From Catalinimonas alkaloidigena (GTDB lineage: Bacteria; Bacteroidota; Bacteroidia; Cytophagales; Flexibacteraceae): a DNA stretch of 64,000 nucleotides. The stretch lies in assembly GCF_900100765.1 (NCBI RefSeq), contig NZ_FNFO01000002.1, positions 248,001 through 312,000 of the forward strand, written 5' to 3'. A program made the translations under genes and the position numbers. This document shows positions 1-64,000 of this stretch, one piece after another. Below the pieces are notes generated by a model. It made no database searches. It was not told where the DNA came from and saw only the letters and a list, made by a program, of their open reading frames with translations. Within the stretch, counting starts at the first letter, position 1, and each line of letters opens with the position of its first letter.

Positions 1-989
1 ACGGTGTGGATGTGGTTGGCGTCGTTCTGGGTGTTGTCGAACTCAAACAGGACCGTCGGACCGTGAATCCGGTAATACGTCCCGGTGCCCGACCGGTCGC
101 CTCCGGCCCAGGCGAAGTAGAGGCTATCGAGGCCGGCCGCCTTAATCTTTTCCAGCTCGGTGTGCGCAAAGTCGTGTTGCAGGTTGTGTGCCGCTTCTTC
201 CACAATCATCCAGAGAACCAGCCGCTGTGCTTCGGTCAGGTCGGTAGCCCGGATGCCCTCGAATTTTTCCAGTTCGGCGCGGCGCTGGTTTCCCGAAACG
301 ATTTCGTACGGCGACTCCGCCGCGATAACGGCCCGCCGGCGCTGGTCAGCGTTCAGCATGCCGAGTAGTTGCAGGCCTAGATCCTCTTCGTCGGCCAGAA
401 TGCGGAAGCCGGCGTAGGGGCCGCTGCGCACTTCGCCCGGATTGGAGCCGTAGAACGCCGGAGTGATGGCCAGCGCGCCGTTGGCCGAACTGAAGTTGAG
501 CGACAGGTGATGCCCCTCCACGCGCCAGCCCCAGGGTTCGTCCGGCTGTGCCGGATCGCCAAAAAGCGTGAAGTAATACTTCTCCGGATCGCGTCGCACG
601 GGGTTCTGTTCCATTTCGGCCAGCACCGTTTCCAGGTGCATAATGCTGGTGGCTTTCAGGTACCCCTGCGAGCTGAGAGCACTGCGCATCAGCGCAAAGG
701 CTCGCCGACGCTGGTCGAGCGTCATGTTTTTTAACATCAAACCCTCGCGGTCGTGCGGCACGTAGTACCAGTTCTGCCGCTCTTCGTCTTCCATGGTGCG
801 GCACATCGTTTGTCGTTGCGCCTCGTCGACACTCTCTAACAGCGCCAGCGCTGCCTCGCGCATGCTTTGCAGGGCGTCGGTCGGGGGTGTGGTGTCGTCC
901 GTGGGCGCCGGGCGACGGGAAGGCAACTGGGAGGCTACAAGGGCTACGACACTGGCCAAAACAGCCAAAAAGAGCAGACGGACTTTCAT
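1..989 (-). CDS. DUF3500 family protein, partial (C-terminus off left edge)
   Basis: The minus-strand frame opens with ATG at 989 and stays open to the window edge, about 329 residues. The first 20 residues (MKVRLLFLAVLASVVALVAS) look like a signal peptide, so the protein is probably exported. The segment around residues 140-165 (GDPAQP..PWGWRVEGHHLSLNF) is the hallmark block of the DUF3500 family, whose function is unknown. A later stretch (residues about 255-330) contains an EEAAHNLQHDFAH block rich in His and acidic residues that could bind metal; that is inference. The gene is divergent from the sigma factor at 1163, leaving 173 bp that may hold promoters for both. Confidence 0.85.
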   Translation of the reverse strand, partial: MKVRLLFLAVLASVVALVASQLPSRRPAPTDDTTPPTDALQSMREAALALLESVDEAQRQTMCRTMEDEERQNWYYVPHDREGLMLKNMTLDQRRRAFALMRSALSSQGYLKATSIMHLETVLAEMEQNPVRRDPEKYYFTLFGDPAQPDEPWGWRVEGHHLSLNFSSANGALAITPAFYGSNPGEVRSGPYAGFRILADEEDLGLQLLGMLNADQRRRAVIAAESPYEIVSGNQRRAELEKFEGIRATDLTEAQRLVLWMIVEEAAHNLQHDFAHTELEKIKAAGLDSLYFAWAGGDRSGTGTYYRIHGPTVLFEFDNTQNDANHIHT

Positions 990-1162
990 GGTGGGGGAGG
1001 GCAGGATTCCAAAAAAAGTTAGCGATATTGAAAGCAGGCAAACGACCCCGGACGGGCCCCGACTGCAGTACGTTTAAAGATCGAGAATTATTTCGGAAAT
1101 CTTCTTACGGGCAGGCAACCCTCCGGAAATTTGCGACGTGTGGACGCTGAAACCATTGCTAC

Positions 1163-1732
1163 GTGTCATCTCCGCGGGAAGAAAACGTACTGCCGCTGAT
1201 TCAGGGTTGTATCGACCAGGATCGGAATAGCCAGCGCATGCTGTACCAACACTTTTACAGCTATGCGATGAGCATCTGTATGCGCTATGCACCGAACCGG
1301 GAAGATGCGCTGGAGATTCTGAACGACGGCTTTATGAAGATCTTCACGAAAATCGACAAGCGGTACGATACCAGCCGGTCGTTTGCCGGATGGCTGCGTC
1401 GTATCATGATCAATACCGCCCTGGACTACTACCGGAAGCAGGCTCGGCAGCCCCACGAAGAAGAGTTGCAGCAGGCCGCGGCCGTCTCGCTCGACGGCGA
1501 TCAGCTGGCGCAATTGCAGTACGAAGAGTTGGTCGACATGGTCCAGAAACTCACACCCGCCTACCGGACGGTGTTCAACTTGTACGCCATCGATGGCTTT
1601 AATCACGAAGAAATAGCGGCGATGCTGCACATCTCGGTCGGGACGTCAAAATCGAACCTGGCGAAGGCCCGCGTCAAATTGCAGCATATGTTGGAGAAGC
1701 ATTACAACCATGAAAGAATCAGGTCCACCTGA
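1163..1732 (+). CDS. ECF (sigma-70 family) RNA polymerase sigma factor
   Basis: A 189-residue ECF sigma factor. Region 2 is visible at residues about 25-95 (QRMLYQHFYSYAMSICMRYA, DALEILNDGFMKIFTKID, GWLRRIMINTALDYYRKQ). Region 4 lies at about 125-180 (LTPAYRTVFNLYAIDGFNHEEIAAMLHISVGTSKSNLAKAR), a helix-turn-helix for the -35 element. The start is GTG at 1163, with no strong ribosome binding site; an internal ATG would delete part of region 2. Its last 23 bases overlap the next gene, which begins with a short cytosolic segment and one membrane span, so the pair is probably translationally coupled and the partner may act as the anti-sigma factor. The regulon is unknown. Confidence 0.93.
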   Translation: MSSPREENVLPLIQGCIDQDRNSQRMLYQHFYSYAMSICMRYAPNREDALEILNDGFMKIFTKIDKRYDTSRSFAGWLRRIMINTALDYYRKQARQPHEEELQQAAAVSLDGDQLAQLQYEELVDMVQKLTPAYRTVFNLYAIDGFNHEEIAAMLHISVGTSKSNLAKARVKLQHMLEKHYNHERIRST

Positions 1733-3527
1733 GTCGAAGCATCCGATCGACCAGTTTTTCAGGAAGGCGCTTGAGCATCATCCGTTTGAACCGGATGCTG
1801 CTGCCTGGAAAGCGATGGAGCGACGCCTGGACCGTCCCCGCCGCCGGGGATGGTACTGGACCGGTGCGGGGTTGCTGTTGCTGTTGGGGGGAATCGGGCT
1901 GTGGTGGGCGTTGCGTACGGACCCGACTGCGCCTGGCCGAACTACCGTCGGAACCGAAGTGACGGCCGGGGCAGATACGGAAACGGGCGACGCCGCAAGT
2001 AATCCTACTGAGCTGACCGAAGCATCGCCGAACCCCGCCGATCAGACAGAGGCACCAGACAACACTCCCGATCGGCTCCTGTCGAATCCTGCCCCTGACG
2101 AAGAAACGGAGAAGGCCCAACTGCCAGACCCTACCGTGGCTGACAAAGCCCTATCCACCGCCCAGGCGAAGCCGGTTTCGCCTGGGCTTTCTCCCCCTTT
2201 CGCAACGACTGATTCCTCTGCAACCGCCGCTTCTACCTACGAGGCACCGCAGCGGAGCACCACACCGCTGCGTCACGCAACGGCCGATGCTGCAGTAGTG
2301 ACCCCCGCACGAACGGATTTGGAGCAACAAGCGCCAGGACAAGTGAGCCCGGAAGCGTATGCTACCCAGAGCAAGGCCAATGGGGCTGCATCTCCACCCA
2401 CAACACGGGCCGACGCGCCCCTGACGTCGCCATCGGCACAGCCACGCGCTGCCTCGCCTCCGCGGTCCGACACTCTGGCGTCCCTTCAGGATGATAAGTC
2501 CCTAAGTCTTGATGGGGGCGTGAAGGCACCAAGATATGGCACCCAAACCGCAACAGAGACCACGCTGGTCAGCAACGGACCACTTTTCAGCCAGGCTACG
2601 CCTTCGGAAACCCCGGGGGCAATTCCCGTTTCAGGCGATTCTTCCACGGACGTTAGCGCCTTCCGTGATGCCCGATTGTTGGAGGAACGAGAAGGCGCAC
2701 CGGCTACCCGCCGCACCGCAGCAAGTACTACCGGTCTGGAAACGCCGCAGGGTGCAGCCTCCCGTGTCGCTGCCGATGGAACCACAGGCGATAGCGCGAG
2801 CACCGAAGCGGTGCGGGTGATTGGCGCAACGCAGCCTCCCGCTTATGCTGATTCGGTTACGGCCTCGCCCGAACTGCCGGAAGAACATTTTTTACCCGAA
2901 GAAAAAACGACGAAACCCAATCCCATGCCGCTGGAGGTGCCTACCCGGTTGGCGTTGCAGCTTTTCGTAGCACCCGACATCAGCCGAACGCCGCAAGGTG
3001 TACAATCGGGATTGGGAGGTGATGTGGGCCTCAGCCTGGAGATGTTCCTGACGCCTCAGCTGAGCCTGACGGCCGGAGCGGTGTATGCCAGCAAGCATTA
3101 TACGGCCAAAGGGGCCGAGTACCAGCCCTGGCCGGGCTATTGGTCGCACTATGGCATACCAGACCGGATCGCAGCCGTTTGCCGGGTTCTGGATGTGCCG
3201 CTCAACCTGCGGTATTATGCGCTGCAGGGCCGGAAAAACGCGCTTTTTGCCAGCGCGGGAGTGTCCAGCTATTTCATGCTTTACGAGCAGTACGACTATA
3301 TCTACAACTACTCGTCCCGGCAACCCTATCGGCACCGCGAATACAACGCCAATCAGCACTACTTCGCGGTGGGCAACGTATCGGTGGGTTACCAGCGTCA
3401 GCTTGGCGACAACCTCGCGTTTCAATTGGAGCCGTTCGTCAAACTAGCGCTGGGCGACGTAGGCTTCGGCAACATCCGGCTTCAGAGCGCGGGCGTATTT
3501 CTGACGTTCAAATACCGAATGTACTGA
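1710..3527 (+). CDS. Membrane-anchored outer-membrane beta-barrel protein, putative anti-sigma partner
   Basis: This 605-residue protein has three parts. Residues 1-46 are cytosolic and charged (HPFEPDAAAWKAMERRL), residues about 48-67 form one hydrophobic span (GAGLLLLLGGIGLWWAL), residues about 70-400 are a Thr/Ala/Pro/Ser/Glu-rich low-complexity linker, and residues about 405-605 resemble a PorT-type outer membrane beta-barrel ending in an aromatic (FKYRMY). It overlaps the sigma factor gene by 23 bp. Such sigma-plus-barrel pairs are common in Bacteroidota. I infer that the N-terminal segment binds the sigma factor and that the linker spans the periplasm. This two-membrane topology is read from the sequence and not demonstrated. 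Confidence 0.78.
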   Translation: MKESGPPESKHPIDQFFRKALEHHPFEPDAAAWKAMERRLDRPRRRGWYWTGAGLLLLLGGIGLWWALRTDPTAPGRTTVGTEVTAGADTETGDAASNPTELTEASPNPADQTEAPDNTPDRLLSNPAPDEETEKAQLPDPTVADKALSTAQAKPVSPGLSPPFATTDSSATAASTYEAPQRSTTPLRHATADAAVVTPARTDLEQQAPGQVSPEAYATQSKANGAASPPTTRADAPLTSPSAQPRAASPPRSDTLASLQDDKSLSLDGGVKAPRYGTQTATETTLVSNGPLFSQATPSETPGAIPVSGDSSTDVSAFRDARLLEEREGAPATRRTAASTTGLETPQGAASRVAADGTTGDSASTEAVRVIGATQPPAYADSVTASPELPEEHFLPEEKTTKPNPMPLEVPTRLALQLFVAPDISRTPQGVQSGLGGDVGLSLEMFLTPQLSLTAGAVYASKHYTAKGAEYQPWPGYWSHYGIPDRIAAVCRVLDVPLNLRYYALQGRKNALFASAGVSSYFMLYEQYDYIYNYSSRQPYRHREYNANQHYFAVGNVSVGYQRQLGDNLAFQLEPFVKLALGDVGFGNIRLQSAGVFLTFKYRMY

Positions 3528-3530
3528 GCC

Positions 3531-3962
3531 TCAGGCTTCTGCATGAAGGAGCCACGCTTCCGCCTGCTGCATCTGGTAGAAAAAGCCGAGCTGCACACCT
3601 TCGGGCGTGAGCATAAACGTAGGGTGCGTGGAGGCGGTCGTCACCGATGGGTTCCGCACAAAGGCCAAGTAGCACAAGCCCGCTTCGGCCGCCATCGGCA
3701 CCAAACACGTCATAATCCATTCGCGGCCCACCTGCCATACCTCTTCGCAATGACGCAGGTCGGCAATGTGGCGGGGACTTAACTGACCCAGATCCACTCC
3801 TTCCAGAAAGCTAATCTCGATCTCGGCGGGCGCTACGGGCGCAAACCAGCGTTGCACCACGACGTGGTGCTGCTGATCGTACTGGGCATCGTAGTAAGGG
3901 TGCAACCATTCGTTGTGCAACTCTTTCAATATTTCCATCTTCGCGGGGCTGCTGAAAAGCAT
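3531..3962 (-). CDS. Small cytosolic protein of unknown function
   Basis: A protein of about 143 residues without a signal peptide or membrane span. The C-terminal half (VGREWIMTCLVPMAAEAGL, later MQQAEAWL) resembles a group of small cytosolic Bacteroidota proteins with a STAS/SEC14-like fold, judged from memory only. The start is uncertain: ATG at 3962 is chosen, ATG at 3938 (MEILKELHNEW) is equally possible, and the frame also extends to a GTG at 3989. It converges on the barrel gene, with only 3 bp between the two stop codons. No function is proposed. Confidence 0.7.
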   Translation of the reverse strand: MLFSSPAKMEILKELHNEWLHPYYDAQYDQQHHVVVQRWFAPVAPAEIEISFLEGVDLGQLSPRHIADLRHCEEVWQVGREWIMTCLVPMAAEAGLCYLAFVRNPSVTTASTHPTFMLTPEGVQLGFFYQMQQAEAWLLHAEA

Positions 3963-4202
3963 TAACGGGTGAAAAGTTGGGGTCTGCACTACTGCATCGG
4001 CACGTTTGCCGTCCAGGCAAAAAGTAGCTCAGGATTGCCGGACGTAAGCCCTTGTTCTTCAGACAAAAACGGTGGTGGGAATGAAGACAGAACCAGAAGT
4101 GTACCGATGTAGCCAGACCGAAAAGTTTATGGGGATAACGGAGGCAAACAGGACAAATTTTAAAAAGTCATGAAAATCAGCCGATTCGGGGGATATTCTG
4201 CC

Positions 4203-4850
4203 TCAATCGCGCACCTCGTCCACCTCGATGCCCCGGTGGCGCAGGTTGTTCCACACGTCGGCGTGGTCCAGCCCAAAGTAGTTTTCGCGGGCGTAGAACG
4301 TAGACGACGTGCCGTCCGCGTTGCGGTAAATCACCTGAAAACGATAGGTGTCGCGCCCCAGTTCGTGCTTTTGCACCACACGGCGGATGCGCTCGATCTG
4401 GTCGTAGGGAAACATGTCGATGCGCTCACGGTTGCGGAACACCAGCCCCTCTTTCAGAAAGTAAACTCCGTCGCGGTAACGGTTCTGCAGCCGCGCCGCC
4501 TCTTCCAGAAACTTCTTTTTGCTGCGGTACCGGAGGCGTGCCACCACGGCCAGAGCGATGGTGATGGCCAGCAGCACGAGGTAGACCCCGACGGAGCCGC
4601 CCGTGATGTTCACGACACTGTCGAAATAGTCGAGCTGCGAAATCAGGGTAGAGACGGTTAGCAAGGCAACAAACACCAGACTCAGGCCGATGGCGAAGGT
4701 AAAGACCAGCATGTGCGAGAAAAGCGGCTTTTTGTTGGGATAGAAAACCGCTTCGGGCGGGGCTTTACGGGTCGGATCGGCAATGAACTGGTACTCCGGT
4801 GAAACTTTCGATTGAAAGTTGTCGAGCCATTGGTTTAAATTCAGTTTCAT
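4203..4850 (-). CDS. Hypothetical inner-membrane protein with two spans
   Basis: 215 residues. Two hydrophobic segments at about 46-68 (MLVFTFAIGLSLVFVALLTV) and about 82-106 (VGVYLVLLAITIALAVVA) are followed by a soluble C-terminal domain of about 100 residues with alternating beta-strand character (YFLKEGLVFRNRERIDMF, YRFQVIYRNADGTSSTFYAR), similar in style to PH-like membrane-associated domains. No family is recognised with certainty. It is divergent from the YihY gene, with about 210 bp between the two starts. Confidence 0.75.
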   Translation of the reverse strand: MKLNLNQWLDNFQSKVSPEYQFIADPTRKAPPEAVFYPNKKPLFSHMLVFTFAIGLSLVFVALLTVSTLISQLDYFDSVVNITGGSVGVYLVLLAITIALAVVARLRYRSKKKFLEEAARLQNRYRDGVYFLKEGLVFRNRERIDMFPYDQIERIRRVVQKHELGRDTYRFQVIYRNADGTSSTFYARENYFGLDHADVWNNLRHRGIEVDEVRD

Positions 4851-5060
4851 TGGTCTTTTCTGCGTTAGTTGAAAGGTGTTGTTCGGGAAAGAAATGTCGT
4901 TACGTGTGTTACTTTTCTTGTACGCGCGGCAAAGGCTGTCGAGTTACAAAAAATCTCCCCGAAAAACGGCCTGGATGCAGCCCAGTGCATTTTCGCTACG
5001 TTTCGCTCAACTCTCCTCCTGATTTGACGTAGGCAGGGGTGGACTGTTCTGTAATTCACC

Positions 5061-5984
5061 ATGCGTTTTTCTTTGAAAGAGTCCTGGAGTTTTCTGAAGG
5101 AAATGTTTCAGGCTTACAGCGACGACGACTGTTTTACGCTGGGCGCGGCGCTCTCGTATTATACGGTGTTTTCGCTGGCGCCGATCCTGATCATCATCAT
5201 TGCTCTGGTCGGCTTCATCTTCGGGCCTGATGCGGTGCGGGGCGAAATTTATCACCAGTTGGACGGCTTGCTGGGGCCGGAAAACGCCGCCCAGATTCAG
5301 TCGCTGGTCCGGAACGCATACCAGAGCCAGTCGGGCATTGTGGCCACCGTCATCGGGATCATTACGCTGGTGTTTGGGGCGACGGGGGTGTTTACCCAAC
5401 TCAAAAAATCGCTCAACATCGTCTGGCAGATGAAAGCGGAAGCCAAAAGCGGCATCCTGCGTTTTGCGCTCGACCGGCTGGTGTCGTTCGCCATGGTGGT
5501 CGCCATCGGGTTCGTGTTGCTGGTGGCGCTGGTGGTCGAAGCGCTGGCCGCTTCGCTGAGCGACTACCTCGAACAGCTGATTCCGGCCTTTTCCGGGCCT
5601 CTCGTCGTCACGGTCAATTTCGCCATTACGCTGGTGCTGACCTCGCTGATCTTCGCATGCATTTACAAGTTTCTGCCCGACGCCAAAGTGCGCTGGAGCG
5701 ACGTCATGGTCGGGTCGTTGGTCACGTCGCTGTTGTTTGCATTGGGGCGGCTGGGCATCGGGTTGTACCTCAGCAAAAGCAACGTGGGAGAGACGTTCGG
5801 GGCGGCGGGATTTCTGGTCGTGCTGCTGACGTGGGTCTATTACAGTTCGCAGATCCTGTTTCTGGGGGCGGAATTTACGTACGTGTACGCCCGTCGGTAC
5901 GGGTCGGGGATTCAGCCGAGTGCCAACGCCGTAAAGGTGGAGCGTAACGAAGTGGAAGTGCCCGACGAATCTCCCCAAGCCTAA
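5061..5984 (+). CDS. YihY/virulence factor BrkB family inner-membrane protein
   Basis: A 307-residue polytopic membrane protein of the YihY/BrkB family (once misnamed ribonuclease BN). The typical N-terminus is present (YSDDDCFTLGAALSYYTVFSLAP), as is the C-terminal FGAAGFLVVLLTWVYYSSQILFLGAEFTYVYA block. Six or so hydrophobic segments can be counted. Length is standard for the family and the start at 5061 fits family N-termini. Function in the family is poorly defined (envelope integrity or transport has been suggested). It is monocistronic and convergent with the M16 peptidase pair. Confidence 0.92.
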   Translation: MRFSLKESWSFLKEMFQAYSDDDCFTLGAALSYYTVFSLAPILIIIIALVGFIFGPDAVRGEIYHQLDGLLGPENAAQIQSLVRNAYQSQSGIVATVIGIITLVFGATGVFTQLKKSLNIVWQMKAEAKSGILRFALDRLVSFAMVVAIGFVLLVALVVEALAASLSDYLEQLIPAFSGPLVVTVNFAITLVLTSLIFACIYKFLPDAKVRWSDVMVGSLVTSLLFALGRLGIGLYLSKSNVGETFGAAGFLVVLLTWVYYSSQILFLGAEFTYVYARRYGSGIQPSANAVKVERNEVEVPDESPQA

Positions 5985-5988
5985 AAGG

Positions 5989-6033
5989 AGAAGGTGGTTC
6001 GACGCTACCTTGGGTACCGACAAACCACCTTCT
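5989..6033. terminator. Hairpin between yihY-like gene and M16 peptidase gene
   Basis: AGAAGGTGGTT at 5989-5999 pairs perfectly with AACCACCTTCT at 6023-6033, an 11-bp stem with a 23-nt loop, between two convergent genes. No T-run follows on either strand, so it may be a processing/stability hairpin rather than an intrinsic terminator. Confidence 0.4.
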
Positions 6034-6063
6034 GTGCGGCGACCGGGCGCGTACGACCGGACG

Positions 6064-7491
6064 TTATTTCTTTTTGTTTTTGCGCTTTTGCTTGCCCTGC
6101 GGGGCTTTCTTCAGCTCGGTAGACGGCGAGGCGGAACCGGGCGCAATCATGCGCTGCGGTTGCAGGAAGTCGGACGAGTCGACGGCGCCTTCCTTGCCGA
6201 GGTAGACCCAGCTCACCGTATCGGTAAAGCGCCGGAACACGTCGTTGACGTGCGACAGCGTGGTGGTGTTGACCTGATCGGAAAACGTTTCGGCCCGCCG
6301 CCAGTTGCCGGCGACTTCGTTGGTGCCCAGGGCCATGGCAATGTCGGCGTTGGTTTCCTGCCCCATGTAGTGGCGCGTCAGGAACATCTGCTTTTTCCCT
6401 TCCAGCTCCTCTTCCGAAAAACCGTTCGTCTTCACCGCGTTGATTTCCTGAATCATCACTTTCAGGCTTTGCGCCGGATCAGTCGTCGAGATGTAGACGC
6501 CGTTGGTGGGGCTCAGTACCGACCCTCCTGCAAAGGCGGCGGGCGCGTACGAAAGGCTACGCTTGGTGCGTAGTTCCCGGAAAAAACGGTCGTTCAGCAA
6601 CGACATCGCCAGCTGGTTGGCGACGTAGTCGTCGGAGGCCCACTCGGGCGCGTTCATCAAGCCCAGAATGTAGTTTGTCTCCAGGTTGCGGGCTTCCAGG
6701 TGCGCACCCTCTTTGACTTTGGTGTCGTTGACGTACCGCTCGGCCGCTTCGCCTTCGGGCAGTTGCGCCAGGCTGGCGGCGATTTTAGCTCTCAGGTCGG
6801 CTTCGTCCACGTTGCCGACCACCACCAGAAAACAGCGGGCTTTGCCCAGAATCAGACTGTAATAGCCCGTGACCTGTTCGAGGGTGAGGGCGGTCAGCGT
6901 TTCCGGCGTGCCGTCCGGATCTTTCGTTACGCTGCTGGTATCGTCCCAGGCATTTTCCCGGGCCAGGTCGCGCAGGCGCGCATCGGGGTCGGAGGCTTCC
7001 TGCCGGGCCGCGGCGATCATCTGCTCTTTGAGGATGGAAAACTGGCCGGCGGGCATCGCCGGATGCAACACGGCGTCGGTAAACAGCTTCCACGACGTGT
7101 CCCAGTTCATCTTCAGGCACAGCATGCTCATGTGGCTGTAGCTGGTGGTGGCTTCGCTCGAAAACGAAGTGCCCAGGTTTTCGGCGATGGCCGAAAAGGC
7201 GTCTTTGTCGAGCGAATCGGTGCCGCCCGACATGGCCAGTTCGAACGCAATGGCTTCGATGCCCTGCGCGCTGGCGGGGTAGTTGCTGGTGCCGCCTTCT
7301 ACAAACAGCCGCACGCTAACCGACTCTTTCACCGAAGGTTTATAAATCACTTTCAGGCCGTCGACCTCGAAGGCCTGCGTGGTGAGCCGGTGTTCCGACT
7401 GCACTTCGGCCTGGGCCCAGGCGGAGAAGGAAAATCCGGCGGCCGCGACGACCCAAACGAGGAGGAAGGCAATGCTTGCACGATAGTTCAT
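6064..7491 (-). CDS. M16 family peptidase-like protein, non-catalytic subunit
   Basis: 475 residues with a signal peptide (residues about 1-26, ending AWA) and the two-domain M16 (pitrilysin/mitochondrial processing peptidase) fold. At the place where the catalytic HxxEH zinc motif should be (after the first strands, near ASAQGIEAIAFELAMSGGT), the motif is absent, so this is the inactive partner. The C-terminus is very basic (KQKRKNKKK). It lies 3 bp downstream of the active homologue at 7495-8880. Such active/inactive pairs form periplasmic heterodimers that degrade peptides; the assignment to that arrangement is by family knowledge. Confidence 0.9.
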   Translation of the reverse strand: MNYRASIAFLLVWVVAAAGFSFSAWAQAEVQSEHRLTTQAFEVDGLKVIYKPSVKESVSVRLFVEGGTSNYPASAQGIEAIAFELAMSGGTDSLDKDAFSAIAENLGTSFSSEATTSYSHMSMLCLKMNWDTSWKLFTDAVLHPAMPAGQFSILKEQMIAAARQEASDPDARLRDLARENAWDDTSSVTKDPDGTPETLTALTLEQVTGYYSLILGKARCFLVVVGNVDEADLRAKIAASLAQLPEGEAAERYVNDTKVKEGAHLEARNLETNYILGLMNAPEWASDDYVANQLAMSLLNDRFFRELRTKRSLSYAPAAFAGGSVLSPTNGVYISTTDPAQSLKVMIQEINAVKTNGFSEEELEGKKQMFLTRHYMGQETNADIAMALGTNEVAGNWRRAETFSDQVNTTTLSHVNDVFRRFTDTVSWVYLGKEGAVDSSDFLQPQRMIAPGSASPSTELKKAPQGKQKRKNKKK

Positions 7492-7494
7492 AAG

Positions 7495-8880
7495 TTATTC
7501 TGCCTTGGCGTTAAGCGGTTTGAAATTTTGGGTATCGACCATGCCCTGTTGCATCATGGGCGATACCAGAATGCCGGTCACGTTGGGCTGCCCCTGAATG
7601 TACTTGCGCACGTAGCGCTTGATGTCGGCGCGCTTCACCTGCTTCAGGTTTTCGATGTAGTTGAGGTAGTACTGCATCGAAGCGCTGGCCCACCAGAACG
7701 TCAGCGTATGGACAAAGTCGGTGGTCGATTCGCGGCTGTAGAGGTCGTCGATCGCCAGCATGTTCTTGGCGGTTTCCAGTTGCTCGTCGGTAAAGTAACC
7801 GTCCTCGTCCCACTGGGCGATTTCGGCTTCCAGCGCGGCCATAGCTTCGTCGACTTTGGTCGGGTTCGGCACCATAAAAATCTGGATCGGCCCGACGTAC
7901 TTCTGCGTCAGGTAACCCACGCCTACCTGCAAGGCCAGCCCGGACTCGACCAGCGCCTTGTTCAGTTTGCTCGACTGCTGGCTGAGAATGAACGAAAACA
8001 CATCGGCCGCATAAGTGGCCTCCAGGTCGTTGCGCGTGTCCGGTCCCTGAAACTGGATCATCACGATCGGTACCTGCGTATTGGGGTTGACCGTCACGAA
8101 CGATTTCGATGCTTTCAGCGGCTTGATTTCCGGAACCGGATATTTTGTGAAGATGTCGAAGTCGCTCGGCTGCCAGTCGCCGTAAATCTCCTGCGCCATC
8201 TTTTCGACGTCTTCGTGGTTCACGTCACCGGCCACGACCAGCAGCGTATTGTTCGGGTAGTAGAACTTCTGCTGGATGAACTTCATCTTCTCGGGCGTGG
8301 CATTCAGGATGATGTCGTGGTCGCCGATTACGTTCTTCCGGCTGTAGTTGTCGCCCCACAACAGCTTATTGGCATCCTGCATCAGGTAAAACACCGGGCT
8401 GCTCTCGGCACGCTGAAACTCGCCGTCGACCACCGGGTTTTCCTTTTTCATCTCTTCTTCCAGAAACAGCGGGTGCCGGATGGCCGAGTTCATAAACTGC
8501 AACCCTTCGGCCAGTTTCTGGTTCGACAGCGTGATGAAGTAGTTGACCCGCTCTTCGTTGGTCGTGCCGTTGAACACGATGCCCAGTTCGTTGACCCGCT
8601 CCATGAACTTTTCCTGCGACGGAATGTCCTGGTTGGCTTTGAAAAACATGTGCTCGTACAGATGCGACAGGCCGTCGTATTCCGGCGGCTCGGTGTAGGC
8701 CCCGTTGCGTACGGCCAGTTCGATCGTGGCCAGCGGCACGCTCGGGTCTTCGATGGTCAGCACTTCCAGGCCGTTGTCGAGCTTGGTGTGGAAAAAATTA
8801 TCCGGCAGGTTTTCCGGTGGACTCGCCACGGCGGGCAAGGCTATGAGGACGGACATCAGGCCCGAAAGAAATCTTCTCAT
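7495..8880 (-). CDS. M16 family zinc metallopeptidase, catalytic subunit
   Basis: 461 residues. After a signal peptide of about 19 residues (ALPAVA) comes the inverted zinc motif HLYEH, with H73, E76 and H77 visible in DGLSHLYEHMFF. The distal acidic ligand is likely within VVDGEFQRAES near residue 155. Both M16 domains are present and the length is normal. It is the first gene of a two-gene operon with the inactive partner at 6064. A good Bacteroidota -7 element (TACATTTG on the minus strand, 8909-8916) sits about 30 bp upstream of the start codon. Likely substrate: periplasmic oligopeptides. Confidence 0.93.
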   Translation of the reverse strand: MRRFLSGLMSVLIALPAVASPPENLPDNFFHTKLDNGLEVLTIEDPSVPLATIELAVRNGAYTEPPEYDGLSHLYEHMFFKANQDIPSQEKFMERVNELGIVFNGTTNEERVNYFITLSNQKLAEGLQFMNSAIRHPLFLEEEMKKENPVVDGEFQRAESSPVFYLMQDANKLLWGDNYSRKNVIGDHDIILNATPEKMKFIQQKFYYPNNTLLVVAGDVNHEDVEKMAQEIYGDWQPSDFDIFTKYPVPEIKPLKASKSFVTVNPNTQVPIVMIQFQGPDTRNDLEATYAADVFSFILSQQSSKLNKALVESGLALQVGVGYLTQKYVGPIQIFMVPNPTKVDEAMAALEAEIAQWDEDGYFTDEQLETAKNMLAIDDLYSRESTTDFVHTLTFWWASASMQYYLNYIENLKQVKRADIKRYVRKYIQGQPNVTGILVSPMMQQGMVDTQNFKPLNAKAE

Positions 8881-8908
8881 ATGAGGTTGAATAAAGCTGA
8901 TAAGTGGA

Positions 8909-8916
8909 CAAATGTA
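8909..8916 (-). promoter_or_regulatory. Candidate -7 promoter element for the M16 operon
   Basis: On the minus strand the sequence reads TACATTTG, an exact match to the Bacteroidota -7 consensus TAnnTTTG, at 29 bp from the M16 start codon. A T-rich block (TTTTTTAG) about 20 bp further upstream could serve as the weak -33 element. Confidence 0.45.
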
Positions 8917-9079
8917 AATTGTTACATTGATTTGTACTAAAAAAATGGTGCGGCACCGGGCCGGACTTTAAGAAAGGACGGAGCCGGCGGTTTTCTACTC
9001 ACCTAGACCTTTCTGGTAACGAAAAGGTTTTCAGGAACTTGTATACTCCGACAAACCGGTTGCGTAGGGCCGGGCCACG

Positions 9080-10335
9080 CTAAGCCGGAAACATAACCGT
9101 TAGCGTATGCCAGCCCTCGGCATAGTCGTAGCGGAGCGTCAGGTGGTTGGCGGTGCAGATCTGGTGCACAATGGCCAGGCCCAGCCCGATGGAATCCGGG
9201 TCGCCACTGCCTTTGCGGAAACGCCCGAACAGTTGCTCGACCGGTATTTCCGGCGCGGGCCCTGTGTTGCGGATTTCCAGGTGCGTGGGCCGCAGCGTGA
9301 CGTGTACCTGCCCCCGTGGCCCGTTATGGCGGATGGCGTTGCCGATCAGGTTACTGAGCAGCACTTCGGCCAGTAGGGGATGGAGCCCGACCCAGACGGG
9401 CGCTTCGATGGTCTGCTGCAAGCGCAGCTGCTTGATGTCGAGTAGCTCTTCGAACCCGTTCAGCGTAGCGCGCACCTGCGTGCTGAAGTCGATCGGTTGT
9501 TCGATGACAAATTCCTGGTTTTCGACCCGGTTGAGCAGCGTCAGTGCCTGATGGACCCGGGCCAGTTTGCCGACGGCGGCGTGGGCGGCCATCACCAACT
9601 GGGCCTGCTCGTGGCGAATGCCGTCGGAGTTGAGCAGCAGTTCCAGCTTGCCCCGAATCACGGCCAGGGGCGTTTGCAATTCGTGCGACGCATTTTCGGT
9701 GAATTCTTTCAGCGACCGATATTCCTGACTGGTGCGTTGCATCATGCTGGCTAATAGCGAGTTGAGTTCGCGAAACTCTTTGGTGTTGGTGGTGGGCAGC
9801 ACCACGTGCGAGTGGCGTTTGAGGTCGAATGCCTGCACGGCCTGTAGCGCCTGGTAGAACGGCGCTAGCACACGTTGCGAAATAAGGCGACTGGAAACCC
9901 CCACAAGCCCGATCAAAAGGAGCGAAATCCAGCCCAGCGATTGTAAAACCCCCGCTTCGATGTCGTCCGGCTCTCCGATAAACGTGTTGGCCTCCAGGTA
10001 ATAATGGTGCTGCCCTACTTTGTAGGAGGCCGTTGCCCGCAGTTCCCGTTCCGTATGCTGATGGGGCTCGAACCAGACCATCGTATCGACAACGCGCAAG
10101 GGCATTTCCGGACGTTCGAGTGGCCACGTGTCCAGCGACGTCTGGTAGCCGTACACGCGCGGTGTCGGTTCGCCCGCCTCCAGTTGCGTCGCCATGAACC
10201 GGATGGCGTCCGTCAGTTTCCGTTCCTCTTCCATCAGCAGGCGGTGTTGCACAATGTATAGCACCAGGACGTTGCCCGCAACCAGCACCAGGGCCGTCAC
10301 GACGAAATACCAGAGCGTGAACTTATCGATGAGTT

Positions 10336-10339
<4 letters not shown>
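9080..10339 (-). CDS. Two-component sensor histidine kinase
   Basis: 419 residues starting at ATG 10339; the frame stays open further upstream, but that part overlaps the response regulator gene and is not expected to be coding. TM1 is at about 10-30, a short periplasmic domain at 31-134, TM2 at about 135-153, and a HAMP-like linker follows. The phospho-acceptor His219 is in the H-box ENASHELQTPLAVIRG. The N-box (LIGNAIRHNGPRG) and G-box (GLGLAIVHQIC) are intact, so the kinase should be active. It overlaps the response regulator by 4 bp (ATGA), a coupled operon. The signal is unknown. Confidence 0.93.
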
Positions 10340-11016
<677 letters not shown>

Positions 11017-11228
11017 TGCGCTTTAAAATGAGAAAAACTTTTGAAGAAATGTTGAAGGGAGCTTTGTAGCCTTATTGACGAGACGATGAAGTGACATTTT
11101 TTCTGAGAGTGGGATTTTCGTCCGTTCGAGCTTCATCGTGTAGAAAGCTTGCATTGTTGTGTTCAAAGCAAGAAAGGAATATGGAGAAAGTGAACTCGAC
11201 TGATATTGCGCGCTAAAACGGATATCTT

Positions 11229-11447
11229 GTGCGAAAACCGCTGTATTACACTTTGAGTGTACTTTTAGGAATGCCTGCGCTGCATTTTGCTTATATAGGC
11301 TTTAAAGGAATATTTCGCTGGTTGACAGCAGGCTTTGATTCTTACGTGAAAGGGCAACTGGCACTGATGTTAATCGTCGATTTTAGTATAGTAGCCGCCT
11401 TAGGAGGGCTGAGCCTATTTTTTTACAGAAAGGCTAGAAAAGGATAA
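11229..11447 (+). CDS. Small membrane protein of unknown function
   Basis: 72 residues from a GTG start, with hydrophobic stretches at about 5-28 and 45-66 separated by FRWLTAGFDSYVKGQ and a basic end (YRKARKG), compatible with two spans. Base composition is lower in GC than the flanks. No family recognised. It stands alone between the two-component operon and the metal locus, and is a real gene only on the strength of its coherent membrane topology. Confidence 0.5.
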   Translation: MRKPLYYTLSVLLGMPALHFAYIGFKGIFRWLTAGFDSYVKGQLALMLIVDFSIVAALGGLSLFFYRKARKG

Positions 11448-11548
11448 TTCTTGGTTTTGGCTCCCCGCCTCCATCCCAGACTTGGAACGATTTTGTAAGA
11501 AATCCTGTCAATTCTGTAACTCCGCTATTGGAGTAACGCCCTATCTTT

Positions 11549-11992
11549 GTGAGCGTGAACCCCTTTCGTCAACTCATCGTGCTCTTTTTAGCCCTGCTGG
11601 TGCTGGTCGCTTCGACCGGGCTGGTGGTGGGTACGCACTGGTGCGCGGGCGAATTGCGGAACCTGGCCCTGTTCGGCGACGCTGCGCCCTGCCCGATGGA
11701 GCAGAAGGCAAACGAGATGCCCCCGTGTCATCAGAGTCAGGAACCTCAAAAATCGCAGGACCACGACTGCTGCAAGACCCAGACGCTGGTCGTCGATGGC
11801 GTCGATCATGCGGTCGACACAAAAGCCTTTCACCCGGTTGCCGACCTTGACCTCCACTTCGTCGAGGCATTTGCCGCCGTGTTCTTTCCGTTGCTGGCCC
11901 CGGCGTCCGATCCGGTGGCCCATACGCTCTACTATTCTCCTCCGTTGCTGAGCCGCGATCTGCCCGTGCTCGGTCAATCTTTTTTGTTGTAG
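11549..11992 (+). CDS. HYC_CC_PP family protein (metal-locus accessory)
   Basis: 147 residues from GTG at 11549. An N-terminal hydrophobic helix (LIVLFLALLVLVASTGLVV) is followed by a short exported domain with the family's HWC.. / CPM / CC / PP signature: THWCAGEL, APCPMEQ, PPCHQ, HDCCKTQ and YSPPLL. Cys and His residues could bind copper or silver (inference). In Bacteroidota this family typically precedes heavy-metal RND efflux genes, as here (cusA-like gene 191 bp downstream). Function beyond that association is unknown. Confidence 0.75.
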   Translation: MSVNPFRQLIVLFLALLVLVASTGLVVGTHWCAGELRNLALFGDAAPCPMEQKANEMPPCHQSQEPQKSQDHDCCKTQTLVVDGVDHAVDTKAFHPVADLDLHFVEAFAAVFFPLLAPASDPVAHTLYYSPPLLSRDLPVLGQSFLL

Positions 11993-12183
11993 CATAATCT
12001 GCGGGGCGCCTTTCGTCATGCGCGTCGTCTGTCCGTCTGTCCTGATGGACGAGGCATCGCCGTACCGTATCCCTAGCGCTACTCCGTCCCTTTCTTTTCA
12101 TTCTTCTTATTCCACTCATTCCGTGAGGCCGCGCGCCGCGTCCGGTCTCCCGTCTCCAGATCTCCGGTCTTCCGGACAACTCC

Positions 12184-13464
12184 ATGATCGAAAAACTGAT
12201 TCGTCTTTCGCTGCGCAACCGCGTACTGGTGCTGCTGATCGCCACGGCGCTGTTTGGCTGGGGCGTCTATTCGGTGCAGACCAACCAGGTCGACGCCATT
12301 CCCGACCTTTCCGAAAACCAAGTGATCGTCTTCACCGAGTGGATGGGACGCAGCCCACAACTCATTGAAGACCAGATTACCTATCCGCTCGTCACGAACT
12401 TGCAGGGGTTGCCTGAGGTGCGCTACGTGCGGGGCACGTCCATGTTTGGGATGAGCTTCATCTACGTCATTTTCCAAGACGAAACCGACGTCTACTGGGC
12501 GCGAGAGCGGGTGCTGGAACGGCTGGCCTCGGCGACCGACCTGTTGCCGGAAGGCGCTACCCCCACGCTGGGCCCCGACGGCACGGGCGTCGGGCACGTG
12601 CTCTGGTACACCCTCGACGCCCCCGGCATGGATCTCGGCGAGCAGCGGGCGGTGCAGGACTGGTACGTGAAATTTGCCTTGCAAAACGTACCCGGCGTCA
12701 GCGAAGTAGCCTCGTTCGGCGGGTTTCAGAAGCAATACCAACTGACGCTTGATCCCAATAAACTCACGTACTACGACCTCTCTGTTCCGCAGGTCATTCA
12801 GGCCGTGCGGGCCAACAACAACGAGGGCGGCGGCCGCAAGTTCGAGCGCAGCGACATCGGCTACATCATCAAAACGACGGGCTATTTGCAGTCGGTCGAG
12901 GAGATCGAAAACATTGCTGTTGCTACCCGCCAGAACGTCCCGATCCGCGTCCGCGACCTCGCTCAAGTCCAGACCACCGGCGAAAGTCGGCTGGGCATTT
13001 TCGACCTGAACGGGGAAGGAGAAACCGTCGGGGGCATCGTGGTGATGCGTTACGGCGAAAACGCCGCCGAGGTGATCGAGCGCGTCAAAACCAAAATGGA
13101 CGAAGTCGCGCAGGGCCTGCCCGAAGGCATGAAGTTCCAGATCGTCTACGACCGCAGCGGCCTGATCCGCGAATCGATCCACTCGGTGCGCAACACCCTG
13201 ATCGAAGAGATGATCGTCGCCTCCGTGGTGGTCTTCCTCTTCCTCCTCGACTGGCGCAGTGCCCTCGTCATCATCATCCAGTTGCCGCTTTCCGTCGCCA
13301 TCGGCTTCATCCTCCTCAACGCCTTCGGTATCTCGTCCAACATCATGTCGCTCACCGGCATCGCGCTCTCCATCGGTGTGATCGTCGACGACGCCATCGT
13401 CATGGTCGAAAACGCCTACCGCCACCTCGCCGACGCCCAAGGCGATCGGGGGGAGAAGTGGTAG
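12184..13464 (+). CDS. CusA/CzcA heavy-metal RND efflux pump, N-terminal part (gene split by insertion)
   Basis: 426 residues with the HME-RND N-terminus (LIRLSLRNRVLVLLIATALF, QTNQVDAIPDLSENQVIV), pore domain, and TM2-TM4 up to the proton-relay segment GVIVDDAIVMVENAYRHLADAQ. At that point normal homology ends: the frame runs about 7 more residues and stops with TAG at 13462. Homology resumes in another frame at 13949. An element coding for a four-helix-bundle protein lies between. Together the two parts give about 1055 residues, a complete CusA/CzcA length, so only the insertion disrupts it. The cleavage point is a cytosolic loop after TM4. Whether a two-part pump is made is unknown. Confidence 0.9.
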   Translation: MIEKLIRLSLRNRVLVLLIATALFGWGVYSVQTNQVDAIPDLSENQVIVFTEWMGRSPQLIEDQITYPLVTNLQGLPEVRYVRGTSMFGMSFIYVIFQDETDVYWARERVLERLASATDLLPEGATPTLGPDGTGVGHVLWYTLDAPGMDLGEQRAVQDWYVKFALQNVPGVSEVASFGGFQKQYQLTLDPNKLTYYDLSVPQVIQAVRANNNEGGGRKFERSDIGYIIKTTGYLQSVEEIENIAVATRQNVPIRVRDLAQVQTTGESRLGIFDLNGEGETVGGIVVMRYGENAAEVIERVKTKMDEVAQGLPEGMKFQIVYDRSGLIRESIHSVRNTLIEEMIVASVVVFLFLLDWRSALVIIIQLPLSVAIGFILLNAFGISSNIMSLTGIALSIGVIVDDAIVMVENAYRHLADAQGDRGEKW

Positions 13465-13487
13465 AAAATCCCTTGAATAAAAGAATT

Positions 13488-13502
13488 ATAGAATTACTGA
13501 AT
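13488..13502 (+). repeat. Left inverted repeat of the four-helix-bundle element
   Basis: ATAGAATTACTGAAT, the exact reverse complement of 13922-13936. It lies 8 bp before the small gene's start codon and could pair with the right copy in RNA to form a long stem. Confidence 0.85.
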
Positions 13503-13509
13503 CAAAAAC

Positions 13510-13884
13510 ATGAAAATGATGAGCGAGGGCAGATTGGAATTTATCGAGCAAGTGAAGCAGCGGACGAAGGCTTTGGCCCTCAACGTGATCCGTTTTACTC
13601 AGCAGTTGCCCAAAACGATGGAGGCAGACGTCATAAAAAGACAACTGTTGAAATCAGCGACTTCGGTAGCCGCGAATTATCGGGCGGCGTGTCGGGCGCG
13701 CTCCGGCGCGGAGTTTCACGCGAAAGCCAGCATCGTGATCGAAGAAGCGGACGAAACGCTGTTTTGGCTCGAACTGCTGGCAGAGTCCGACATCACTACG
13801 GAAGCACGTATCGCGGACCTGAAAAAGGAAGCCACCGAAATCCTCGCCATCATGGCAACCGCCCGCAAAAACAGCCGCCGGTAA
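13510..13884 (+). CDS. Four-helix-bundle protein (S23 / 23S rRNA intervening-sequence family)
   Basis: 124 residues matching the S23 family throughout: RTKALALNVIRFTQQLPKTM, the signature block VIKRQLLKSATSVAANYRAA followed by CRARSGAEFHAKASIVIEEADETLFWLELL, and a final basic helix. The length is typical. Family members form pentameric helical bundles and are encoded inside 23S rRNA intervening sequences or near diversity-generating retroelements; their biochemical role is not settled. Here the gene lies in the same orientation as the pump gene it interrupts, and would be co-transcribed with it. Confidence 0.9.
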   Translation: MKMMSEGRLEFIEQVKQRTKALALNVIRFTQQLPKTMEADVIKRQLLKSATSVAANYRAACRARSGAEFHAKASIVIEEADETLFWLELLAESDITTEARIADLKKEATEILAIMATARKNSRR

Positions 13885-13921
13885 GGCATCAGCCCTTCAA
13901 TCATTATTCTGTGATTCAATC

Positions 13922-13936
13922 ATTCAGTAATTCTAT
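13922..13936 (-). repeat. Right inverted repeat of the four-helix-bundle element
   Basis: ATTCAGTAATTCTAT, the exact reverse complement of 13488-13502, ending 12 bp before the resumed pump reading frame. Neighbouring bases (GATTCAATC and ATCATTCC) also partly match the left side. Confidence 0.85.
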
Positions 13937-13948
13937 CATTCCTCACTC

Positions 13949-15844
13949 ATGCGCCTTTCCAAAGCTGACCGACTGATGCTGATCGAACGGGCCTCCAAAC
14001 AGGTGGGGCCGAGCGTGTTCTGGAGCACAGTCATCGTCATTGCCTCCTTTCTGCCCGTGTTTCTGCTGACGGGGCAGGAAGGAAAGCTGTTCAGTCCGCT
14101 GGCCTGGACCAAAACCTTCATCCTGATCGTCGATGCGGTGGTGGCCGTCACGCTGACGCCCGTGCTGATCTCGTACTTCCTGCGGGGGCGGTTCCGGCCC
14201 GAGCGCCGCAATCCCGTCAACCGGGGGCTGGACTGGCTGTACGGTCCGGTGCTGCGCTGGTGTTTGGAGTGGCGAAAAACCACGATCGGGATCAACCTCG
14301 TGGCGTTGGCGGTCGCCGTGCCGATGCTGTTTAGTTTGGGATCGGAGTTCATGCCGCCGCTCAACGAAGGCTCGATTCTGTTCATGCCCGTGACGCTGCC
14401 CGATGTATCGAACGGAGAGATCAAGCGGATTTTGCAGGTGCAGGACAAGATCATCCGGTCGGTGCCCGAGGTAGCATCGGTGCTGGGCAAGGCGGGGCGG
14501 GCCAACACGGCGACGGACAATGCGCCGCTGAGCATGATCGAAACCATCATCATGCTGAAGCCGCAGAAGGAGTGGCGGCGGGGCCTGACCAAAGCCGACA
14601 TCGTGAAGGAACTCGACCAGAAACTGCAGATTCCCGGTGTGGTGAACGGCTGGACGCAACCGATCATCAACCGGATCAACATGCTGGCGACCGGCATCCG
14701 GACCGACGTGGGGGTGAAGGTCTACGGCCAAAACCTGGATTCGATTTATGCCGTCTCGACGCAGGTGCGGGAAGCCTTATCGTCCGTGGCGGGCGTGGAG
14801 GACCTGTACGTGGAGCCGATCACCGGCGGGAAGTACCTGGAAGTCGACATCGACCGGGAGGCGCTGGGACGGTACGGCCTGACGGTCGACGACGTGAACA
14901 TGACGGTGGAATCGGCACTCGGCGGGATGCCCATCGGCACGACGATCGAAGGGCGGCGGCGTTTTTCCATTGCGGTGCGCCTGGCGGAAGACTACCGCAA
15001 CAGCCTCGCCCGCATTGAACGCATTCCGATCCAGACACCCAATGCAGGTACCATTCCGCTGTCGTCCGTGGCGCGGCTGCACTTCACCGAAGGGCCGCCC
15101 ATGATTCAGTCGGAAAACGCGCAACTGCGGGGGGCGGTCCTGTTCAACGTCCGCGACCGCGACCTGGGCAGTACCGTGCAGGAGGCCATTGACAAGATCA
15201 ACGCCGGGCTGCAACTGCCCCAGGGCTACTACCTAGAGTGGAGCGGACAGTGGGAAAATCAGGTGCGCGCCAACCGGACGCTCACGTGGATCATTCCGCT
15301 GGTGCTCGTCATCATTCTGGCCATCCTCTTCTTCACGTTCCGGTCGCTCAAAGAAGCGCTACTCAACCTCGTTACCATCCCCTTCGCCTTGGTCGGCGGC
15401 GTCTACATCGTCTACTTCTGGGGCGTCAACCTCTCGGTGGCGGTGGCGGTGGGCTTCATTGCGCTGTTCGGGCTGGCCATTGAAACGGCGATGGTGATGG
15501 TGGTCTACCTCAACGAAGCGATGCGCGACCTGGTCGCAGAAAAGGGCAATTCGTCGATGACGATCACGAAGGCCGACATCCGCGAGTACGTCTTCCGCGG
15601 GGCAGCCAAGCGCCTCCGCCCGAAGATCATGACCGTCTCGGTGGCGCTGTTCGGGCTGGTACCGGTGCTCTGGGCGACGGGCGTGGGCACGGACGTGATG
15701 CAACCCATCGTGCTGCCGATGATCGGCGGGGTGTTTACCTCCTCGATCCACATTCTGCTGGTGACGCCGGTGGTCTTTGAGATGACGAAGGAGTGGGAAC
15801 TGAAGAAAAAAGGAAAACTGGAAATCTATGATGTCAAACATTAA
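13949..15844 (+). CDS. CusA/CzcA heavy-metal RND efflux pump, C-terminal part
   Basis: 631 residues beginning MRLSKADRLMLIERASKQ, the loop just before TM5, and continuing with SVFWSTVIVIASFLPVFLLTGQEG, the second periplasmic pore domain (FMPPLNEGSILFMPVTLPDVS) and TM7-TM12 to the normal end. The frame is +1 relative to the N-terminal part. ATG at 13949 has no recognisable ribosome binding site, so translation would depend on read-through of RNA processing, re-initiation, or be lost. TolC overlaps its last 17 bp. The family exports Cu(I)/Ag(I) or Zn/Cd/Co; the adaptors' CPMHP motifs favour Cu/Ag. Confidence 0.88.
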   Translation: MRLSKADRLMLIERASKQVGPSVFWSTVIVIASFLPVFLLTGQEGKLFSPLAWTKTFILIVDAVVAVTLTPVLISYFLRGRFRPERRNPVNRGLDWLYGPVLRWCLEWRKTTIGINLVALAVAVPMLFSLGSEFMPPLNEGSILFMPVTLPDVSNGEIKRILQVQDKIIRSVPEVASVLGKAGRANTATDNAPLSMIETIIMLKPQKEWRRGLTKADIVKELDQKLQIPGVVNGWTQPIINRINMLATGIRTDVGVKVYGQNLDSIYAVSTQVREALSSVAGVEDLYVEPITGGKYLEVDIDREALGRYGLTVDDVNMTVESALGGMPIGTTIEGRRRFSIAVRLAEDYRNSLARIERIPIQTPNAGTIPLSSVARLHFTEGPPMIQSENAQLRGAVLFNVRDRDLGSTVQEAIDKINAGLQLPQGYYLEWSGQWENQVRANRTLTWIIPLVLVIILAILFFTFRSLKEALLNLVTIPFALVGGVYIVYFWGVNLSVAVAVGFIALFGLAIETAMVMVVYLNEAMRDLVAEKGNSSMTITKADIREYVFRGAAKRLRPKIMTVSVALFGLVPVLWATGVGTDVMQPIVLPMIGGVFTSSIHILLVTPVVFEMTKEWELKKKGKLEIYDVKH

Positions 15845-17315
15845 TAAAGCGATCCGGATGATTCGCCATTTTCGCTCCCTTTCCTGGCTTCAGCTGCTCC
15901 TGCCCTGGCTTCAGCTTATAGCTGAAGTCCTCGGACACAAGGAAGTTTTCAACTTCCTGAAGGGAAAGAAGAAGGCAGGAAGCTGCGGCGGGGGCCACCC
16001 CAAGCTTCCCTGTGTTCAGGGGTTTCAACTGCAAGCTGAAACCAGAGGTGATTTTCGAGGTAATAGAGGAGGCCTCGCGGTCTCCAACGCTATTCTGTTC
16101 TTGCTTCTTACCCTGCCCGCCGTGGCACAGACGCCGGTGCTGACGCTAGACAGTGTGCTGGCCGAAGTGGAGCGGAGCAATCCGGGATTGCAACAGTACG
16201 ACGCCCGTGCTCGGGCGATGGAACAATATGCCGAGGGCTCGACGGCCTGGATGCCGCCGATGGTCGGGGGTGGGGTGTTCATGTTTCCCTATAATCTACA
16301 GACGGGCGAGCCGGGGATGATGCCCAGTTCCTACATGCTGTCGGTGGAGCAGCAGATTCCCAATCCGGCGAAACAGCGGGCGCGGCGCGACTACTACGCC
16401 TCCCGGTCGGCGGTGGAAGCCGCGGCGCGGGCGGAGGCGTTCAACGACCTGCGGACACAGGCAAAAGAGGCATATTACCGGTGGGTCGTGCTGGCACAAA
16501 AGCAGCAGGTGCTGGAAGAAAACGAACGCATCATCGCCTTTATGCTCAAGGTGGCGCGGCTCCGCTATCCCTACAACCAGGGACCCCTGGCGGGCATCTA
16601 CGAGGCCGAAGCCCGGCAGCAGCAGATTCAGAACGAGCAGTTGATGCTTGCCAGCGACATCGCCAAACAGCGGGTCATGCTCTCGACCCTGATGAACCAG
16701 TCCGGCACACCGGCGTTCTCGATCGACACCACCCTGCAACTGCCCGAGCCGGTGCAGGTCGGCCTCGACTCCACCGACCTGTCGGCGGTGCGGAGCGACG
16801 TGCAGCGCATCAACCGTTCCATCCAGACCATGCAGCTGAACCTGGCCCGCGAAGGGCTGGAACGCAAACCCGATTTCCGCCTCAGCTTCAACCACATGAC
16901 GCCCCGCGGCTTCGACCGTCCCAGCATGTTCACGGCGATGGCGATGGTGTCGATCCCGATTGCGCCGTGGTCGGCGGGCGGCTACCAGTCGAACGTGCGG
17001 GCGATGAACAGCGAAGTGATCGCCCTGCGGCGGGAGCGCGAAAACCTCTTGAACGAGGCGCGCGGACGGCTGCACTCCCTGGCACTGGAGCTGAACGCGA
17101 AGCGGCAGCAGGTGGAAAATTACCGCGACAAGATCCTGCCCGCCCTGCAAAAAAATTACGACGTCACGCTGCTGGCCTACGAAGAAAACCAGTCGGAACT
17201 GCCGCCGCTGATCGATGCCTGGGAGGCGCTCAACAGCATGCAACTCGACTACCTGGATCAACTCGAACAATTGTACCTACTGCGCATTCGCTATGAACAA
17301 GAACTGGAACGGTAA
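15828..17315 (+). CDS. TolC family outer-membrane efflux protein with repeat-extended N-terminus
   Basis: 495 residues. From residue about 90 (SNAILFLLLTLPAVAQTPV) the sequence is a standard signal peptide plus CusC/TolC protein with its long coiled-coil helices. Residues about 25-75 (WLQLLLPWLQLIAEVLG.. GFQLQAETRG) are instead encoded by two inverted REP-like repeats (15907-15945 and 16005-16043) that keep the frame open. No ATG, GTG or TTG lies in frame between the repeats and the hydrophobic core, so the start must be upstream (15828, or ATG 15858) and the signal peptide would be about 100 residues long. Export efficiency may be affected. It overlaps the upstream pump by 17 bp and the downstream adaptor by 23 bp. 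Confidence 0.88.
   Translation: MMSNINKAIRMIRHFRSLSWLQLLLPWLQLIAEVLGHKEVFNFLKGKKKAGSCGGGHPKLPCVQGFQLQAETRGDFRGNRGGLAVSNAILFLLLTLPAVAQTPVLTLDSVLAEVERSNPGLQQYDARARAMEQYAEGSTAWMPPMVGGGVFMFPYNLQTGEPGMMPSSYMLSVEQQIPNPAKQRARRDYYASRSAVEAAARAEAFNDLRTQAKEAYYRWVVLAQKQQVLEENERIIAFMLKVARLRYPYNQGPLAGIYEAEARQQQIQNEQLMLASDIAKQRVMLSTLMNQSGTPAFSIDTTLQLPEPVQVGLDSTDLSAVRSDVQRINRSIQTMQLNLAREGLERKPDFRLSFNHMTPRGFDRPSMFTAMAMVSIPIAPWSAGGYQSNVRAMNSEVIALRRERENLLNEARGRLHSLALELNAKRQQVENYRDKILPALQKNYDVTLLAYEENQSELPPLIDAWEALNSMQLDYLDQLEQLYLLRIRYEQELER
15907..15945 (+). repeat. REP-like repeat, copy 1
   Basis: 39 bp containing a perfect 8-bp hairpin (CTTCAGCT, loop TAT, AGCTGAAG) followed by a conserved ACACA.GGAAG tail. 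It matches the reverse complement of 16005-16043 at about three quarters of positions. Part of the same core, CCTGGCTTCAGCT, also occurs just upstream at about 15884. Confidence 0.75.
16005..16043 (-). repeat. REP-like repeat, copy 2 (inverted)
   Basis: On the minus strand it starts GGTTTCAGCTTGCAG and ends CTGAACACAGGGAAG, aligning base by base with copy 1. The two copies in inverted orientation, about 60 bp apart, form a BIME-like unit inside the 5' end of the tolC-like gene. Confidence 0.75.
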
Positions 17316-18576
17316 GCCATTCAACTGGGGATTCATCCTGTGGCTGGCGCTTTGGTTGGCAGCCTGCCAACCCGGCAACACACACGACCACGAGGGGCTG
17401 TATACCTGTCCGATGCACCCGCAGGTCATTCAGGAAGGACCGGGCAGTTGTCCGGTCTGCGGGATGGACCTGGTGCCGCAGGCAAGCGAGGGCGACGAAG
17501 CGCCGTTGCCCGAAGGCATAGCGCGGCTGAGTGAAGCCAGCGACGAAGCCATCGTCGGGCGCACCGCCACCATCCGGCCCAGCCGCATGTCGCAGAAAGC
17601 CACCCTGACGTTGGAAGGGAATGTCGTACCCGATCCGCGCCACGTCCACACGGTCCCCGCGCGGGTCGCCGGTCGCATCGAGCGGCTTTATGTGAAGTAC
17701 CCGTACCAGTCCGTGCGGAAGGGCGAAAAACTGCTGGACGTCTACAGTCCCGAGCTGGTCACGGCCCAGAAAGAGCTGCTCTACGTCGCCAAGCAGCAGG
17801 ACACGCAACTGATCGAGGCCGCGAAGCAGAAACTGCGTCTTTTGGGAACAACCGACAGACAGATCGATCGCCTGCTCCAGACCGGACAGCCCAGCTACAC
17901 GGTTGCGCTGTACAGTCCCTACGACGGTTACGTAACCGATCTGAATGCCACCGCGCTGCCCGAAGTCAGACCCGCTGGCGCTGGCATGGCCACCGCAACT
18001 GGGATGGGCATGGGAAGCGCGGCCAGCCAACGTAACGACGGCGGTGCTGCACCGACGTTGAGTTTACGGGAAGGAAGTTATGTCTCGGTGGGGCAGTCCT
18101 TGTTCCAGGTTGTGGACCCGAGCCGTCTGTGGGCGGAGTTTCTGGCCCCGGCCGCCGACGCACGGCAGGTAGAGGAAGGAATGCCGCTGCAACTGCTGTT
18201 GGGAAATGGCGATACGCTGGCGACGCAGGTCGATTTCGTCCAGCCCTTTTACCAGCGCGGCGAACCCTTCGCCCGCCTGCGGGTCTATCTGCACGATGTG
18301 AATGCCCGGGTGGCGGTCGGGCAACTGGTGCGTGGACGCCTGACCTATACCACGCCCGAGCAACTCTGGGTGCCGCGCGAAGCGGTGGTCGACCTGGGTG
18401 CGGAGGCCGTGGTGTTCCGCCGCAAGGGCGATGCTTTTCGGCCGGTACCGGTGACGACAGGTGCGATGATCAACGGCAAACGGGCCATCCTGTCCGGGCT
18501 CGAAGGCGACGAATGGCTGGCGGCCAACGCGCAAATGCTGGTCGATAGCGAAAGTTTCATCCAGGTAAATGAATAA
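17293..18576 (+). CDS. CusB-type RND efflux periplasmic adaptor (lipoprotein), copy 1
   Basis: 427 residues from ATG 17293. The N-terminal helix with lipobox-like LAACQPG suggests an inner-membrane lipoprotein. A heavy-metal-binding domain of the YTCPMHPQV..GSCPVCGMDLVPQ type occupies about residues 35-62. The barrel-sandwich hybrid and alpha-hairpin follow (GRIERLYVKYPYQSVRKGEKL, SPELVTAQKELLYVAKQQ), then beta-barrel domains. A Gly/Met-rich insertion (AGAGMATATGMGMG) near residue 235 may be a Cu/Ag-binding Met motif. It overlaps tolC by 23 bp and the second adaptor by 8 bp. Confidence 0.92.
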   Translation: MNKNWNGKPFNWGFILWLALWLAACQPGNTHDHEGLYTCPMHPQVIQEGPGSCPVCGMDLVPQASEGDEAPLPEGIARLSEASDEAIVGRTATIRPSRMSQKATLTLEGNVVPDPRHVHTVPARVAGRIERLYVKYPYQSVRKGEKLLDVYSPELVTAQKELLYVAKQQDTQLIEAAKQKLRLLGTTDRQIDRLLQTGQPSYTVALYSPYDGYVTDLNATALPEVRPAGAGMATATGMGMGSAASQRNDGGAAPTLSLREGSYVSVGQSLFQVVDPSRLWAEFLAPAADARQVEEGMPLQLLLGNGDTLATQVDFVQPFYQRGEPFARLRVYLHDVNARVAVGQLVRGRLTYTTPEQLWVPREAVVDLGAEAVVFRRKGDAFRPVPVTTGAMINGKRAILSGLEGDEWLAANAQMLVDSESFIQVNE

Positions 18577-19813
18577 ACACATGCGATTCCTACCACCTAA
18601 ATTTCGTCTTCTACTCGTGCTGCTGACGCTTGGACTGGCTGCCTGTCAGGAGACCGCTCACCGTCACGACGAAGGCGAACCTACAACTACCTACACCTGC
18701 CCGATGCATCCGCAGGTGGTAGAGACAGCGCCGGGGAGCTGCCCCATCTGCGGGATGGACCTCGTGGCGGTTGACAAGGGCGGCGCGGAAGAAGCCGCGC
18801 TGATGTTGAGCAGTCGGCAGATTACCCTGGGCAACATCCGGTCGGTCCCCGTCGATTCCGGGACCGTGTCGGGGCAGACCCTCCTCACCGGGCGGCTGGT
18901 GACCGACGAAACGCAAACCGACGTGGTGAGTAGCCGCGCCGCCGGACGCATCGAGCGGCTGTGGCTGAAAGAAACCGGCACGCGTGTGCGGCAGGGCCAA
19001 CCGCTTTACGAGCTGTACAGTGAGGAACTGCTGACCCTCCAGCGGGAGTTTCTACTGGCCCGCCGCCAGGTGGAGGAACTAGGAGACGAGGAACCCCGCT
19101 TTGCTTCGTTTCTCGAAGCGGCCCGCCAGAAGTTGCTGTTATACGGACTGACGGAGGCACAACTCACGCATCTGGCGCAACAGGACCAACCCGCCGCTCG
19201 CGTCACGTTCGTCGCCCCGACATCCGGCTTCGTTACCCAGGTCACCGCGCAGGAGGGACAGTACGTCGCCGAGGGTGGGATGCTCTACCAACTGGCGCGG
19301 CTCGATCCGCTCTGGGTAGAGGCCGAGCTGTACGCGCAGGAAGTCGCGCAGGTCCAGCTGAATACGCCCGTGCAGGTCCGCGTGGAGGGACAACCCGCCA
19401 CTCCGTTTGAAACCCGCATCTCGTTCCGGAATCCGGAATTTCGGGTGGGAGCGCAGGTGCTCCTGATCCGGGCCGAAGTGCCCAATCCGGAAGGGACGCT
19501 GCAACCCGGCATGCAGGCCACTGTCCGGTTGCCGCGAAGTAATACCCAAATTGGAATGACGGTCCCCACTGAAGCGGTGATCCGCACCTCGAAAGGCGCA
19601 CACGTCTGGATCCAGACCAGTGACCATACGTTCGAAGAGCGTCCGGTCATGCTCGGCGAAGAGACTGCCCAGCGTGTCGCCATTCACCACGGCCTGCAAC
19701 CCGACGCCCGGGTGGTGGTGTCCGGTGCCTACCTCCTGTACAGCGAGTGGGTGCTTAAAAAAGGCGGCGAACCCGTCATGTCGCACGATCACGAGTCCAT
19801 GGCCGGGATGTAA
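18569..19813 (+). CDS. CusB-type RND efflux periplasmic adaptor (lipoprotein), copy 2
   Basis: 414 residues, with ATG at 18569 (ATG 18581 also possible). Lipobox LAACQET follows the signal helix. A second heavy-metal-binding domain (YTCPMHPQV..GSCPICGMDLVAV) is at about residues 42-70, followed by the adaptor domains (GRIERLWLKETGTRVRQGQPLYELYSEELL, TSGFVTQVTAQEGQYV). It ends with an MSHDHESMAGM tail rich in His and Met, plausibly metal binding. It is a divergent paralogue of the preceding gene with no second pump in sight, so both adaptors may serve one CusA-like pump. Confidence 0.92.
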   Translation: MNKHMRFLPPKFRLLLVLLTLGLAACQETAHRHDEGEPTTTYTCPMHPQVVETAPGSCPICGMDLVAVDKGGAEEAALMLSSRQITLGNIRSVPVDSGTVSGQTLLTGRLVTDETQTDVVSSRAAGRIERLWLKETGTRVRQGQPLYELYSEELLTLQREFLLARRQVEELGDEEPRFASFLEAARQKLLLYGLTEAQLTHLAQQDQPAARVTFVAPTSGFVTQVTAQEGQYVAEGGMLYQLARLDPLWVEAELYAQEVAQVQLNTPVQVRVEGQPATPFETRISFRNPEFRVGAQVLLIRAEVPNPEGTLQPGMQATVRLPRSNTQIGMTVPTEAVIRTSKGAHVWIQTSDHTFEERPVMLGEETAQRVAIHHGLQPDARVVVSGAYLLYSEWVLKKGGEPVMSHDHESMAGM

Positions 19814-19995
19814 CCTGAGAGAATTGCGCCGCTACAACGGGCGATGCTTGGAGAAGCGTAACAACGCAAAAAGTCGTTGCACGTGCACTCCGCGCATGGC
19901 CACATTAGCCGTACGATGCAATCAAGGTAGTATACAGTATAGGGGCTCTCGTAAAATCATTTACATTTACTTCTACACCACCCAACCTTATCCCC

Positions 19996-21675
19996 ATGCG
20001 CCACCGCCTACTTCTTGCTTGCCTTGCGCTTTGCCTGCTCACCCACTGCCAGCGCCCCGGCAGTTCGGCGACCGAAACCACCGCCACCGTCGATAATCCC
20101 CCGGAAGCGCCTTTTCTCTGGCGCAACGCCACCGTCTATTTTCTGCTGACCGACCGCTTTTACAACGCCGACACGACCAACGACGTCGCGTTCGGGCGCG
20201 ACGAAGAGACGGCTGTGCTGCGGGGCTTTCTGGGTGGCGATCTGAAAGGCGTGACGCAACAACTCAAGGCTGGTTACTTTGACAAGCTGGGGGTGACGGC
20301 GCTCTGGATGACACCTCTGGTGGAGCAGGTGCACGGCTATGTGGACGAAGGCACGGGCAAGACCTACGGCTACCACGGCTACTGGGCGAAAGACTGGACC
20401 ACGCTGGACCCGAGTTTCGGGACGGCTGCGGAGTTGCAGGAACTGGTCACCACCGCGCACCAGCACGGCATCCGCGTGTTGCTCGACGTGGTAGTCAACC
20501 ACACCGGGCCGGTGACGCCGGACGATCCCGCCTGGCCTGATGCCTGGGTCCGCCAATCGCCCACCTGCACGTACGAGGGGTACGAAACAACTGTGGAATG
20601 TACGCTGGTCAAAAACCTGCCCGACGTCCATACCGAAAGCGAGTCACCAGTAGATCTGCCCGCACAACTAGTGCAGAAGTGGCAGGCCGAAGGGCGGCTG
20701 GAACAGGAGCAGCAGGAACTGGACGCGTTTTTTGCCGCGACGGGCTACCCACGTTCTCCGAGGGCGTACCTGATCAAGTGGCTGACCGACTACGTGCGGG
20801 AACTGGGCGTCGATGGCTTCCGGGTCGATACAGCCAAGCATACGGAAGCGGGCATCTGGTCGGAATTGAAAGAACAGGCGGAAAAGGCCTTTGCCGATTG
20901 GAAAGCCGCCCATCCGGCCGACGTGCTCGACGACAACGACTTTTTCATGGTGGGGGAGGTCTACAACTACGCGGCGGGGGCCGGTCGGGCCTACGACTAC
21001 GGCGACCGTAACGTCGATTTTTTTGACAACGGCTTCGAAGCGCTGATCAATTTTGACTTCAAGTACGACGCCAAACAGCCCTACGACGCTTTCTTTACCA
21101 AGTACGACACGCTGCTGCACGGCGGCGCGCTGGACGGGGTCAACGTGCTGAATTACCTCACGTCGCACGACGACGGCCAGCCGTTCGATCCGGATCGGTC
21201 GCAGACGCTGGAAACGGGCACGCGCCTGCTGCTGGCCCAGGGTGCGGCGCAGATCTACTACGGCGACGAGTCGGCACGGTCGCTGCAAATTCCCGGCACG
21301 GAAGGCGACGCCACGCTGCGGTCATTCATGAACTGGGAAGCCCTGCGCAGCGACACCACCGCCAAAGCTACGTTCGACCACTTCACGCGGTTGGGGCAGT
21401 TTCGGCGGGCGCATCCGGCCGTCGGGGCGGGGCGGCACCGGGCATTGCAGGCGCAGCCTTACGTCTTTTCCCGCCGTTTTGAGGAAGGTGGCTACACCGA
21501 CGATGTGGTGGTGGCGCTGGACTTGCCGATCGGCCGCAAAACCATTCCGGTGGGCCAAGCCTTCGCCGAGGGGCGTCCTGTCAAGGATTATTATTCGGGC
21601 AAGACGGCGCAGGTGCAGGACGGAAACGTAACGTTCGATACGCCCCATCCGGTGCTGCTGGTGGCCGCGGAGTAA
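19996..21675 (+). CDS. Alpha-amylase family (GH13) lipoprotein
   Basis: 559 residues. A lipobox (LLTHCQR) after a short signal helix predicts an exported lipoprotein. The catalytic (beta/alpha)8 barrel shows all GH13 regions: DVVVNHTG (region I), GFRVDTAKH with nucleophile Asp278 (region II), MVGEVYNY with acid/base Glu321 (region III) and YLTSHDD with Asp392 (region IV). The long GDLKGVTQQLKAGYFDKLGVTALWMTPLVEQVHG stretch is like periplasmic MalS-type amylases. No SusC/SusD genes are adjacent. It probably hydrolyses alpha-glucans at the cell surface or in the periplasm; fine specificity cannot be told. Confidence 0.92.
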   Translation: MRHRLLLACLALCLLTHCQRPGSSATETTATVDNPPEAPFLWRNATVYFLLTDRFYNADTTNDVAFGRDEETAVLRGFLGGDLKGVTQQLKAGYFDKLGVTALWMTPLVEQVHGYVDEGTGKTYGYHGYWAKDWTTLDPSFGTAAELQELVTTAHQHGIRVLLDVVVNHTGPVTPDDPAWPDAWVRQSPTCTYEGYETTVECTLVKNLPDVHTESESPVDLPAQLVQKWQAEGRLEQEQQELDAFFAATGYPRSPRAYLIKWLTDYVRELGVDGFRVDTAKHTEAGIWSELKEQAEKAFADWKAAHPADVLDDNDFFMVGEVYNYAAGAGRAYDYGDRNVDFFDNGFEALINFDFKYDAKQPYDAFFTKYDTLLHGGALDGVNVLNYLTSHDDGQPFDPDRSQTLETGTRLLLAQGAAQIYYGDESARSLQIPGTEGDATLRSFMNWEALRSDTTAKATFDHFTRLGQFRRAHPAVGAGRHRALQAQPYVFSRRFEEGGYTDDVVVALDLPIGRKTIPVGQAFAEGRPVKDYYSGKTAQVQDGNVTFDTPHPVLLVAAE

Positions 21676-21898
21676 CGGCCTGGGAAGCGGGGATATACGG
21701 GCTGGAGGGGTCGGCCGGTGAGGCGATGCCGGGAGGTGTAGAACGAATCGATGGAGCTATCTAACAAAAGAGAAAGATGGTCTATCGTCCTGAAAAAAAG
21801 CTTGGTGATCGGGACAATCCCGCTTACCTTGTAGGGTCGAAGCACTTTTTCGAGACACCCACCCCACCAACGAACTTTGTCTGCAAACATCCTACCGC

Positions 21899-24697
21899 AT
21901 GCTCCTACGTTTTACGCTTCCGCGAGGCACTTCGCCTGCCGTCGTTTTTTCGCTCGCCCTAAGTTCCACGCTGTGGAGCGGCTGTTCCACGACCGACCAG
22001 AAAACCAGCCCGGTTGATCAGGTCATCGGTTCCATGTCGGACAGCCTGCCGGTTGTGCAACTCCCGGACGAGGCCGACCCGGAAGACGAAAACTGGAAAG
22101 GCATTGACCTGACCCCCAAAGCGCCGGTGTTGCCGCTTTATCCGGCCGAAGAAGCGCAGAAGTTTCTGTTGCCGGCCGGCTACCACATCGAACCCATTTT
22201 AACGGAACCTCAAATCCAGCAGCCCGGTGCCATTGCGTTCGACGGCAACGGCCGGATGTACGTGCTGGAATTACGGACCTACATGCTGACGGCCGACTCG
22301 GACGGCGAGTTGGAGCCGGACAGCCGCATCTCCCGCTGGGAAGACCGCGACCACGACGGCGTGTACGAAACCGGCACTGCGTTTGTCGACAGCCTGATTT
22401 TCCCGCGTTTCGTGCTGCCGTACGGCAAAGATTGCATCCTGACGATGGAGTCCGATGCCGACAACGTCTACAAATACACGGACACCGACGGCGACGGCAA
22501 AGCCGACAAAAAAGAACTGTTTACCAACAAGTACGGCCGTTCGGGCAATGTGGAGCACCAGCAGGCATTCATGTACTGGGGAATGGACAACTGGCTCTAC
22601 AGCACCGTCAACGCCTTCCGCGTGCGGGAAACGCCGGGCGGGGTGATTCGGGAAAAGACCGGCTACAACCGGGCGCAGTGGGGCGTGGCGCACGACGACG
22701 ACGGAAAACTCTGGTTCCAGGGGGGCGCCAGCGGGTTACCGTCCTACTTCCAGTTTCCCATCCATTACGGAAATTTTGAGGTCGAAAACGAATTTGCCGA
22801 AGGCTTCGACGTGCCGTGGGGGGCCGCCGTGAAAACGGCCGACATGCAGGGCGGCATGGACGAAATCCGCCAGCCCGACGGGTCGCTCAAGCGCGTGACG
22901 GGCTCCGCCGGCAACGACGTGTACCGGGGCGACCGCCTCCCTCGCGACCTCCAAGGACAATATTTCTACGGCGAGCCCGTCGCCCGCATCGTGCGCCAGA
23001 TCAACCCGGTGGTTACCGAAGGGCTCACGACGCTGCACAACGTGTATCAGGACGAGCAATCGGAATTTTTGCGGTCGACCGACCCGCTGTTCCGTCCGGT
23101 CGATATGGCCACGGCCCCCGACGGGACCCTGTACATCGTGGACATGTACCACGGCATCATTCAGGAAGGCCAGTGGGCGCAAAAAGGTTCGTACCTGCGG
23201 ACTAAAATCGAGCAGTACCAGCTCGACAAAGTCGTGGGGCTGGGGCGCATCTGGCGCATCACGCACGAGGGCCTGGAGCGGGACAAAACACAGCCCCGGA
23301 TGTTCGAAGAACGTACGGCCGAGCTGGTCAACCACCTGACCCATCCCAACGGTTGGTGGCGTGACAAGGCCCAGCAACTGATCGTGTTGCGGCAGGATCG
23401 CTCGGTGGTGCCGCAGTTGGAAACGCTGGCGCGCCAGGACAAGAACATGCTGGCCCGGTTTCATGCACTCTGGAGCCTGGAAGGGCTGAACGCGCTGGAC
23501 GTGACCCTGGTACGCGACCTTCTGCAGGACCCGAATCCACGGCTGCGCATTCAGGCGTTGCGCGCCAGCGAGACGCTGTACAAAACCGGCAAAAAGGAAC
23601 TGGCGTCCGATTACCAGCGCATGCTGCAGGACCCCGTAACTGAAGTGGTCATCCAGGCCATGCTCACCGCAAAAGTGTTGCAACTTCCTGCGCTGGATCG
23701 CCATATCCAGGCGGCGATGACAGCAAATCAGGCCAGGGGTGTGCAGGTGGTCGGGAAGCAGATCCTGAATCCGCCTGTTGTCCGGGGCTTCGGCGTGAGT
23801 GGCGGTCCTGACTTAACGGAGACACAACTGGCGCTGGTAGAGCACGGGGCCGAAATCTTTAACGAATTGTGTTCGCAATGCCACGGTACCGACGGCACCG
23901 GTACGCCGGTTGGCGAAGGACAGGTGCTGGCCCCCCCGCTGACCGGTTCGCTGCGCGTGCAGGCTCACCCCGACTACGTCATCAAAACCTTGTTGCATGG
24001 CCTGACCGGCCCGATCGAGGGCAAGACTTACGCGGGGGGCATCATGGTGGGCATGCCGGAACAGTCGGACGAGTGGGTGGCCTCAGTGCTTTCGTTCATC
24101 CGCGTGAACCTGACCAACGAAGCGTCCCCGATTACCCCGGCCGACGTTGCCCGGGTGCGCAAAGCAAGTGCCGCGCAACAGGGGCCGTATCAGTACGCGG
24201 CCTTGCGGGCCTCGGTGCCGCAGGCATTGCCTCTGCAAGACAACTGGAACGTTACGGCCAGCCACACCGCTTCGGCGCGCATTGGCGGCACGGCGTCTCC
24301 CCGGAGCGCATTCAACTTTGAAGGCTGGACCACCGGCGAAACCCAGCAGAAAGGCATGTGGTTTCAGATCGAATTGCCGCGGCCGACGACGCTGACGGAG
24401 GTGCATTTCAATTCGCCACCGATCCGCAGCGGCTGGGGACCGGAGGCTCCGCCGCCCATTCAGACGTACCCGCGCACTTACGAAGTCCAGGTGTCGATGG
24501 ATGGGAAAACCTGGTCGGAACCGGTAGCCACCCGGCAGGGAAGCGAAGCCGATCAGACAGTGGTGTTCGCTCCGGTCGACGCCAAATTTGTCCGCATCAC
24601 GCAAACCACGACGGTAGAAGCCGAAGACACTGCGCCCTGGTCGATGCGGCAACTGCAACTCTTCGGACTCGTGACGTCGTCTGTGGCGCTGAATTGA
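21899..24697 (+). CDS. PVC-type heme-binding lipoprotein with propeller, HEAT, cytochrome c and discoidin domains
   Basis: 932 residues. A signal helix with WSGCST lipobox is followed by a membrane-bound dehydrogenase-type beta-propeller (PGAIAFDGNGRMYVLE, a DTDGDGKADKKE calcium-like loop, LYIVDMYHG), HEAT-like helices at about 460-630, a c-type heme site CSQCH at 658-662 within NELCSQCHGTDGTGTP, and a C-terminal F5/8C (discoidin) module at about 780-925 (TLTEVHFNSPP, TYEVQVSMDGKTWSEP). Such proteins are thought to oxidise sugars or other carbohydrates in the periplasm. The following gene is a sugar phosphate isomerase-like protein exported by Tat, 69 bp away, supporting a joint role. Confidence 0.9.
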   Translation: MLLRFTLPRGTSPAVVFSLALSSTLWSGCSTTDQKTSPVDQVIGSMSDSLPVVQLPDEADPEDENWKGIDLTPKAPVLPLYPAEEAQKFLLPAGYHIEPILTEPQIQQPGAIAFDGNGRMYVLELRTYMLTADSDGELEPDSRISRWEDRDHDGVYETGTAFVDSLIFPRFVLPYGKDCILTMESDADNVYKYTDTDGDGKADKKELFTNKYGRSGNVEHQQAFMYWGMDNWLYSTVNAFRVRETPGGVIREKTGYNRAQWGVAHDDDGKLWFQGGASGLPSYFQFPIHYGNFEVENEFAEGFDVPWGAAVKTADMQGGMDEIRQPDGSLKRVTGSAGNDVYRGDRLPRDLQGQYFYGEPVARIVRQINPVVTEGLTTLHNVYQDEQSEFLRSTDPLFRPVDMATAPDGTLYIVDMYHGIIQEGQWAQKGSYLRTKIEQYQLDKVVGLGRIWRITHEGLERDKTQPRMFEERTAELVNHLTHPNGWWRDKAQQLIVLRQDRSVVPQLETLARQDKNMLARFHALWSLEGLNALDVTLVRDLLQDPNPRLRIQALRASETLYKTGKKELASDYQRMLQDPVTEVVIQAMLTAKVLQLPALDRHIQAAMTANQARGVQVVGKQILNPPVVRGFGVSGGPDLTETQLALVEHGAEIFNELCSQCHGTDGTGTPVGEGQVLAPPLTGSLRVQAHPDYVIKTLLHGLTGPIEGKTYAGGIMVGMPEQSDEWVASVLSFIRVNLTNEASPITPADVARVRKASAAQQGPYQYAALRASVPQALPLQDNWNVTASHTASARIGGTASPRSAFNFEGWTTGETQQKGMWFQIELPRPTTLTEVHFNSPPIRSGWGPEAPPPIQTYPRTYEVQVSMDGKTWSEPVATRQGSEADQTVVFAPVDAKFVRITQTTTVEAEDTAPWSMRQLQLFGLVTSSVALN

Positions 24698-24766
24698 TGC
24701 TTTCTGCCGGCGCATAACTCATCTTTAGTCATTTTCGAGTACCTCAACCTATCAACTCCTACTTCC

Positions 24767-25807
24767 ATGAAAAAAACTACCCTTGCTTCCCGTCGTCAGT
24801 TTCTCCGTACCGGGGCTACGCTCGTGGCCGGCGCGGCCGTGGTGCCTTCGCTGACCGGTGCGCCCGCCATTCTGAAGTATTTCAACAAGCCCAATTCGCT
24901 CATCGAAGGGGTGCAGATCGGCGTCATCACCTACTCGTTTCGCAGCATGCCCGACCAGAGCGCTGAGGCCACCTTGCAGTACGTGCTCGATTCCGGCATC
25001 TCAGCCATCGAACTGATGGGCGATCCGGCGGAAGCCTTTGCTGGCAAACCGGCCAACCCGGTCGACCGGCGGGCGTTCTACGGCTTCCTGATCAAACAGC
25101 GTAACGGCGAAACCCTGACGGATGCCGAGCAAAAAGAGATGGCCGAGATGCGCCAGCAGATGGAGGCCTACAACAAAGAAGTGGCGGCCTGGCGGGCCAA
25201 AGCATCGCTGGATAAATTCGCGCAGCTGAAGAAAATGTACAACCAGGCGGGCGTGCGGATCTACGCCTACAAACCGGATGCCTTCGGCATGAACAACTCC
25301 AACGCCGAAATCGACTTCGGGATGCGGGCGGCCAAGGCGCTCGGAGCCAGCCACGTGACGCTGGAACACCCCAGCGACGATGCCCACACCAAAAAGCTGG
25401 GCGACATGGCGCAGAAACACAAAGTCTACGTCGGCTACCACGGCCACGAGCAGCAGACGCCTACCTTCTGGGATACGGCCCTGACCCAATCGAAATACAA
25501 CGCGTTAAACCTGGACTTTGGGCACTTTGTGGCGGCCGGTAACGCCGATCCGCTGGGGATGGTCAAGGCCCAGCACGACCGCATCCTGAGCATGCACCTG
25601 AAAGACCGGCAAACTCCGGCGCATGGCAAGGGCAACGTCGTCTGGGGCCAGGGCGATACGCCGATCATCCCGGTGTTGCAACTGATACGCGACCAGAAAT
25701 ACAAGTTCCCCGCCACCGTCGAACTGGAATACGACATCCCCGAAGGCTCCGACGCCGTGAAGGAGGTGCGAAAATGCCTGGACTATTGCCGCAAAGCGCT
25801 GGTGTGA
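24767..25807 (+). CDS. Sugar phosphate isomerase/epimerase-like TIM-barrel protein with Tat signal
   Basis: 346 residues. A twin-arginine signal (SRRQFLRTGATLVAGAAVVPS) predicts folded export to the periplasm. The remaining sequence is an AP-endonuclease-2-type xylose-isomerase-like barrel, with metal-ligand-bearing strands recognisable in ALGASHVTLEHPSD, VYVGYHGHEQQ, LNLDFGHFVAAG and ATVELEYDIPEGS. In Bacteroidota and Planctomycetes such exported proteins sit beside PVC-type heme proteins in sugar-oxidation or 3-keto-sugar gene sets; the exact substrate is not deducible. It follows the heme lipoprotein in the same orientation and overlaps the next small gene. Confidence 0.9.
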   Translation: MKKTTLASRRQFLRTGATLVAGAAVVPSLTGAPAILKYFNKPNSLIEGVQIGVITYSFRSMPDQSAEATLQYVLDSGISAIELMGDPAEAFAGKPANPVDRRAFYGFLIKQRNGETLTDAEQKEMAEMRQQMEAYNKEVAAWRAKASLDKFAQLKKMYNQAGVRIYAYKPDAFGMNNSNAEIDFGMRAAKALGASHVTLEHPSDDAHTKKLGDMAQKHKVYVGYHGHEQQTPTFWDTALTQSKYNALNLDFGHFVAAGNADPLGMVKAQHDRILSMHLKDRQTPAHGKGNVVWGQGDTPIIPVLQLIRDQKYKFPATVELEYDIPEGSDAVKEVRKCLDYCRKALV

Positions 25808-26187
25808 GTAATTGGAGAAGAAAAGCAATTGAGGCGTTGCCAGAAGAAAAAGAGTTTTTCGAACAACCGGATACGACCCCCTACCAGGTTTTCTTTGAAC
25901 TCTTACCTGCCACCATCAAGGCACACCGGCAGAACAATACCGAGCGACTGAAGAAATATTATCAGTTTGCCGAATGGTGTTTTCGCCAAACACAACAGGA
26001 ACTATGGAATGCGGCAGGGGTGGCTTTTTACGAGCATCTGGCAGATCATGAAGTCACCTTTGCCGCCATGCCGGTCTGGATCGGGCCTACACTTTACGCG
26101 GAAATCAGAGAACTCCTGAGGGTGCGGTTGGATGGTAAAAAAATGGAGCTATTAGACGAATGGTACGGTTACAACAAGAAAAAGTAG
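25774..26187 (+). CDS. Small conserved cytosolic protein (possibly DUF7674-like)
   Basis: 137 residues from ATG 25774, overlapping the isomerase by 34 bp; GTG at 25804, with a 4-bp GTGTGA overlap, is an equally good start and gives a natural-looking N-terminus (VSNWRRKAIEALPEE). It is helical and acidic, with WCFRQTQQELWNAAGVAFYEHLADH in the middle. It resembles small DUF7674 proteins from memory, with unknown function. It is lower in GC than its upstream neighbour. Confidence 0.65.
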   Translation: MPGLLPQSAGVSNWRRKAIEALPEEKEFFEQPDTTPYQVFFELLPATIKAHRQNNTERLKKYYQFAEWCFRQTQQELWNAAGVAFYEHLADHEVTFAAMPVWIGPTLYAEIRELLRVRLDGKKMELLDEWYGYNKKK

Positions 26188-26189
26188 TC

Positions 26190-26942
26190 ATGTGTATCGT
26201 GCTTGACTATAAGGTAAGAGGGCTGCTGGTACCTCTTCTCTCTTTATGTCTGATACTGAGTATTATATTCGGAAGCTGTTCTGGTCATTCAATGGAAGAA
26301 GGGATTCCTGATGAGCAGGTTGCTGCAGACAGCAGCCCTTACTTTGGCCTCACGAAGGCGTTTGCCTACCAGGATTCGTTGGGTGGGTATGACGTTACCG
26401 ATGTTTACGAGAAATGGTATGATTCGCTGACGCTCCAGCCTATTTTTTCCACGGATGAGTATCTTCTATTCTTCAGGCTTTTTAGGCGCAACGACGCTTT
26501 GATTTTAACACCTACTGAGGTACTGGAGATGCAGAGGAAAGCGACGGGCGATAGCGTAACTTTTTCCCGAAAGCTGGTGATCGGAAATGATACCACAGCA
26601 TGTCGTTTTACTCTGCCCTTCGATACAGCAGAAGGACTATCGCGGCAGATGAAGACGCTTCAGACAATGAGTCTTTCGCCTGCCTGTGTCTACTGCTCTA
26701 ACGTGGCGGATGCAGAATGGACCTTAATTGAACTAAACATCAACGGTGACTATGCGGTGTACGAGCGAAGTGCGGCGGAGTATATGTATTTACAATCGGA
26801 CTATCTAAGAAAGCATCCGGACGATCCGTTGAAGTTGGCCCCTTTTCGTAGACTAATTGCCACTATGGACTCACTCTACCGTATCCATTGTGAAGAACCT
26901 GGCTTTCGGGAGCGGCTGACACTTCCCGTGAAGCGGAATTGA
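26190..26942 (+). CDS. Hypothetical lipoprotein
   Basis: About 250 residues from ATG 26190, 2 bp after the preceding stop; a start at 26160 would overlap the previous gene. The N-terminus has a hydrophobic helix (LLVPLLSLCLILSIIFG) and lipobox GSCSGH. The mature part has no recognised domain; a CVYC pair lies near residue 175 of the mature protein. Composition is less GC-rich than the surrounding DNA, like the previous small gene, hinting that the two arrived together. Confidence 0.65.
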   Translation: MCIVLDYKVRGLLVPLLSLCLILSIIFGSCSGHSMEEGIPDEQVAADSSPYFGLTKAFAYQDSLGGYDVTDVYEKWYDSLTLQPIFSTDEYLLFFRLFRRNDALILTPTEVLEMQRKATGDSVTFSRKLVIGNDTTACRFTLPFDTAEGLSRQMKTLQTMSLSPACVYCSNVADAEWTLIELNINGDYAVYERSAAEYMYLQSDYLRKHPDDPLKLAPFRRLIATMDSLYRIHCEEPGFRERLTLPVKRN

Positions 26943-26971
26943 CTCAATGGAAAAGGGGGCACGGTTGGTGA

Positions 26972-28216
26972 TTAGGGCGCCGCTTCGCGGATGATGTCGA
27001 AATCGGCGGTTTCCAAATCCTGCCAGAAACTCGGATATGATTTGTTGACCACGTCCGGGTCTTCGATGCGGAGGGGCTGGCGGAGTGCCAGCGGCGCAAA
27101 AGCCATCGCCATGCGGTGATCGTCGTAAGTGTGGATGGTCGTCAGTTCGTGGGTCGGCATCGGTTGGGCGAGGCGTAGGGTCCAGTGACCGGGGTGCGTC
27201 TCTTCGATGCGGTGGCCGAACTTGCCCAGCTCCTGTTGCAACGCCAGAATGCGGTCGGTTTCCTTCACCCGCAGGCTTTCCAGCCCCGTGGCTTGCAACT
27301 GGATGCCTTTGGCGGCACACACCACAAAAATCGTCTGTGCCACATCGGGGCAATCCACAAAATTGATGGTCGTCTCTTTGGCCGCCGGCGTATGGGTCAG
27401 CCGCAGGCCGCCGTCGATGAACTCGGTCTGCACACCCAGCGGCCGCATAAGTTCCACCAGCCGGCTATCGCCTTGCAACGAATCCTTTTTCAGACCCTTC
27501 AAGACGATTTCGGCGTCGGTGGCCAGCGCCGCAATGGCGTACCAGTAACTCGCGCCCGACCAGTCCGATTCCACAGTATATTCCTGGGCGAGGTAAGGCT
27601 GCGGTCCCACGCTCAGCAGGTTGCCGTGCCACTCCGAGTCCACGCCGAAGTCGCGCATCAGCGCGCGGGTCATCTCGATGTAGGGCCGCGATCCGATGGG
27701 TCCGGTCAGTTCGATTTCCAAGCCGTCGGGCAGCGTCGGGGCCACCATCAGCAGCGCCGAAATGTACTGACTGCTGATGTTGCCGGGCAGCGTCACGCGG
27801 TGGTGGCCTTCGTAGTGAAACCCTTCCAGGCGCATGGGCGGGTAGCCTTCGTGGTTCAGGTAGGTGATCTGCGCTCCGATTTGCCGCAGGGCGTCGACCA
27901 GGGGGCCAATGGGGCGTTCGCACATGCGGGGCGTGCCCGTCATCACCTTGGTCTGCCCCGAGAGGGCGTAATAGGCCGTCAGGAAGCGCATCGTGGTGCC
28001 GGCGTCGAGTACGTCGACTTCTTCTTCGTCCGATTGCAGCAGGCGCATCATCGTTTGCGTATCGCGGGCGGCGGCAAGGTTGTGCAGCGGCGTATCGGTC
28101 CCCGACAGCGCGCGGATGATCAGCAGGCGATTACTTTCACTCTTGGACGAAGGCAGGGGGATGGTGCATTGCACCCGGCCGGTAGGATGGGTCAGTGTGA
28201 CGGATGAAACAGACAT
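26972..28216 (-). CDS. aroA: 3-phosphoshikimate 1-carboxyvinyltransferase (EPSP synthase)
   Basis: 414 residues, the usual length. It transfers the enolpyruvyl group of PEP to shikimate 3-phosphate in aromatic amino acid synthesis, in the cytosol. Family motifs: the SSKSESNRLLIIRAL substrate loop at about 23-37, DAGTTMRFLTAYYALSG, the MTGTPRMCERPIGPLVDAL block, ISSQYISALLM, and C-terminal RVKETDRI and YDDHRMAMAFAPLAL. Other genes of the same pathway lie nearby on the same strand (aroB at 28824, pheA at 38130) but not in one operon. Confidence 0.96.
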   Translation of the reverse strand: MSVSSVTLTHPTGRVQCTIPLPSSKSESNRLLIIRALSGTDTPLHNLAAARDTQTMMRLLQSDEEEVDVLDAGTTMRFLTAYYALSGQTKVMTGTPRMCERPIGPLVDALRQIGAQITYLNHEGYPPMRLEGFHYEGHHRVTLPGNISSQYISALLMVAPTLPDGLEIELTGPIGSRPYIEMTRALMRDFGVDSEWHGNLLSVGPQPYLAQEYTVESDWSGASYWYAIAALATDAEIVLKGLKKDSLQGDSRLVELMRPLGVQTEFIDGGLRLTHTPAAKETTINFVDCPDVAQTIFVVCAAKGIQLQATGLESLRVKETDRILALQQELGKFGHRIEETHPGHWTLRLAQPMPTHELTTIHTYDDHRMAMAFAPLALRQPLRIEDPDVVNKSYPSFWQDLETADFDIIREAAP

Positions 28217-28476
28217 GTACTCAAATTAAGTGGAAAACCGCCGGTCGAAAAGCTCCTGAAATCACAACGCCGAAACGTACGCTCGCCGACCCTAATGCGT
28301 CATTGGCGGCGAATTTCCGAAACTTGCTTTTGTTTTTAAGAAAAAATGGAAAAAAAATCAAGGGATGTAACCACGTTTACGAAATTAGAGTATACAACGT
28401 TGACTCATCGTAGTATGCGAATACTAATCCGAGTGTCAATAAAATTGATTTCTTACCACATTTAAACCACAAAATT

Positions 28477-28758
28477 ATGGACGACGGTAAAGTGCTTTTG
28501 GGATTTCTGATCGGTGTGACTACGGGTGTTGTAGCAGGCATTCTGCTGGCGCCAAGCACTGGCGAAGATACCCGGAAGGCAATTTCAGACAAGGCCTCGG
28601 ATTATTCGAGCGATGCCGGTGAACAGTTGAACAAGTTCATGGACAAGGTATCGGAATTTATTGACGCTTCGCTGGCCACCATCAACAAAAAGACCGACGA
28701 ATACGAAGTGAAGGCAAAAGATGCTGTTGAGAAGGCGAAGAACGCTGTCAACAAATAG
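28477..28758 (+). CDS. YtxH domain-containing protein
   Basis: 93 residues. The N-terminus has one Gly-rich membrane helix followed by the YtxH signature (GFLIGVTTGVVAGILLAPSTGEDTRKAISDKA); the rest is an amphipathic helix rich in Lys and Glu. YtxH proteins are small membrane-tethered helical proteins often linked to stress responses. It is monocistronic and ends at a strong terminator 28 bp downstream. Confidence 0.9.
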   Translation: MDDGKVLLGFLIGVTTGVVAGILLAPSTGEDTRKAISDKASDYSSDAGEQLNKFMDKVSEFIDASLATINKKTDEYEVKAKDAVEKAKNAVNK

Positions 28759-28785
28759 TCGAGTAGTCTGCACCTGACCTATACA

Positions 28786-28817
28786 AGCCTCTTGCTTCCA
28801 GAAGCAAGAGGCTTTTT
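28786..28817. terminator. Intrinsic terminator after the YtxH gene
   Basis: AGCCTCTTGCTTC at 28786-28798 and GAAGCAAGAGGCT at 28801-28813 form a perfect 13-bp palindromic stem, followed on the plus strand by a run of T. A few bases precede it as A-rich, so it may also end minus-strand transcription of aroB. Confidence 0.9.
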
Positions 28818-28823
28818 TGTGCG

Positions 28824-29897
28824 CTAGGCCGTCTGGTAGTACGCCAGCGCCTCGACCATGGCGGTTTCCGCAATCGACTGGTCGTAACGGGCACGGCCGG
28901 GGGCTTCGAGCAGAACGCTGCGGATGATGCCGTCGCGGTTTTTCTTGTCCTGGCGCGCCAGCGGTACAATCCCGGCAATGTCGTCTGCGCTCAGCGTTAC
29001 CTTCCCGTACAGGTCGAGGAGCCACGTCTGCATCGTCCGGAAGTCGGCTTCGGACAGGCCGCTCTGCTGCACCGACAGGTAACCCTCGCAGATCATCCCC
29101 ACGGCAATGGCCTCACCGTGCAGAATGGCTCGGTCGGGGTGCGCCAGCAGCCAGCTTTCGACCGCATGGCCCACCGTATGCCCGAAGTTCAGCAGCTTGC
29201 GCTCGCCTTTTTCTTTCGGATCGCGCTCCGTAATCCCCGATTTGATGGCGACCGAGTGTTCGACCAGGGCGAGCCAGTCCTGTTGTGCGAACGGGACCTG
29301 CCGCAGGGCTTCCCACTGCTGAGCATCGGCAATGAGGCAGTGTTTGATGACCTCGGCAAAGCCCGAACGCAACTCACGGGTGGGCAGGGTCCGGAGAAAA
29401 TCGGTGCCGATCAGCACGGCGGCCGGCTGCGCAAACACCCCGACGTGGTTCTTGTAACCTTCGAAATCGACCCCTAACTTCCCACCGACCGACGCATCGA
29501 CCTGCGCCAGCAGTGTGGTCGGCAGTTGCACGAAGTCGACGCCGCGCTTGTAAGTCGCAGCACAAAAGCCGCCCATGTCGCCCATGACGCCACCGCCCAG
29601 GTTCAGCACCACGCCGTGCCGGTCGAACTGCTGTTCGGTCAGAAAGTGCCAGATTTGCTGGCAGGTGGCCAGGTGTTTGTGCTGCTCGCCCGCCGGTACG
29701 GTATACGTCACGTGGGGCGGCAGCACCTCGGCCAGTAGGGGGTAACAGTCGCGCTGGGTGTTGGTGTCGGTCAGAACCGCAATTTTCGAGTACGAGCGGT
29801 CCGCGAGCCATTGGGCTAGCGTCGGGCCGATGTTTTCCTGAATCAGAAGCGTTGTCGTCTGCGTCACGGAGGCAAGCGTTTGGGGTAGGGCGCGCAA
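28824..29897 (-). CDS. aroB: 3-dehydroquinate synthase
   Basis: 357 residues. It converts DAHP to 3-dehydroquinate using NAD and a divalent metal. The NAD loop GGGVMGDMGGFCAATYKRG and the following QLPTTLLAQVDASVGGKLGVD, active-site KHCLI and zinc-site HTVGHAVE blocks are intact. The start is uncertain: TTG at 29897 gives the longest frame, GTG at 29867 is a good alternative. Convergent with the YtxH gene, sharing the hairpin at 28786. Confidence 0.95.
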   Translation of the reverse strand: MRALPQTLASVTQTTTLLIQENIGPTLAQWLADRSYSKIAVLTDTNTQRDCYPLLAEVLPPHVTYTVPAGEQHKHLATCQQIWHFLTEQQFDRHGVVLNLGGGVMGDMGGFCAATYKRGVDFVQLPTTLLAQVDASVGGKLGVDFEGYKNHVGVFAQPAAVLIGTDFLRTLPTRELRSGFAEVIKHCLIADAQQWEALRQVPFAQQDWLALVEHSVAIKSGITERDPKEKGERKLLNFGHTVGHAVESWLLAHPDRAILHGEAIAVGMICEGYLSVQQSGLSEADFRTMQTWLLDLYGKVTLSADDIAGIVPLARQDKKNRDGIIRSVLLEAPGRARYDQSIAETAMVEALAYYQTA

Positions 29898-30012
29898 GAT
29901 ACGAGATTCAGCCTAACCCTGCGGCCGACTTTGCGTAGCAGACAGGAGAAGAAACGATCTGCATCTCCGCAGCCTGCATCCATCCACCGCTCATCCCACC
30001 GTTTCTTGACAC

Positions 30013-31191
30013 ATGCTTACCGCTTACATGGATCAACTCAATGCGCTCTCGCCTTGGTTGCAACTTCTTTTCTGGATTTCCGCTGCCCTGATCGGTAGCC
30101 TGATCGTCGGTTTACTGCTGCGCTGGCTGATGTTCCGCGTCGTGGGCTATTACGAACGGACGTACAATTACTACCTCCTCGAATCGGTCATCAAGCACCT
30201 GCGTCGCCCGCTGGCGGTGTTCATGCCGCTGTTCATTCTGGCGCTGGTGATTCCGGCCACGCCGGTGCAGGCCCTGATCCGGGAACTGCCCTACGTGGAA
30301 TTTACCGTCAACAAGGTGGTGAAAGTGCTGCTGCTGCTGGCGTTAGGATGGCTGGTCCTGCGGATTCTGAACGTGATTCAGGACGTCGTGTTTGCGCAGT
30401 ACTCCATCGCGACGGACAACAACTTTACGGCCCGCAAGGTCCGCACGCAGATGCAGTTCATCAAAAAGCTGGCGTCGGTGGCGGTGGTGATCATCATTTC
30501 GTCGATCATCCTGATGAGCTTCGAAAGCGTGCGGCAGTTCGGCACGGGCCTGTTGACCTCGGCTGGCGTCGCGGGGATCATCGTCGGCTTTGCGGCGCAG
30601 AAGTCAATTGCCAATCTGCTGGCGGGTTTTCAGATCGCCTTCACGCAGCCGATCCGCATCGACGACGTGGTGATTGCCGAAGGGGAGTGGGGACGGATCG
30701 AAGAGATTACGCTGACCTACGTGGTAGTGTGCATCTGGGACAAGCGCCGCCTCATTCTGCCGATTACCTACTTCATCGACCATCCGTTTCAGAACTGGAC
30801 GCGCGTTTCGGCCGATATTATGGGCTCCGTTTTTCTCTACACCGACTACACCATTCCGATCGAACCGCTGCGCGACGAACTGACGCGGTTGCTGGAATCG
30901 AGCAAGTTGTGGGACCGGAAGGTAAACGTGTTACAGGTGACCGACTCCAAGGAGCACACGCTCGAACTGCGGGCGCTGATGAGCGCGGCCACCTCGTCCG
31001 ATGCGTGGGACCTGCGCTGTTATGTGCGCGAAAATCTGGTCAACTTCATTCAGAAGAATTACCCGGAATGCCTGCCCCGGACGCGGGCGCTGCTGGCGCG
31101 CGACGAACCCCGCCCCTCGCAAAACGGACACGCTCACTCGGAAGAGATCAGTCCCGGTGCCGAACCACCCGAAAAGCGCCAGGAAGGGTAA
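30013..31191 (+). CDS. MscS family mechanosensitive ion channel
   Basis: 392 residues. Four or so hydrophobic segments precede the conserved MscS pore region (LLTSAGVAGIIVGFAAQKSIANLLAGFQIAFTQPI) and the beta domain (IDDVVIAEGEWGRIEEITLTYVVVCIWDKRRLILPI), then a cytoplasmic alpha/beta domain and a His/Pro-rich tail. It releases osmolytes on hypo-osmotic shock. It stands alone, divergent from aroB by 115 bp. Confidence 0.94.
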   Translation: MLTAYMDQLNALSPWLQLLFWISAALIGSLIVGLLLRWLMFRVVGYYERTYNYYLLESVIKHLRRPLAVFMPLFILALVIPATPVQALIRELPYVEFTVNKVVKVLLLLALGWLVLRILNVIQDVVFAQYSIATDNNFTARKVRTQMQFIKKLASVAVVIIISSIILMSFESVRQFGTGLLTSAGVAGIIVGFAAQKSIANLLAGFQIAFTQPIRIDDVVIAEGEWGRIEEITLTYVVVCIWDKRRLILPITYFIDHPFQNWTRVSADIMGSVFLYTDYTIPIEPLRDELTRLLESSKLWDRKVNVLQVTDSKEHTLELRALMSAATSSDAWDLRCYVRENLVNFIQKNYPECLPRTRALLARDEPRPSQNGHAHSEEISPGAEPPEKRQEG

Positions 31192-31437
31192 AAGAGTTCA
31201 GACCCGGCCCGCCGGGCGGTTCAGCGTTCGCCTCAGAAACCATTGTCCCTAGCGTTTTAACGGGTACCCGCCCGGGGAAAAGCGTCGGACACCGGTGGTT
31301 TGCCAGCACTCACAATCCACACGAAGTCGAACATCAAAGCCAGATGTTGGAATAGAGAGAGCCGCAACTCGGCCTTGTGTCTCCTATGAGTTCTCCAGAC
31401 CTTGCCTTTCAACTTCGAACTCATAACTCCCAACGTT

Positions 31438-31962
31438 CTACAGCGTCGGCAAAATCTGATCGATCGGCGTCTCGCCTTCAAATTTCTGCACCAGTTTTCC
31501 CTCGTCGGAGTACACGTAGATCGACGGCGTGGGGATGGAGCCGAACTGCTGGAGCACGTTCACGACCGAGGTGGTCCCGAAGTGAAAGTTGGGCACGTCG
31601 GCAAATTGATAGTCGACCGCAAACTGCCGGACTTCGGCCAGGGGCGCGCTCGAAATGAAATAGACCTGGTAATCGTAGAAGCGCCCGAGGTTCTCGTGAA
31701 TCTGCCGGGCTTCGCGTTGGCAGTGGTCGCAGTCGGGCTGAAACAGCACCAGGACCGTTTTGCCGGAGAGGCCGTTGATCTGTTGCGTAGAGCCGTCGGT
31801 CAGGCTGACCGGAATCGGCGGAAGGTCGTTTTGCGGCGCGGCGGGGGCGGGTGCTGCCGACGGCGTGGCCGGAGCCGGGGGTGGCGTGGTCTCTTTCTCT
31901 TTTTTCGCGGAACAGCTCGCCAGAGCCAGCACCAGTACCAGCGGAAATACGACATGTTTCAT
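31438..31962 (-). CDS. Thioredoxin-like (TlpA/AhpC-type) lipoprotein
   Basis: 174 residues from ATG 31962, chosen because it begins a clear lipoprotein signal (HVVFPLVLVLALASCSAKK). A Pro/Ala-rich linker (residues about 25-45) is followed by a redoxin domain with LVLFQPDCDHCQREARQIHEN, carrying a CxxC pair (Cys-Asp-His-Cys), the cis-Pro region FGSIPTPSIYVYSDEG and the family C-terminus. It probably acts as a membrane-tethered thiol oxidoreductase in the periplasm. Confidence 0.87.
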   Translation of the reverse strand: MKHVVFPLVLVLALASCSAKKEKETTPPPAPATPSAAPAPAAPQNDLPPIPVSLTDGSTQQINGLSGKTVLVLFQPDCDHCQREARQIHENLGRFYDYQVYFISSAPLAEVRQFAVDYQFADVPNFHFGTTSVVNVLQQFGSIPTPSIYVYSDEGKLVQKFEGETPIDQILPTL

Positions 31963-32169
31963 AGCCTCCAAAGTACGCGATTTGGGACATACCGTACGCA
32001 AAATGATGACCCGGTGCAGGCAGATAGGCGGTTGGGAAAATCTCCCGAGGTATCTTCTAAAAATGGGGTGTTGTGCGGATAGGTGTAAACAATTTTACGA
32101 TTTGTGCGTAAATAGAAGTATATCAAGCATATACTGCACATTGATTGTTTCATTAAACGCGACTATAAT

Positions 32170-32661
32170 ATGAAATTCATACAGACCATTCAACAGAAAA
32201 CCGGATTTGCCCTTTTGGCGGGAGCTTGCAGCCTGATGCTACTCGGCAGCTGTAACAAAGAGCTGACCAAGCAGGACGTGCAGGAGAACATCGAAGAGGC
32301 ACGAGAGGCCACGCAGGAAGCTGAGGAAGAGACCAAAGAGGCGCTGGCTTCGCGCGAGCAGTATTACGAAGATTTCCGGGCCCAGAAAGTAAAAGAGCTG
32401 GAAGATCGCAGTGAGAAGATCGACGATCGGGTGAAAGAGCTGAAGAAGATTTCTGACAAAGAGGGCAACACCCGCGCTTCGGACGACATCAAATCGGCGA
32501 TTGACGAGTTGCAGCGCGAAAAAGAAGACATCAACCAGAAGATCGAAGAAGCCAAATCGATTCAGGAAACCGACTGGACTAGCTCGTACGACGAACTGGA
32601 TAAGTCGATTGCTCAGATCGAAGGCGAAATTGATAAGCTGGAACAGAGCCTGGAGAATTAG
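32170..32661 (+). CDS. Coiled-coil lipoprotein of unknown function
   Basis: 163 residues with lipobox LLGSCNKE and an almost continuous acidic/basic coiled coil from residue about 38 to the end (EEAREATQEAEEETKEAL, KELEDRSEKIDDRVKELKK). No domain is recognised; it might be a periplasmic spacer or stress protein. A small inverted repeat (AGTATAT, CAAGC, ATATACT at 32117-32135) lies 35 bp upstream of the start and may be regulatory. A strong terminator follows 26 bp downstream. Confidence 0.8.
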   Translation: MKFIQTIQQKTGFALLAGACSLMLLGSCNKELTKQDVQENIEEAREATQEAEEETKEALASREQYYEDFRAQKVKELEDRSEKIDDRVKELKKISDKEGNTRASDDIKSAIDELQREKEDINQKIEEAKSIQETDWTSSYDELDKSIAQIEGEIDKLEQSLEN

Positions 32662-32687
32662 TAGCGTACCGACGAAGCATTTGATGA

Positions 32688-32719
32688 GAAGCCTTCTTTT
32701 ACCGGAGGCTTCTTTTTTT
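32688..32719 (+). terminator. Intrinsic terminator after coiled-coil lipoprotein gene
   Basis: GAAGCCTTC at 32688-32696 pairs with GGAGGCTTC at 32704-32712 (9 bp with one G-T), followed by a run of seven or eight T. Confidence 0.88.
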
Positions 32720-32766
32720 GTGCCCTTTGGCTGAAACACTTGACAAGCATTGAAAAAGAATTCACA

Positions 32767-32788
32767 TTTACGTAACTGGTTACGTAAA
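32767..32788. promoter_or_regulatory. Perfect palindromic operator upstream of the MarR-GNAT gene
   Basis: TTTACGTAAC at 32767-32776 and GTTACGTAAA at 32779-32788 are exact reverse complements separated by TG, ending 11 bp before the start codon. A 22-bp perfect dyad is the type of site bound by a MarR dimer, so it is a good candidate for autoregulation. Confidence 0.65.
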
Positions 32789-32799
32789 TAGATTCTGAT

Positions 32800-33756
32800 A
32801 TGGATTTCTTCGAGAAAACTGGAAAGATGGCCATCGGGAGCCGGCTGCGCATGCTCAGCGAACGGCTAACCGACGAAGCGACGGCCGTCTACCGCTCGTA
32901 TGGCGTAGACCTCAAACCCAAATGGTTCCCGGTCTTTTTCGTGCTTTCGCAGGGAGAAGCGAAAACCGTGACGGCCTTGGCGGAAGAGATCGGCCATACA
33001 CACCCCTCGGTAAGCAAAATTGTGCGCGAAATGGCCAAAGGCGGACTGGTAGAGGAGCGGAAAGACAAGCGCGACGGACGTAAAAATGTGATCAGTCTTT
33101 CGGAAAAGGGACGGGCGGTACAGGGCCAGTTGGCCGACCAATACGCCGACGTCAACCAGGCCATCGAGCACCTGCTGGCGCAAACCCGCCACGACCTCTG
33201 GAAGGCGCTGGAAGAGTGGGAGTTTCTGCTGAGCCAGCAGTCGCTGTTTCGGCGTGTGCAGGCGTGTCGGAAGGAGCGGGAGGCCCGGAACGTACAGATT
33301 GTGCCCTACGAGCCGAACTATCAGGAAGCCTTTCGGTCCCTCAATGAAGCGTGGATCTCCGCCTACTTCACGATGGAACCGGCCGACTACAAAGCGCTGG
33401 ACCATCCGCAGGAGTACATTCTGGACCGGGGCGGGCACATCCTGGTCGCGCTTTACAACGACGAACCGTTAGGTGTTTGCGCCCTGATTCCGATGGACGA
33501 CCCCGACTACGAGTTCGAGCTGGCGAAAATGGCGGTTTCGCCGCGGGCGCAGGGCAAAGGGCTGGGCTGGCTGTTGGGGCAGGCCGTGGTGGACAAGGCG
33601 CGTTTGCTCGGGGCCACGAAACTGTACCTGGAAAGCAATACGCGCCTGGAACCTGCCATCAGCCTCTACCACAAACTGGGCTTTCAGAAAGTGGTGGGAC
33701 ACCCCACGCCCTACGAACGAAGTAATATTCAGATGGAGTTGATCCTTACGCCATAA
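32800..33756 (+). CDS. MarR-type regulator fused to GNAT acetyltransferase
   Basis: 318 residues. The N-terminal 150 residues are a MarR winged helix (VTALAEEIGHTHPSVSKIVREMAKGGLVEERKDKRDGRKNVISLSEKG). The C-terminal 165 are a GNAT domain with the acetyl-CoA loop MAVSPRAQGKGLGWLLGQAVVDKA and the SNTRLEPAISLYHKLGFQKV end. Such fusions are known, but their substrates mostly are not. A perfect 22-bp palindrome directly upstream suggests autorepression, possibly coupled to ligand acetylation (inference). Its end faces the Nudix gene 4 bp away. Confidence 0.92.
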   Translation: MDFFEKTGKMAIGSRLRMLSERLTDEATAVYRSYGVDLKPKWFPVFFVLSQGEAKTVTALAEEIGHTHPSVSKIVREMAKGGLVEERKDKRDGRKNVISLSEKGRAVQGQLADQYADVNQAIEHLLAQTRHDLWKALEEWEFLLSQQSLFRRVQACRKEREARNVQIVPYEPNYQEAFRSLNEAWISAYFTMEPADYKALDHPQEYILDRGGHILVALYNDEPLGVCALIPMDDPDYEFELAKMAVSPRAQGKGLGWLLGQAVVDKARLLGATKLYLESNTRLEPAISLYHKLGFQKVVGHPTPYERSNIQMELILTP

Positions 33757-33760
33757 GTGC

Positions 33761-34189
33761 TTAGCGCAGGTGGGCTGCCTCACTGTGCAGCGCGTCGGCC
33801 AGCCAGAATTCCGACATCCGCAAGAGGTTATCGGGCAGCGCATCGGGCGGAAAGAAGCGAAATTCCAGCGACTCGTCGTTCAGCACGATCGGTCCTTCTT
33901 CTGTGAAAGAGGCTTTCAGGTAGATCGTCACGTAATGCACCGCTGCCTGGTCGGGATAAGCGTAAACCTGCGTCAGCGGATCGGAGTAGACGCCGATTAA
34001 TTGCTCGATGCGGCACCACCGCCCCGTTTCCTCCCACACTTCGCGGACGGCCGCCTGTTCGACCGTTTCTCCGAACTCGAATTTCCCGGAAATCAGGCCC
34101 CACTGCTGTTCTAGTTTGCGTTTTTGCAGAAGCACCTCTCCACGGGCGTTGGTGAGGAAAACAGCGATGGCCGGGCGGGTAAGTGACAT
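33761..34189 (-). CDS. Nudix hydrolase
   Basis: 142 residues from ATG 34189 (MSLTRPAIAVFLTNARGEVLLQ); a longer frame to 34213 is less likely. The Nudix box is intact: GKFEFGETVEQAAVREVWEETG, with G-x5-E-x7-REVWEETG spacing. It hydrolyses a nucleoside diphosphate-linked substrate of unknown identity. Convergent with the MarR-GNAT gene. Confidence 0.9.
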   Translation of the reverse strand: MSLTRPAIAVFLTNARGEVLLQKRKLEQQWGLISGKFEFGETVEQAAVREVWEETGRWCRIEQLIGVYSDPLTQVYAYPDQAAVHYVTIYLKASFTEEGPIVLNDESLEFRFFPPDALPDNLLRMSEFWLADALHSEAAHLR

Positions 34190-34266
34190 GCGTGACAAGG
34201 CGTTGCGGAACACGAGTCTACGGAATTTCGCCGACCTGTCCTAGCCCCGTGTCGCCAGCGGCCCCG

Positions 34267-36864
34267 TCACAGAAGTTCCACGTACCCGTCGGTCCCGTTC
34301 ACCCGGATTCGTTGCTGGTCTCTAATCAACCGAGTTGCATTTTCTACGCCGACCACGGCGGGCAGGCCATATTCGCGGGCGATGACGGCCCCGTGGGTCA
34401 TCAGTCCGCCCACTTCGGTCACCAGACCTTTGAGGGAAACGAACAGGGGCGTCCAGCTCGGGTCTGTAAAGGTCGTGACCAGGATGTCGCCTTCTTCCAG
34501 TTCAGCTTCAGCGAGGTGGGTGATGACGCGTGCGCGTCCCTCTACCGTGCCGGACGAAACCGCCAGTCCCACCAGGGCATCGGCGGGGAGGTGTTCGCGT
34601 GGGTAGGTCCCCGTCACAATTTCGCCGTCGGACGTCATGACGCGGGGCGGGGTGAGTTGCGCGTGGCGGCAGTGTTCCTCTTTGCGCTGGTCGATGAGCC
34701 GGGCGTCTACTATACGGGTGCGGACGGCGTCGCGGAACTCCTCGAACGTGAGAAAATAGACGTCCTCCCGGTGGGGAATAACGCCCGCCTCTACGAGCCG
34801 GTCGGCTTCGCGAAGTAACGCCTGCCGGTAGACGAACGTCCGACTCACGATGCTGTACTTGGGGTATTCGCGGTACCCGGCGAAATTCCGCAGGAGGGCG
34901 ATGTGCCGTTGGGTAGCCTCGGCTTTGTATGTGCCCTCCGGCAGTTGTTTCAGGCGCGCCAAGATGTCCCGCTCTGTTCGCAGCGCGTGCTGCCGTCCCT
35001 GTTCAAATTTGAGTTTTCCGGCCCCGGGCGCGACGTTTTTCAGGTTGTTGAGAAGCATGGGTAGCAAGAGGGTGGGCTTTTCGGCCCAGCGCGTACGGGT
35101 AATGTCGATTTCGCCGCTGCACCGCATGCCGTAGCGGTCTAGGTACGCCCGGATGGCGTCGCGGGCTTCGGCGCCACCTTCAAACCGGTCCAGCTGCTCC
35201 AGAAAATCCTCTTCCGTGGTGTGTTGCAGGTACGCGACAAGTTCCGGATACGGACGAAGCACATCGGCCACGTCCAGGAGCGCCAGCCCCATTTCCGACG
35301 TGATGTTGTTTGGCACCGATTGCGAGAGCGCGTCGGCTGCGTTTTTCTCGCCCAGCCACTCCTCCAGGTGTGTATTGAGCCAGGCCGCTGCGTTCACGGC
35401 CGTCATGACCAGCCGCAGCGTTTGCGCGACCGTTGTGCTCTGGCGCATCTGCCGGATGTCTTCCTCAATGCACGCAACTACTGCCTCGCCCGAGCGGGTC
35501 CGAATGGTTTGCTGGAGCGCGGCCAGCTCAGCTTTGCTACGCGCCATCAGTTCAGTCACGAGGGCCACCGGCGGTTCGTCTGCCACGAGAGGCGGGTCCA
35601 GGGCCGAGGGTGGTGCAGCGGACGAGGCAGGGAGGGAGCCGATGAACTCTTCTCGCTTCAGTAAGGTCACCAGCGCGTCTTTGATGAGCGGATCGTGTTG
35701 CCCCATGGCATGGAGGAGTAAGTTCCGGCCGGTGGGAGAGGCCAGCGTGTCGGCCACTTCCACAAACAACCGGCCTCCTGCTTGGTACATCGGGCGGGAA
35801 GCGAGCATCTGCCACATTGACCAACCCAGCGGTCGCATGGGATCGGTCATCATCTGCTGGTGTCCTACCGAGAGGTAGACGCGCGGGCCTTTCGCTTCGG
35901 GTGCCTCGGGAAGGGGATACAGCGTCGTGATCGGGCGGCTCTGAACCAGGTAGAATTCGTCTTCTGCCCAACACCACTCGATGTCCTGAGGTGCCCCGAA
36001 ATGCGTTTCGACGTGCTGGCCGATGCGAGCCAGCGCCAGAAGTTGCGCATCTGTCAGGACAGGGCGTTGCTGTTGCTCCGGTGCAATCGCCCGTGGTTCG
36101 GTGCCGCCGGTCGGGGACGCGTACAGCGCCCACGGCTTGGTTGCGATTTTGCGGTCGATCACCGCCTCGTGGCGAACGCGATAGCGATCCGCCGCCGCCT
36201 GACCGGACACCAGCGCCTCTCCCAGACCGAAACACGCTTCGATGGACACCACCCGGCGGTGGGAAGTGACGGGATCGGCCGTGAACAATACGCCCGACGC
36301 CTGCGGGAAAACCATTTTCTGAATTACCACGGCTTGGTGAACGTGGCGGTGGTCAAAGCCGTGTTGAAGGCGGTAGGCAACGGCCCGTTCGGTGAACAGC
36401 GAAGCCCAGCACCGACTGACGTGCCGCAGGATGGTTTCCGCGCCGACAAGGTTCAGGTACGTGTCCTGTTGTCCGGCAAACGAGGCCGTCGGCAAATCTT
36501 CGGCGGTGGCGCTGGAACGTACGGCATAGGCGTGGGCTGCACCTAACCGGGCAAGGTGACGACCAACTTCTTCCCGAAGGCCCGCCGGAAGGGGAGCGGT
36601 TTCGAGGGCCTGACGCACGGCTCCGCTCAATGCCGCAATCTGCGCCCGATCGTCCACGTTGAGCCGCGCCAGTTGCGCCAAAAGCGGAGGCACCGACGGG
36701 GTTGCCGCAAGGACGTCCCGGAAGGCATCCGTGGTAATGCAAAACCCCTCCGGTACGCGAATGCCCACCATGGTGGACAGTTCGCCCAGGTGAGCCCCTT
36801 TCCCGCCGACAAGCGCCAGGTGGGTTCGGTCAATTTCCTGGAAATCAAGTACGTACGAACGCAT
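34267..36864 (-). CDS. rph: Rifamycin phosphotransferase-like PEP/pyruvate-binding protein
   Basis: 865 residues, the length of rifampin phosphotransferases. The ATP-grasp domain comes first (LDFQEIDRTHLALVGGKGAHLGELS, YAVRSSATAEDLPTASFAGQ), then a large helical drug-binding domain and a C-terminal swivelling phosphohistidine domain with GGLMTHGAVIAREYGLPAVVG. His824 lies where His825 is catalytic in the Listeria enzyme. The order of domains (ATP first, His last) and N-terminus match Rph rather than PEP synthase. Its MarR-type neighbour ends 11 bp upstream, so the two form an operon. Rifamycin itself may not be the natural substrate. Confidence 0.82.
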   Translation of the reverse strand: MRSYVLDFQEIDRTHLALVGGKGAHLGELSTMVGIRVPEGFCITTDAFRDVLAATPSVPPLLAQLARLNVDDRAQIAALSGAVRQALETAPLPAGLREEVGRHLARLGAAHAYAVRSSATAEDLPTASFAGQQDTYLNLVGAETILRHVSRCWASLFTERAVAYRLQHGFDHRHVHQAVVIQKMVFPQASGVLFTADPVTSHRRVVSIEACFGLGEALVSGQAAADRYRVRHEAVIDRKIATKPWALYASPTGGTEPRAIAPEQQQRPVLTDAQLLALARIGQHVETHFGAPQDIEWCWAEDEFYLVQSRPITTLYPLPEAPEAKGPRVYLSVGHQQMMTDPMRPLGWSMWQMLASRPMYQAGGRLFVEVADTLASPTGRNLLLHAMGQHDPLIKDALVTLLKREEFIGSLPASSAAPPSALDPPLVADEPPVALVTELMARSKAELAALQQTIRTRSGEAVVACIEEDIRQMRQSTTVAQTLRLVMTAVNAAAWLNTHLEEWLGEKNAADALSQSVPNNITSEMGLALLDVADVLRPYPELVAYLQHTTEEDFLEQLDRFEGGAEARDAIRAYLDRYGMRCSGEIDITRTRWAEKPTLLLPMLLNNLKNVAPGAGKLKFEQGRQHALRTERDILARLKQLPEGTYKAEATQRHIALLRNFAGYREYPKYSIVSRTFVYRQALLREADRLVEAGVIPHREDVYFLTFEEFRDAVRTRIVDARLIDQRKEEHCRHAQLTPPRVMTSDGEIVTGTYPREHLPADALVGLAVSSGTVEGRARVITHLAEAELEEGDILVTTFTDPSWTPLFVSLKGLVTEVGGLMTHGAVIAREYGLPAVVGVENATRLIRDQQRIRVNGTDGYVELL

Positions 36865-36875
36865 ACGGGTGGAAT

Positions 36876-37328
36876 TTAGCGGGTGAGGCGGTGGACGGTG
36901 TCGTTCATGAGGTCGATCGCTTTTGTAAAGAACGTCTCAATCGTTTGCAGTTCTTCTTCCGAAAAAGACGCGATCAGGTCGTCGGTCCGGGTGCGGTAGT
37001 CTCGGTAGAGCGGTGCCAAAAGCGCCATGATCTTTTGCGTATCCGGTACGATGATCACCTTCCGCCTGTCGTCGGGAGAAAACTGGCGTTTGACCAGCTT
37101 TCGCTTCTCAAAGCGGTCGATCAGCCCGGTAACGGCGCCGGTCGTCAGGCCGGTCAGCGTGGCCAGTTCGCCCGCCGTCATCTGGCCTTTCTGCATCAGA
37201 AACCCCAGGTACTTGTGGTCTGTGCCCGAAAGTCCCGCCTTGCGGGCGATGGCCTCGTGCATCTGAAGGGACGTAAAGGCATAGCGCTGGTTGAGTTTTC
37301 TGAGGCGCGACAGGAGCGTGTCATCCAT
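36876..37328 (-). CDS. MarR family transcriptional regulator
   Basis: 150 residues with the MarR winged helix (QMTAGELATLTGLTTGAVTGLIDRFEKRKLVKRQFSPDDRRKVIIV) flanked by dimerisation helices. It is the first gene of an operon with the rifamycin-phosphotransferase-like gene, 11 bp apart. A dyad TATCTTAGT-T-ACTAAGATA at 37346-37364 begins 17 bp upstream of its start codon, so autoregulation of the operon and induction by a drug-like ligand is likely (inference). Confidence 0.93.
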   Translation of the reverse strand: MDDTLLSRLRKLNQRYAFTSLQMHEAIARKAGLSGTDHKYLGFLMQKGQMTAGELATLTGLTTGAVTGLIDRFEKRKLVKRQFSPDDRRKVIIVPDTQKIMALLAPLYRDYRTRTDDLIASFSEEELQTIETFFTKAIDLMNDTVHRLTR

Positions 37329-37345
37329 ATGTCTTAATGACTAAT

Positions 37346-37364
37346 TATCTTAGTTACTAAGATA
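37346..37364. promoter_or_regulatory. Palindromic operator upstream of marR-rph operon
   Basis: TATCTTAGT at 37346-37354 and ACTAAGATA at 37356-37364 are perfect reverse complements around one central T. The TTAGTTACTAA core resembles many MarR-family sites, and the position just before the MarR start suits repression. Confidence 0.65.
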
Positions 37365-37442
37365 TGTGAATCGCCTGATTGTGCCAACTCTTGCGAAGAA
37401 AAGAAGGCAATCCAGCAGCAGTCAGGGCGAAGGAACGGCGGT

Positions 37443-38075
37443 TTAGGCGGGTTTGCGGCAGGTGATCTGCCAGAATTTCTGAGAAGGCTTGGGGCCTGCC
37501 TGTTGGGCGGGTTCGTCGATTTCCTTGGCTTCCATCAATCCGTAGCGACCAAATTCCTCTTCCACAGCGGCGGCATCGTAAAAGAAAAGGGTAACCCCGT
37601 GCCTGGTCTCAAACTGGTTTTTGCCGCGCGCTATGCCGTCGCCATAAGCCGCGGTGCGCGTGGAAATGGCCACAAACACCATAAAGCCGCCGGGGCGGAG
37701 CTGGCGATAACAGTCGGCAATCAGTTTGGCGCGCTCCGGAGCGTCCAGCAGGTGGATGAGCGCGTAGCAGAAAACGCCATCGTACCTACGTTGGTCGAAC
37801 GGCATATCCGTCACCGAGCCATGATGCACCTGAAGGCGGTCCCCGTAATGCTGCCGGGCCAGATGAATGGCGGTTTCCGAAATCTCGATGCCCGTCACGT
37901 TCGCGCCCTGGTCCGTAAATGGCGCGGCGTTTCTGCCGTAGCCGAAGCCGGGGATGAGCACGTTCCTGAGCCCTTGCGCCTGAAACAACGCCGCGGTGGC
38001 CACGGCAGAATCGGCCGGAGCGAAGCCCCACATGGTCTGTTTATCCCGAAAACTCGATTCCCAGAATTCTGTCAT
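37443..38075 (-). CDS. Class I SAM-dependent methyltransferase
   Basis: 210 residues with the SAM-binding motif VLIPGFGYGRNAAPFTDQGANVTGIEIS (the usual GxGxGxx loop, with LIPGFGYGRN), an acidic strand end (GIEIS), and FDQRRYDGVFCYALIHLLD followed by LRPGGFMVF. It resembles TehB-like or small-molecule methyltransferases. The N-terminus (FWESSFRDKQTMWGFAPADS) is typical of this group in Bacteroidota. Substrate unknown. Confidence 0.88.
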   Translation of the reverse strand: MTEFWESSFRDKQTMWGFAPADSAVATAALFQAQGLRNVLIPGFGYGRNAAPFTDQGANVTGIEISETAIHLARQHYGDRLQVHHGSVTDMPFDQRRYDGVFCYALIHLLDAPERAKLIADCYRQLRPGGFMVFVAISTRTAAYGDGIARGKNQFETRHGVTLFFYDAAAVEEEFGRYGLMEAKEIDEPAQQAGPKPSQKFWQITCRKPA

Positions 38076-38129
38076 GACGAAGCCGGAAGTGGTGGTATGG
38101 GTTGAGGCTAATTCAGTGATCGACGAGCA

Positions 38130-39212
38130 TCAGCACAGCTTGACATAACTGCCGAGCCACTGGAGTACGTCGGCGTGCTGTTCGATGACGGGCTTTATGC
38201 GTGCGTCGTCGATGTGGCCGTCCAGGTCCACAAAAAACATGTACTGGAAGTTCCGGCCGCTTTTGGCAGGGCGGCTCTCAATTTTCGTGAGGTTGATGCC
38301 CGCGCGGTGGAAATCCTGCAGGAACGTGACCAGGCTGCCCGGCTCGTCGGAGTGGGGGAGGCGCGCCAGCAGAGAAGTCTTGTCGTTGCCGCTGGGCTGG
38401 CTTTTGAAATCCCGGGCCACCACCAGAAAGCGCGTGAAATTGTCGGTGGAGTCTTCGATGTTGTCGAACAGCATCGGCAGGTCGTAAAGCCGCGCGGCGA
38501 TGTGCGAGCAGATGGCGGCGGCGTGCGGATCGTTCAGCGCCAGCTTGGCCGCCCGCGACGTGGAGTCGACCGGCACCAGTTCCGGCTTTTGTTCGCGGAA
38601 CGTCGCGTCCAGAAAGCGGCGGCACTGCCCGAACGCAATGTCTTTCGAATAGATTTTCTTGATTTCGTGGAGGCGGTCGTTCACCGACGCGAACGCAAAG
38701 TGGATCGGCATCGGAATTTCGGCGGCGATCTTCAGGTCCTGCATGGCCGCGAGCTGATCCATCGTTTCGGGCACGAGCCCCTCCTGGTTGTTCTCGATGG
38801 GGATGATGCCGAACCGGGCGCGGTTGGTCTGCACCGCTTCGAAAACGGCCCGGATGTCGCCCAGCGGCATGTATTCGCTCACCGCCCCGAACCGGCTTTC
38901 GGCTGCCTGGTGCGTAAAACTCCCCTCCGGTCCCAGGTACGCTACCCGTTCGGGCAGCTCGAAGTTGCGGCTGATCGCAAAAATCTCCAGAAAAATGGCC
39001 TCGATGGCGGCCCGGCTCAACAGCCCTTGGTTCGTCGCACTCAGCCGATCGATGATGGCCTTTTCGCGTTCGGGGCGGTAAATAATGGTATTGCTCTGGC
39101 GTTTCAGTTCGCCCACCTGCCGGACGTAGCCCATGCGCTGGTTCAGCAGCTGCAACAGTTGGCTGTCGACTTCGTCGATCTGGTGGCGTAACTCGTCAAG
39201 GGAAAGAGACAT
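38130..39212 (-). CDS. pheA: Bifunctional chorismate mutase/prephenate dehydratase
   Basis: 360 residues. An AroQ chorismate mutase domain occupies 1-88 (LDELRHQIDEVDSQLLQLLNQR, RPEREKAIIDRL), a prephenate dehydratase domain about 92-275 (VAYLGPEGSFTHQAA, GIIPIENNQEG, NDPHAAAICSHIAA, NFTRFLVVAR) and an ACT regulatory domain about 283-355 (PGSLVTFLQDFHRAGINLTKIESRP). It makes phenylpyruvate for phenylalanine and is likely feedback-inhibited by Phe through the ESRP site. Stand-alone gene. Confidence 0.95.
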   Translation of the reverse strand: MSLSLDELRHQIDEVDSQLLQLLNQRMGYVRQVGELKRQSNTIIYRPEREKAIIDRLSATNQGLLSRAAIEAIFLEIFAISRNFELPERVAYLGPEGSFTHQAAESRFGAVSEYMPLGDIRAVFEAVQTNRARFGIIPIENNQEGLVPETMDQLAAMQDLKIAAEIPMPIHFAFASVNDRLHEIKKIYSKDIAFGQCRRFLDATFREQKPELVPVDSTSRAAKLALNDPHAAAICSHIAARLYDLPMLFDNIEDSTDNFTRFLVVARDFKSQPSGNDKTSLLARLPHSDEPGSLVTFLQDFHRAGINLTKIESRPAKSGRNFQYMFFVDLDGHIDDARIKPVIEQHADVLQWLGSYVKLC

Positions 39213-39329
39213 GAAAAAGGGGAGAATGAGTGAGTAGTGTGACTGCGCGAATGTGTAATGGGGTGAATGAGGCGGTTGAGACTATAATGACAATCATCAA
39301 CGCACGCATTCACTTCTTCACCAACTTGG

Positions 39330-40574
39330 TTAGCCCGTACCGACTTTCAGGCGACGCACGAGCGGCTCGATGCTCAGGCCCTGCACCACGATGGAGAAGA
39401 TGACAACCAGGTAGGTAACGGCCACAATCAGTTCGCGGGGCATGTCGCCCGGCAGCGAGAGGGCCAGCGCGACCGAGATGCCGCCGCGCAAACCGCCCCA
39501 GGTCAGGATCGTGATGGTATAGGGCACAAAATCGCGCCGCAGGCTCATGAGCGAAATGGGCAACCCGACCGAAATCAGGCGGGCCAGCAGCACGATCACG
39601 ATGGCGGCCGCGCCGATCAGGAAATACTCCCGGTGGAATTCCAGCACCAGCACTTCCAGCCCGATCAGGACGAACAACACCGCGTTGAGCACCTCGTCGA
39701 TCATCTCCCAGAACAGGTCCACGTAGTCGCGCGTCTCGTCCGACATCGCAAATTTACGGCCCTGTTGGCTCATAACCAGGCCCATCACCACCACGGCCAG
39801 CGGTCCCGAAAGGTGGAGCTGTTGCGCCAGCAGATAACCGCCGGTCACCATCGCAAGGGTGATGAGTACCTCGACCACGTAGGCATCGATCGACTTCAGC
39901 AGCAGGTAGCCGCCGTAGCCCAGCGCCAGCCCGAACAGTCCGCCCCCGAGGGCTTCCTGTGCAAACAGGGTGGCGATTTCGCCTGCGCCCACTTCCCCTG
40001 CGCCCAGTTGGGCAATTTCCAGCAGCGTCAGGAACACCACCACGGCCACGCCGTCGTTGAACAGCGACTCGCCCGTAATTTTTACTTCCAGTTCCTTGGG
40101 TACGTGGGCTTTGTGCAGAATGCTCAGCACCGCGATGGGGTCGGTGGGCGAAATCAGCGAGCCGAACAGCAGGCAATAAATGTAGTCGATCGGGAAGCCC
40201 ACCCACTGAAGCAGGAAGTAAAAGCCCGTCCCGACCATGAAGGTGGAGGCCACCACGCCCAGCGTGGCGAAAATCAGCACCGGCCACCGTTGCTGGTGCA
40301 GGGCGGTGACGTCGACGTGCAGTGCTCCGGCGAACAGCAGAAAACTCAGCATCACCTCCATCAGCACCTGCGAAAAGTCGATTTCGCTCAGCGCCCGACT
40401 GATCGGCTGCACCAGTTCCGGATCGAAAATGCCCAAAACGATGAGGAGGAGCGAAAGAAAGAGGGCGATCAACATCAGCCCGATCGTGGTCGGGAGCCGC
40501 AAAAAGCGGTGGTTGATGTACCCAAACGCCGCCGAAAGGCTGATGAGAATGCCAAATGCCTGAAAGTAATCCAT
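39330..40574 (-). CDS. CPA1-type Na+/H+ antiporter (NhaP-like)
   Basis: 414 residues with about 12 hydrophobic segments and no long C-terminal regulatory tail. Family blocks: FGSLISPTDPIAVLSILHKAHVPKELEVKITGESLFNDGVAVVVFL (the SPTDP and ESLFNDG motifs with the transport acidic residues) and LTWGGLRGGISVALALSLPGD. It exchanges Na+ (or K+) for protons across the inner membrane. Confidence 0.94.
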   Translation of the reverse strand: MDYFQAFGILISLSAAFGYINHRFLRLPTTIGLMLIALFLSLLLIVLGIFDPELVQPISRALSEIDFSQVLMEVMLSFLLFAGALHVDVTALHQQRWPVLIFATLGVVASTFMVGTGFYFLLQWVGFPIDYIYCLLFGSLISPTDPIAVLSILHKAHVPKELEVKITGESLFNDGVAVVVFLTLLEIAQLGAGEVGAGEIATLFAQEALGGGLFGLALGYGGYLLLKSIDAYVVEVLITLAMVTGGYLLAQQLHLSGPLAVVVMGLVMSQQGRKFAMSDETRDYVDLFWEMIDEVLNAVLFVLIGLEVLVLEFHREYFLIGAAAIVIVLLARLISVGLPISLMSLRRDFVPYTITILTWGGLRGGISVALALSLPGDMPRELIVAVTYLVVIFSIVVQGLSIEPLVRRLKVGTG

Positions 40575-41210
40575 GTAGCACCAAAACTAGCCTTCGGCCG
40601 TTGATTGCGCAAAAGTTGGGGGACGATCGTGCGGACGTGGGTACGGATGCCGGAGCGGGCAGAAAATCCGACGACCCCGGAGGAGCCGCCGGACCCAAGC
40701 AAACAAAAATGGTGAAGCGGGTTTACCCTTTGGGGCAAATGCGTATTTAGGAAACACGCGGAAACTTCGGCCTGATACCGAGTGGGTTGTATCTCGCCGA
40801 CGGGGTTTCCCGTAATGGTTACGAATGCAGAACCGGTGCTGATGCCCGCCACACGTCGCCGAAAGCACCCGGGGTCCGATGCGCCGACGTAATCCGGAAC
40901 GTGCCGGACCCATTGACCACCCCCGTGGCAACCACGGTGCGGTGATGACGAAACCTCACGACTCAGACCAGACTAATTCGGCAGATCCTCGTAGTTTTGC
41001 GCGATAAGGTCCTGATTCTGTGAGGTGAAACGATCAGTTTTGTCCGAAACACAACAAAACTAGTGAGGGCTCCGGCCATTTTTTTGTAAAAAGACGTCGT
41101 TACACGCACCCCACCCCAAAGTCGACTTTTTACAAGATTGTGTCCCTTGCAAGAGGGTATTTTTAGTACAATTTTCCTACTGTTTTTGTGAACGCTCCGT
41201 TCGTCTCCTT
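40575..41210. other. Intergenic region, no gene recognised
   Basis: 636 bp between the divergent antiporter and a small secreted-protein gene. Open frames here lack protein-like composition. It contains an inverted pair TTGTAAAAAG (41084-41093) and CTTTTTACAA (41126-41135) around a C/A-rich segment. No tRNA, repeat family or terminator could be established. Confidence 0.5.
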
Positions 41211-41426
41211 ATGAAAAGTAGAATCCTGGCACTGGTGCTGTTGCTGATACTTCTGGGATACAGTTTTGGGCCCACACGCCGTGACTCCGACTGGCGTATG
41301 GTATTTCGCCCGGCACCGACCGATTCCGTGCAGGTTACGCAGGCACCTGCCCGCCGCCCGGCGACGCCGTTCCTGTTGGGCATGGAAGCCAAAGCCCCCG
41401 TCTCAACGGCATTTCAGGCCCAGTAA
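41211..41426 (+). CDS. Small secreted protein, hypothetical
   Basis: 71 residues with a convincing signal peptide (MKSRILALVLLLILLGYSFG) and a short Pro/Ala-rich polar tail. No domain is recognised. Base composition matches the surrounding chromosome. It ends 20 bp from the convergent ABC permease stop. Confidence 0.5.
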   Translation: MKSRILALVLLLILLGYSFGPTRRDSDWRMVFRPAPTDSVQVTQAPARRPATPFLLGMEAKAPVSTAFQAQ

Positions 41427-41446
41427 ACCACCAAAAAAGTGTGCAG

Positions 41447-43864
41447 TTAGTCGGCACGCAGGGTATCGACCGGATTGGTCCACGCCGCCCGCACGGTAAG
41501 CCAGCTCACCGTAAACCACGCCAGCAGCAGGGCCGCAAGGCCGGCCAGTAGAAAAATATCGGCGCGCAGCGAAATGTGGTAAGCAAAGTCTTCCAGCCAG
41601 CGCGACATGCCGAGGTACACCACCGGAATGGCCAGCACCAGCGCAATGCCGATCAGCAGCGTAAAATTCTTCCCCAGCAGCAGTACAATTTGCGATTCGG
41701 AGGCACCCAGCACCTTGCGGATGCCGATCTCCCGCTTGCGTTTCTGAATGGAAAAGGCGGTGAGCCCCAGTAGGCCGAGCGAGGCAATAAGGGCGGCCAG
41801 CGTCGCAAAAATCCCCGCCAGTTTGCTGAAATTCTGTTCGCTGTGGTAGAGTTGCTGCAACTCGTCGTTCAGAAAGTAGTAATCGAAGGCGTCCTGGTCG
41901 GTAAACTGCTGCCAGGTTGCGCCAATGTCGCGAATCACGCCGGGCAGGTCGTCGGTCTGCACGCGGACCAGGACATAGTGTGTAAAGTAATTCTTCAGTT
42001 TCTCCAGACTGCAGTAGTCGATCAGCAGCGGACCTACTTTGTAGTGCAGTGATCCGTAGTGAAAATCGTCGACCACGCCCACCACGCGGATGCGCCCTTC
42101 GAGCGTTCCCTCGATGTGTTGCCCGATGGCCTCTTCGGGGGTCGCCCAGCCCATCTCCTGCATCATGGCCCGGTTGATCAGCGCAATGATGTTTTCCGAC
42201 TCGTACGTACTCGGGAAGTCGTTTCCGGCCAGCAGTGGAATGCCCAGCGTTTTGGTCAGGTCGTCGCGCACGTACATCACCGAATACAGCTTCATGTCGT
42301 CGTCGCTACCGCCCACGGGTCGGTAGGTCGAATTGGGCGTGCCCGTGCCCGGAATTTCGTTGACGCCCGTCACCGCCCGGATCGCGCTGTGCGTCAGGAG
42401 TTGCTGCTTGAAGGCATCGTATTTCGACACGAGCGAGGTGCGTTCGACCGGCAGCACCACTACTTGTTCGGCTTCGAAACCGAGGCGTGCTTTCTGGATG
42501 TAGCGCAACTGGCGGTAGGCGGTGATGGTAGCGCCGATCAGCGCAATGGAGATGAAAAACTGCACGACCACCAGGCTTTGCCGCAGCCAGGCGTTGCCTG
42601 TAGGCCGTCCGCCGGTGCGGCCCTTCAGCACTTCGACCGGTCGGAACGACGACAGCACAAACGCGGGGTAGCTTCCGGCGGCGATGCCGATCAGCAAGGT
42701 AGCAGCCAGAAAAAGCACCCAAACGCCGCTCTGGTGTTGCAGACTCAGGTGACGGTCGGTCAGGTTGTTGAGCACCGGCAGGGCCAGCCAGGCCAGAAAC
42801 ACGGCCAGCGCGGCGGCCATCAGGCACAGAATGATCGATTCGGCCAGAAACTGAGCGATTAGCTGGCCGGGATGCGCCCCGGCGACCTTCCGGATGCCCA
42901 CTTCCTTGGCCCGGTCGAAAGCACGGGCCGTCGAGAGGTTGATAAAATTGATGCCTGCAATCAGGAGCAGAAACACGGCCACCGTTCCCACGATCCAGAT
43001 GAGGCGGATGTTGCTGTTGGGTTCGATGTTGCCTTCGGCCAGCGAGTGCAGGTGAATGTCGGTTAGCGGTTCGAGCTGGAAGCGTGCCGTCTCTTTCAGG
43101 GCAGGATGGAGGTGCCGCTGCGCAAACTGCGGGAGCTGCGCCTGGAGTGTGGCGGTATCGGCCGCGTCGCGCAACAGGGCGTAGGTCCAGACGGGGTTGG
43201 TGTACCAGTCTTCGTCCGGAATGCCCTTGGGCATGATGGTCCGCAGGGCGGCAAACGAAGCCAGCAGCTCGTAGTGAAAATGGGACGCCGGGGGCGGATC
43301 GGCCACTACGGCCGTCACGTGCAGGTCGTGCAGCTTCTCAAACTGCAGCACTTTCCCCATCGGGTCGGCGGGGCCAAAATACCGTTGCGCCGCCGACTGG
43401 GTCATCACCACGCTGTACGGATCGTCGAGGGCGGTTTGCGGATTGCCCTTCAGAAACTGCGCGTCGAAGACCCGGAAAAAGGTCGAATCGGCAAAGAAGA
43501 ACGCCGACTCGTTGAACTGCCGTCGGTTGCCGACCGGATCTTCGTACTGCAGCGGTAGCGTAGCCGACTGAAAGTTGTACAGGCGGACGGTCGCTTCTAC
43601 CTGTTCGGGATAGTCCAGTTGCAGCGTGGGGCCAACCGGAAACGGGACGCTCGCCGCGATGCCCAGGTTCGGGTCGGTTTCCAGCACCCGGACGATGCGA
43701 CGGGCTTTGGTGTGGTGGCGGTCGAACGTCAACTCGTGGTTGATGTAGAGGACAATGAGCAGAATCCCCGCCAGCCCGACGGCCAGCCCAACTAAGTTGA
43801 TGATCGTATAACCACGATTCTTCAGCAGATTACGAAGTGCAATCGTAAGGTAGTTGCGGAGCAT
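41447..43864 (-). CDS. FtsX/MacB-like ABC transporter permease
   Basis: 805 residues. Bacteroidota-type double-FtsX permease: N-terminal NYLTIALRNLLKNRGYTIINLVGLAVGLAGILLI, MacB-like periplasmic domain, FtsX core (FLLLIAGINFINLSTARAFDRAKEVGIRKVAGA), a central break, second periplasmic domain, and a second FtsX core (LTAFSIQKRKREIGIRKVLGASESQIVLLLGKNF). No ATPase gene adjoins it, which is common for this family; these proteins transmit ATP-driven movement to the envelope or export peptides or drugs. Confidence 0.93.
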   Translation of the reverse strand: MLRNYLTIALRNLLKNRGYTIINLVGLAVGLAGILLIVLYINHELTFDRHHTKARRIVRVLETDPNLGIAASVPFPVGPTLQLDYPEQVEATVRLYNFQSATLPLQYEDPVGNRRQFNESAFFFADSTFFRVFDAQFLKGNPQTALDDPYSVVMTQSAAQRYFGPADPMGKVLQFEKLHDLHVTAVVADPPPASHFHYELLASFAALRTIMPKGIPDEDWYTNPVWTYALLRDAADTATLQAQLPQFAQRHLHPALKETARFQLEPLTDIHLHSLAEGNIEPNSNIRLIWIVGTVAVFLLLIAGINFINLSTARAFDRAKEVGIRKVAGAHPGQLIAQFLAESIILCLMAAALAVFLAWLALPVLNNLTDRHLSLQHQSGVWVLFLAATLLIGIAAGSYPAFVLSSFRPVEVLKGRTGGRPTGNAWLRQSLVVVQFFISIALIGATITAYRQLRYIQKARLGFEAEQVVVLPVERTSLVSKYDAFKQQLLTHSAIRAVTGVNEIPGTGTPNSTYRPVGGSDDDMKLYSVMYVRDDLTKTLGIPLLAGNDFPSTYESENIIALINRAMMQEMGWATPEEAIGQHIEGTLEGRIRVVGVVDDFHYGSLHYKVGPLLIDYCSLEKLKNYFTHYVLVRVQTDDLPGVIRDIGATWQQFTDQDAFDYYFLNDELQQLYHSEQNFSKLAGIFATLAALIASLGLLGLTAFSIQKRKREIGIRKVLGASESQIVLLLGKNFTLLIGIALVLAIPVVYLGMSRWLEDFAYHISLRADIFLLAGLAALLLAWFTVSWLTVRAAWTNPVDTLRAD

Positions 43865-44375
43865 GAGCGTTTCAGAACAAGAGCAATGGAGCAGATCAAC
43901 TTATAAACTTACGGAAAGATCTGCCTACCTACCTGATTCTTGTGGCGTCTTGGAGGTTCGTCGGCTGTTTTCCCTGACTTGTCCTGTCATAAAATGGGTT
44001 AGTGCTAAAAAAGAAGACGTGCGAGTAGGGCGGTTTTGGGGGAAGTGACGATTGCGGGCCCCGCGGGTAAGAAGGCGAAAGCAAGCCTGCGGGCTACTGT
44101 AGAGTTGGGGGAATAGGAAGCCTCCCCGCCGCGCTGAGTATGGAAGGGGGGCGGATGATCTCTTTTCCCGAGGTAGCCGGTTTTGCGTTTGCCTCCTCAC
44201 GAAACGTGTGGATAAAAAGAGCAATGGCGTTGCCCGCGATGCGTAAAGTTTCTTATAATTACGTAACTTCCTTTTGCCTGCGCTGAATCGCCGCTTCCTG
44301 CCACCACCTGATACGGGAAGTGCCTGACCCCCAGCGCATCACCTACACTGATTTGTTCACCAGAATGCCCCGATT
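43865..44375. other. Intergenic region between divergent ABC permease and oxidoreductase operon
   Basis: 511 bp. A minus-strand open frame at 43925-44224 is Arg/Ser/Thr-rich and does not look like a protein. It should contain the promoters of both flanking genes, but no clear TAnnTTTG element was found. Confidence 0.45.
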
Positions 44376-46157
44376 TTGGAACCCACCCATCCTACCCAAG
44401 ACCCCGAATACTTCCATCGGGTGGTCGACTGCCAGTACGCCTGTCCCGCCCACACGCCCGTCCCGGAATACATCCGCCTGATTGCCGCCGAGCGCTACAC
44501 CGACGCCTACATGATCAACTGGGAATCGAACGTGTTTCCCGGCATCCTGGGCCGCACGTGCGACCGCCCCTGCGAACCGGCCTGCCGCCGCGGACGCGTC
44601 GAAGAAGAACCCGTTGCCATCTGCCGCCTGAAACGCGTCGCCGCCGACAACAAAGGCGAAGTCCGACACCGGATGCCCCAAGTCCCGACCCAGAAGAATG
44701 GGAAGCGCATCGCCCTGATCGGCGGTGGTCCCGCCTCGCTGACGGTGGCGCGCGACCTGGCCCCGCAGGGCTACGAAATTCACCTCTACGACGAATGGAA
44801 CAAGGGCGGCGGCATGATGCGCACGCAGATTCCCGCGTTTCGCTTGCCCGAATCCGTCCTCGACGAGGAGGTGAATTACATCCTCGACATGGGCATCCAC
44901 ACCCACTTCAACCAGTTTGTCTCGAGTCTAAAAGAAATTCTGGATAAAGAGTACGACGCGGTTTTTGTAGGCACCGGCGCACCGAAGGGCCGCGACCTGA
45001 TGCTGCCCGGCCGTGAAGAAGCGGGCAACCAGGTCCACATCGGCATCCAGTTTCTGGCCAACGTCGCCTTCGGGCACCTCACGCAGGTCGGGAAAAAGAT
45101 AATTGTGCTGGGTGGTGGCAACACCGCGATGGACTGCTGCCGGACGTCGCGTCGGCTCGGTGGCGAACAGGTCCACGTGGTGGTGCGCAGCCCGTTCGAA
45201 GAGATGAAGGCATCGCCCTGGGAAATCCGCGATGCGCTGGCCGAAGACATTCCGATCCTGAATAACATGCCGCCGAAGGAGTTTGTCGTGGAAAACGGCA
45301 AGCTGAAGGGCATGATCTTCGGCAAGGTACGGGCCGAATACGACGAGAACGGTCGCCGGAAACTGATTCCGACGGGCGAACCCGACGTCTTCATTGAGGC
45401 CGACGAAGTGATCATCGCCATCGGGCAGGACAACGCCTTCCCCTGGATCGAACGGGACTTGGGCATCGAGTTCGGCAAGTGGGATTTACCTGTATTGAAC
45501 AAGATCACGTTCCAATCGACCCGTCCTAACGTCTTCTTCGGAGGTGATGCCGCTTTCGGACCGGAAAACGTGATCACGGCCGTCGCCCACGGACACCAGG
45601 CCGCCATTTCCATCCATAATTTCTGCCAGGGCAAAGACGTGCTGGATCGCCCCGCGCCGATGACGAACCTCGTCAGCCAGAAGATGGGGATCCACGAGTG
45701 GAGCTACGACAGCCCCGTGGTGGTGGACGAGCGCTATGCCGTGCCGCACGAGAACAAAGCCATTGCATTGCAGGACCGCAAGGTGGAAGTGGAACTGGGT
45801 TTCGACGAGCCGACGGGTTTCAAGGAAGCACAGCGCTGCCTGAACTGCGATGTGCAGACGGTCTTTACGCCGCAAAGCTGCATCGAGTGCGACGCCTGTG
45901 TCGACATCTGCCCGACCACCTGCATCACCTTCACGGAAAACGGCGACGAAGCCGACCTCCGCACCCGCCTCAATGCGCCCGCCGAGAATACCCACCAACC
46001 GCTGTACGTGTCGGAAGAACTGCCGACGAAGCGCGTGATGGTGAAAGACGAAGATGTGTGCCTGCACTGCGGACTGTGTGCCGAGCGCTGCCCGACGGCG
46101 GCGTGGGACATGCAGAAATACTGGTATAATGTGACCAAAGCGTCGAAGATTTTATGA
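44376..46157 (+). CDS. FAD-dependent oxidoreductase with two C-terminal [4Fe-4S] clusters (GltD/NfnB-like)
   Basis: 593 residues, read from a TTG at 44376; an in-frame stop at 44349 excludes a longer form and no ATG fits. The N-terminus has the GltD-type cluster domain (DCQYACPAHTPVPEYI, GRTCDRPCEPACRRG), then FAD (IALIGGGPASLTVARDLA) and NAD(P) (IIVLGGGNTAMDCCRTSRRLG) Rossmann folds. The C-terminus is a 2x[4Fe-4S] ferredoxin (CIECDACVDICP, CLHCGLCAERCP). It overlaps the KorA gene by 4 bp, so it likely passes electrons between NAD(P)H and the oxoacid oxidoreductase. Confidence 0.92.
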   Translation: MEPTHPTQDPEYFHRVVDCQYACPAHTPVPEYIRLIAAERYTDAYMINWESNVFPGILGRTCDRPCEPACRRGRVEEEPVAICRLKRVAADNKGEVRHRMPQVPTQKNGKRIALIGGGPASLTVARDLAPQGYEIHLYDEWNKGGGMMRTQIPAFRLPESVLDEEVNYILDMGIHTHFNQFVSSLKEILDKEYDAVFVGTGAPKGRDLMLPGREEAGNQVHIGIQFLANVAFGHLTQVGKKIIVLGGGNTAMDCCRTSRRLGGEQVHVVVRSPFEEMKASPWEIRDALAEDIPILNNMPPKEFVVENGKLKGMIFGKVRAEYDENGRRKLIPTGEPDVFIEADEVIIAIGQDNAFPWIERDLGIEFGKWDLPVLNKITFQSTRPNVFFGGDAAFGPENVITAVAHGHQAAISIHNFCQGKDVLDRPAPMTNLVSQKMGIHEWSYDSPVVVDERYAVPHENKAIALQDRKVEVELGFDEPTGFKEAQRCLNCDVQTVFTPQSCIECDACVDICPTTCITFTENGDEADLRTRLNAPAENTHQPLYVSEELPTKRVMVKDEDVCLHCGLCAERCPTAAWDMQKYWYNVTKASKIL

Positions 46158-47998
46158 GGAACGGAGCGATTGTGAATGATATGGTGGTCCGGTTCGCTAA
46201 CGTAAACGGCACCGGATCGGCCAGCGCGAACGAGATGTTTGCCAAGGCCATTTTTCGGATGGGAATCCCCGTTACTCCCAAAAACATTTTCCCGTCGAAC
46301 ATCCAGGGGTTGCCCACGTGGTACGAGGTCCGTATCAACGAGCACGGCTACCTGGGCCGCCGGGAGGGCATTGACCTGCTGGTGGGCGTCAACCCGCAGA
46401 GCTACACGAAAGACATCGAGTCGATCCGGCCGGGGGGCTACTTCGTTTACGACAACACCAAGCGGCTGCACCCCGAGTTTTTCCGGGCCGACATTCAGTT
46501 CATCGGCATCCCGATGATGCGGCTCTGCATGGAGCATTTTCAGGTGCCGCGCCAGCAGCAGCTCTTCAAAAACATCGTCTACGTCGGGGCGCTGGCCGCG
46601 TTGCTGGACCTTGAACTGACGGTGGTGCAGGACATCATCCGCGATCAGTTCGGGAAGAAGCCGAAGCTGATCGACGCCAACTTCCTCGCCCTGGACCTGG
46701 GCTACCAGTACGCCAAAGAAAACTACGAGTGTCCGCTCGACATCCGGGTGGAACGTCGCGATGCGGTCGGCGATCAGATCATGATCGACGGCAACACGGC
46801 CACGGCCCTGGGCGCGATCTACGCGGGATGCACCGTCGCGGCCTGGTATCCGATTACGCCGTCGACGTCGGTCGTGAAAGCCTTCGAAGACTACGCCAAG
46901 AAGCTACGGGTCGATCCGGAAACGGGGAAGAACCTGTACGCGCTCGTGCAGGCGGAAGACGAACTGGCGGCCATCGGGATGGTGATCGGCGCGACCTGGA
47001 ACGGCGCGCGTGCTTTCACGGCGACCAGCGGTCCGGGCGTCTCGCTGATGAGCGAATTCCTGGGACTAGCCTACTTCGCCGAGATTCCCGTCGTATTGGT
47101 GAACGTGCAGCGGGGCGGCCCTTCAACCGGCATGCCGACCCGCACGCAACAGGCCGATCTGATTTCGTCGGCGTACGCCTCGCACGGCGATACCAAACAG
47201 GTGCTGCTGTTTCCGAGCACGCCGGCCGAATGTTTCGACATGACGGTCGATGCGTTCGATCTGGCCGAACGGTTGCAGACGCCCGTCATCTTGATGTCGG
47301 ACCTGGACCTGGGGATGAATTCGCACCTCTCGCCGCCGCTGGCGTGGGACGATGCCCGTGCCTACGACCGGGGCAAAGTGCTGGACGCCGCCGCGCTGGA
47401 CGAAATCGAGACGTTCGGGCGCTACCTCGACGTGGACGGCGACGGCATCTGTTACCGGACCATTCCGGGGACGCACCCGACCAAGGGCGCGTTCTTCACC
47501 CGGGGGACTTCGCGCGACGAGTACGCCCGTTACACGGAAGACGGCGACGTCAACGTGCGGATACTGAACCGGATGCTGCAAAAATGGGAAACGGCGAAAG
47601 CATACGTGCCCGCGCCGGAACTCTACCAGGAAGGACACCACCACGACTACGGCCTGATCTTCTTCGGGACGTCGAGTTACGCCACGCTGGAAGCAATGGA
47701 TCGCCTGGAAAAACAGGGCATCCGGGTCGATGCGATGCGCGTCCGGGCATTTCCGTTCAACCACACCGTCGAGGAGTTCATTGCGGAACACGAGCGGGTG
47801 TTTGTGATCGAGCAGAACCGCGACAAACAATTCCGCTCCCTGCTGGTCAACGAACTGGAAATCCATCCCAAAAAACTGATCTCCATTCTGAATTACAACG
47901 GCATGCCCATCACGGCCGGGGCCATCATGAAGCAGATCCAGCAGGAACTGCCCACCGTAACGACCACGTCGCCGGTCAACGGGCAGTTAAAACATTGA
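46154..47998 (+). CDS. korA: 2-oxoacid:ferredoxin oxidoreductase, alpha (gamma-alpha fused) subunit
   Basis: 614 residues. The N-terminal 190 residues are the gamma-type domain (VVRFANVNGTGSASANEMFAKAIFRMG), followed by the alpha subunit pyrimidine-binding fold (IDGNTATALGAIYAGCTVAAWYPITPSTS, FTATSGPGVSLMSEFLGLAYFAEIPVV, NVQRGGPSTGMPTRTQQADL) and a transketolase-C-like domain (VFVIEQNRDKQFRSLL). Length and order fit 2-oxoglutarate-type KorA enzymes. It acts with the beta subunit at 48163. Substrate (2-oxoglutarate or another 2-oxoacid) is inferred from family resemblance. Confidence 0.92.
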   Translation: MRNGAIVNDMVVRFANVNGTGSASANEMFAKAIFRMGIPVTPKNIFPSNIQGLPTWYEVRINEHGYLGRREGIDLLVGVNPQSYTKDIESIRPGGYFVYDNTKRLHPEFFRADIQFIGIPMMRLCMEHFQVPRQQQLFKNIVYVGALAALLDLELTVVQDIIRDQFGKKPKLIDANFLALDLGYQYAKENYECPLDIRVERRDAVGDQIMIDGNTATALGAIYAGCTVAAWYPITPSTSVVKAFEDYAKKLRVDPETGKNLYALVQAEDELAAIGMVIGATWNGARAFTATSGPGVSLMSEFLGLAYFAEIPVVLVNVQRGGPSTGMPTRTQQADLISSAYASHGDTKQVLLFPSTPAECFDMTVDAFDLAERLQTPVILMSDLDLGMNSHLSPPLAWDDARAYDRGKVLDAAALDEIETFGRYLDVDGDGICYRTIPGTHPTKGAFFTRGTSRDEYARYTEDGDVNVRILNRMLQKWETAKAYVPAPELYQEGHHHDYGLIFFGTSSYATLEAMDRLEKQGIRVDAMRVRAFPFNHTVEEFIAEHERVFVIEQNRDKQFRSLLVNELEIHPKKLISILNYNGMPITAGAIMKQIQQELPTVTTTSPVNGQLKH

Positions 47999-48014
47999 TA
48001 GCAGCCCTATTCCA

Positions 48015-48130
48015 TTCTGTCATCGCCCGTTGCCACGGTGGCCGGCGACCCGGCTCGAACGGAGCATAGCGCAGTGAGAGATCTTCTAACTTCTAGAGCA
48101 AGATTTCTCCCGTTGGTCGAAATGACAGAA
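48015..48130. repeat. MITE-like dispersed repeat with inverted ends
   Basis: A 116-bp element with ends TTCTGTCAT (48015-48023) and ATGACAGAA (48122-48130), exact inverted copies. The right end continues as the CCGTTGGTCGAAATGACAG motif, which I recognise as a repeat scattered in many Bacteroidota genomes; on the minus strand it encodes a spurious peptide containing VISTNGRN. It sits between the alpha and beta subunit genes of one operon. Confidence 0.7.
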
Positions 48131-48162
48131 ATAGAGAAGGACAATCCACGAAGAATTTCACC

Positions 48163-49215
48163 ATGACCTACATTAAACCTGCCTTCCGCCACCCGGGACT
48201 AGCCAAAAACAAAATCGGCTTTGCCCGCGCCGACTACGAAGGCGCGATTTCCACGCTGTGTGCCGGTTGCGGCCACGACTCCATCAGCGGAGCCATCGTC
48301 CAGGCTTGTTACGAAATGGCCATCGCGCCGCACCGCCTCGCGAAACTGTCGGGCATCGGCTGTTCCTCTAAAACCCCGACGTATTTCCTGGGCAAATCAC
48401 ACGGGTTCAACTCCGTACACGGACGCATGCCCTCCATCACCACCGGGGCCAACATGGCGAACCGCGACCTGATTTACCTGGGTGTCTCTGGCGATGGCGA
48501 TACGGCCTCCATCGGGATGGGGCAGTTTTGTCACGCCGTGCGACGGAACCTCAACATGATGTACGTCGTGATGAACAACGGCTGTTACGGCCTCACGAAG
48601 GGACAGGACTCCGCCACCGCCGACTTCGGTTCTGTCAGCAAAGCGGGATCGGAGAATGCCTTTCCGGCCATTGACCTCGTGGGGCTGGCCCTGGAACTGG
48701 GCGCGACGTTTGTAGCCCGGAGCTTTTCGGGTGATAAGAAACAACTCGTGCCGCTCATCAAGGCGGCGCTGTCGCATCCGGGGTTTGCCTTCATCGACGT
48801 GATTTCGCCGTGCGTTACCTTCAACAACAATCCGGGTTCGACCAAGTCGTACGACTTCGTGCGGGAGCACATCGCCTCCACCTCGGTGCTCGACTTCGTG
48901 CCGGAACAGGAAGAAATCACGGTCGACTACGGCGAAGGAACGTCCGCTTCGGTGGTGTTGCACGACGGTTCGCTACTTCAGTTGCACAAGCTCAACCCCG
49001 ACTGGGACCCTACGGATCGTGACTCGGCGGTGAATAACCTGCAACACGCCAAGGCGCGGGGGCAGATCCTGACCGGCTTGCTCTACATCGATCCCAAGAG
49101 CCACGACCTGCACCAGGTCCTCAACACGGTGGCGCAACCACTCAACACGCTGAGGAAAGACCAACTTTGCCCCGGTTCGGCGGCGCTGGAAAAAATCAAC
49201 GCGGAGTTCCGGTAA
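48163..49215 (+). CDS. korB: 2-oxoacid:ferredoxin oxidoreductase, beta subunit
   Basis: 350 residues. Thiamine diphosphate-binding subunit with STLCAGCGHDSISGAI (cluster and TPP ligands), KLSGIGCSSKTPTYFLG, VSGDGDTASIGMGQF (the GDGD Mg/TPP motif), MNNGCYGLTKGQ and the end region of KorB proteins. It pairs with the alpha subunit at 46154; about 165 bp separate the two genes, largely filled by the MITE-like repeat, which replaces what would otherwise be tight operon spacing. It converges on the GH43 gene with 12 bp between stop codons. Confidence 0.94.
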   Translation: MTYIKPAFRHPGLAKNKIGFARADYEGAISTLCAGCGHDSISGAIVQACYEMAIAPHRLAKLSGIGCSSKTPTYFLGKSHGFNSVHGRMPSITTGANMANRDLIYLGVSGDGDTASIGMGQFCHAVRRNLNMMYVVMNNGCYGLTKGQDSATADFGSVSKAGSENAFPAIDLVGLALELGATFVARSFSGDKKQLVPLIKAALSHPGFAFIDVISPCVTFNNNPGSTKSYDFVREHIASTSVLDFVPEQEEITVDYGEGTSASVVLHDGSLLQLHKLNPDWDPTDRDSAVNNLQHAKARGQILTGLLYIDPKSHDLHQVLNTVAQPLNTLRKDQLCPGSAALEKINAEFR

Positions 49216-49227
49216 AGCCCGGTGGGG

Positions 49228-50976
49228 CTATTTCGCTTCTACCGTTTCGGAGAGGGGTGCTACCCCGTTTTCGTTGAACGCCTCGACAGCGAAGTAATAC
49301 GTCTGGTCCACGTTCAGGCTGCGCAGGTCGAGCGAATGCTGATCGTACACTAGCCACGAGCTATAGAGCTTGTCGGGCGCGATGCCCCACCGCACGTTGT
49401 AACCCTGCGCGTTGGCCTGGGCTTTCCAGGTGAGCTGCACGTTGCGGCGATCCTGGTCACGGACGGCCTGCAACTGCCGCACCTTGCTCGGAGTTTTGCC
49501 GGAGCCGAGACCGAACACCCGCACGCCCGAGAGGGCCAGGTGGGGCGTAGGCACATGCAGACTGCGGAAGCGGATCAGACGCGCGCGGACAGGCGTGGCC
49601 AGCTCCACGTAATCGTTCGGTACGTCCGTGTAATTTTTGCTCTTGTCCACCAGCGTCGTCCAGGTTTTTCCATCCAACGACCCCTCGATCACATACTGGT
49701 GATACAGACTATCCTGCCGTCCGTACAGGTTCGACTGGTAGTCGTGGTAATTCAGTTGGAGGGCATGGACCGTGGCGGCTTTTTCCAGGTCGATTTGCAG
49801 CCATTGGTCGTTTGTGGGACCGTCGGCCACCCAGAAGGTCTTCACGCGTTCGTCGGTCACGTGGCTCGCGTCCAGCGTGTCGAGCGTAGAAGAGGCGGTC
49901 ACTGGCTTTTTGTACGACAGCAGCATCCAGCCCCGAAATTCTCCCTGCCGTTCCGGATCGCTCGGGGCGTAGTGCGGATAGTCGCCGAACGAGGTGTTGG
50001 CATGCATCAGCCCGTCGGCATCGAAAAAGGTAGGAAACATGGCGAGTCGCCGCTCGAAGTTGTAGTTGACCGAAATGGCTATCGTGCCGAAATGCCACAA
50101 CTGACCGCCCGGTCCTTCGACGGTGCTGCCGTGTCCGGCCCCGTTGATGAAGCCGCCCGGCTTGTAGCTCACCGGGTTGTTCGGTGCGTATTCGTACGGT
50201 CCCAGCGGGTCGTCGGCCACGTAAACGCCATCGGCATAGGTGTTCCATTCCGTGCCCGGTGCGGCGTATTGCATGTAGTACCGCCCGTTGTGTTTGGTGA
50301 GCCACGCGCCTTCCATGTAGCCCGCCAGCGTAGGGTGGTCGTGGTTTTCGCCGAAGCGCTCCCAGCCGTGCTGGTCTTCGTGCAGCTTGAAAAACTCGAT
50401 CGGTTCGGTTTTGGGAATGAACCGCTGTTGCGGGTCCAGCTCGTAGCCACGGATCGGGTAGGTATTCGACGATCCCCAGAACATGAACGCCCGCCCGTCG
50501 TCGTCGATGAAAAAATCGGGGTCCTGCAAATTCCACAGGATGGCGGGCACCGATTTCCAGTCGCCCTTCTTCGGGTTATCGGTGTACAACAGGCTCATGA
50601 TGCCCGAAGGATCGCCCGTTACGTACAGTACCGAATCCTTGTAGTTATGAGCGGCCGGGGCGTTTGACCCCTGAAAGTACCACTTTTCGGGCGTGATGAA
50701 CTCCCACGTTGTCAGGTCTTTTGAGTGCCAGTAACCCATCGAACGGGTCACGAACATGTAGTACTCGTCGCGGAACCGCACCACCGCCGGATCGGCCCCT
50801 GACCGGTAGGACAGGTTGTTGTGCGAGTTGACGATCATGTAGGTGTAATCGAGGTTCAGAGGGTTGCAATAGGTCGTGGGCGGCATGGCCGGCCCTTGCG
50901 CCCGGGCGGAAAAGGTCAACAGCCCAAGCAGACAAAAGCTGAGGCTGATGTGTGGGGTGGAACAGAATGACTTCAT
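49228..50976 (-). CDS. Secreted GH43-like glycoside hydrolase with discoidin and Fn3 modules
   Basis: 582 residues with a signal peptide (SFCLLGLLTFSARAQ). A five-bladed propeller domain follows: ADPAVVRFRDEYYMFVTRSMGYWHSKDL (general base Asp in GADPAV), LQDPDFFIDDDGRAFMFWG (second Asp) and LAGYMEGAWLTKHNGRYYMQYA (general acid Glu in MEGAW). Then a F5/8C-like module at about 360-480 and an Fn3 module at about 490-580 (AVRDQDRRNVQLTWKAQANAQGYNVRWG). Likely acts on arabinoside, xyloside or galactoside chains outside the cell. Confidence 0.87.
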   Translation of the reverse strand: MKSFCSTPHISLSFCLLGLLTFSARAQGPAMPPTTYCNPLNLDYTYMIVNSHNNLSYRSGADPAVVRFRDEYYMFVTRSMGYWHSKDLTTWEFITPEKWYFQGSNAPAAHNYKDSVLYVTGDPSGIMSLLYTDNPKKGDWKSVPAILWNLQDPDFFIDDDGRAFMFWGSSNTYPIRGYELDPQQRFIPKTEPIEFFKLHEDQHGWERFGENHDHPTLAGYMEGAWLTKHNGRYYMQYAAPGTEWNTYADGVYVADDPLGPYEYAPNNPVSYKPGGFINGAGHGSTVEGPGGQLWHFGTIAISVNYNFERRLAMFPTFFDADGLMHANTSFGDYPHYAPSDPERQGEFRGWMLLSYKKPVTASSTLDTLDASHVTDERVKTFWVADGPTNDQWLQIDLEKAATVHALQLNYHDYQSNLYGRQDSLYHQYVIEGSLDGKTWTTLVDKSKNYTDVPNDYVELATPVRARLIRFRSLHVPTPHLALSGVRVFGLGSGKTPSKVRQLQAVRDQDRRNVQLTWKAQANAQGYNVRWGIAPDKLYSSWLVYDQHSLDLRSLNVDQTYYFAVEAFNENGVAPLSETVEAK

Positions 50977-51054
50977 GGGGCAAAGTTGGTGGATTTCCCC
51001 TAGAGGTACGCAGAAACGGGCGCGAGGGCTACGGCGTGTGTCTCCGGCCCCGGC

Positions 51055-51510
51055 TCACAGCGCCCGCTGCATCTGGTACAGGTCGAAGCCGGGCGCCCAG
51101 AAATCGTGTTCCGTACGCACCAGCGTGAACCCCATTTTCTCGTAAAAGCGGTAGACCTCTTGCGTCGTACGAACAACCACCTGCCGGATCTCCGGCCGTT
51201 GCCTGAGCCGCTCGAGCCGGTACGAGGTCAGCAGATGCCCGATGCCCTGCCCGTGCCGCTCCGGGTCCACCACGTCCCACGAAAGCCGCGCCAGCTGTTC
51301 GTCAGGAAAGTAATTGAGGCCCCCGGCCCCCACGATCGCGCCGTCTGCTTCCACCACGAAGTACTCTTCCCGGTGGCGTTCGAGGTAGGTGCGGTACTCC
51401 TGCTCTTCCGACACGTGGAAAAACCGGGGCGTGTTGCGCCGCAGCAGCGCCAGCAGCGCGGGCTGGTCGTCCGGGGTGTAGGCGCGGATCGTGGGGGAGG
51501 ATCTGGTCAT
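51055..51510 (-). CDS. GNAT family N-acetyltransferase
   Basis: 151 residues. The N-terminal strand-helix (TIRAYTPDDQPALLALLRRN) and the acetyl-CoA motif A (WDVVDPERHGQGIGHLLTSYRLERLRQ) are clear, as is the family end EVYRFYEKMGFTLVRTEHDFW. Substrate unknown. It lies alone between the GH43 and metallopeptidase genes on the same strand. Confidence 0.9.
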   Translation of the reverse strand: MTRSSPTIRAYTPDDQPALLALLRRNTPRFFHVSEEQEYRTYLERHREEYFVVEADGAIVGAGGLNYFPDEQLARLSWDVVDPERHGQGIGHLLTSYRLERLRQRPEIRQVVVRTTQEVYRFYEKMGFTLVRTEHDFWAPGFDLYQMQRAL

Positions 51511-51565
51511 CAGAAACTACTTGAACCGTTGCGCAGGGCATACGATTAGAGCGGATTGCAAGACG

Positions 51566-52654
51566 TTACTTCCGGCGTACTTTCAGGCAAAGTTGATGCA
51601 CAAAGGCCAGCTTGTCGACCACAACCGGCGGAATGATGAACGGGTAGAGGTCGGAGTGGCCCATGCTGCGGTTGAGGCTGTTCATGGCGAACGTGAGCGG
51701 TAACCACATGTCGATCAGGCCACTCATCTTTTTGACTTCGTACGGATTGCGGTTTACGTCGGCCTTCAGGTTGTCTTTTTTCGAGGCCAGTTCGGGGTCG
51801 ATGCTCATCCCAAAGGCGTAGGCCGTCTCCAGCGTATCGAGCATGTGGAGGTAGTGCGCCCAGGTTTCGGCCCAGTCTTCCCACGGATGGGCGCTGGCGT
51901 AAGGACTGATGTAGTACTGATTCCAGTCGTCGGACGTGCCTTTCTCGTAGTGGCGCTTCAGGGCGGAACTGTAGTCTTCCCGCTCGTCGCCGAACACTTC
52001 GCGGAAAGCTTCTTCCTGCCCCATGTCGGCCACCAGGCGATCCCAGTAATAGTGGGCGATTTCGTGGCGGAAGTGTCCCAGCACCGTGCGGTAGGCTTCG
52101 CCCATCGCTTTGCGGGCCATTTCCCGCTCGATGTCGTCGGCTTCGGCAATGTTGAGGGTGATGGTGCCGTTGGCGTGGCCGGTCAGCACACGCGGCCCTT
52201 TTTTCGGATCGGCCAGAAAATCGAACTCCAGTCCTTTCTCAGGATGCTCGTCTTTCGACATAAACGGCAGACCCAATTGCAGCAGCGTATAGACCAGGCG
52301 ATGCTTGGCCGCCTCGATGTGCCGCCACCGGTCGTGGTACTCTTCTTTGCTCAGGTTGGGGATGGTGTTGTTCAGCTGGCAGGCTTTGCAAAACGGGTCC
52401 TGGCTCTGGGCCGGCACCAGCCAGTTGCAGACACCGTGGCGGTGGTTTTCGCAGTAGCGGTACTTTTCCGAAGGGCCGAACAGCTTGTTGACCAGCCCTT
52501 TGCTATACGGTTCGAGGGTATCCTTGCCCTTCTTGACCAGCGGAACGAGCGCCATCTTCTCCGGAATAAACCCCAGGGGGTAGTGACAGCGGACACACTG
52601 GTGATTTTCAAAATAGAGCAGTTGCCCGCAGTGCGTACATTTAAAGAGTTTCAT
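51566..52654 (-). CDS. Putative zinc-binding metallopeptidase with N-terminal zinc ribbons
   Basis: 362 residues. The N-terminal about 105 residues carry three Cys pairs of zinc-ribbon type (CTHCGQLL, CVRCHYPLG, PFCKACQL). A zincin-like core follows with H197-E198-x-x-H201 in GHFRHEIAHYYWDRL and GDEREDYSSALKRHYEKG further on. This matches a conserved family annotated as putative zinc-binding metallopeptidases; substrate unknown. No signal peptide, so cytosolic. Confidence 0.88.
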   Translation of the reverse strand: MKLFKCTHCGQLLYFENHQCVRCHYPLGFIPEKMALVPLVKKGKDTLEPYSKGLVNKLFGPSEKYRYCENHRHGVCNWLVPAQSQDPFCKACQLNNTIPNLSKEEYHDRWRHIEAAKHRLVYTLLQLGLPFMSKDEHPEKGLEFDFLADPKKGPRVLTGHANGTITLNIAEADDIEREMARKAMGEAYRTVLGHFRHEIAHYYWDRLVADMGQEEAFREVFGDEREDYSSALKRHYEKGTSDDWNQYYISPYASAHPWEDWAETWAHYLHMLDTLETAYAFGMSIDPELASKKDNLKADVNRNPYEVKKMSGLIDMWLPLTFAMNSLNRSMGHSDLYPFIIPPVVVDKLAFVHQLCLKVRRK

Positions 52655-52868
52655 AGGATTGAGTCTGTGTGACGGAATCGGGTGGGAGTGGCCGTCGGCC
52701 GTGCGCGCGGACGGGTCCGAAACCTTGCCGTACTTAACGAGAATCGGACACGCAGGTTGGCAGCGGTGCCCCGGAAATTTGATTTTTGCGAGCTGGTTCG
52801 CACCGCTACCGCCGGGACTTCGGGAGGTGTGGGCTATCTTCGCGAAAACCTATTTTTATTTTTACGGA

Positions 52869-53888
52869 ATGAGAACCAACGACCTCACCAGCCTGCCCCA
52901 GTACCAGGCGGCTGACGACCGCTACGATACCATGCGCTACCGCCGCTGCGGCAAAAGCGGTATCCAACTGCCCGCCATTTCCATCGGCCTGTGGCACAAC
53001 TTCGGCAACACCGACAACCTGGAGAACGGCCGCCAACTGCTGCGGAGCGCGTTCGACCACGGCATTACGCACTTCGATCTGGCGAACAACTACGGCCCGC
53101 CCTACGGCGCGGCAGAAGAAAACTTCGGCCGGATTTTCCGCCGCGATTTCGCGCCCTACCGCGACGAACTGATTCTGTCGAGCAAAGCCGGTTACGACAT
53201 GTGGCCTGGCCCGTACGGCAATTTTGGCTCGCGCAAGTACCTGATGGCCAGCCTCGATCAGAGCCTGAAACGCATGGGCGTCGGCTATGTCGATATTTTC
53301 TACCATCACCGTCCCGATCCGGATACGCCGCTGGAAGAGACCATGGGCGCGCTCCACTCGATCGTGCAACAGGGCAAGGCGCTCTACGCGGGCATTTCCA
53401 ACTACTCGGCCGAAGAGACGGCGCGGGCCGCGACGATTCTGAAAGAGATGGGCACGCCGCTGCTGATTCACCAGCCGCGCTACAACATGTTCGACCGCTG
53501 GGTGGAAGACGGACTGCTCGACGAACTGGAGCGGCAGGGGGCCGGTTCCATCGTGTTCTCGCCGCTGGAACAAGGCGTGTTGACGGATAAATACCTGAAC
53601 GGTTTTCCGGAAGATTCGCGGGCGGTGCGCGACGGGCGCTACCTGCAAACCAGCAACATCACGCCGGCCGTGCTCGACAAAGTGCGCAAGCTCAACGACC
53701 TGGCGAAGGCCCGGGGGCAGAGCCTAGCACAAATGGCCGTGGCCTGGTTGCTGAAAGACGCGCGCGTCACTTCTGTGCTGGTCGGCGTCAGCCGGGTCGA
53801 ACAGCTGAAAGACAACCTGAAAGCGATCGAAAATCTGTCGTTCTCCGAAGAAGAACTCTCGAAAATCGAGACGATTTTACAATCCTGA
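52869..53888 (+). CDS. Aldo/keto reductase (YghZ-like)
   Basis: 340 residues from ATG 52869; the frame extends upstream to 52659 but that part is not protein-like. The NADPH-dependent aldo/keto reductase fold shows the tetrad context: FDLANNYGPPYGAAEENFG (Asp and Tyr), LILSSKAGYDMWPG (Lys) and DIFYHHRPDPDTPLEETMGAL (His). It resembles E. coli YghZ (glyceraldehyde 3-phosphate/methylglyoxal reductase). Followed by a strong terminator. Confidence 0.92.
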   Translation: MRTNDLTSLPQYQAADDRYDTMRYRRCGKSGIQLPAISIGLWHNFGNTDNLENGRQLLRSAFDHGITHFDLANNYGPPYGAAEENFGRIFRRDFAPYRDELILSSKAGYDMWPGPYGNFGSRKYLMASLDQSLKRMGVGYVDIFYHHRPDPDTPLEETMGALHSIVQQGKALYAGISNYSAEETARAATILKEMGTPLLIHQPRYNMFDRWVEDGLLDELERQGAGSIVFSPLEQGVLTDKYLNGFPEDSRAVRDGRYLQTSNITPAVLDKVRKLNDLAKARGQSLAQMAVAWLLKDARVTSVLVGVSRVEQLKDNLKAIENLSFSEEELSKIETILQS

Positions 53889-53917
53889 CGGTCCCACGCC
53901 GGTACGATTACGCCTAC

Positions 53918-53949
53918 GCCGCCTGTGTACCCACGCAGGCGGCTTTTTT
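53918..53949. terminator. Intrinsic terminator after aldo/keto reductase
   Basis: GCCGCCTG at 53918-53925 pairs with CAGGCGGC at 53936-53943, followed by seven T. It lies between two convergent genes and may serve the plus-strand gene. Confidence 0.88.
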
Positions 53950-53954
53950 TGATC

Positions 53955-54518
53955 TTAACTCAGCTCCTGCTGGCAGAACCGCAGGATGTCTTGCGCCAGC
54001 ACCAGCGCTTCGCCTGTCCCGAGGGCCACCGCCGCGCCCTGCATGCCTTTCCGGAGCGATTGGCCACGCCAGTGCACTTCCGTACGATCCGTGTGCGGCC
54101 AGCTGATTTCCCGGTGCTGTTGCCAGGGCGACATACATCCGACCAGCACGTCGAGGTAGGCCAGCATCTCGTGATAGGGGTGGGGCACTTTCCGTTGAAA
54201 CTTACGCAGGTTGATCGCCGACGAGTGCGTACAGTAGGCCTGAAGCCACCCGTAACACGAGCGGAGCAGATGCGCCTGGGCTTGCGAGGCCAGAATGCCG
54301 AAATACCCCAGTTGCATGTCGTAGTCGGCGAAAACGGTATGAAAGTCTTCGCCCCGGATCAGTTCCAGGGGGAGATGGTGTACATCCAGAATGCACCGTT
54401 CGCGGCGGGCCTCTTCGTAGTGGCTGATGGTATAAAATCCGCTGAAGAAACTAAAACGAAACGTGTGGAGGTAAAGCTTGATCTCTTTCAGGAGAACATC
54501 TTTCGTCCAGGGTAACAT
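53955..54518 (-). CDS. Hypothetical protein
   Basis: 187 residues, no signal peptide or membrane span, mixed alpha/beta character, rich in aromatic residues and His (TFRFSFFSGFYTISHYEEAR, LRSCYGWLQAYCTHSSAI). No family recognised. Base composition is like the chromosome. It is on the same strand as the following decarboxylase-like gene but 90 bp away. Confidence 0.6.
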   Translation of the reverse strand: MLPWTKDVLLKEIKLYLHTFRFSFFSGFYTISHYEEARRERCILDVHHLPLELIRGEDFHTVFADYDMQLGYFGILASQAQAHLLRSCYGWLQAYCTHSSAINLRKFQRKVPHPYHEMLAYLDVLVGCMSPWQQHREISWPHTDRTEVHWRGQSLRKGMQGAAVALGTGEALVLAQDILRFCQQELS

Positions 54519-54611
54519 AAGTCGCGTAAGAGGTTGAGTCGCGACACATACGGGGTGTGCCCTGGGTTGGATTTCAGCGCGATGGAATAGCGGCGAGAAA
54601 AATAAAAAGTT

Positions 54612-55223
54612 TCAGTGCGATTTCGGGTAGGTGTGTTTGCCCGGCGACCACCCCGCTTTTGCCAGCAGGGCTTCGCCCGAGGCCACTGCCCCTGGTTCCA
54701 ACGCGGTGCCCATCGAATCGTTCCAGCGGTTCAGAAAGCCGAACAGGGCGATCACGCCCAGCATCTCCACGATTTCACCGTCGTCCCAATAGTGGCGCAG
54801 CCGGTCGGCAATGGCGTCGTCCACGCCATTGGGAATCGTGGCGCTGGCCCACGCAAACTCCAGGGCGGCCCGTTCCGCTTCCGAAAAGGCCGGGTGGGTA
54901 CGGTAGTCCCAGATGTGTTCCCGTTGGGCCGGTGCCGCGCCGTAGCGTTCAGCCGCACGGATGGTATGCGCCTGGCAGTAGCGACACCCCGCCGTGTGGC
55001 TGGTCACGTAGCCGATCAGCCGTTTGAGGGCGCTGGTCACCCGTCCGCGGTTTTCCATAACCGCCTTGTTCATCTCGATAAAGGCGTAGGCCATCCGGGG
55101 GCGGATGTGCATCGTACGGACGCTGTTGGGGCAGAAGCCGAGTGTCTCTTCGTAAAACTGAATCAGTTGTTGCAGTTCGGGATCGTCCTCGCCCGATTGG
55201 GGAAGCACCAGCGGTTGTTTCAT
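54612..55223 (-). CDS. Carboxymuconolactone decarboxylase/AhpD-like protein
   Basis: 203 residues with the AhpD-like helical core: RVTSALKRLIGYVTSHTAGCRYCQAHTIRAAERYG carries the CxxC redox pair and the downstream His of the family's E..CxxC..H motif. It may be a peroxidase-type or alkylhydroperoxidase protein in the cytosol. It lies 14 bp downstream of the esterase stop region on the same strand, possibly co-transcribed. Confidence 0.88.
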   Translation of the reverse strand: MKQPLVLPQSGEDDPELQQLIQFYEETLGFCPNSVRTMHIRPRMAYAFIEMNKAVMENRGRVTSALKRLIGYVTSHTAGCRYCQAHTIRAAERYGAAPAQREHIWDYRTHPAFSEAERAALEFAWASATIPNGVDDAIADRLRHYWDDGEIVEMLGVIALFGFLNRWNDSMGTALEPGAVASGEALLAKAGWSPGKHTYPKSH

Positions 55224-55237
55224 AAGGGTGGGAAAAA

Positions 55238-56092
55238 TTACTTCTCGACGGTTTCGGGGCTTGTGTGTTTGCGCTTCACAATACGGTGCACTTCGTTGAG
55301 CAAGAGGGGGAAGGCCGGGGCGGTCATGTTGTGGCCGTAGCCGTCCATTTCGTAGAGCGTCGTTTCTTTATGACCGGCCACTTTCATCATCCGCATCAGG
55401 TAGGCGTTCTCTTCGTAGCGCCCCAGCATCTCCAGTTCGCGGTCGCCGGTGATCAGCAGCAGGGGCGGCGCATCGGGTCGGACGTGGTAGAGCGGCGCAT
55501 ACGCGTCGACGATGGGTTGGGTGCCGGGAATACCGCGCTCTTCGCGGATCGTAAAGTGGGTGATGGTGTGGCCGCTGAAGGGAATCAGTCCGGCGATCTG
55601 ATTGGCGTCGATGCTGTATTTCTGGAGGTAACGCTTGTCCAGCCCCACCATGCTGGCGAGGTAGCCACCGGCCGAATGCCCTGACACAAAGATCAGTTCG
55701 TCACTCCCTCCGTAGTCCGCAATGTGTTGAAAGACCCACGCCACGGCAGCCGCCGCATCTTCGATGTAGGCAGGATTCTTCACTTTGGGCGAGAGGCGGT
55801 AGTTGACCCCCACCACGGCGATGCCCTGTTCCTGCAACGCCTCCGGCAGTTCCTTCTCGCCGCCGGTAATGCCGCCGCCGTGGAACCACACCACCGTTGG
55901 GAAGTTCTGCACGCCCTTCGGGTAATACAGGTCCAGCACACACCGCTCCCTGATATACGCATCGGATTTCGCGACGGAGGCCGGGTAATACGGCAGGTTG
56001 CGCTCGGTGACGTACGTGGTGGCGGTTTGCGCCCCACCCGTCAGGCTAAGCAGCAGAAACAACAGAAGGTAAGGGAAGCGTCTTGACATCAT
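55238..56092 (-). CDS. Secreted alpha/beta hydrolase (esterase)
   Basis: 284 residues from ATG 56092 (MMSRRFPYLLLFLLLSLTGGAQ, a signal peptide); an upstream ATG at 56122 would prefix it. The hormone-sensitive-lipase/carboxylesterase style oxyanion region VVWFHGGGITGGEKELPE, the nucleophile elbow VSGHSAGGYLASM (Ser in GHSAGG), and the catalytic His in MDGYGHNMTAPAF are present. Acts on ester bonds, exported. Confidence 0.9.
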   Translation of the reverse strand: MMSRRFPYLLLFLLLSLTGGAQTATTYVTERNLPYYPASVAKSDAYIRERCVLDLYYPKGVQNFPTVVWFHGGGITGGEKELPEALQEQGIAVVGVNYRLSPKVKNPAYIEDAAAAVAWVFQHIADYGGSDELIFVSGHSAGGYLASMVGLDKRYLQKYSIDANQIAGLIPFSGHTITHFTIREERGIPGTQPIVDAYAPLYHVRPDAPPLLLITGDRELEMLGRYEENAYLMRMMKVAGHKETTLYEMDGYGHNMTAPAFPLLLNEVHRIVKRKHTSPETVEK

Positions 56093-56193
56093 AGCGCGGA
56101 AAGTAGCCAGAAAAGAAAACATTTGCCATAGCGACAGAAGTAACCGCGGTGGCGGGCCACTCCGTCGCTACGGCAAATCGCAATAACGCTATA

Positions 56194-57096
56194 CTAGTAA
56201 TTTTGCGGCCTCTGTTCCGCATAATACGCCCTTCGCAGTGCCACCAGCCGCGCGTTGATCTGCGTCAGATCCGGACGGTCGGGGAGGGACGATTGGGCAA
56301 AGGCCGCCTCCATCTCCCGCGTCTTTTCCTCCGCCCGCGCCAGCAGCTCCTCGTACTCGAACGCGCCTGATTTGACCTGCAACAGAAAGTCCCGGTTGGG
56401 CCGCCGCACGTGGATCTCACTCGTCCGGCCGATCTCAATGGCCATGTCGAGCAGCCGAAGCGTGTGCATCAGGTTCTTGGCGTCGTAGTTCTTGCCGTGT
56501 TGGACCGTATTCTCGTAGCGCGCCTCGTTCCGTTTTTCTACCCACGCCCAGTATTCCTTGTACTCGCGACAATAGGTGGAGTAACCGTCTTTGTTAAAAT
56601 AGAGCACCGCCGCCTGCACCGCCTCTTTCGGAATGGAGCTGAGCGCGACTTCGTTCGACGTCGCCTTGCGGACAATCCCCGCGTAGTCCGCCGTGGGATC
56701 ATGGTAGAGACCGTAAAGATCTTTCATGTGCGGGAGGTTGACCAGCCCGCAGTCTTCCTGCCGCCAGCCGCGTGCCGCTAAAAAATGAAGGAGTGGAACA
56801 GAACCCTGGTGTTGGTTGACATAGCAGAAATCGAGCGGCGTTTTCCGTTCTTGGGCGACGGGATTAACGATCTTCTTATTGAGGCCGCGCGCCTTGCGCA
56901 TCTGTGACAGCGCGAACTTGCCGAACGAATCCTGACACAACTTTGAAACGAACAGCGACGGTTGCAGTCGCTCCAGCAGCGGATGCCGGTACCGTACGCA
57001 CGAGGGAGGCGAAGCGAGCAGCTCCAGGATGTTGGGGTTATTGGCCGCCAGCAACTCAAAGAAGCGACGCAGTTCGTAATAGACCTCGTGAATAAT
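56194..57096 (-). pseudogene. RlaP-type nucleotidyltransferase, 5'-truncated at island boundary
   Basis: The frame opens directly after a stop at 57097-57099 and runs to 56194, about 301 codons. Its C-terminal part (KNLMHTLRLLDMAIEIGRTSEIHV, RRPNRDFLLQVKSGAFEYEEL) matches RlaP/YcgL-like proteins of the DNA polymerase beta superfamily. The first readable residues (EVYYELRRFFELLAANNPNILEL) are an internal part of that family; the N-terminal nucleotidyltransferase block (GS-x-AYG..DSDxD) is missing. The only plausible start is a TTG at 57054. The break coincides with the hairpin at 57101 and the change to AT-rich DNA, so the gene was probably cut by an insertion. Confidence 0.65.
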
Positions 57097-57100
57097 TCAT

Positions 57101-57133
57101 AAACCCTTGTAAGTCAAGTACTTACAAGGGTTT
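57101..57133. repeat. Perfect 14-bp hairpin at the island boundary
   Basis: AAACCCTTGTAAGT (57101-57114) and ACTTACAAGGGTTT (57120-57133) pair fully around the loop CAAGT, followed on the plus strand by a run of T. It lies exactly where GC-rich chromosome gives way to AT-rich DNA and next to the truncated gene, so it may be an attachment-type junction. It could instead simply terminate minus-strand transcription of the HEPN operon. Confidence 0.6.
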
Positions 57134-57201
57134 TTTGTTTTCAGGTACAACATAGATACAACACTTAGATTATATAAAGAAGTAAGTTCATAGACAGTAT
57201 T

Positions 57202-58341
57202 TTATTTTATACAGTAAGGCCAAGCATATTGCGAAATAGGTAATCTACCTTCATTGTCGAAGTCTACTCCAATTGATCCATCTAAATACTCATCAGGATC
57301 TTTGTTATCAGGCAAAAAGTTGTATTCACTGTCCATTTTGCTTGCCACCCTCTGTAATTCGCCTTTGTTACCTCGTATATCTATGGTCGTAAACCTAGCT
57401 ACTTGATGTGTTTTAAAATTTATTACCTGAAACTTGTGATCTTTGTCTTTATGCTCTGGATATCTTTCTTTATCCAATTGAGATGTTTCTTCACATTTAC
57501 TTTCTAACTTTAGCAATGGAGTGTAACCATGTATATTTGTTATAAGTTTCATGCTTATACCTACTTTATCTCGAACAGTTTTATAAGCTAGCTCTTCAAG
57601 TATGGGTAGATATTCAGCTAGATCTTTAAAAAATGAGTAATCGCGTTTGCTTGCTCCATGCGCTATTTTTGATCGCAGTCCTCTAACCTTGTTCATATTA
57701 AAATTTTTGATATCATACTCACTCGCTAAGGACTTGATGTACTTTCCAGTTGCCTTATGTGGCAAGCTTATTTCAAAATTACATGAAGGGCATATTGTGG
57801 TTTGAAATTCTTTCGATTCTAAGTTAGCAACGAAATCAAGAACAGAGTAAAGGTATAGGAACTTGTCATCCAGTTTAGGAGTATTTTGGTAATATTTTAA
57901 TAGCCTGAGCAGATTGTAATACTTTGATTTTTCTGTATCGAGAGCAGTAAAATCAATAAAGTCATCTTTTTGTAAGCCTACTCTTTTTCTAAAAAATGAG
58001 GAGTGAATATGTAGCATTGGAAATTCGCCGCCTATTTTCGTTTTAGCATACGAGATAGCTAATGGAGAGTAAATATTTGCCGGTTGGAAGGTGATAAAGG
58101 AAAGTTGATCAATAAACTCACTGAGTAAATCAATAGAGCGGTAATAAGCAGTATCTATATCTTCCTCAGTCTGTCTTTTCGTATAAACTTCTAATAGGTG
58201 TAATTCTTTAGGAAATTCAGTTTGATCTCTCAAAACTCTAATCAGTGATTCCTTGTATTTAAAGTAATCATCTTCAAATATAACGTTCGCCTCAATAAGG
58301 GCTATAAATTTCCAGTCAGAATTAGCAATTTTATACATCAA
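57202..58341 (-). CDS. HEPN-domain protein (Apea-like), putative ribonuclease effector
   Basis: 379 residues, AT-rich codon use unlike the chromosome. The middle part reads VRGLRSKIAHGASKRDYSF: R223 and H228 form an RX4H motif as in HEPN ribonucleases, and LRSKIAHG resembles the Apea-like HEPN block. A CPSCNF pair (C184, C187) just before it may bind zinc. The N-terminal 170 residues and the C-terminal 110 have no recognised domain. It starts 4 bp inside the membrane-protein gene (ATGA overlap), so the two are co-translated. A toxin-like or anti-phage role is inference from HEPN biology and island context. Confidence 0.7.
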   Translation of the reverse strand: MMYKIANSDWKFIALIEANVIFEDDYFKYKESLIRVLRDQTEFPKELHLLEVYTKRQTEEDIDTAYYRSIDLLSEFIDQLSFITFQPANIYSPLAISYAKTKIGGEFPMLHIHSSFFRKRVGLQKDDFIDFTALDTEKSKYYNLLRLLKYYQNTPKLDDKFLYLYSVLDFVANLESKEFQTTICPSCNFEISLPHKATGKYIKSLASEYDIKNFNMNKVRGLRSKIAHGASKRDYSFFKDLAEYLPILEELAYKTVRDKVGISMKLITNIHGYTPLLKLESKCEETSQLDKERYPEHKDKDHKFQVINFKTHQVARFTTIDIRGNKGELQRVASKMDSEYNFLPDNKDPDEYLDGSIGVDFDNEGRLPISQYAWPYCIK

Positions 58342-59279
58342 GGTTTAATTGAATTTGGAATATACTGAATAGGATTATCAACAACTTCTTGTTTTGTCAT
58401 GTACCAAGTAATAGTCAAAATAATCAATACTATGATAATTCCAATTGTAACACCTAACCTAGCCCAAAACTTTTTTCTCTTCATTTTATTTTCGATCTCT
58501 TGCCTAGAAGGTTCATTATGAACTCGCCCATAAATTTTATCTCTAATGTTAGAAACATTTTCAATTGCTTGCTCTAGCTCATTAACTTTATACTGGAAAT
58601 CTTTATCTTCTTTATACTTTGTTGACTCTCTTAATGTCATGTAATCAGGCATTTCACTGCCACTACTTGAACTTATTCCAAACCCAACTAGAATCACAAA
58701 TATCATAAATATACCAATTCCTATATTTAGAATAACCTTCCCAATTAGTCTATATTGTGATAATGAAAAGGAGGATATCTCTTTTACTCCTATGATAGTA
58801 GAAGAAATAGATAGATTCGATTCTTTTTCTCCTTCATATATTATTTGCGCAGTTAGACCATCATTTCTTTCAAGAATATGAAAATTTAATGCTAATGTAT
58901 TATCGTTAATCTTAATAAGTTTTAGATTGCAGACATCTCTAGAGCTTTTTATTATTTTGTAGTCTATTATTTTAACATTGCGATCAAGCTTAAATATTAC
59001 ATTCTTTAATATATCTGTACTAAGTATTGGATCACTACCTTTATTCCAAAAGTAGAAAGTCATACTTGTTAGATCGCTTCTGATTTCATTTCCATCTGGT
59101 GTAAAAATTTTTATGGGAGCTTCTTTTGTTCGAGCTGTATTTAGAATCTCTAGTCTGATGGGATCTACTATAAAAGTTGGTTCCTTTTCTTTCTTTGTTC
59201 TCTCATAAAAATAGATCGTAAGTACAATACCAAATAGTCCTATACAGAGTCCCAAGATACCCAGTAAGTCTTTTTTCAT
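58338..59279 (-). CDS. Three-TM membrane protein, operon partner of the HEPN protein
   Basis: 313 residues. TM1 is at about 5-25 (LLGILGLCIGLFGIVLTIYF), then a soluble region of about 150 residues with alternating strand pattern (FIVDPIRLEILN, MTFYFWNKGSDPILSTDILK, LNFHILERNDGLTAQIIYEG), TM2 at about 182-203, a predicted coiled coil at about 225-250, and TM3 at about 273-294. No family is recognised. It is the upstream gene of the pair with the HEPN protein and could act as sensor or anchor for it (inference). Confidence 0.65.
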   Translation of the reverse strand: MKKDLLGILGLCIGLFGIVLTIYFYERTKKEKEPTFIVDPIRLEILNTARTKEAPIKIFTPDGNEIRSDLTSMTFYFWNKGSDPILSTDILKNVIFKLDRNVKIIDYKIIKSSRDVCNLKLIKINDNTLALNFHILERNDGLTAQIIYEGEKESNLSISSTIIGVKEISSFSLSQYRLIGKVILNIGIGIFMIFVILVGFGISSSSGSEMPDYMTLRESTKYKEDKDFQYKVNELEQAIENVSNIRDKIYGRVHNEPSRQEIENKMKRKKFWARLGVTIGIIIVLIILTITWYMTKQEVVDNPIQYIPNSIKP

Positions 59280-59404
59280 AAAAAATTGCTGATTAGATTA
59301 AAATTTTAGGTGTTGAGGGGATATTAATATTTCTGTTCATCAAATTTTTAGCCTCTATTTTAATGAATTATCAGCAGAATCTATCAGTGATGTTGATGAA
59401 GGTC

Positions 59405-59436
59405 AAAAGACAGCCCCATTGAAAGGACTGCCTTTT
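59405..59436 (-). terminator. Intrinsic terminator of the small gene at 59441
   Basis: On the minus strand, AAAAGGCAGTCC pairs with the downstream GGGCTGTCTTTT (12 pairs, two of them G-T), followed by a short T-run. It lies directly after the stop of the 59441-59800 gene. Confidence 0.6.
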
Positions 59437-59440
59437 TGTG

Positions 59441-59800
59441 TTACTTCCCATGCCTTACAGTGAGTATATTCTTATCTAAGGCTATAAAACAGCCATTAGA
59501 AGCATATTCAGGTTGGTAGGAATACCTGAAGTCAAGTTTTACCTCCTGTCCTCCATACGGTAGTTTATGCATGTATGGAGCTACCTGCTCTCTTTTTACT
59601 CTTCCTGGCAGATGTTTCCCAACTAAGTACCTACATTCCTCCTCAGGAAGGCTACAAGCTACCAGGAACTTCACCCTTGTACTATGGTCTAAGCCTGAGA
59701 ATTCAGATTGGATCTGGATGTGATGACCATCTACCAGTAAAATGAAGAATCTTTTGCCTTCCTTGTTTTTACATTGCTCGAAATCTACTACAGTTAACAT
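59441..59800 (-). CDS. Small hypothetical protein on the island
   Basis: 119 residues, mixed alpha/beta, no signal peptide (MLTVVDFEQCKNKEGKRFFI, HHIQIQSEFSGLDHSTRVKF, RYSYQPEYASNGCFIALDK). Its base composition lies between that of the chromosome and the AT-rich neighbours, suggesting an independent origin within the island. No family recognised. It ends at its own terminator, separating it from the HEPN operon. Confidence 0.55.
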   Translation of the reverse strand: MLTVVDFEQCKNKEGKRFFILLVDGHHIQIQSEFSGLDHSTRVKFLVACSLPEEECRYLVGKHLPGRVKREQVAPYMHKLPYGGQEVKLDFRYSYQPEYASNGCFIALDKNILTVRHGK

Positions 59801-60509
59801 AAGCTATACCTATTAATCTGGATTGATCTAGGGCAGAGACATTCTGCCTTGTATAGCTGTGTGGGCTGGATTAGCTGCTTAAAAGGGGCCGGTTAAGGAT
59901 GGATAGAAGAGGGCCGGGGGTGCTTTAGGTGGTAAGTACCTACCAGAATTTTTACAAAAAAAATTTTTTAAGCCTAATTGTATTGGAGCAAATAATATCG
60001 AGAATACCTGAAATATCCATAATACCAAGAATAGGTGCTATGCGTATTCCTGCTATTTCAGGTATTATGGGTATTTCGAGTACTACTGACCACCTTCCTA
60101 ATGATAATTTCCCCCATCATAGGAAGTCCTCTTGAAGTCTCGGATATTAAGAAAAAGCTATATCATAGGTAAAAAGAATTTCGATATCCCAAGTACAGGA
60201 TTTTATGGGTATCTCTGTAAGCTCCCGCTCTTACTCTCATTCAATAATAGTCTATGTATTATAACCTATGAGGTTCTGGACTAGGTAGCAAAGATCCAAG
60301 TAACGCAGACACCTTCTGATGTATATAGTTTTCGGGGTTAGAGCATATAGGTAAATGGGGGAAATTGAAATAGCAAGAACGTTATGTTAAGAAACAACTT
60401 TAAGATCAATACCTATAATTCAGTATTGCAAGCTAAAGAAAAATATACCAACTTGAAAGTTATAAAGTCCTGTTAAACATATAATAAAATAATCTTAATT
60501 CTAATCGTA
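59801..60509. other. AT-rich non-coding region with inverted repeats
   Basis: 709 bp upstream of the NACHT gene. A plus-strand open frame at 59929-60135 consists of degenerate IPxIS-type units and looks like the translation of repeats rather than a gene. Around 60001-60081 there are inverted ACCTGAAATA/TATGGGTATT repeats, and another TTATGGGTAT copy near 60203. Otherwise nothing recognised. Confidence 0.45.
60006..60081. repeat. Imperfect 21-bp inverted repeat cluster
   Basis: 60006-60026 (ACCTGAAATATCCATAATACC, 18 of 21 positions) matches the reverse complement of 60061-60081. Further partial copies of GAAATA and ATACC units lie between. It could be a protein-binding or recombination site, or a hairpin. 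Confidence 0.55.
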
Positions 60510-62267
60510 GTGGATATAATAGAACCATTAATTGCGCCTATTCAAGATTTTTTAAAAAGCAATGGCTTTGAAATGCCTAATTGGTTTGTTGAAGTAGTGT
60601 TATTAGTATTACTACCTTTTGGATTATGGATTCTAAATAAAATAAAAAACAAAATAAGTAGGCATTTGAGGTACATTAAGAAGGCTAAAGATTTACATCC
60701 ATATTTTACAAAATCATATGTTAAAGAGGCTAGGAAGTATTATGTACCAACTAGACTTAGAGATAAACCCCCATCTAACTATGAAGATTATCTAATGTCA
60801 AGAACTATTGATATTGACATTGACGCAATTCAATGGTTTAAAAGTAAAGGTTTTGGTTTTACAGACGAAGACGATGCAAGATTTTATTTGATACTATCTG
60901 ATTCAGGAATGGGCAAGAGTACATTAATGGTAAACTTATATATTGAGTATAGTTCATACTTTTTTAGGAAGTATGATATTAAACTATTTACACTTGGTCA
61001 TCCTCAAACACTGGAGGATATTAAAAAGATAAAGGATGACTATAGAGAGAAAAAAACTATACTTTTGTTAGATGGGTTTGATGAAGATAGTGAAGCTGCG
61101 CAAGATTGGAAAAAAAGATTTAGAGAATTAATAGATATTGTCCAAGGTTTTAGAAAAGTAGTGATAACATCTAGAACTCAATTTTTCCCAAATGAGATTG
61201 AAGAGCCATATGAGTTACATATTCAAAAAAATGGTAAAGATAAAGAAAATCACACATTTCATAAGATGTATGTTTCTCCATTCTCAGATTCAGATGTAAA
61301 AATGTATTTAGATAAGAAATTTGGAAGATACAATCCTTTTAATTTCGAAAAAAAAGAAATAGCTAAAAAAATAATAGATCAATCACCGAGTTTAATGGTA
61401 AGGCCTATGTTGCTTTCTTATATAGATGATCTTCTTCAGACATCCTCTAGTTTTAAGTATGTTTTTCAAATCTACGATCAGTTGATTTTAAAATGGATTT
61501 CTAGAGAAGCAAATAGATTTGGATCAGAGAGAGCAGATAGTTTTAGGGAAAATTTGCAATTATTTTCAAGGATAGTTGCACTCAAGATTTATGAAAAGTG
61601 GAGTTCAAGACCAATAGAGAAAGGCCTATCACTAAGCGCGGAAGATATAGAGAAAATAGCAAAAGATTTCGATATTGAACTTGACTCTTTAGAAATGAAG
61701 AGTAAATCACTTTTAAATAGAAATGCTATTGGTCAGTATAAATTCTCACATAAATCAATATTAGAATTTTTTCTTGCAAAGGAGTATATTATAAATGAAG
61801 ATTTTAGTAAAAAATTTGATTTTATAGGATTTGATCAGGCTAAGAAATTTGTAGGTGAATTTAGCAAGGTGAAATATGTTTTGAAGTTTATTGATGAAAA
61901 GAATATTAAAATATACTCTTCTGTTTTTGAAATATTAATAGGTGAGCAAAAGGTTGCTAGGTTTGTTAAAACGATCTCATTAAATGAGACTCAGTTTTAT
62001 GATCTTTTAATAAAGATGGATGATTCAATATTTGTAGAAGGTTTTAATGAATTAATATTTGAAAATTTGGTGATTCAAAAAGATTCATCAAAATATAAGA
62101 TTGAAAACATAAAAAAGTTTACAACGTTAAAGCGAATTACATTATTCACTAATGTAGAAAAGACGTATAATGGTAAAATTAAAGAATTAAAAGAATTGAT
62201 CCCAAATTGTTATATTCCTGGTTGGGATTTCTTTATAAATCAAGACTCTAGCTACAAATCTATATAG
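60510..62267 (+). CDS. Membrane-anchored NACHT-type STAND NTPase
   Basis: 585 residues from GTG 60510. A hydrophobic N-terminal segment at about 25-43 (WFVEVVLLVLLPFGLWIL) anchors it. The NTPase core has Walker A SDSGMGKST (K136), Walker B TILLLDGFDEDSE (183-195) and VVITSRTQFF (sensor region). After winged-helix-like parts, FSHKSILEFFLAKEYI is the block found in NACHT proteins. There is no long LRR or WD40 C-terminus, only about 150 residues. Bacterial NACHT proteins are anti-phage NLR relatives; a TM N-terminus would act as a membrane-disrupting effector (inference). Strongly AT-rich, horizontally acquired. Confidence 0.85.
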   Translation: MDIIEPLIAPIQDFLKSNGFEMPNWFVEVVLLVLLPFGLWILNKIKNKISRHLRYIKKAKDLHPYFTKSYVKEARKYYVPTRLRDKPPSNYEDYLMSRTIDIDIDAIQWFKSKGFGFTDEDDARFYLILSDSGMGKSTLMVNLYIEYSSYFFRKYDIKLFTLGHPQTLEDIKKIKDDYREKKTILLLDGFDEDSEAAQDWKKRFRELIDIVQGFRKVVITSRTQFFPNEIEEPYELHIQKNGKDKENHTFHKMYVSPFSDSDVKMYLDKKFGRYNPFNFEKKEIAKKIIDQSPSLMVRPMLLSYIDDLLQTSSSFKYVFQIYDQLILKWISREANRFGSERADSFRENLQLFSRIVALKIYEKWSSRPIEKGLSLSAEDIEKIAKDFDIELDSLEMKSKSLLNRNAIGQYKFSHKSILEFFLAKEYIINEDFSKKFDFIGFDQAKKFVGEFSKVKYVLKFIDEKNIKIYSSVFEILIGEQKVARFVKTISLNETQFYDLLIKMDDSIFVEGFNELIFENLVIQKDSSKYKIENIKKFTTLKRITLFTNVEKTYNGKIKELKELIPNCYIPGWDFFINQDSSYKSI

Positions 62268-62864
62268 CTATTTAGCATTGATTAACCTGTTCCTAAATAG
62301 TCAAGCTTAAAGAAGTATAGTCAAGACTGATTCAGGCTTGACTATTTAGGATTATCATAAATAAATAATAAGTAGAAAGTGAGAAAAGCATTCATTATAT
62401 GTCAGTGAACACAGCTGTTGTAACATAAAAAAGTTTGAAAACTGCTTCAGCATATGCCTAGCTAAACAATGCACGATAGTCAGCATTGGATTGTTACAAA
62501 CTTTATATATGCCCCTTGTAGGGGTTTTTTTGTGGCATAAGCTCTTACTTCTACCTACTGCAATACCATAATATGAAGTAGAGGGTCGATGTATTTATGC
62601 ATTAATAGAGAGGAATAATTGGTGGCTAGTCATTGTCAGATAGTATTAAGAGAGATGTTAAAGCTATTCTATGTAGATGTGCTGAGTAAAGAGATGTGGA
62701 AAGGGGGATTTTCTATGGTGTAGAGTAAACAATGGAAAAGTCTCATAGCAAAAAAAATGAATTAAAAAATACTGAAAAGTAAGTATTGATCTAAATGTTT
62801 AAAATTTAAACATTTGCTATTCAAATTTGTATTTGCCTTAATCTATTAGTTCAATGATTTATAA
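62268..62864. other. AT-rich non-coding region with hairpins
   Basis: 597 bp without a credible gene. It holds the 15-bp inverted repeat at 62292-62350 and a short CCCC-TTGTA-GGGG stem followed by seven T at 62512-62531 that could be a weak plus-strand terminator. Apart from these nothing is recognised. Confidence 0.45.
62292..62350. repeat. 15-bp perfect inverted repeat after the NACHT gene
   Basis: CCTAAATAGTCAAGC (62292-62306) and GCTTGACTATTTAGG (62336-62350) are exact reverse complements around 29 bp. The loop contains another TAGTCAAG copy. It could be a terminator-like stem or a recombination site; there is no T-run directly after it. Confidence 0.7.
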
Positions 62865-63194
62865 ATGAGTAAAATAACATTTAAGTTTAAACTGGCTCTC
62901 GTAGATGGTATGAGAGCAACAACTTTCAGAATTGATTCTGAAAGACTTTCTGAAGATGATTTAGAAATTATGAGATCTCCTACAGATACTAATGTGATAG
63001 AAGGAGAGATTAGTATCGAACCAATCCTAAGTACTGTTGTAATTAGTGTTTGGGGTGTAGGGAAACCTAACCTTGTTGGTAGTTTTAATATAACATATAA
63101 AAATAAAAAATTTTTCGATGTAGACGAAAAGCTAGTAGTTAATAGTGGTGCAAGATTTAGATTTTATAAAACTCAGATTAAAATACCTTATTAA
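62865..63194 (+). CDS. Small hypothetical protein, all-beta
   Basis: 109 residues, no signal peptide, strongly beta-like alternation (KITFKFKLALVDGMRATTFRI, ISIEPILSTVVISVWGVG, LVGSFNITYKNKKFF). No family recognised. The next gene starts 2 bp after its stop, so the two are one transcriptional unit. Confidence 0.65.
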   Translation: MSKITFKFKLALVDGMRATTFRIDSERLSEDDLEIMRSPTDTNVIEGEISIEPILSTVVISVWGVGKPNLVGSFNITYKNKKFFDVDEKLVVNSGARFRFYKTQIKIPY

Positions 63195-63196
63195 AT

Positions 63197-64000
63197 ATGA
63201 AAATTAAAATTGCTTATCTTCTCGTTAGTATTTTTTTGTGCTATCCATTGTACTCGCAAAATTTAACTGAAAGTGCTAAAGGAGAAAGTTCACTCCTTAT
63301 GAGGGGTAATAATGCTTCCTTAAACTTGGGGGAGGCAGAATTAAGTTTTGGGCTGAATAATTTAAAGAAAAGCCTAGGAACGGCTTCATATTTAATCTTT
63401 GGAGTAAATGCTGTAGCAAAGAATGAATCAGGAATAGGCAATATATTTGACAGAGGATATTTAGTGCCTGAAGGGAAATTTAATGGTTTCTTAGGCTTAT
63501 CTTGGTCAAATGGAATTCCTGAGGCATTTGAAGAAGAGTATAGTGGTGAAATTGAAAAATACCAAAAGTTTATCAGTGACAGTAGAAGGTCTTTTGATGA
63601 ATATGTTACAAGATATATTTGTGAAAATAGCGATGAGGATTCATCACTGTCAAACATAAGGAAAGAATTGTGTGATGAATATAAAGAATTGAATAGTCCA
63701 CAAATGTTTTTAAACACTCTTAGAAGCAAATTAAAGCAAGAAAAAGATGCTAAGAGAAAAAATTTCATATTAGGACTTTATGATGAGCTATCTGATAAAA
63801 TTGACGATTTTAAAGAAACTAAGGATTATTATGATACTATAGTTGAAAATATGGAGAATACTCTTCAAGAAAAAGTATATTGGCAATTGATGGTTTTTGG
63901 GCTTGGAGGTATTAATGCTAGTGAATTTAAAAGGTTTGTAGGGTATGATAGTACTAATCTAAAAGATAGTTTCGAGGATGAATCATTTCGTGGTGGTAGA
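63197..64000 (+). CDS. Secreted protein with beta-barrel-like N-terminus and helical insert, partial
   Basis: 268 codons visible before the right edge. A clean signal peptide (MKIKIAYLLVSIFLCYPLYS) precedes strands typical of outer membrane proteins (NNASLNLGEAELSFGLNN, YLIFGVNAVAKNESG, KFNGFLGLSWSNG), then a long charged helical region from about residue 100 (FEEEYSGEIEKYQKFISDSR, LRSKLKQEKDAKRKNFI). The C-terminus is missing. It is coupled to the small gene at 62865. Function unknown; its presence in the island with a NACHT protein is notable. Confidence 0.7.
   Translation, partial: MKIKIAYLLVSIFLCYPLYSQNLTESAKGESSLLMRGNNASLNLGEAELSFGLNNLKKSLGTASYLIFGVNAVAKNESGIGNIFDRGYLVPEGKFNGFLGLSWSNGIPEAFEEEYSGEIEKYQKFISDSRRSFDEYVTRYICENSDEDSSLSNIRKELCDEYKELNSPQMFLNTLRSKLKQEKDAKRKNFILGLYDELSDKIDDFKETKDYYDTIVENMENTLQEKVYWQLMVFGLGGINASEFKRFVGYDSTNLKDSFEDESFRGGR

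Follow-up and report, generated by a model that had tools for sequence, protein, structure and literature searches.

The split rlaP-B gene and island 1

The DNA analysed here (the window, 64,000 nucleotides, C2:248001-312000 of the Catalinimonas alkaloidigena genome) ends within an AT-rich island, which we call island 1. The features at both of its ends and inside it are as follows, L004 being the locus of island 1.

56194..57089, minus strand: C-terminal part of rlaP-B, about five sixths of the gene, first 61-69 codons cut off
57067..57089, plus strand (L004 1068-1090): distal copy of the 23-bp core, a direct repeat
57101..57133, plus strand: hairpin with perfect 14-bp arms (57101-57114 and 57120-57133), loop CAAGT
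57144..57163, plus strand: arm-type repeat pair GGTACAACA / GATACAACA, motif shared with the TGTTGTACC repeats near the integrase
57202..58341, minus strand: element gene, 379 aa, no Pfam, PADLOC or NCBIfam match
58338..59279, minus strand: element gene, 313 aa, no family match
59441..59800, minus strand: element gene, 119 aa, no family match; the sister island has a homologue of 45% identity
60510..62267, plus strand: element gene, 585 aa, nSTAND3 NTPase (PF20720, E 1.5e-7)
62865..63194, plus strand: element gene, 109 aa, no family match
63197..64000 onward, plus strand (L004 7198-8523): element gene, 441 aa, runs past the window end
L004 12741-13970: tyrosine recombinase, 409 aa, PF00589 + PF13102 + PF17293
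C2:318150-318172 (window 70150-70172, L004 14151-14173), outside the window: other copy of the 23-bp core
C2:318150-318341, outside the window: N-terminal piece of rlaP-B, PF10127 positions 12-79
C2:318377-319117: rlaP-A, intact PF10127 gene

The genome (7.1 Mb, 38 contigs) contains three PF10127 (RlaP) matches, all in this single place. The two pieces of rlaP-B score 36.8 and 26.6 bits against a cut-off of 23 and thus match the family. The open reading frame of the C-terminal piece covers 56194-57054 on the minus strand with a TTG start, and its frame stays open up to the stop at 57097-57099. The alignment to PF10127 begins only at model position 71-73 and the N-terminal catalytic motif is absent, in agreement with a preliminary description of this DNA, according to which the gene begins inside its family's domain and lacks the catalytic N-terminus. 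That description also expected the missing 5´ part at the other end of the island. It lies there, 13.1 kb off and beyond the window, behind the 23-bp direct repeat. When the pieces are joined at the repeat, they give a single frame of 359 codons, in which the one difference between the repeat copies (GTT/GTC) is silent. The gene is split after codon 69, between the GSRAYG...DTD part, which we take to be the catalytic motif, and the remainder; the break point falls within the conserved stretch NDxVYYELRRF.

rlaP-A and rlaP-B form a tandem pair of RlaP-family nucleotidyltransferase genes, in which rlaP-B comes second. Directly upstream of rlaP-A and outside the island repeats, AT-rich genes of unknown kind occupy L004 15143-15868 and 17233-17982; they are perhaps a further acquired patch. 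In the available part of one source, RlaP enzymes are predicted to put back lost nucleotides ahead of RNA ligation (PMC7824862), and an excerpt of another names RlaP among counter-RNase repair systems (PMC6514570). rlaP-B belongs by its match to this RNA-repair-type family, whose repair activity is predicted in print (PMC7824862).

We searched 395 genomes, a sample of the class, for PF10127 and found it in 33. Besides Catalinimonas alkaloidigena, 19 have two matches, which are adjacent rlaP-A and rlaP-B genes in 17 (G075, with a 2-kb gap, and G316, with reverse order, were left out). The genes of this tandem pair measure about 260 and 360 codons. In all 17 tandem genomes rlaP-B is in one piece, with 46-59% identity to the joined 359-residue protein; the alignment starts at residue 2 or 3 and reaches about 351 in 16 of them and 317 in G240. 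The family listing has one genome for the genus, and the empty site is represented by these uninterrupted homologues from other genera. The preliminary description had named two findings that would speak against a cut gene. Full-length homologues starting at the same residue as the truncated piece did not turn up, all 17 having the N-terminal part, nor is the 5´ half missing downstream. Among the 33 PF10127 genomes of the 395, complementary partial matches occur only in Catalinimonas alkaloidigena, and no second genome with rlaP cut by an element was seen.

Core to core, island 1 measures 13,106 bp with a G+C content of 33.0%, against 58.9% in the host part (window 1-56000). The junction of acquired DNA proposed in the preliminary description is supported. 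The core copies are identical at 22 of 23 positions, while the best match between the junction windows in 200 shuffles was 17; at up to 3 mismatches, the core occurs at these two places only. Direct repeats bound both ends. A tyrosine or serine recombinase was to be looked for at the far end, and a tyrosine recombinase sits there. Inward from it follow a 319-aa protein of unknown kind, an HTH_17 protein, an AAA_25 ATPase and, also beyond the window, a Mrr_cat protein, for which the best PADLOC model is PDC-S02, with type IV restriction models matching too. Island 1 encodes 11 predicted proteins in all, five of which, besides the 319-aa one, have no family match. Going by its family name, the nSTAND3 NTPase would be defence-type cargo. 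No relaxase or conjugation genes are present among the Pfam matches of the 11 proteins; a diverged relaxase could escape this search. Two clusters of short AT-rich repeats (GGTATT/AATACC), at window 59989-60082 and L004 10061-10113, are inverted copies 6 kb apart and 93% complementary over 30 nt; possible functions are an origin or a regulatory site.

Judging from sequence, island 1 can be classed as a tyrosine-recombinase integrative element, having an integrase, direct repeats and an uninterrupted target elsewhere. Its precise excision would restore rlaP-B. ARAGORN found no tRNA in L004, so island 1 does not display the intact tRNA plus fragment of Islander type.

The hairpin and its counterparts

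The 14-bp perfect hairpin was described correctly beforehand. It is indeed adjacent to the in-frame stop of the rlaP-B piece, although at a distance of 1 bp and not 2. It is borne by the element, starts 11 bp inward of the distal core and faces antisense to rlaP-B, with its T-run (57131-57136) pointing into the element. The 71-nt hairpin stretch folds with -24.2 kcal/mol (z -5.5), and none of 200 shuffles was equally stable. With a G+C-containing stem-loop followed by a T-run, it has the form of an intrinsic terminator, and we suggest that it stops transcription.

The idea that the hairpin is part of the integration site is not supported. What is duplicated is the 23-bp core, a distinct sequence lying outside the hairpin. 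The hairpin itself is present once, on the element side, and stems differ between relatives; the second copy expected at the other end was not found. With a single copy at this island, the hairpin as a duplicated signal is rejected. The junction, the island, the missing half of the gene and the recombinase all stand from the preliminary description, but the role it gave to the hairpin does not.

The same contig carries a sister island, island 2:

C2:813450-830314 (L052 1451-18315): sister island, with its integrase at C2:813650-814876

Its integrase is 75% identical to that of island 1 and is the only other one at E 1e-60 or better in 11 family genomes. The target differs from that of island 1, being the terminator of a host gene: 31-bp perfect repeats bound the island and form a host terminator-like stem-loop after a gene that is presumably epimerase-like. 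The cargo is different as well (GmrSD_N, CAP12/Pycsar TIR and DUF559 proteins). The two islands have in common the AAA_25 ATPase (35%), the 119-aa protein (45%) and the layout of the ends with arm repeats and hairpin. Beside the integrase, TGTTGTACC occurs in two exact copies in island 1 and three in island 2; the distal arm pair consists of one exact copy and one with a change in island 1 and of two exact copies in island 2. These repeats are probably bound by the integrase. In both islands, the hairpin stands between the distal arm pair and the core. Other PF13102 integrases lie beside AT-rich stretches at C2:601407 (L089, shortly after tRNA-Met) and C4:642089 (L090).

At up to 3 mismatches, the hairpin sequence has three sites in the genome: both islands and a position on C5, 15 positions after tRNA-Asp. 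The hairpin of island 1 and the terminator of this tRNA-Asp gene match at 95% identity across 42 bp. Counted in the same way as the 15 positions after tRNA-Asp, the distance from core end to hairpin is 15 for island 1 and 17 for island 2. Compared by eye, neither the cores of the two islands with each other nor core 1 with the tRNA-Asp 3´ end show likeness beyond short words; the present targets of the islands have no visible sequence in common with tRNA-Asp.

Of the 395 class genomes, 15 contain the hairpin sequence and none the reversed control. It occurs in 14 other genomes, at one place in each. In 10 of the 14 it lies 7-18 positions after a tRNA (Asp in seven, then Gln, Glu and Phe); of the remaining four sites, three have no visible tRNA and the fourth, at the end of its contig, is next to a tRNA-like end. 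In nine family relatives with the tRNA-Asp pattern, the downstream hairpins differ in sequence and, judged by eye, are mostly nearer the tRNA. Because of these differences, the host copy may itself derive from an element. The tRNA-Asp terminator of the host may thus be an element relic, and the copying may have gone in either direction. Three loci (L094, L095 and L096, in G326, G347 and G205) have a tRNA-Asp, the hairpin and arm-like repeats with no related integrase in the DNA covered, and are possible element relics. A search for a related integrase near the tRNA hairpins of L094-L097 and L100 covered stretches between 2 and 40 kb long, one of which has masked bases, and found none (best E 0.11).

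Ends of related elements

Relatives were taken from genome contigs as 40 loci, many of them partial. Core labels other than the ARAGORN cases were assigned by eye. On the integrase side 25 loci could be compared, four of them without a recognised tRNA core. The other 21 have a tRNA-type core, and just outside it a terminator-like hairpin is present in 20; under the same loose rule, 101 of 2,700 host-side control windows contain one. On sequence grounds we regard this outer hairpin as the native terminator displaced from its tRNA.

For the distal side, 21 elements were prepared and ends were located in 10, eight by the repeated core and two (L017 and L033) by the arm pair only; for the remaining 11, either the DNA stopped short or no end was identified. 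The distal arm pair was matched in nine of the 10, and L023 shows one arm. Beyond the distal core ARAGORN recognised a tRNA in six of the eight repeated-core relatives (Cys, Arg, Lys, Glu, Glu, Lys), and these six have an intact tRNA with a fragment at the other end, as in Islander-type islands.

A strict terminator-like hairpin lies inside the distal core at 9 of 12 ends, or at 7 of 10 when the two islands that gave rise to the rule are set aside, compared with 97 of 20,028 interior control windows (about 0.5%). The loose rule finds it at 10 of 12 ends and in about 4% of control windows. L031 fails the strict rule, having a 12-bp stem and a weak tail. L033, with no recognised tRNA core, and L016 have no distal hairpin by either rule; in L016, a tRNA-Met at the integrase end is followed by a stable fold of -26.2 kcal/mol that satisfies neither. 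Stem sequence and core distance vary among relatives, while place and T-run are kept.

The integrase tree places islands 1 and 2 together with L007 and L008, and the grouping of these four has support 95/92. Both L007 and L008 have a tRNA-Asp-like core, as labelled by eye from the core. The tree row of L030 holds 7 stops read as X. Extra stretches matching only the C-terminal 26-57 integrase residues, at 66-85% identity, are present in L027, L033 and L041-L043; in L027 and L033 they lie downstream of the full integrase.

A proposed replacement terminator and comparison with known systems

Islands in tRNA genes rebuild the tRNA. We suggest that island 1, inserted into the coding sequence of rlaP-B by site-specific recombination, belongs to a Bacteroidota family located mostly at tRNA 3´ ends. 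There, insertion would rebuild the tRNA and cut the gene from its native terminator, which would end up at the integrase-side end. Each element would bring a terminator hairpin of its own, immediately inward of the core at the tRNA-side end and ahead of the distal arm repeats. The hairpin in the window would be such a replacement terminator, of tRNA-Asp type, although it would serve no tRNA at rlaP-B. The ancestor of island 1 would then have used tRNA-Asp. Taken as a whole, the best explanation, which we hold to be very probable, is that a 13.1-kb element split rlaP-B and that the hairpin is a tRNA-Asp-type replacement terminator kept after landing in a protein gene. The broader proposal is likely, if less firmly so: the family carries an exchangeable terminator by its attachment core, a tRNA severed from its own terminator gets a new one, hosts and elements swap terminators, and members in protein genes or gene terminators keep theirs as a fossil of a tRNA past.

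The hairpin might instead be no terminator at all but a signal for recombination or packaging that the integrase or an excision factor reads. Its position between core and arm-type repeats, in an order fixed at the island ends, would suit such a role. We nevertheless consider it rather unlikely, since stem sequence and core distance vary between relatives, the T-run is on the element side wherever the hairpin was found, and the hairpin sequence is common to native tRNA terminators; moreover, the stable fold of L016 follows a tRNA at the other end. It is far less probable still that an ordinary island ends by chance near a stray host terminator, with a coincidental likeness between elements. 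Terminator-like hairpins do occur in some windows, at the strict and loose background rates given above, but a same-place hairpin in seven of 10 relatives and in the sister island, and the close match to the tRNA-Asp terminator, argue against coincidence. A misjoin parting the rlaP-B halves, conceivable in a draft genome of 38 contigs, is scarcely credible: both halves are on one 901-kb contig with consistent order, strand and frame, direct repeats are present, the integrase is where it would be expected, and elsewhere the contig carries another element built in the same way.

If the replacement-terminator reading is correct, a terminator borne by the element can help to locate element ends and to recognise tRNA targets of the past, and island 1 is a case of such an element within a protein gene that belongs to an RNA-repair family. 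Among the literature matches listed, no title or abstract start mentions an element-borne tRNA terminator; closed journals were outside this scope, so this is no proof of novelty.

Islands in tRNA genes as described in the available part of the Islander paper (PMC4383910) resemble island 1 in tyrosine integrase and direct repeats, and the rebuilt tRNA with a displaced tRNA fragment is also seen in relatives of island 1; their targets are tRNAs, whereas island 1 sits in a protein gene. The paper does not mention a replacement terminator, and the word "terminator" does not occur in its text (PMC4383910). Islands inserted in dusA, as an excerpt presents them (PMC4482086), are like island 1 in being integrase-borne and inside a protein gene linked to tRNA, a likeness by description only; gene and integrase family are different. 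In ICEKp1 of Klebsiella pneumoniae, according to the portion of the source at hand (PMC13023037), insertion shifts the terminator of the tRNA to the element's far end, and the integrase adjoins the tRNA and uses the tRNA promoter. The family of island 1 is alike in that the tRNA terminator is displaced to the far end. Unlike in ICEKp1 (PMC13023037, same portion), its integrase mostly occupies the opposite end, and the tRNA is followed, within the element, by a putative terminator. An element family that brings its own terminator would, if our interpretation is true, represent the opposite solution to that of ICEKp1.
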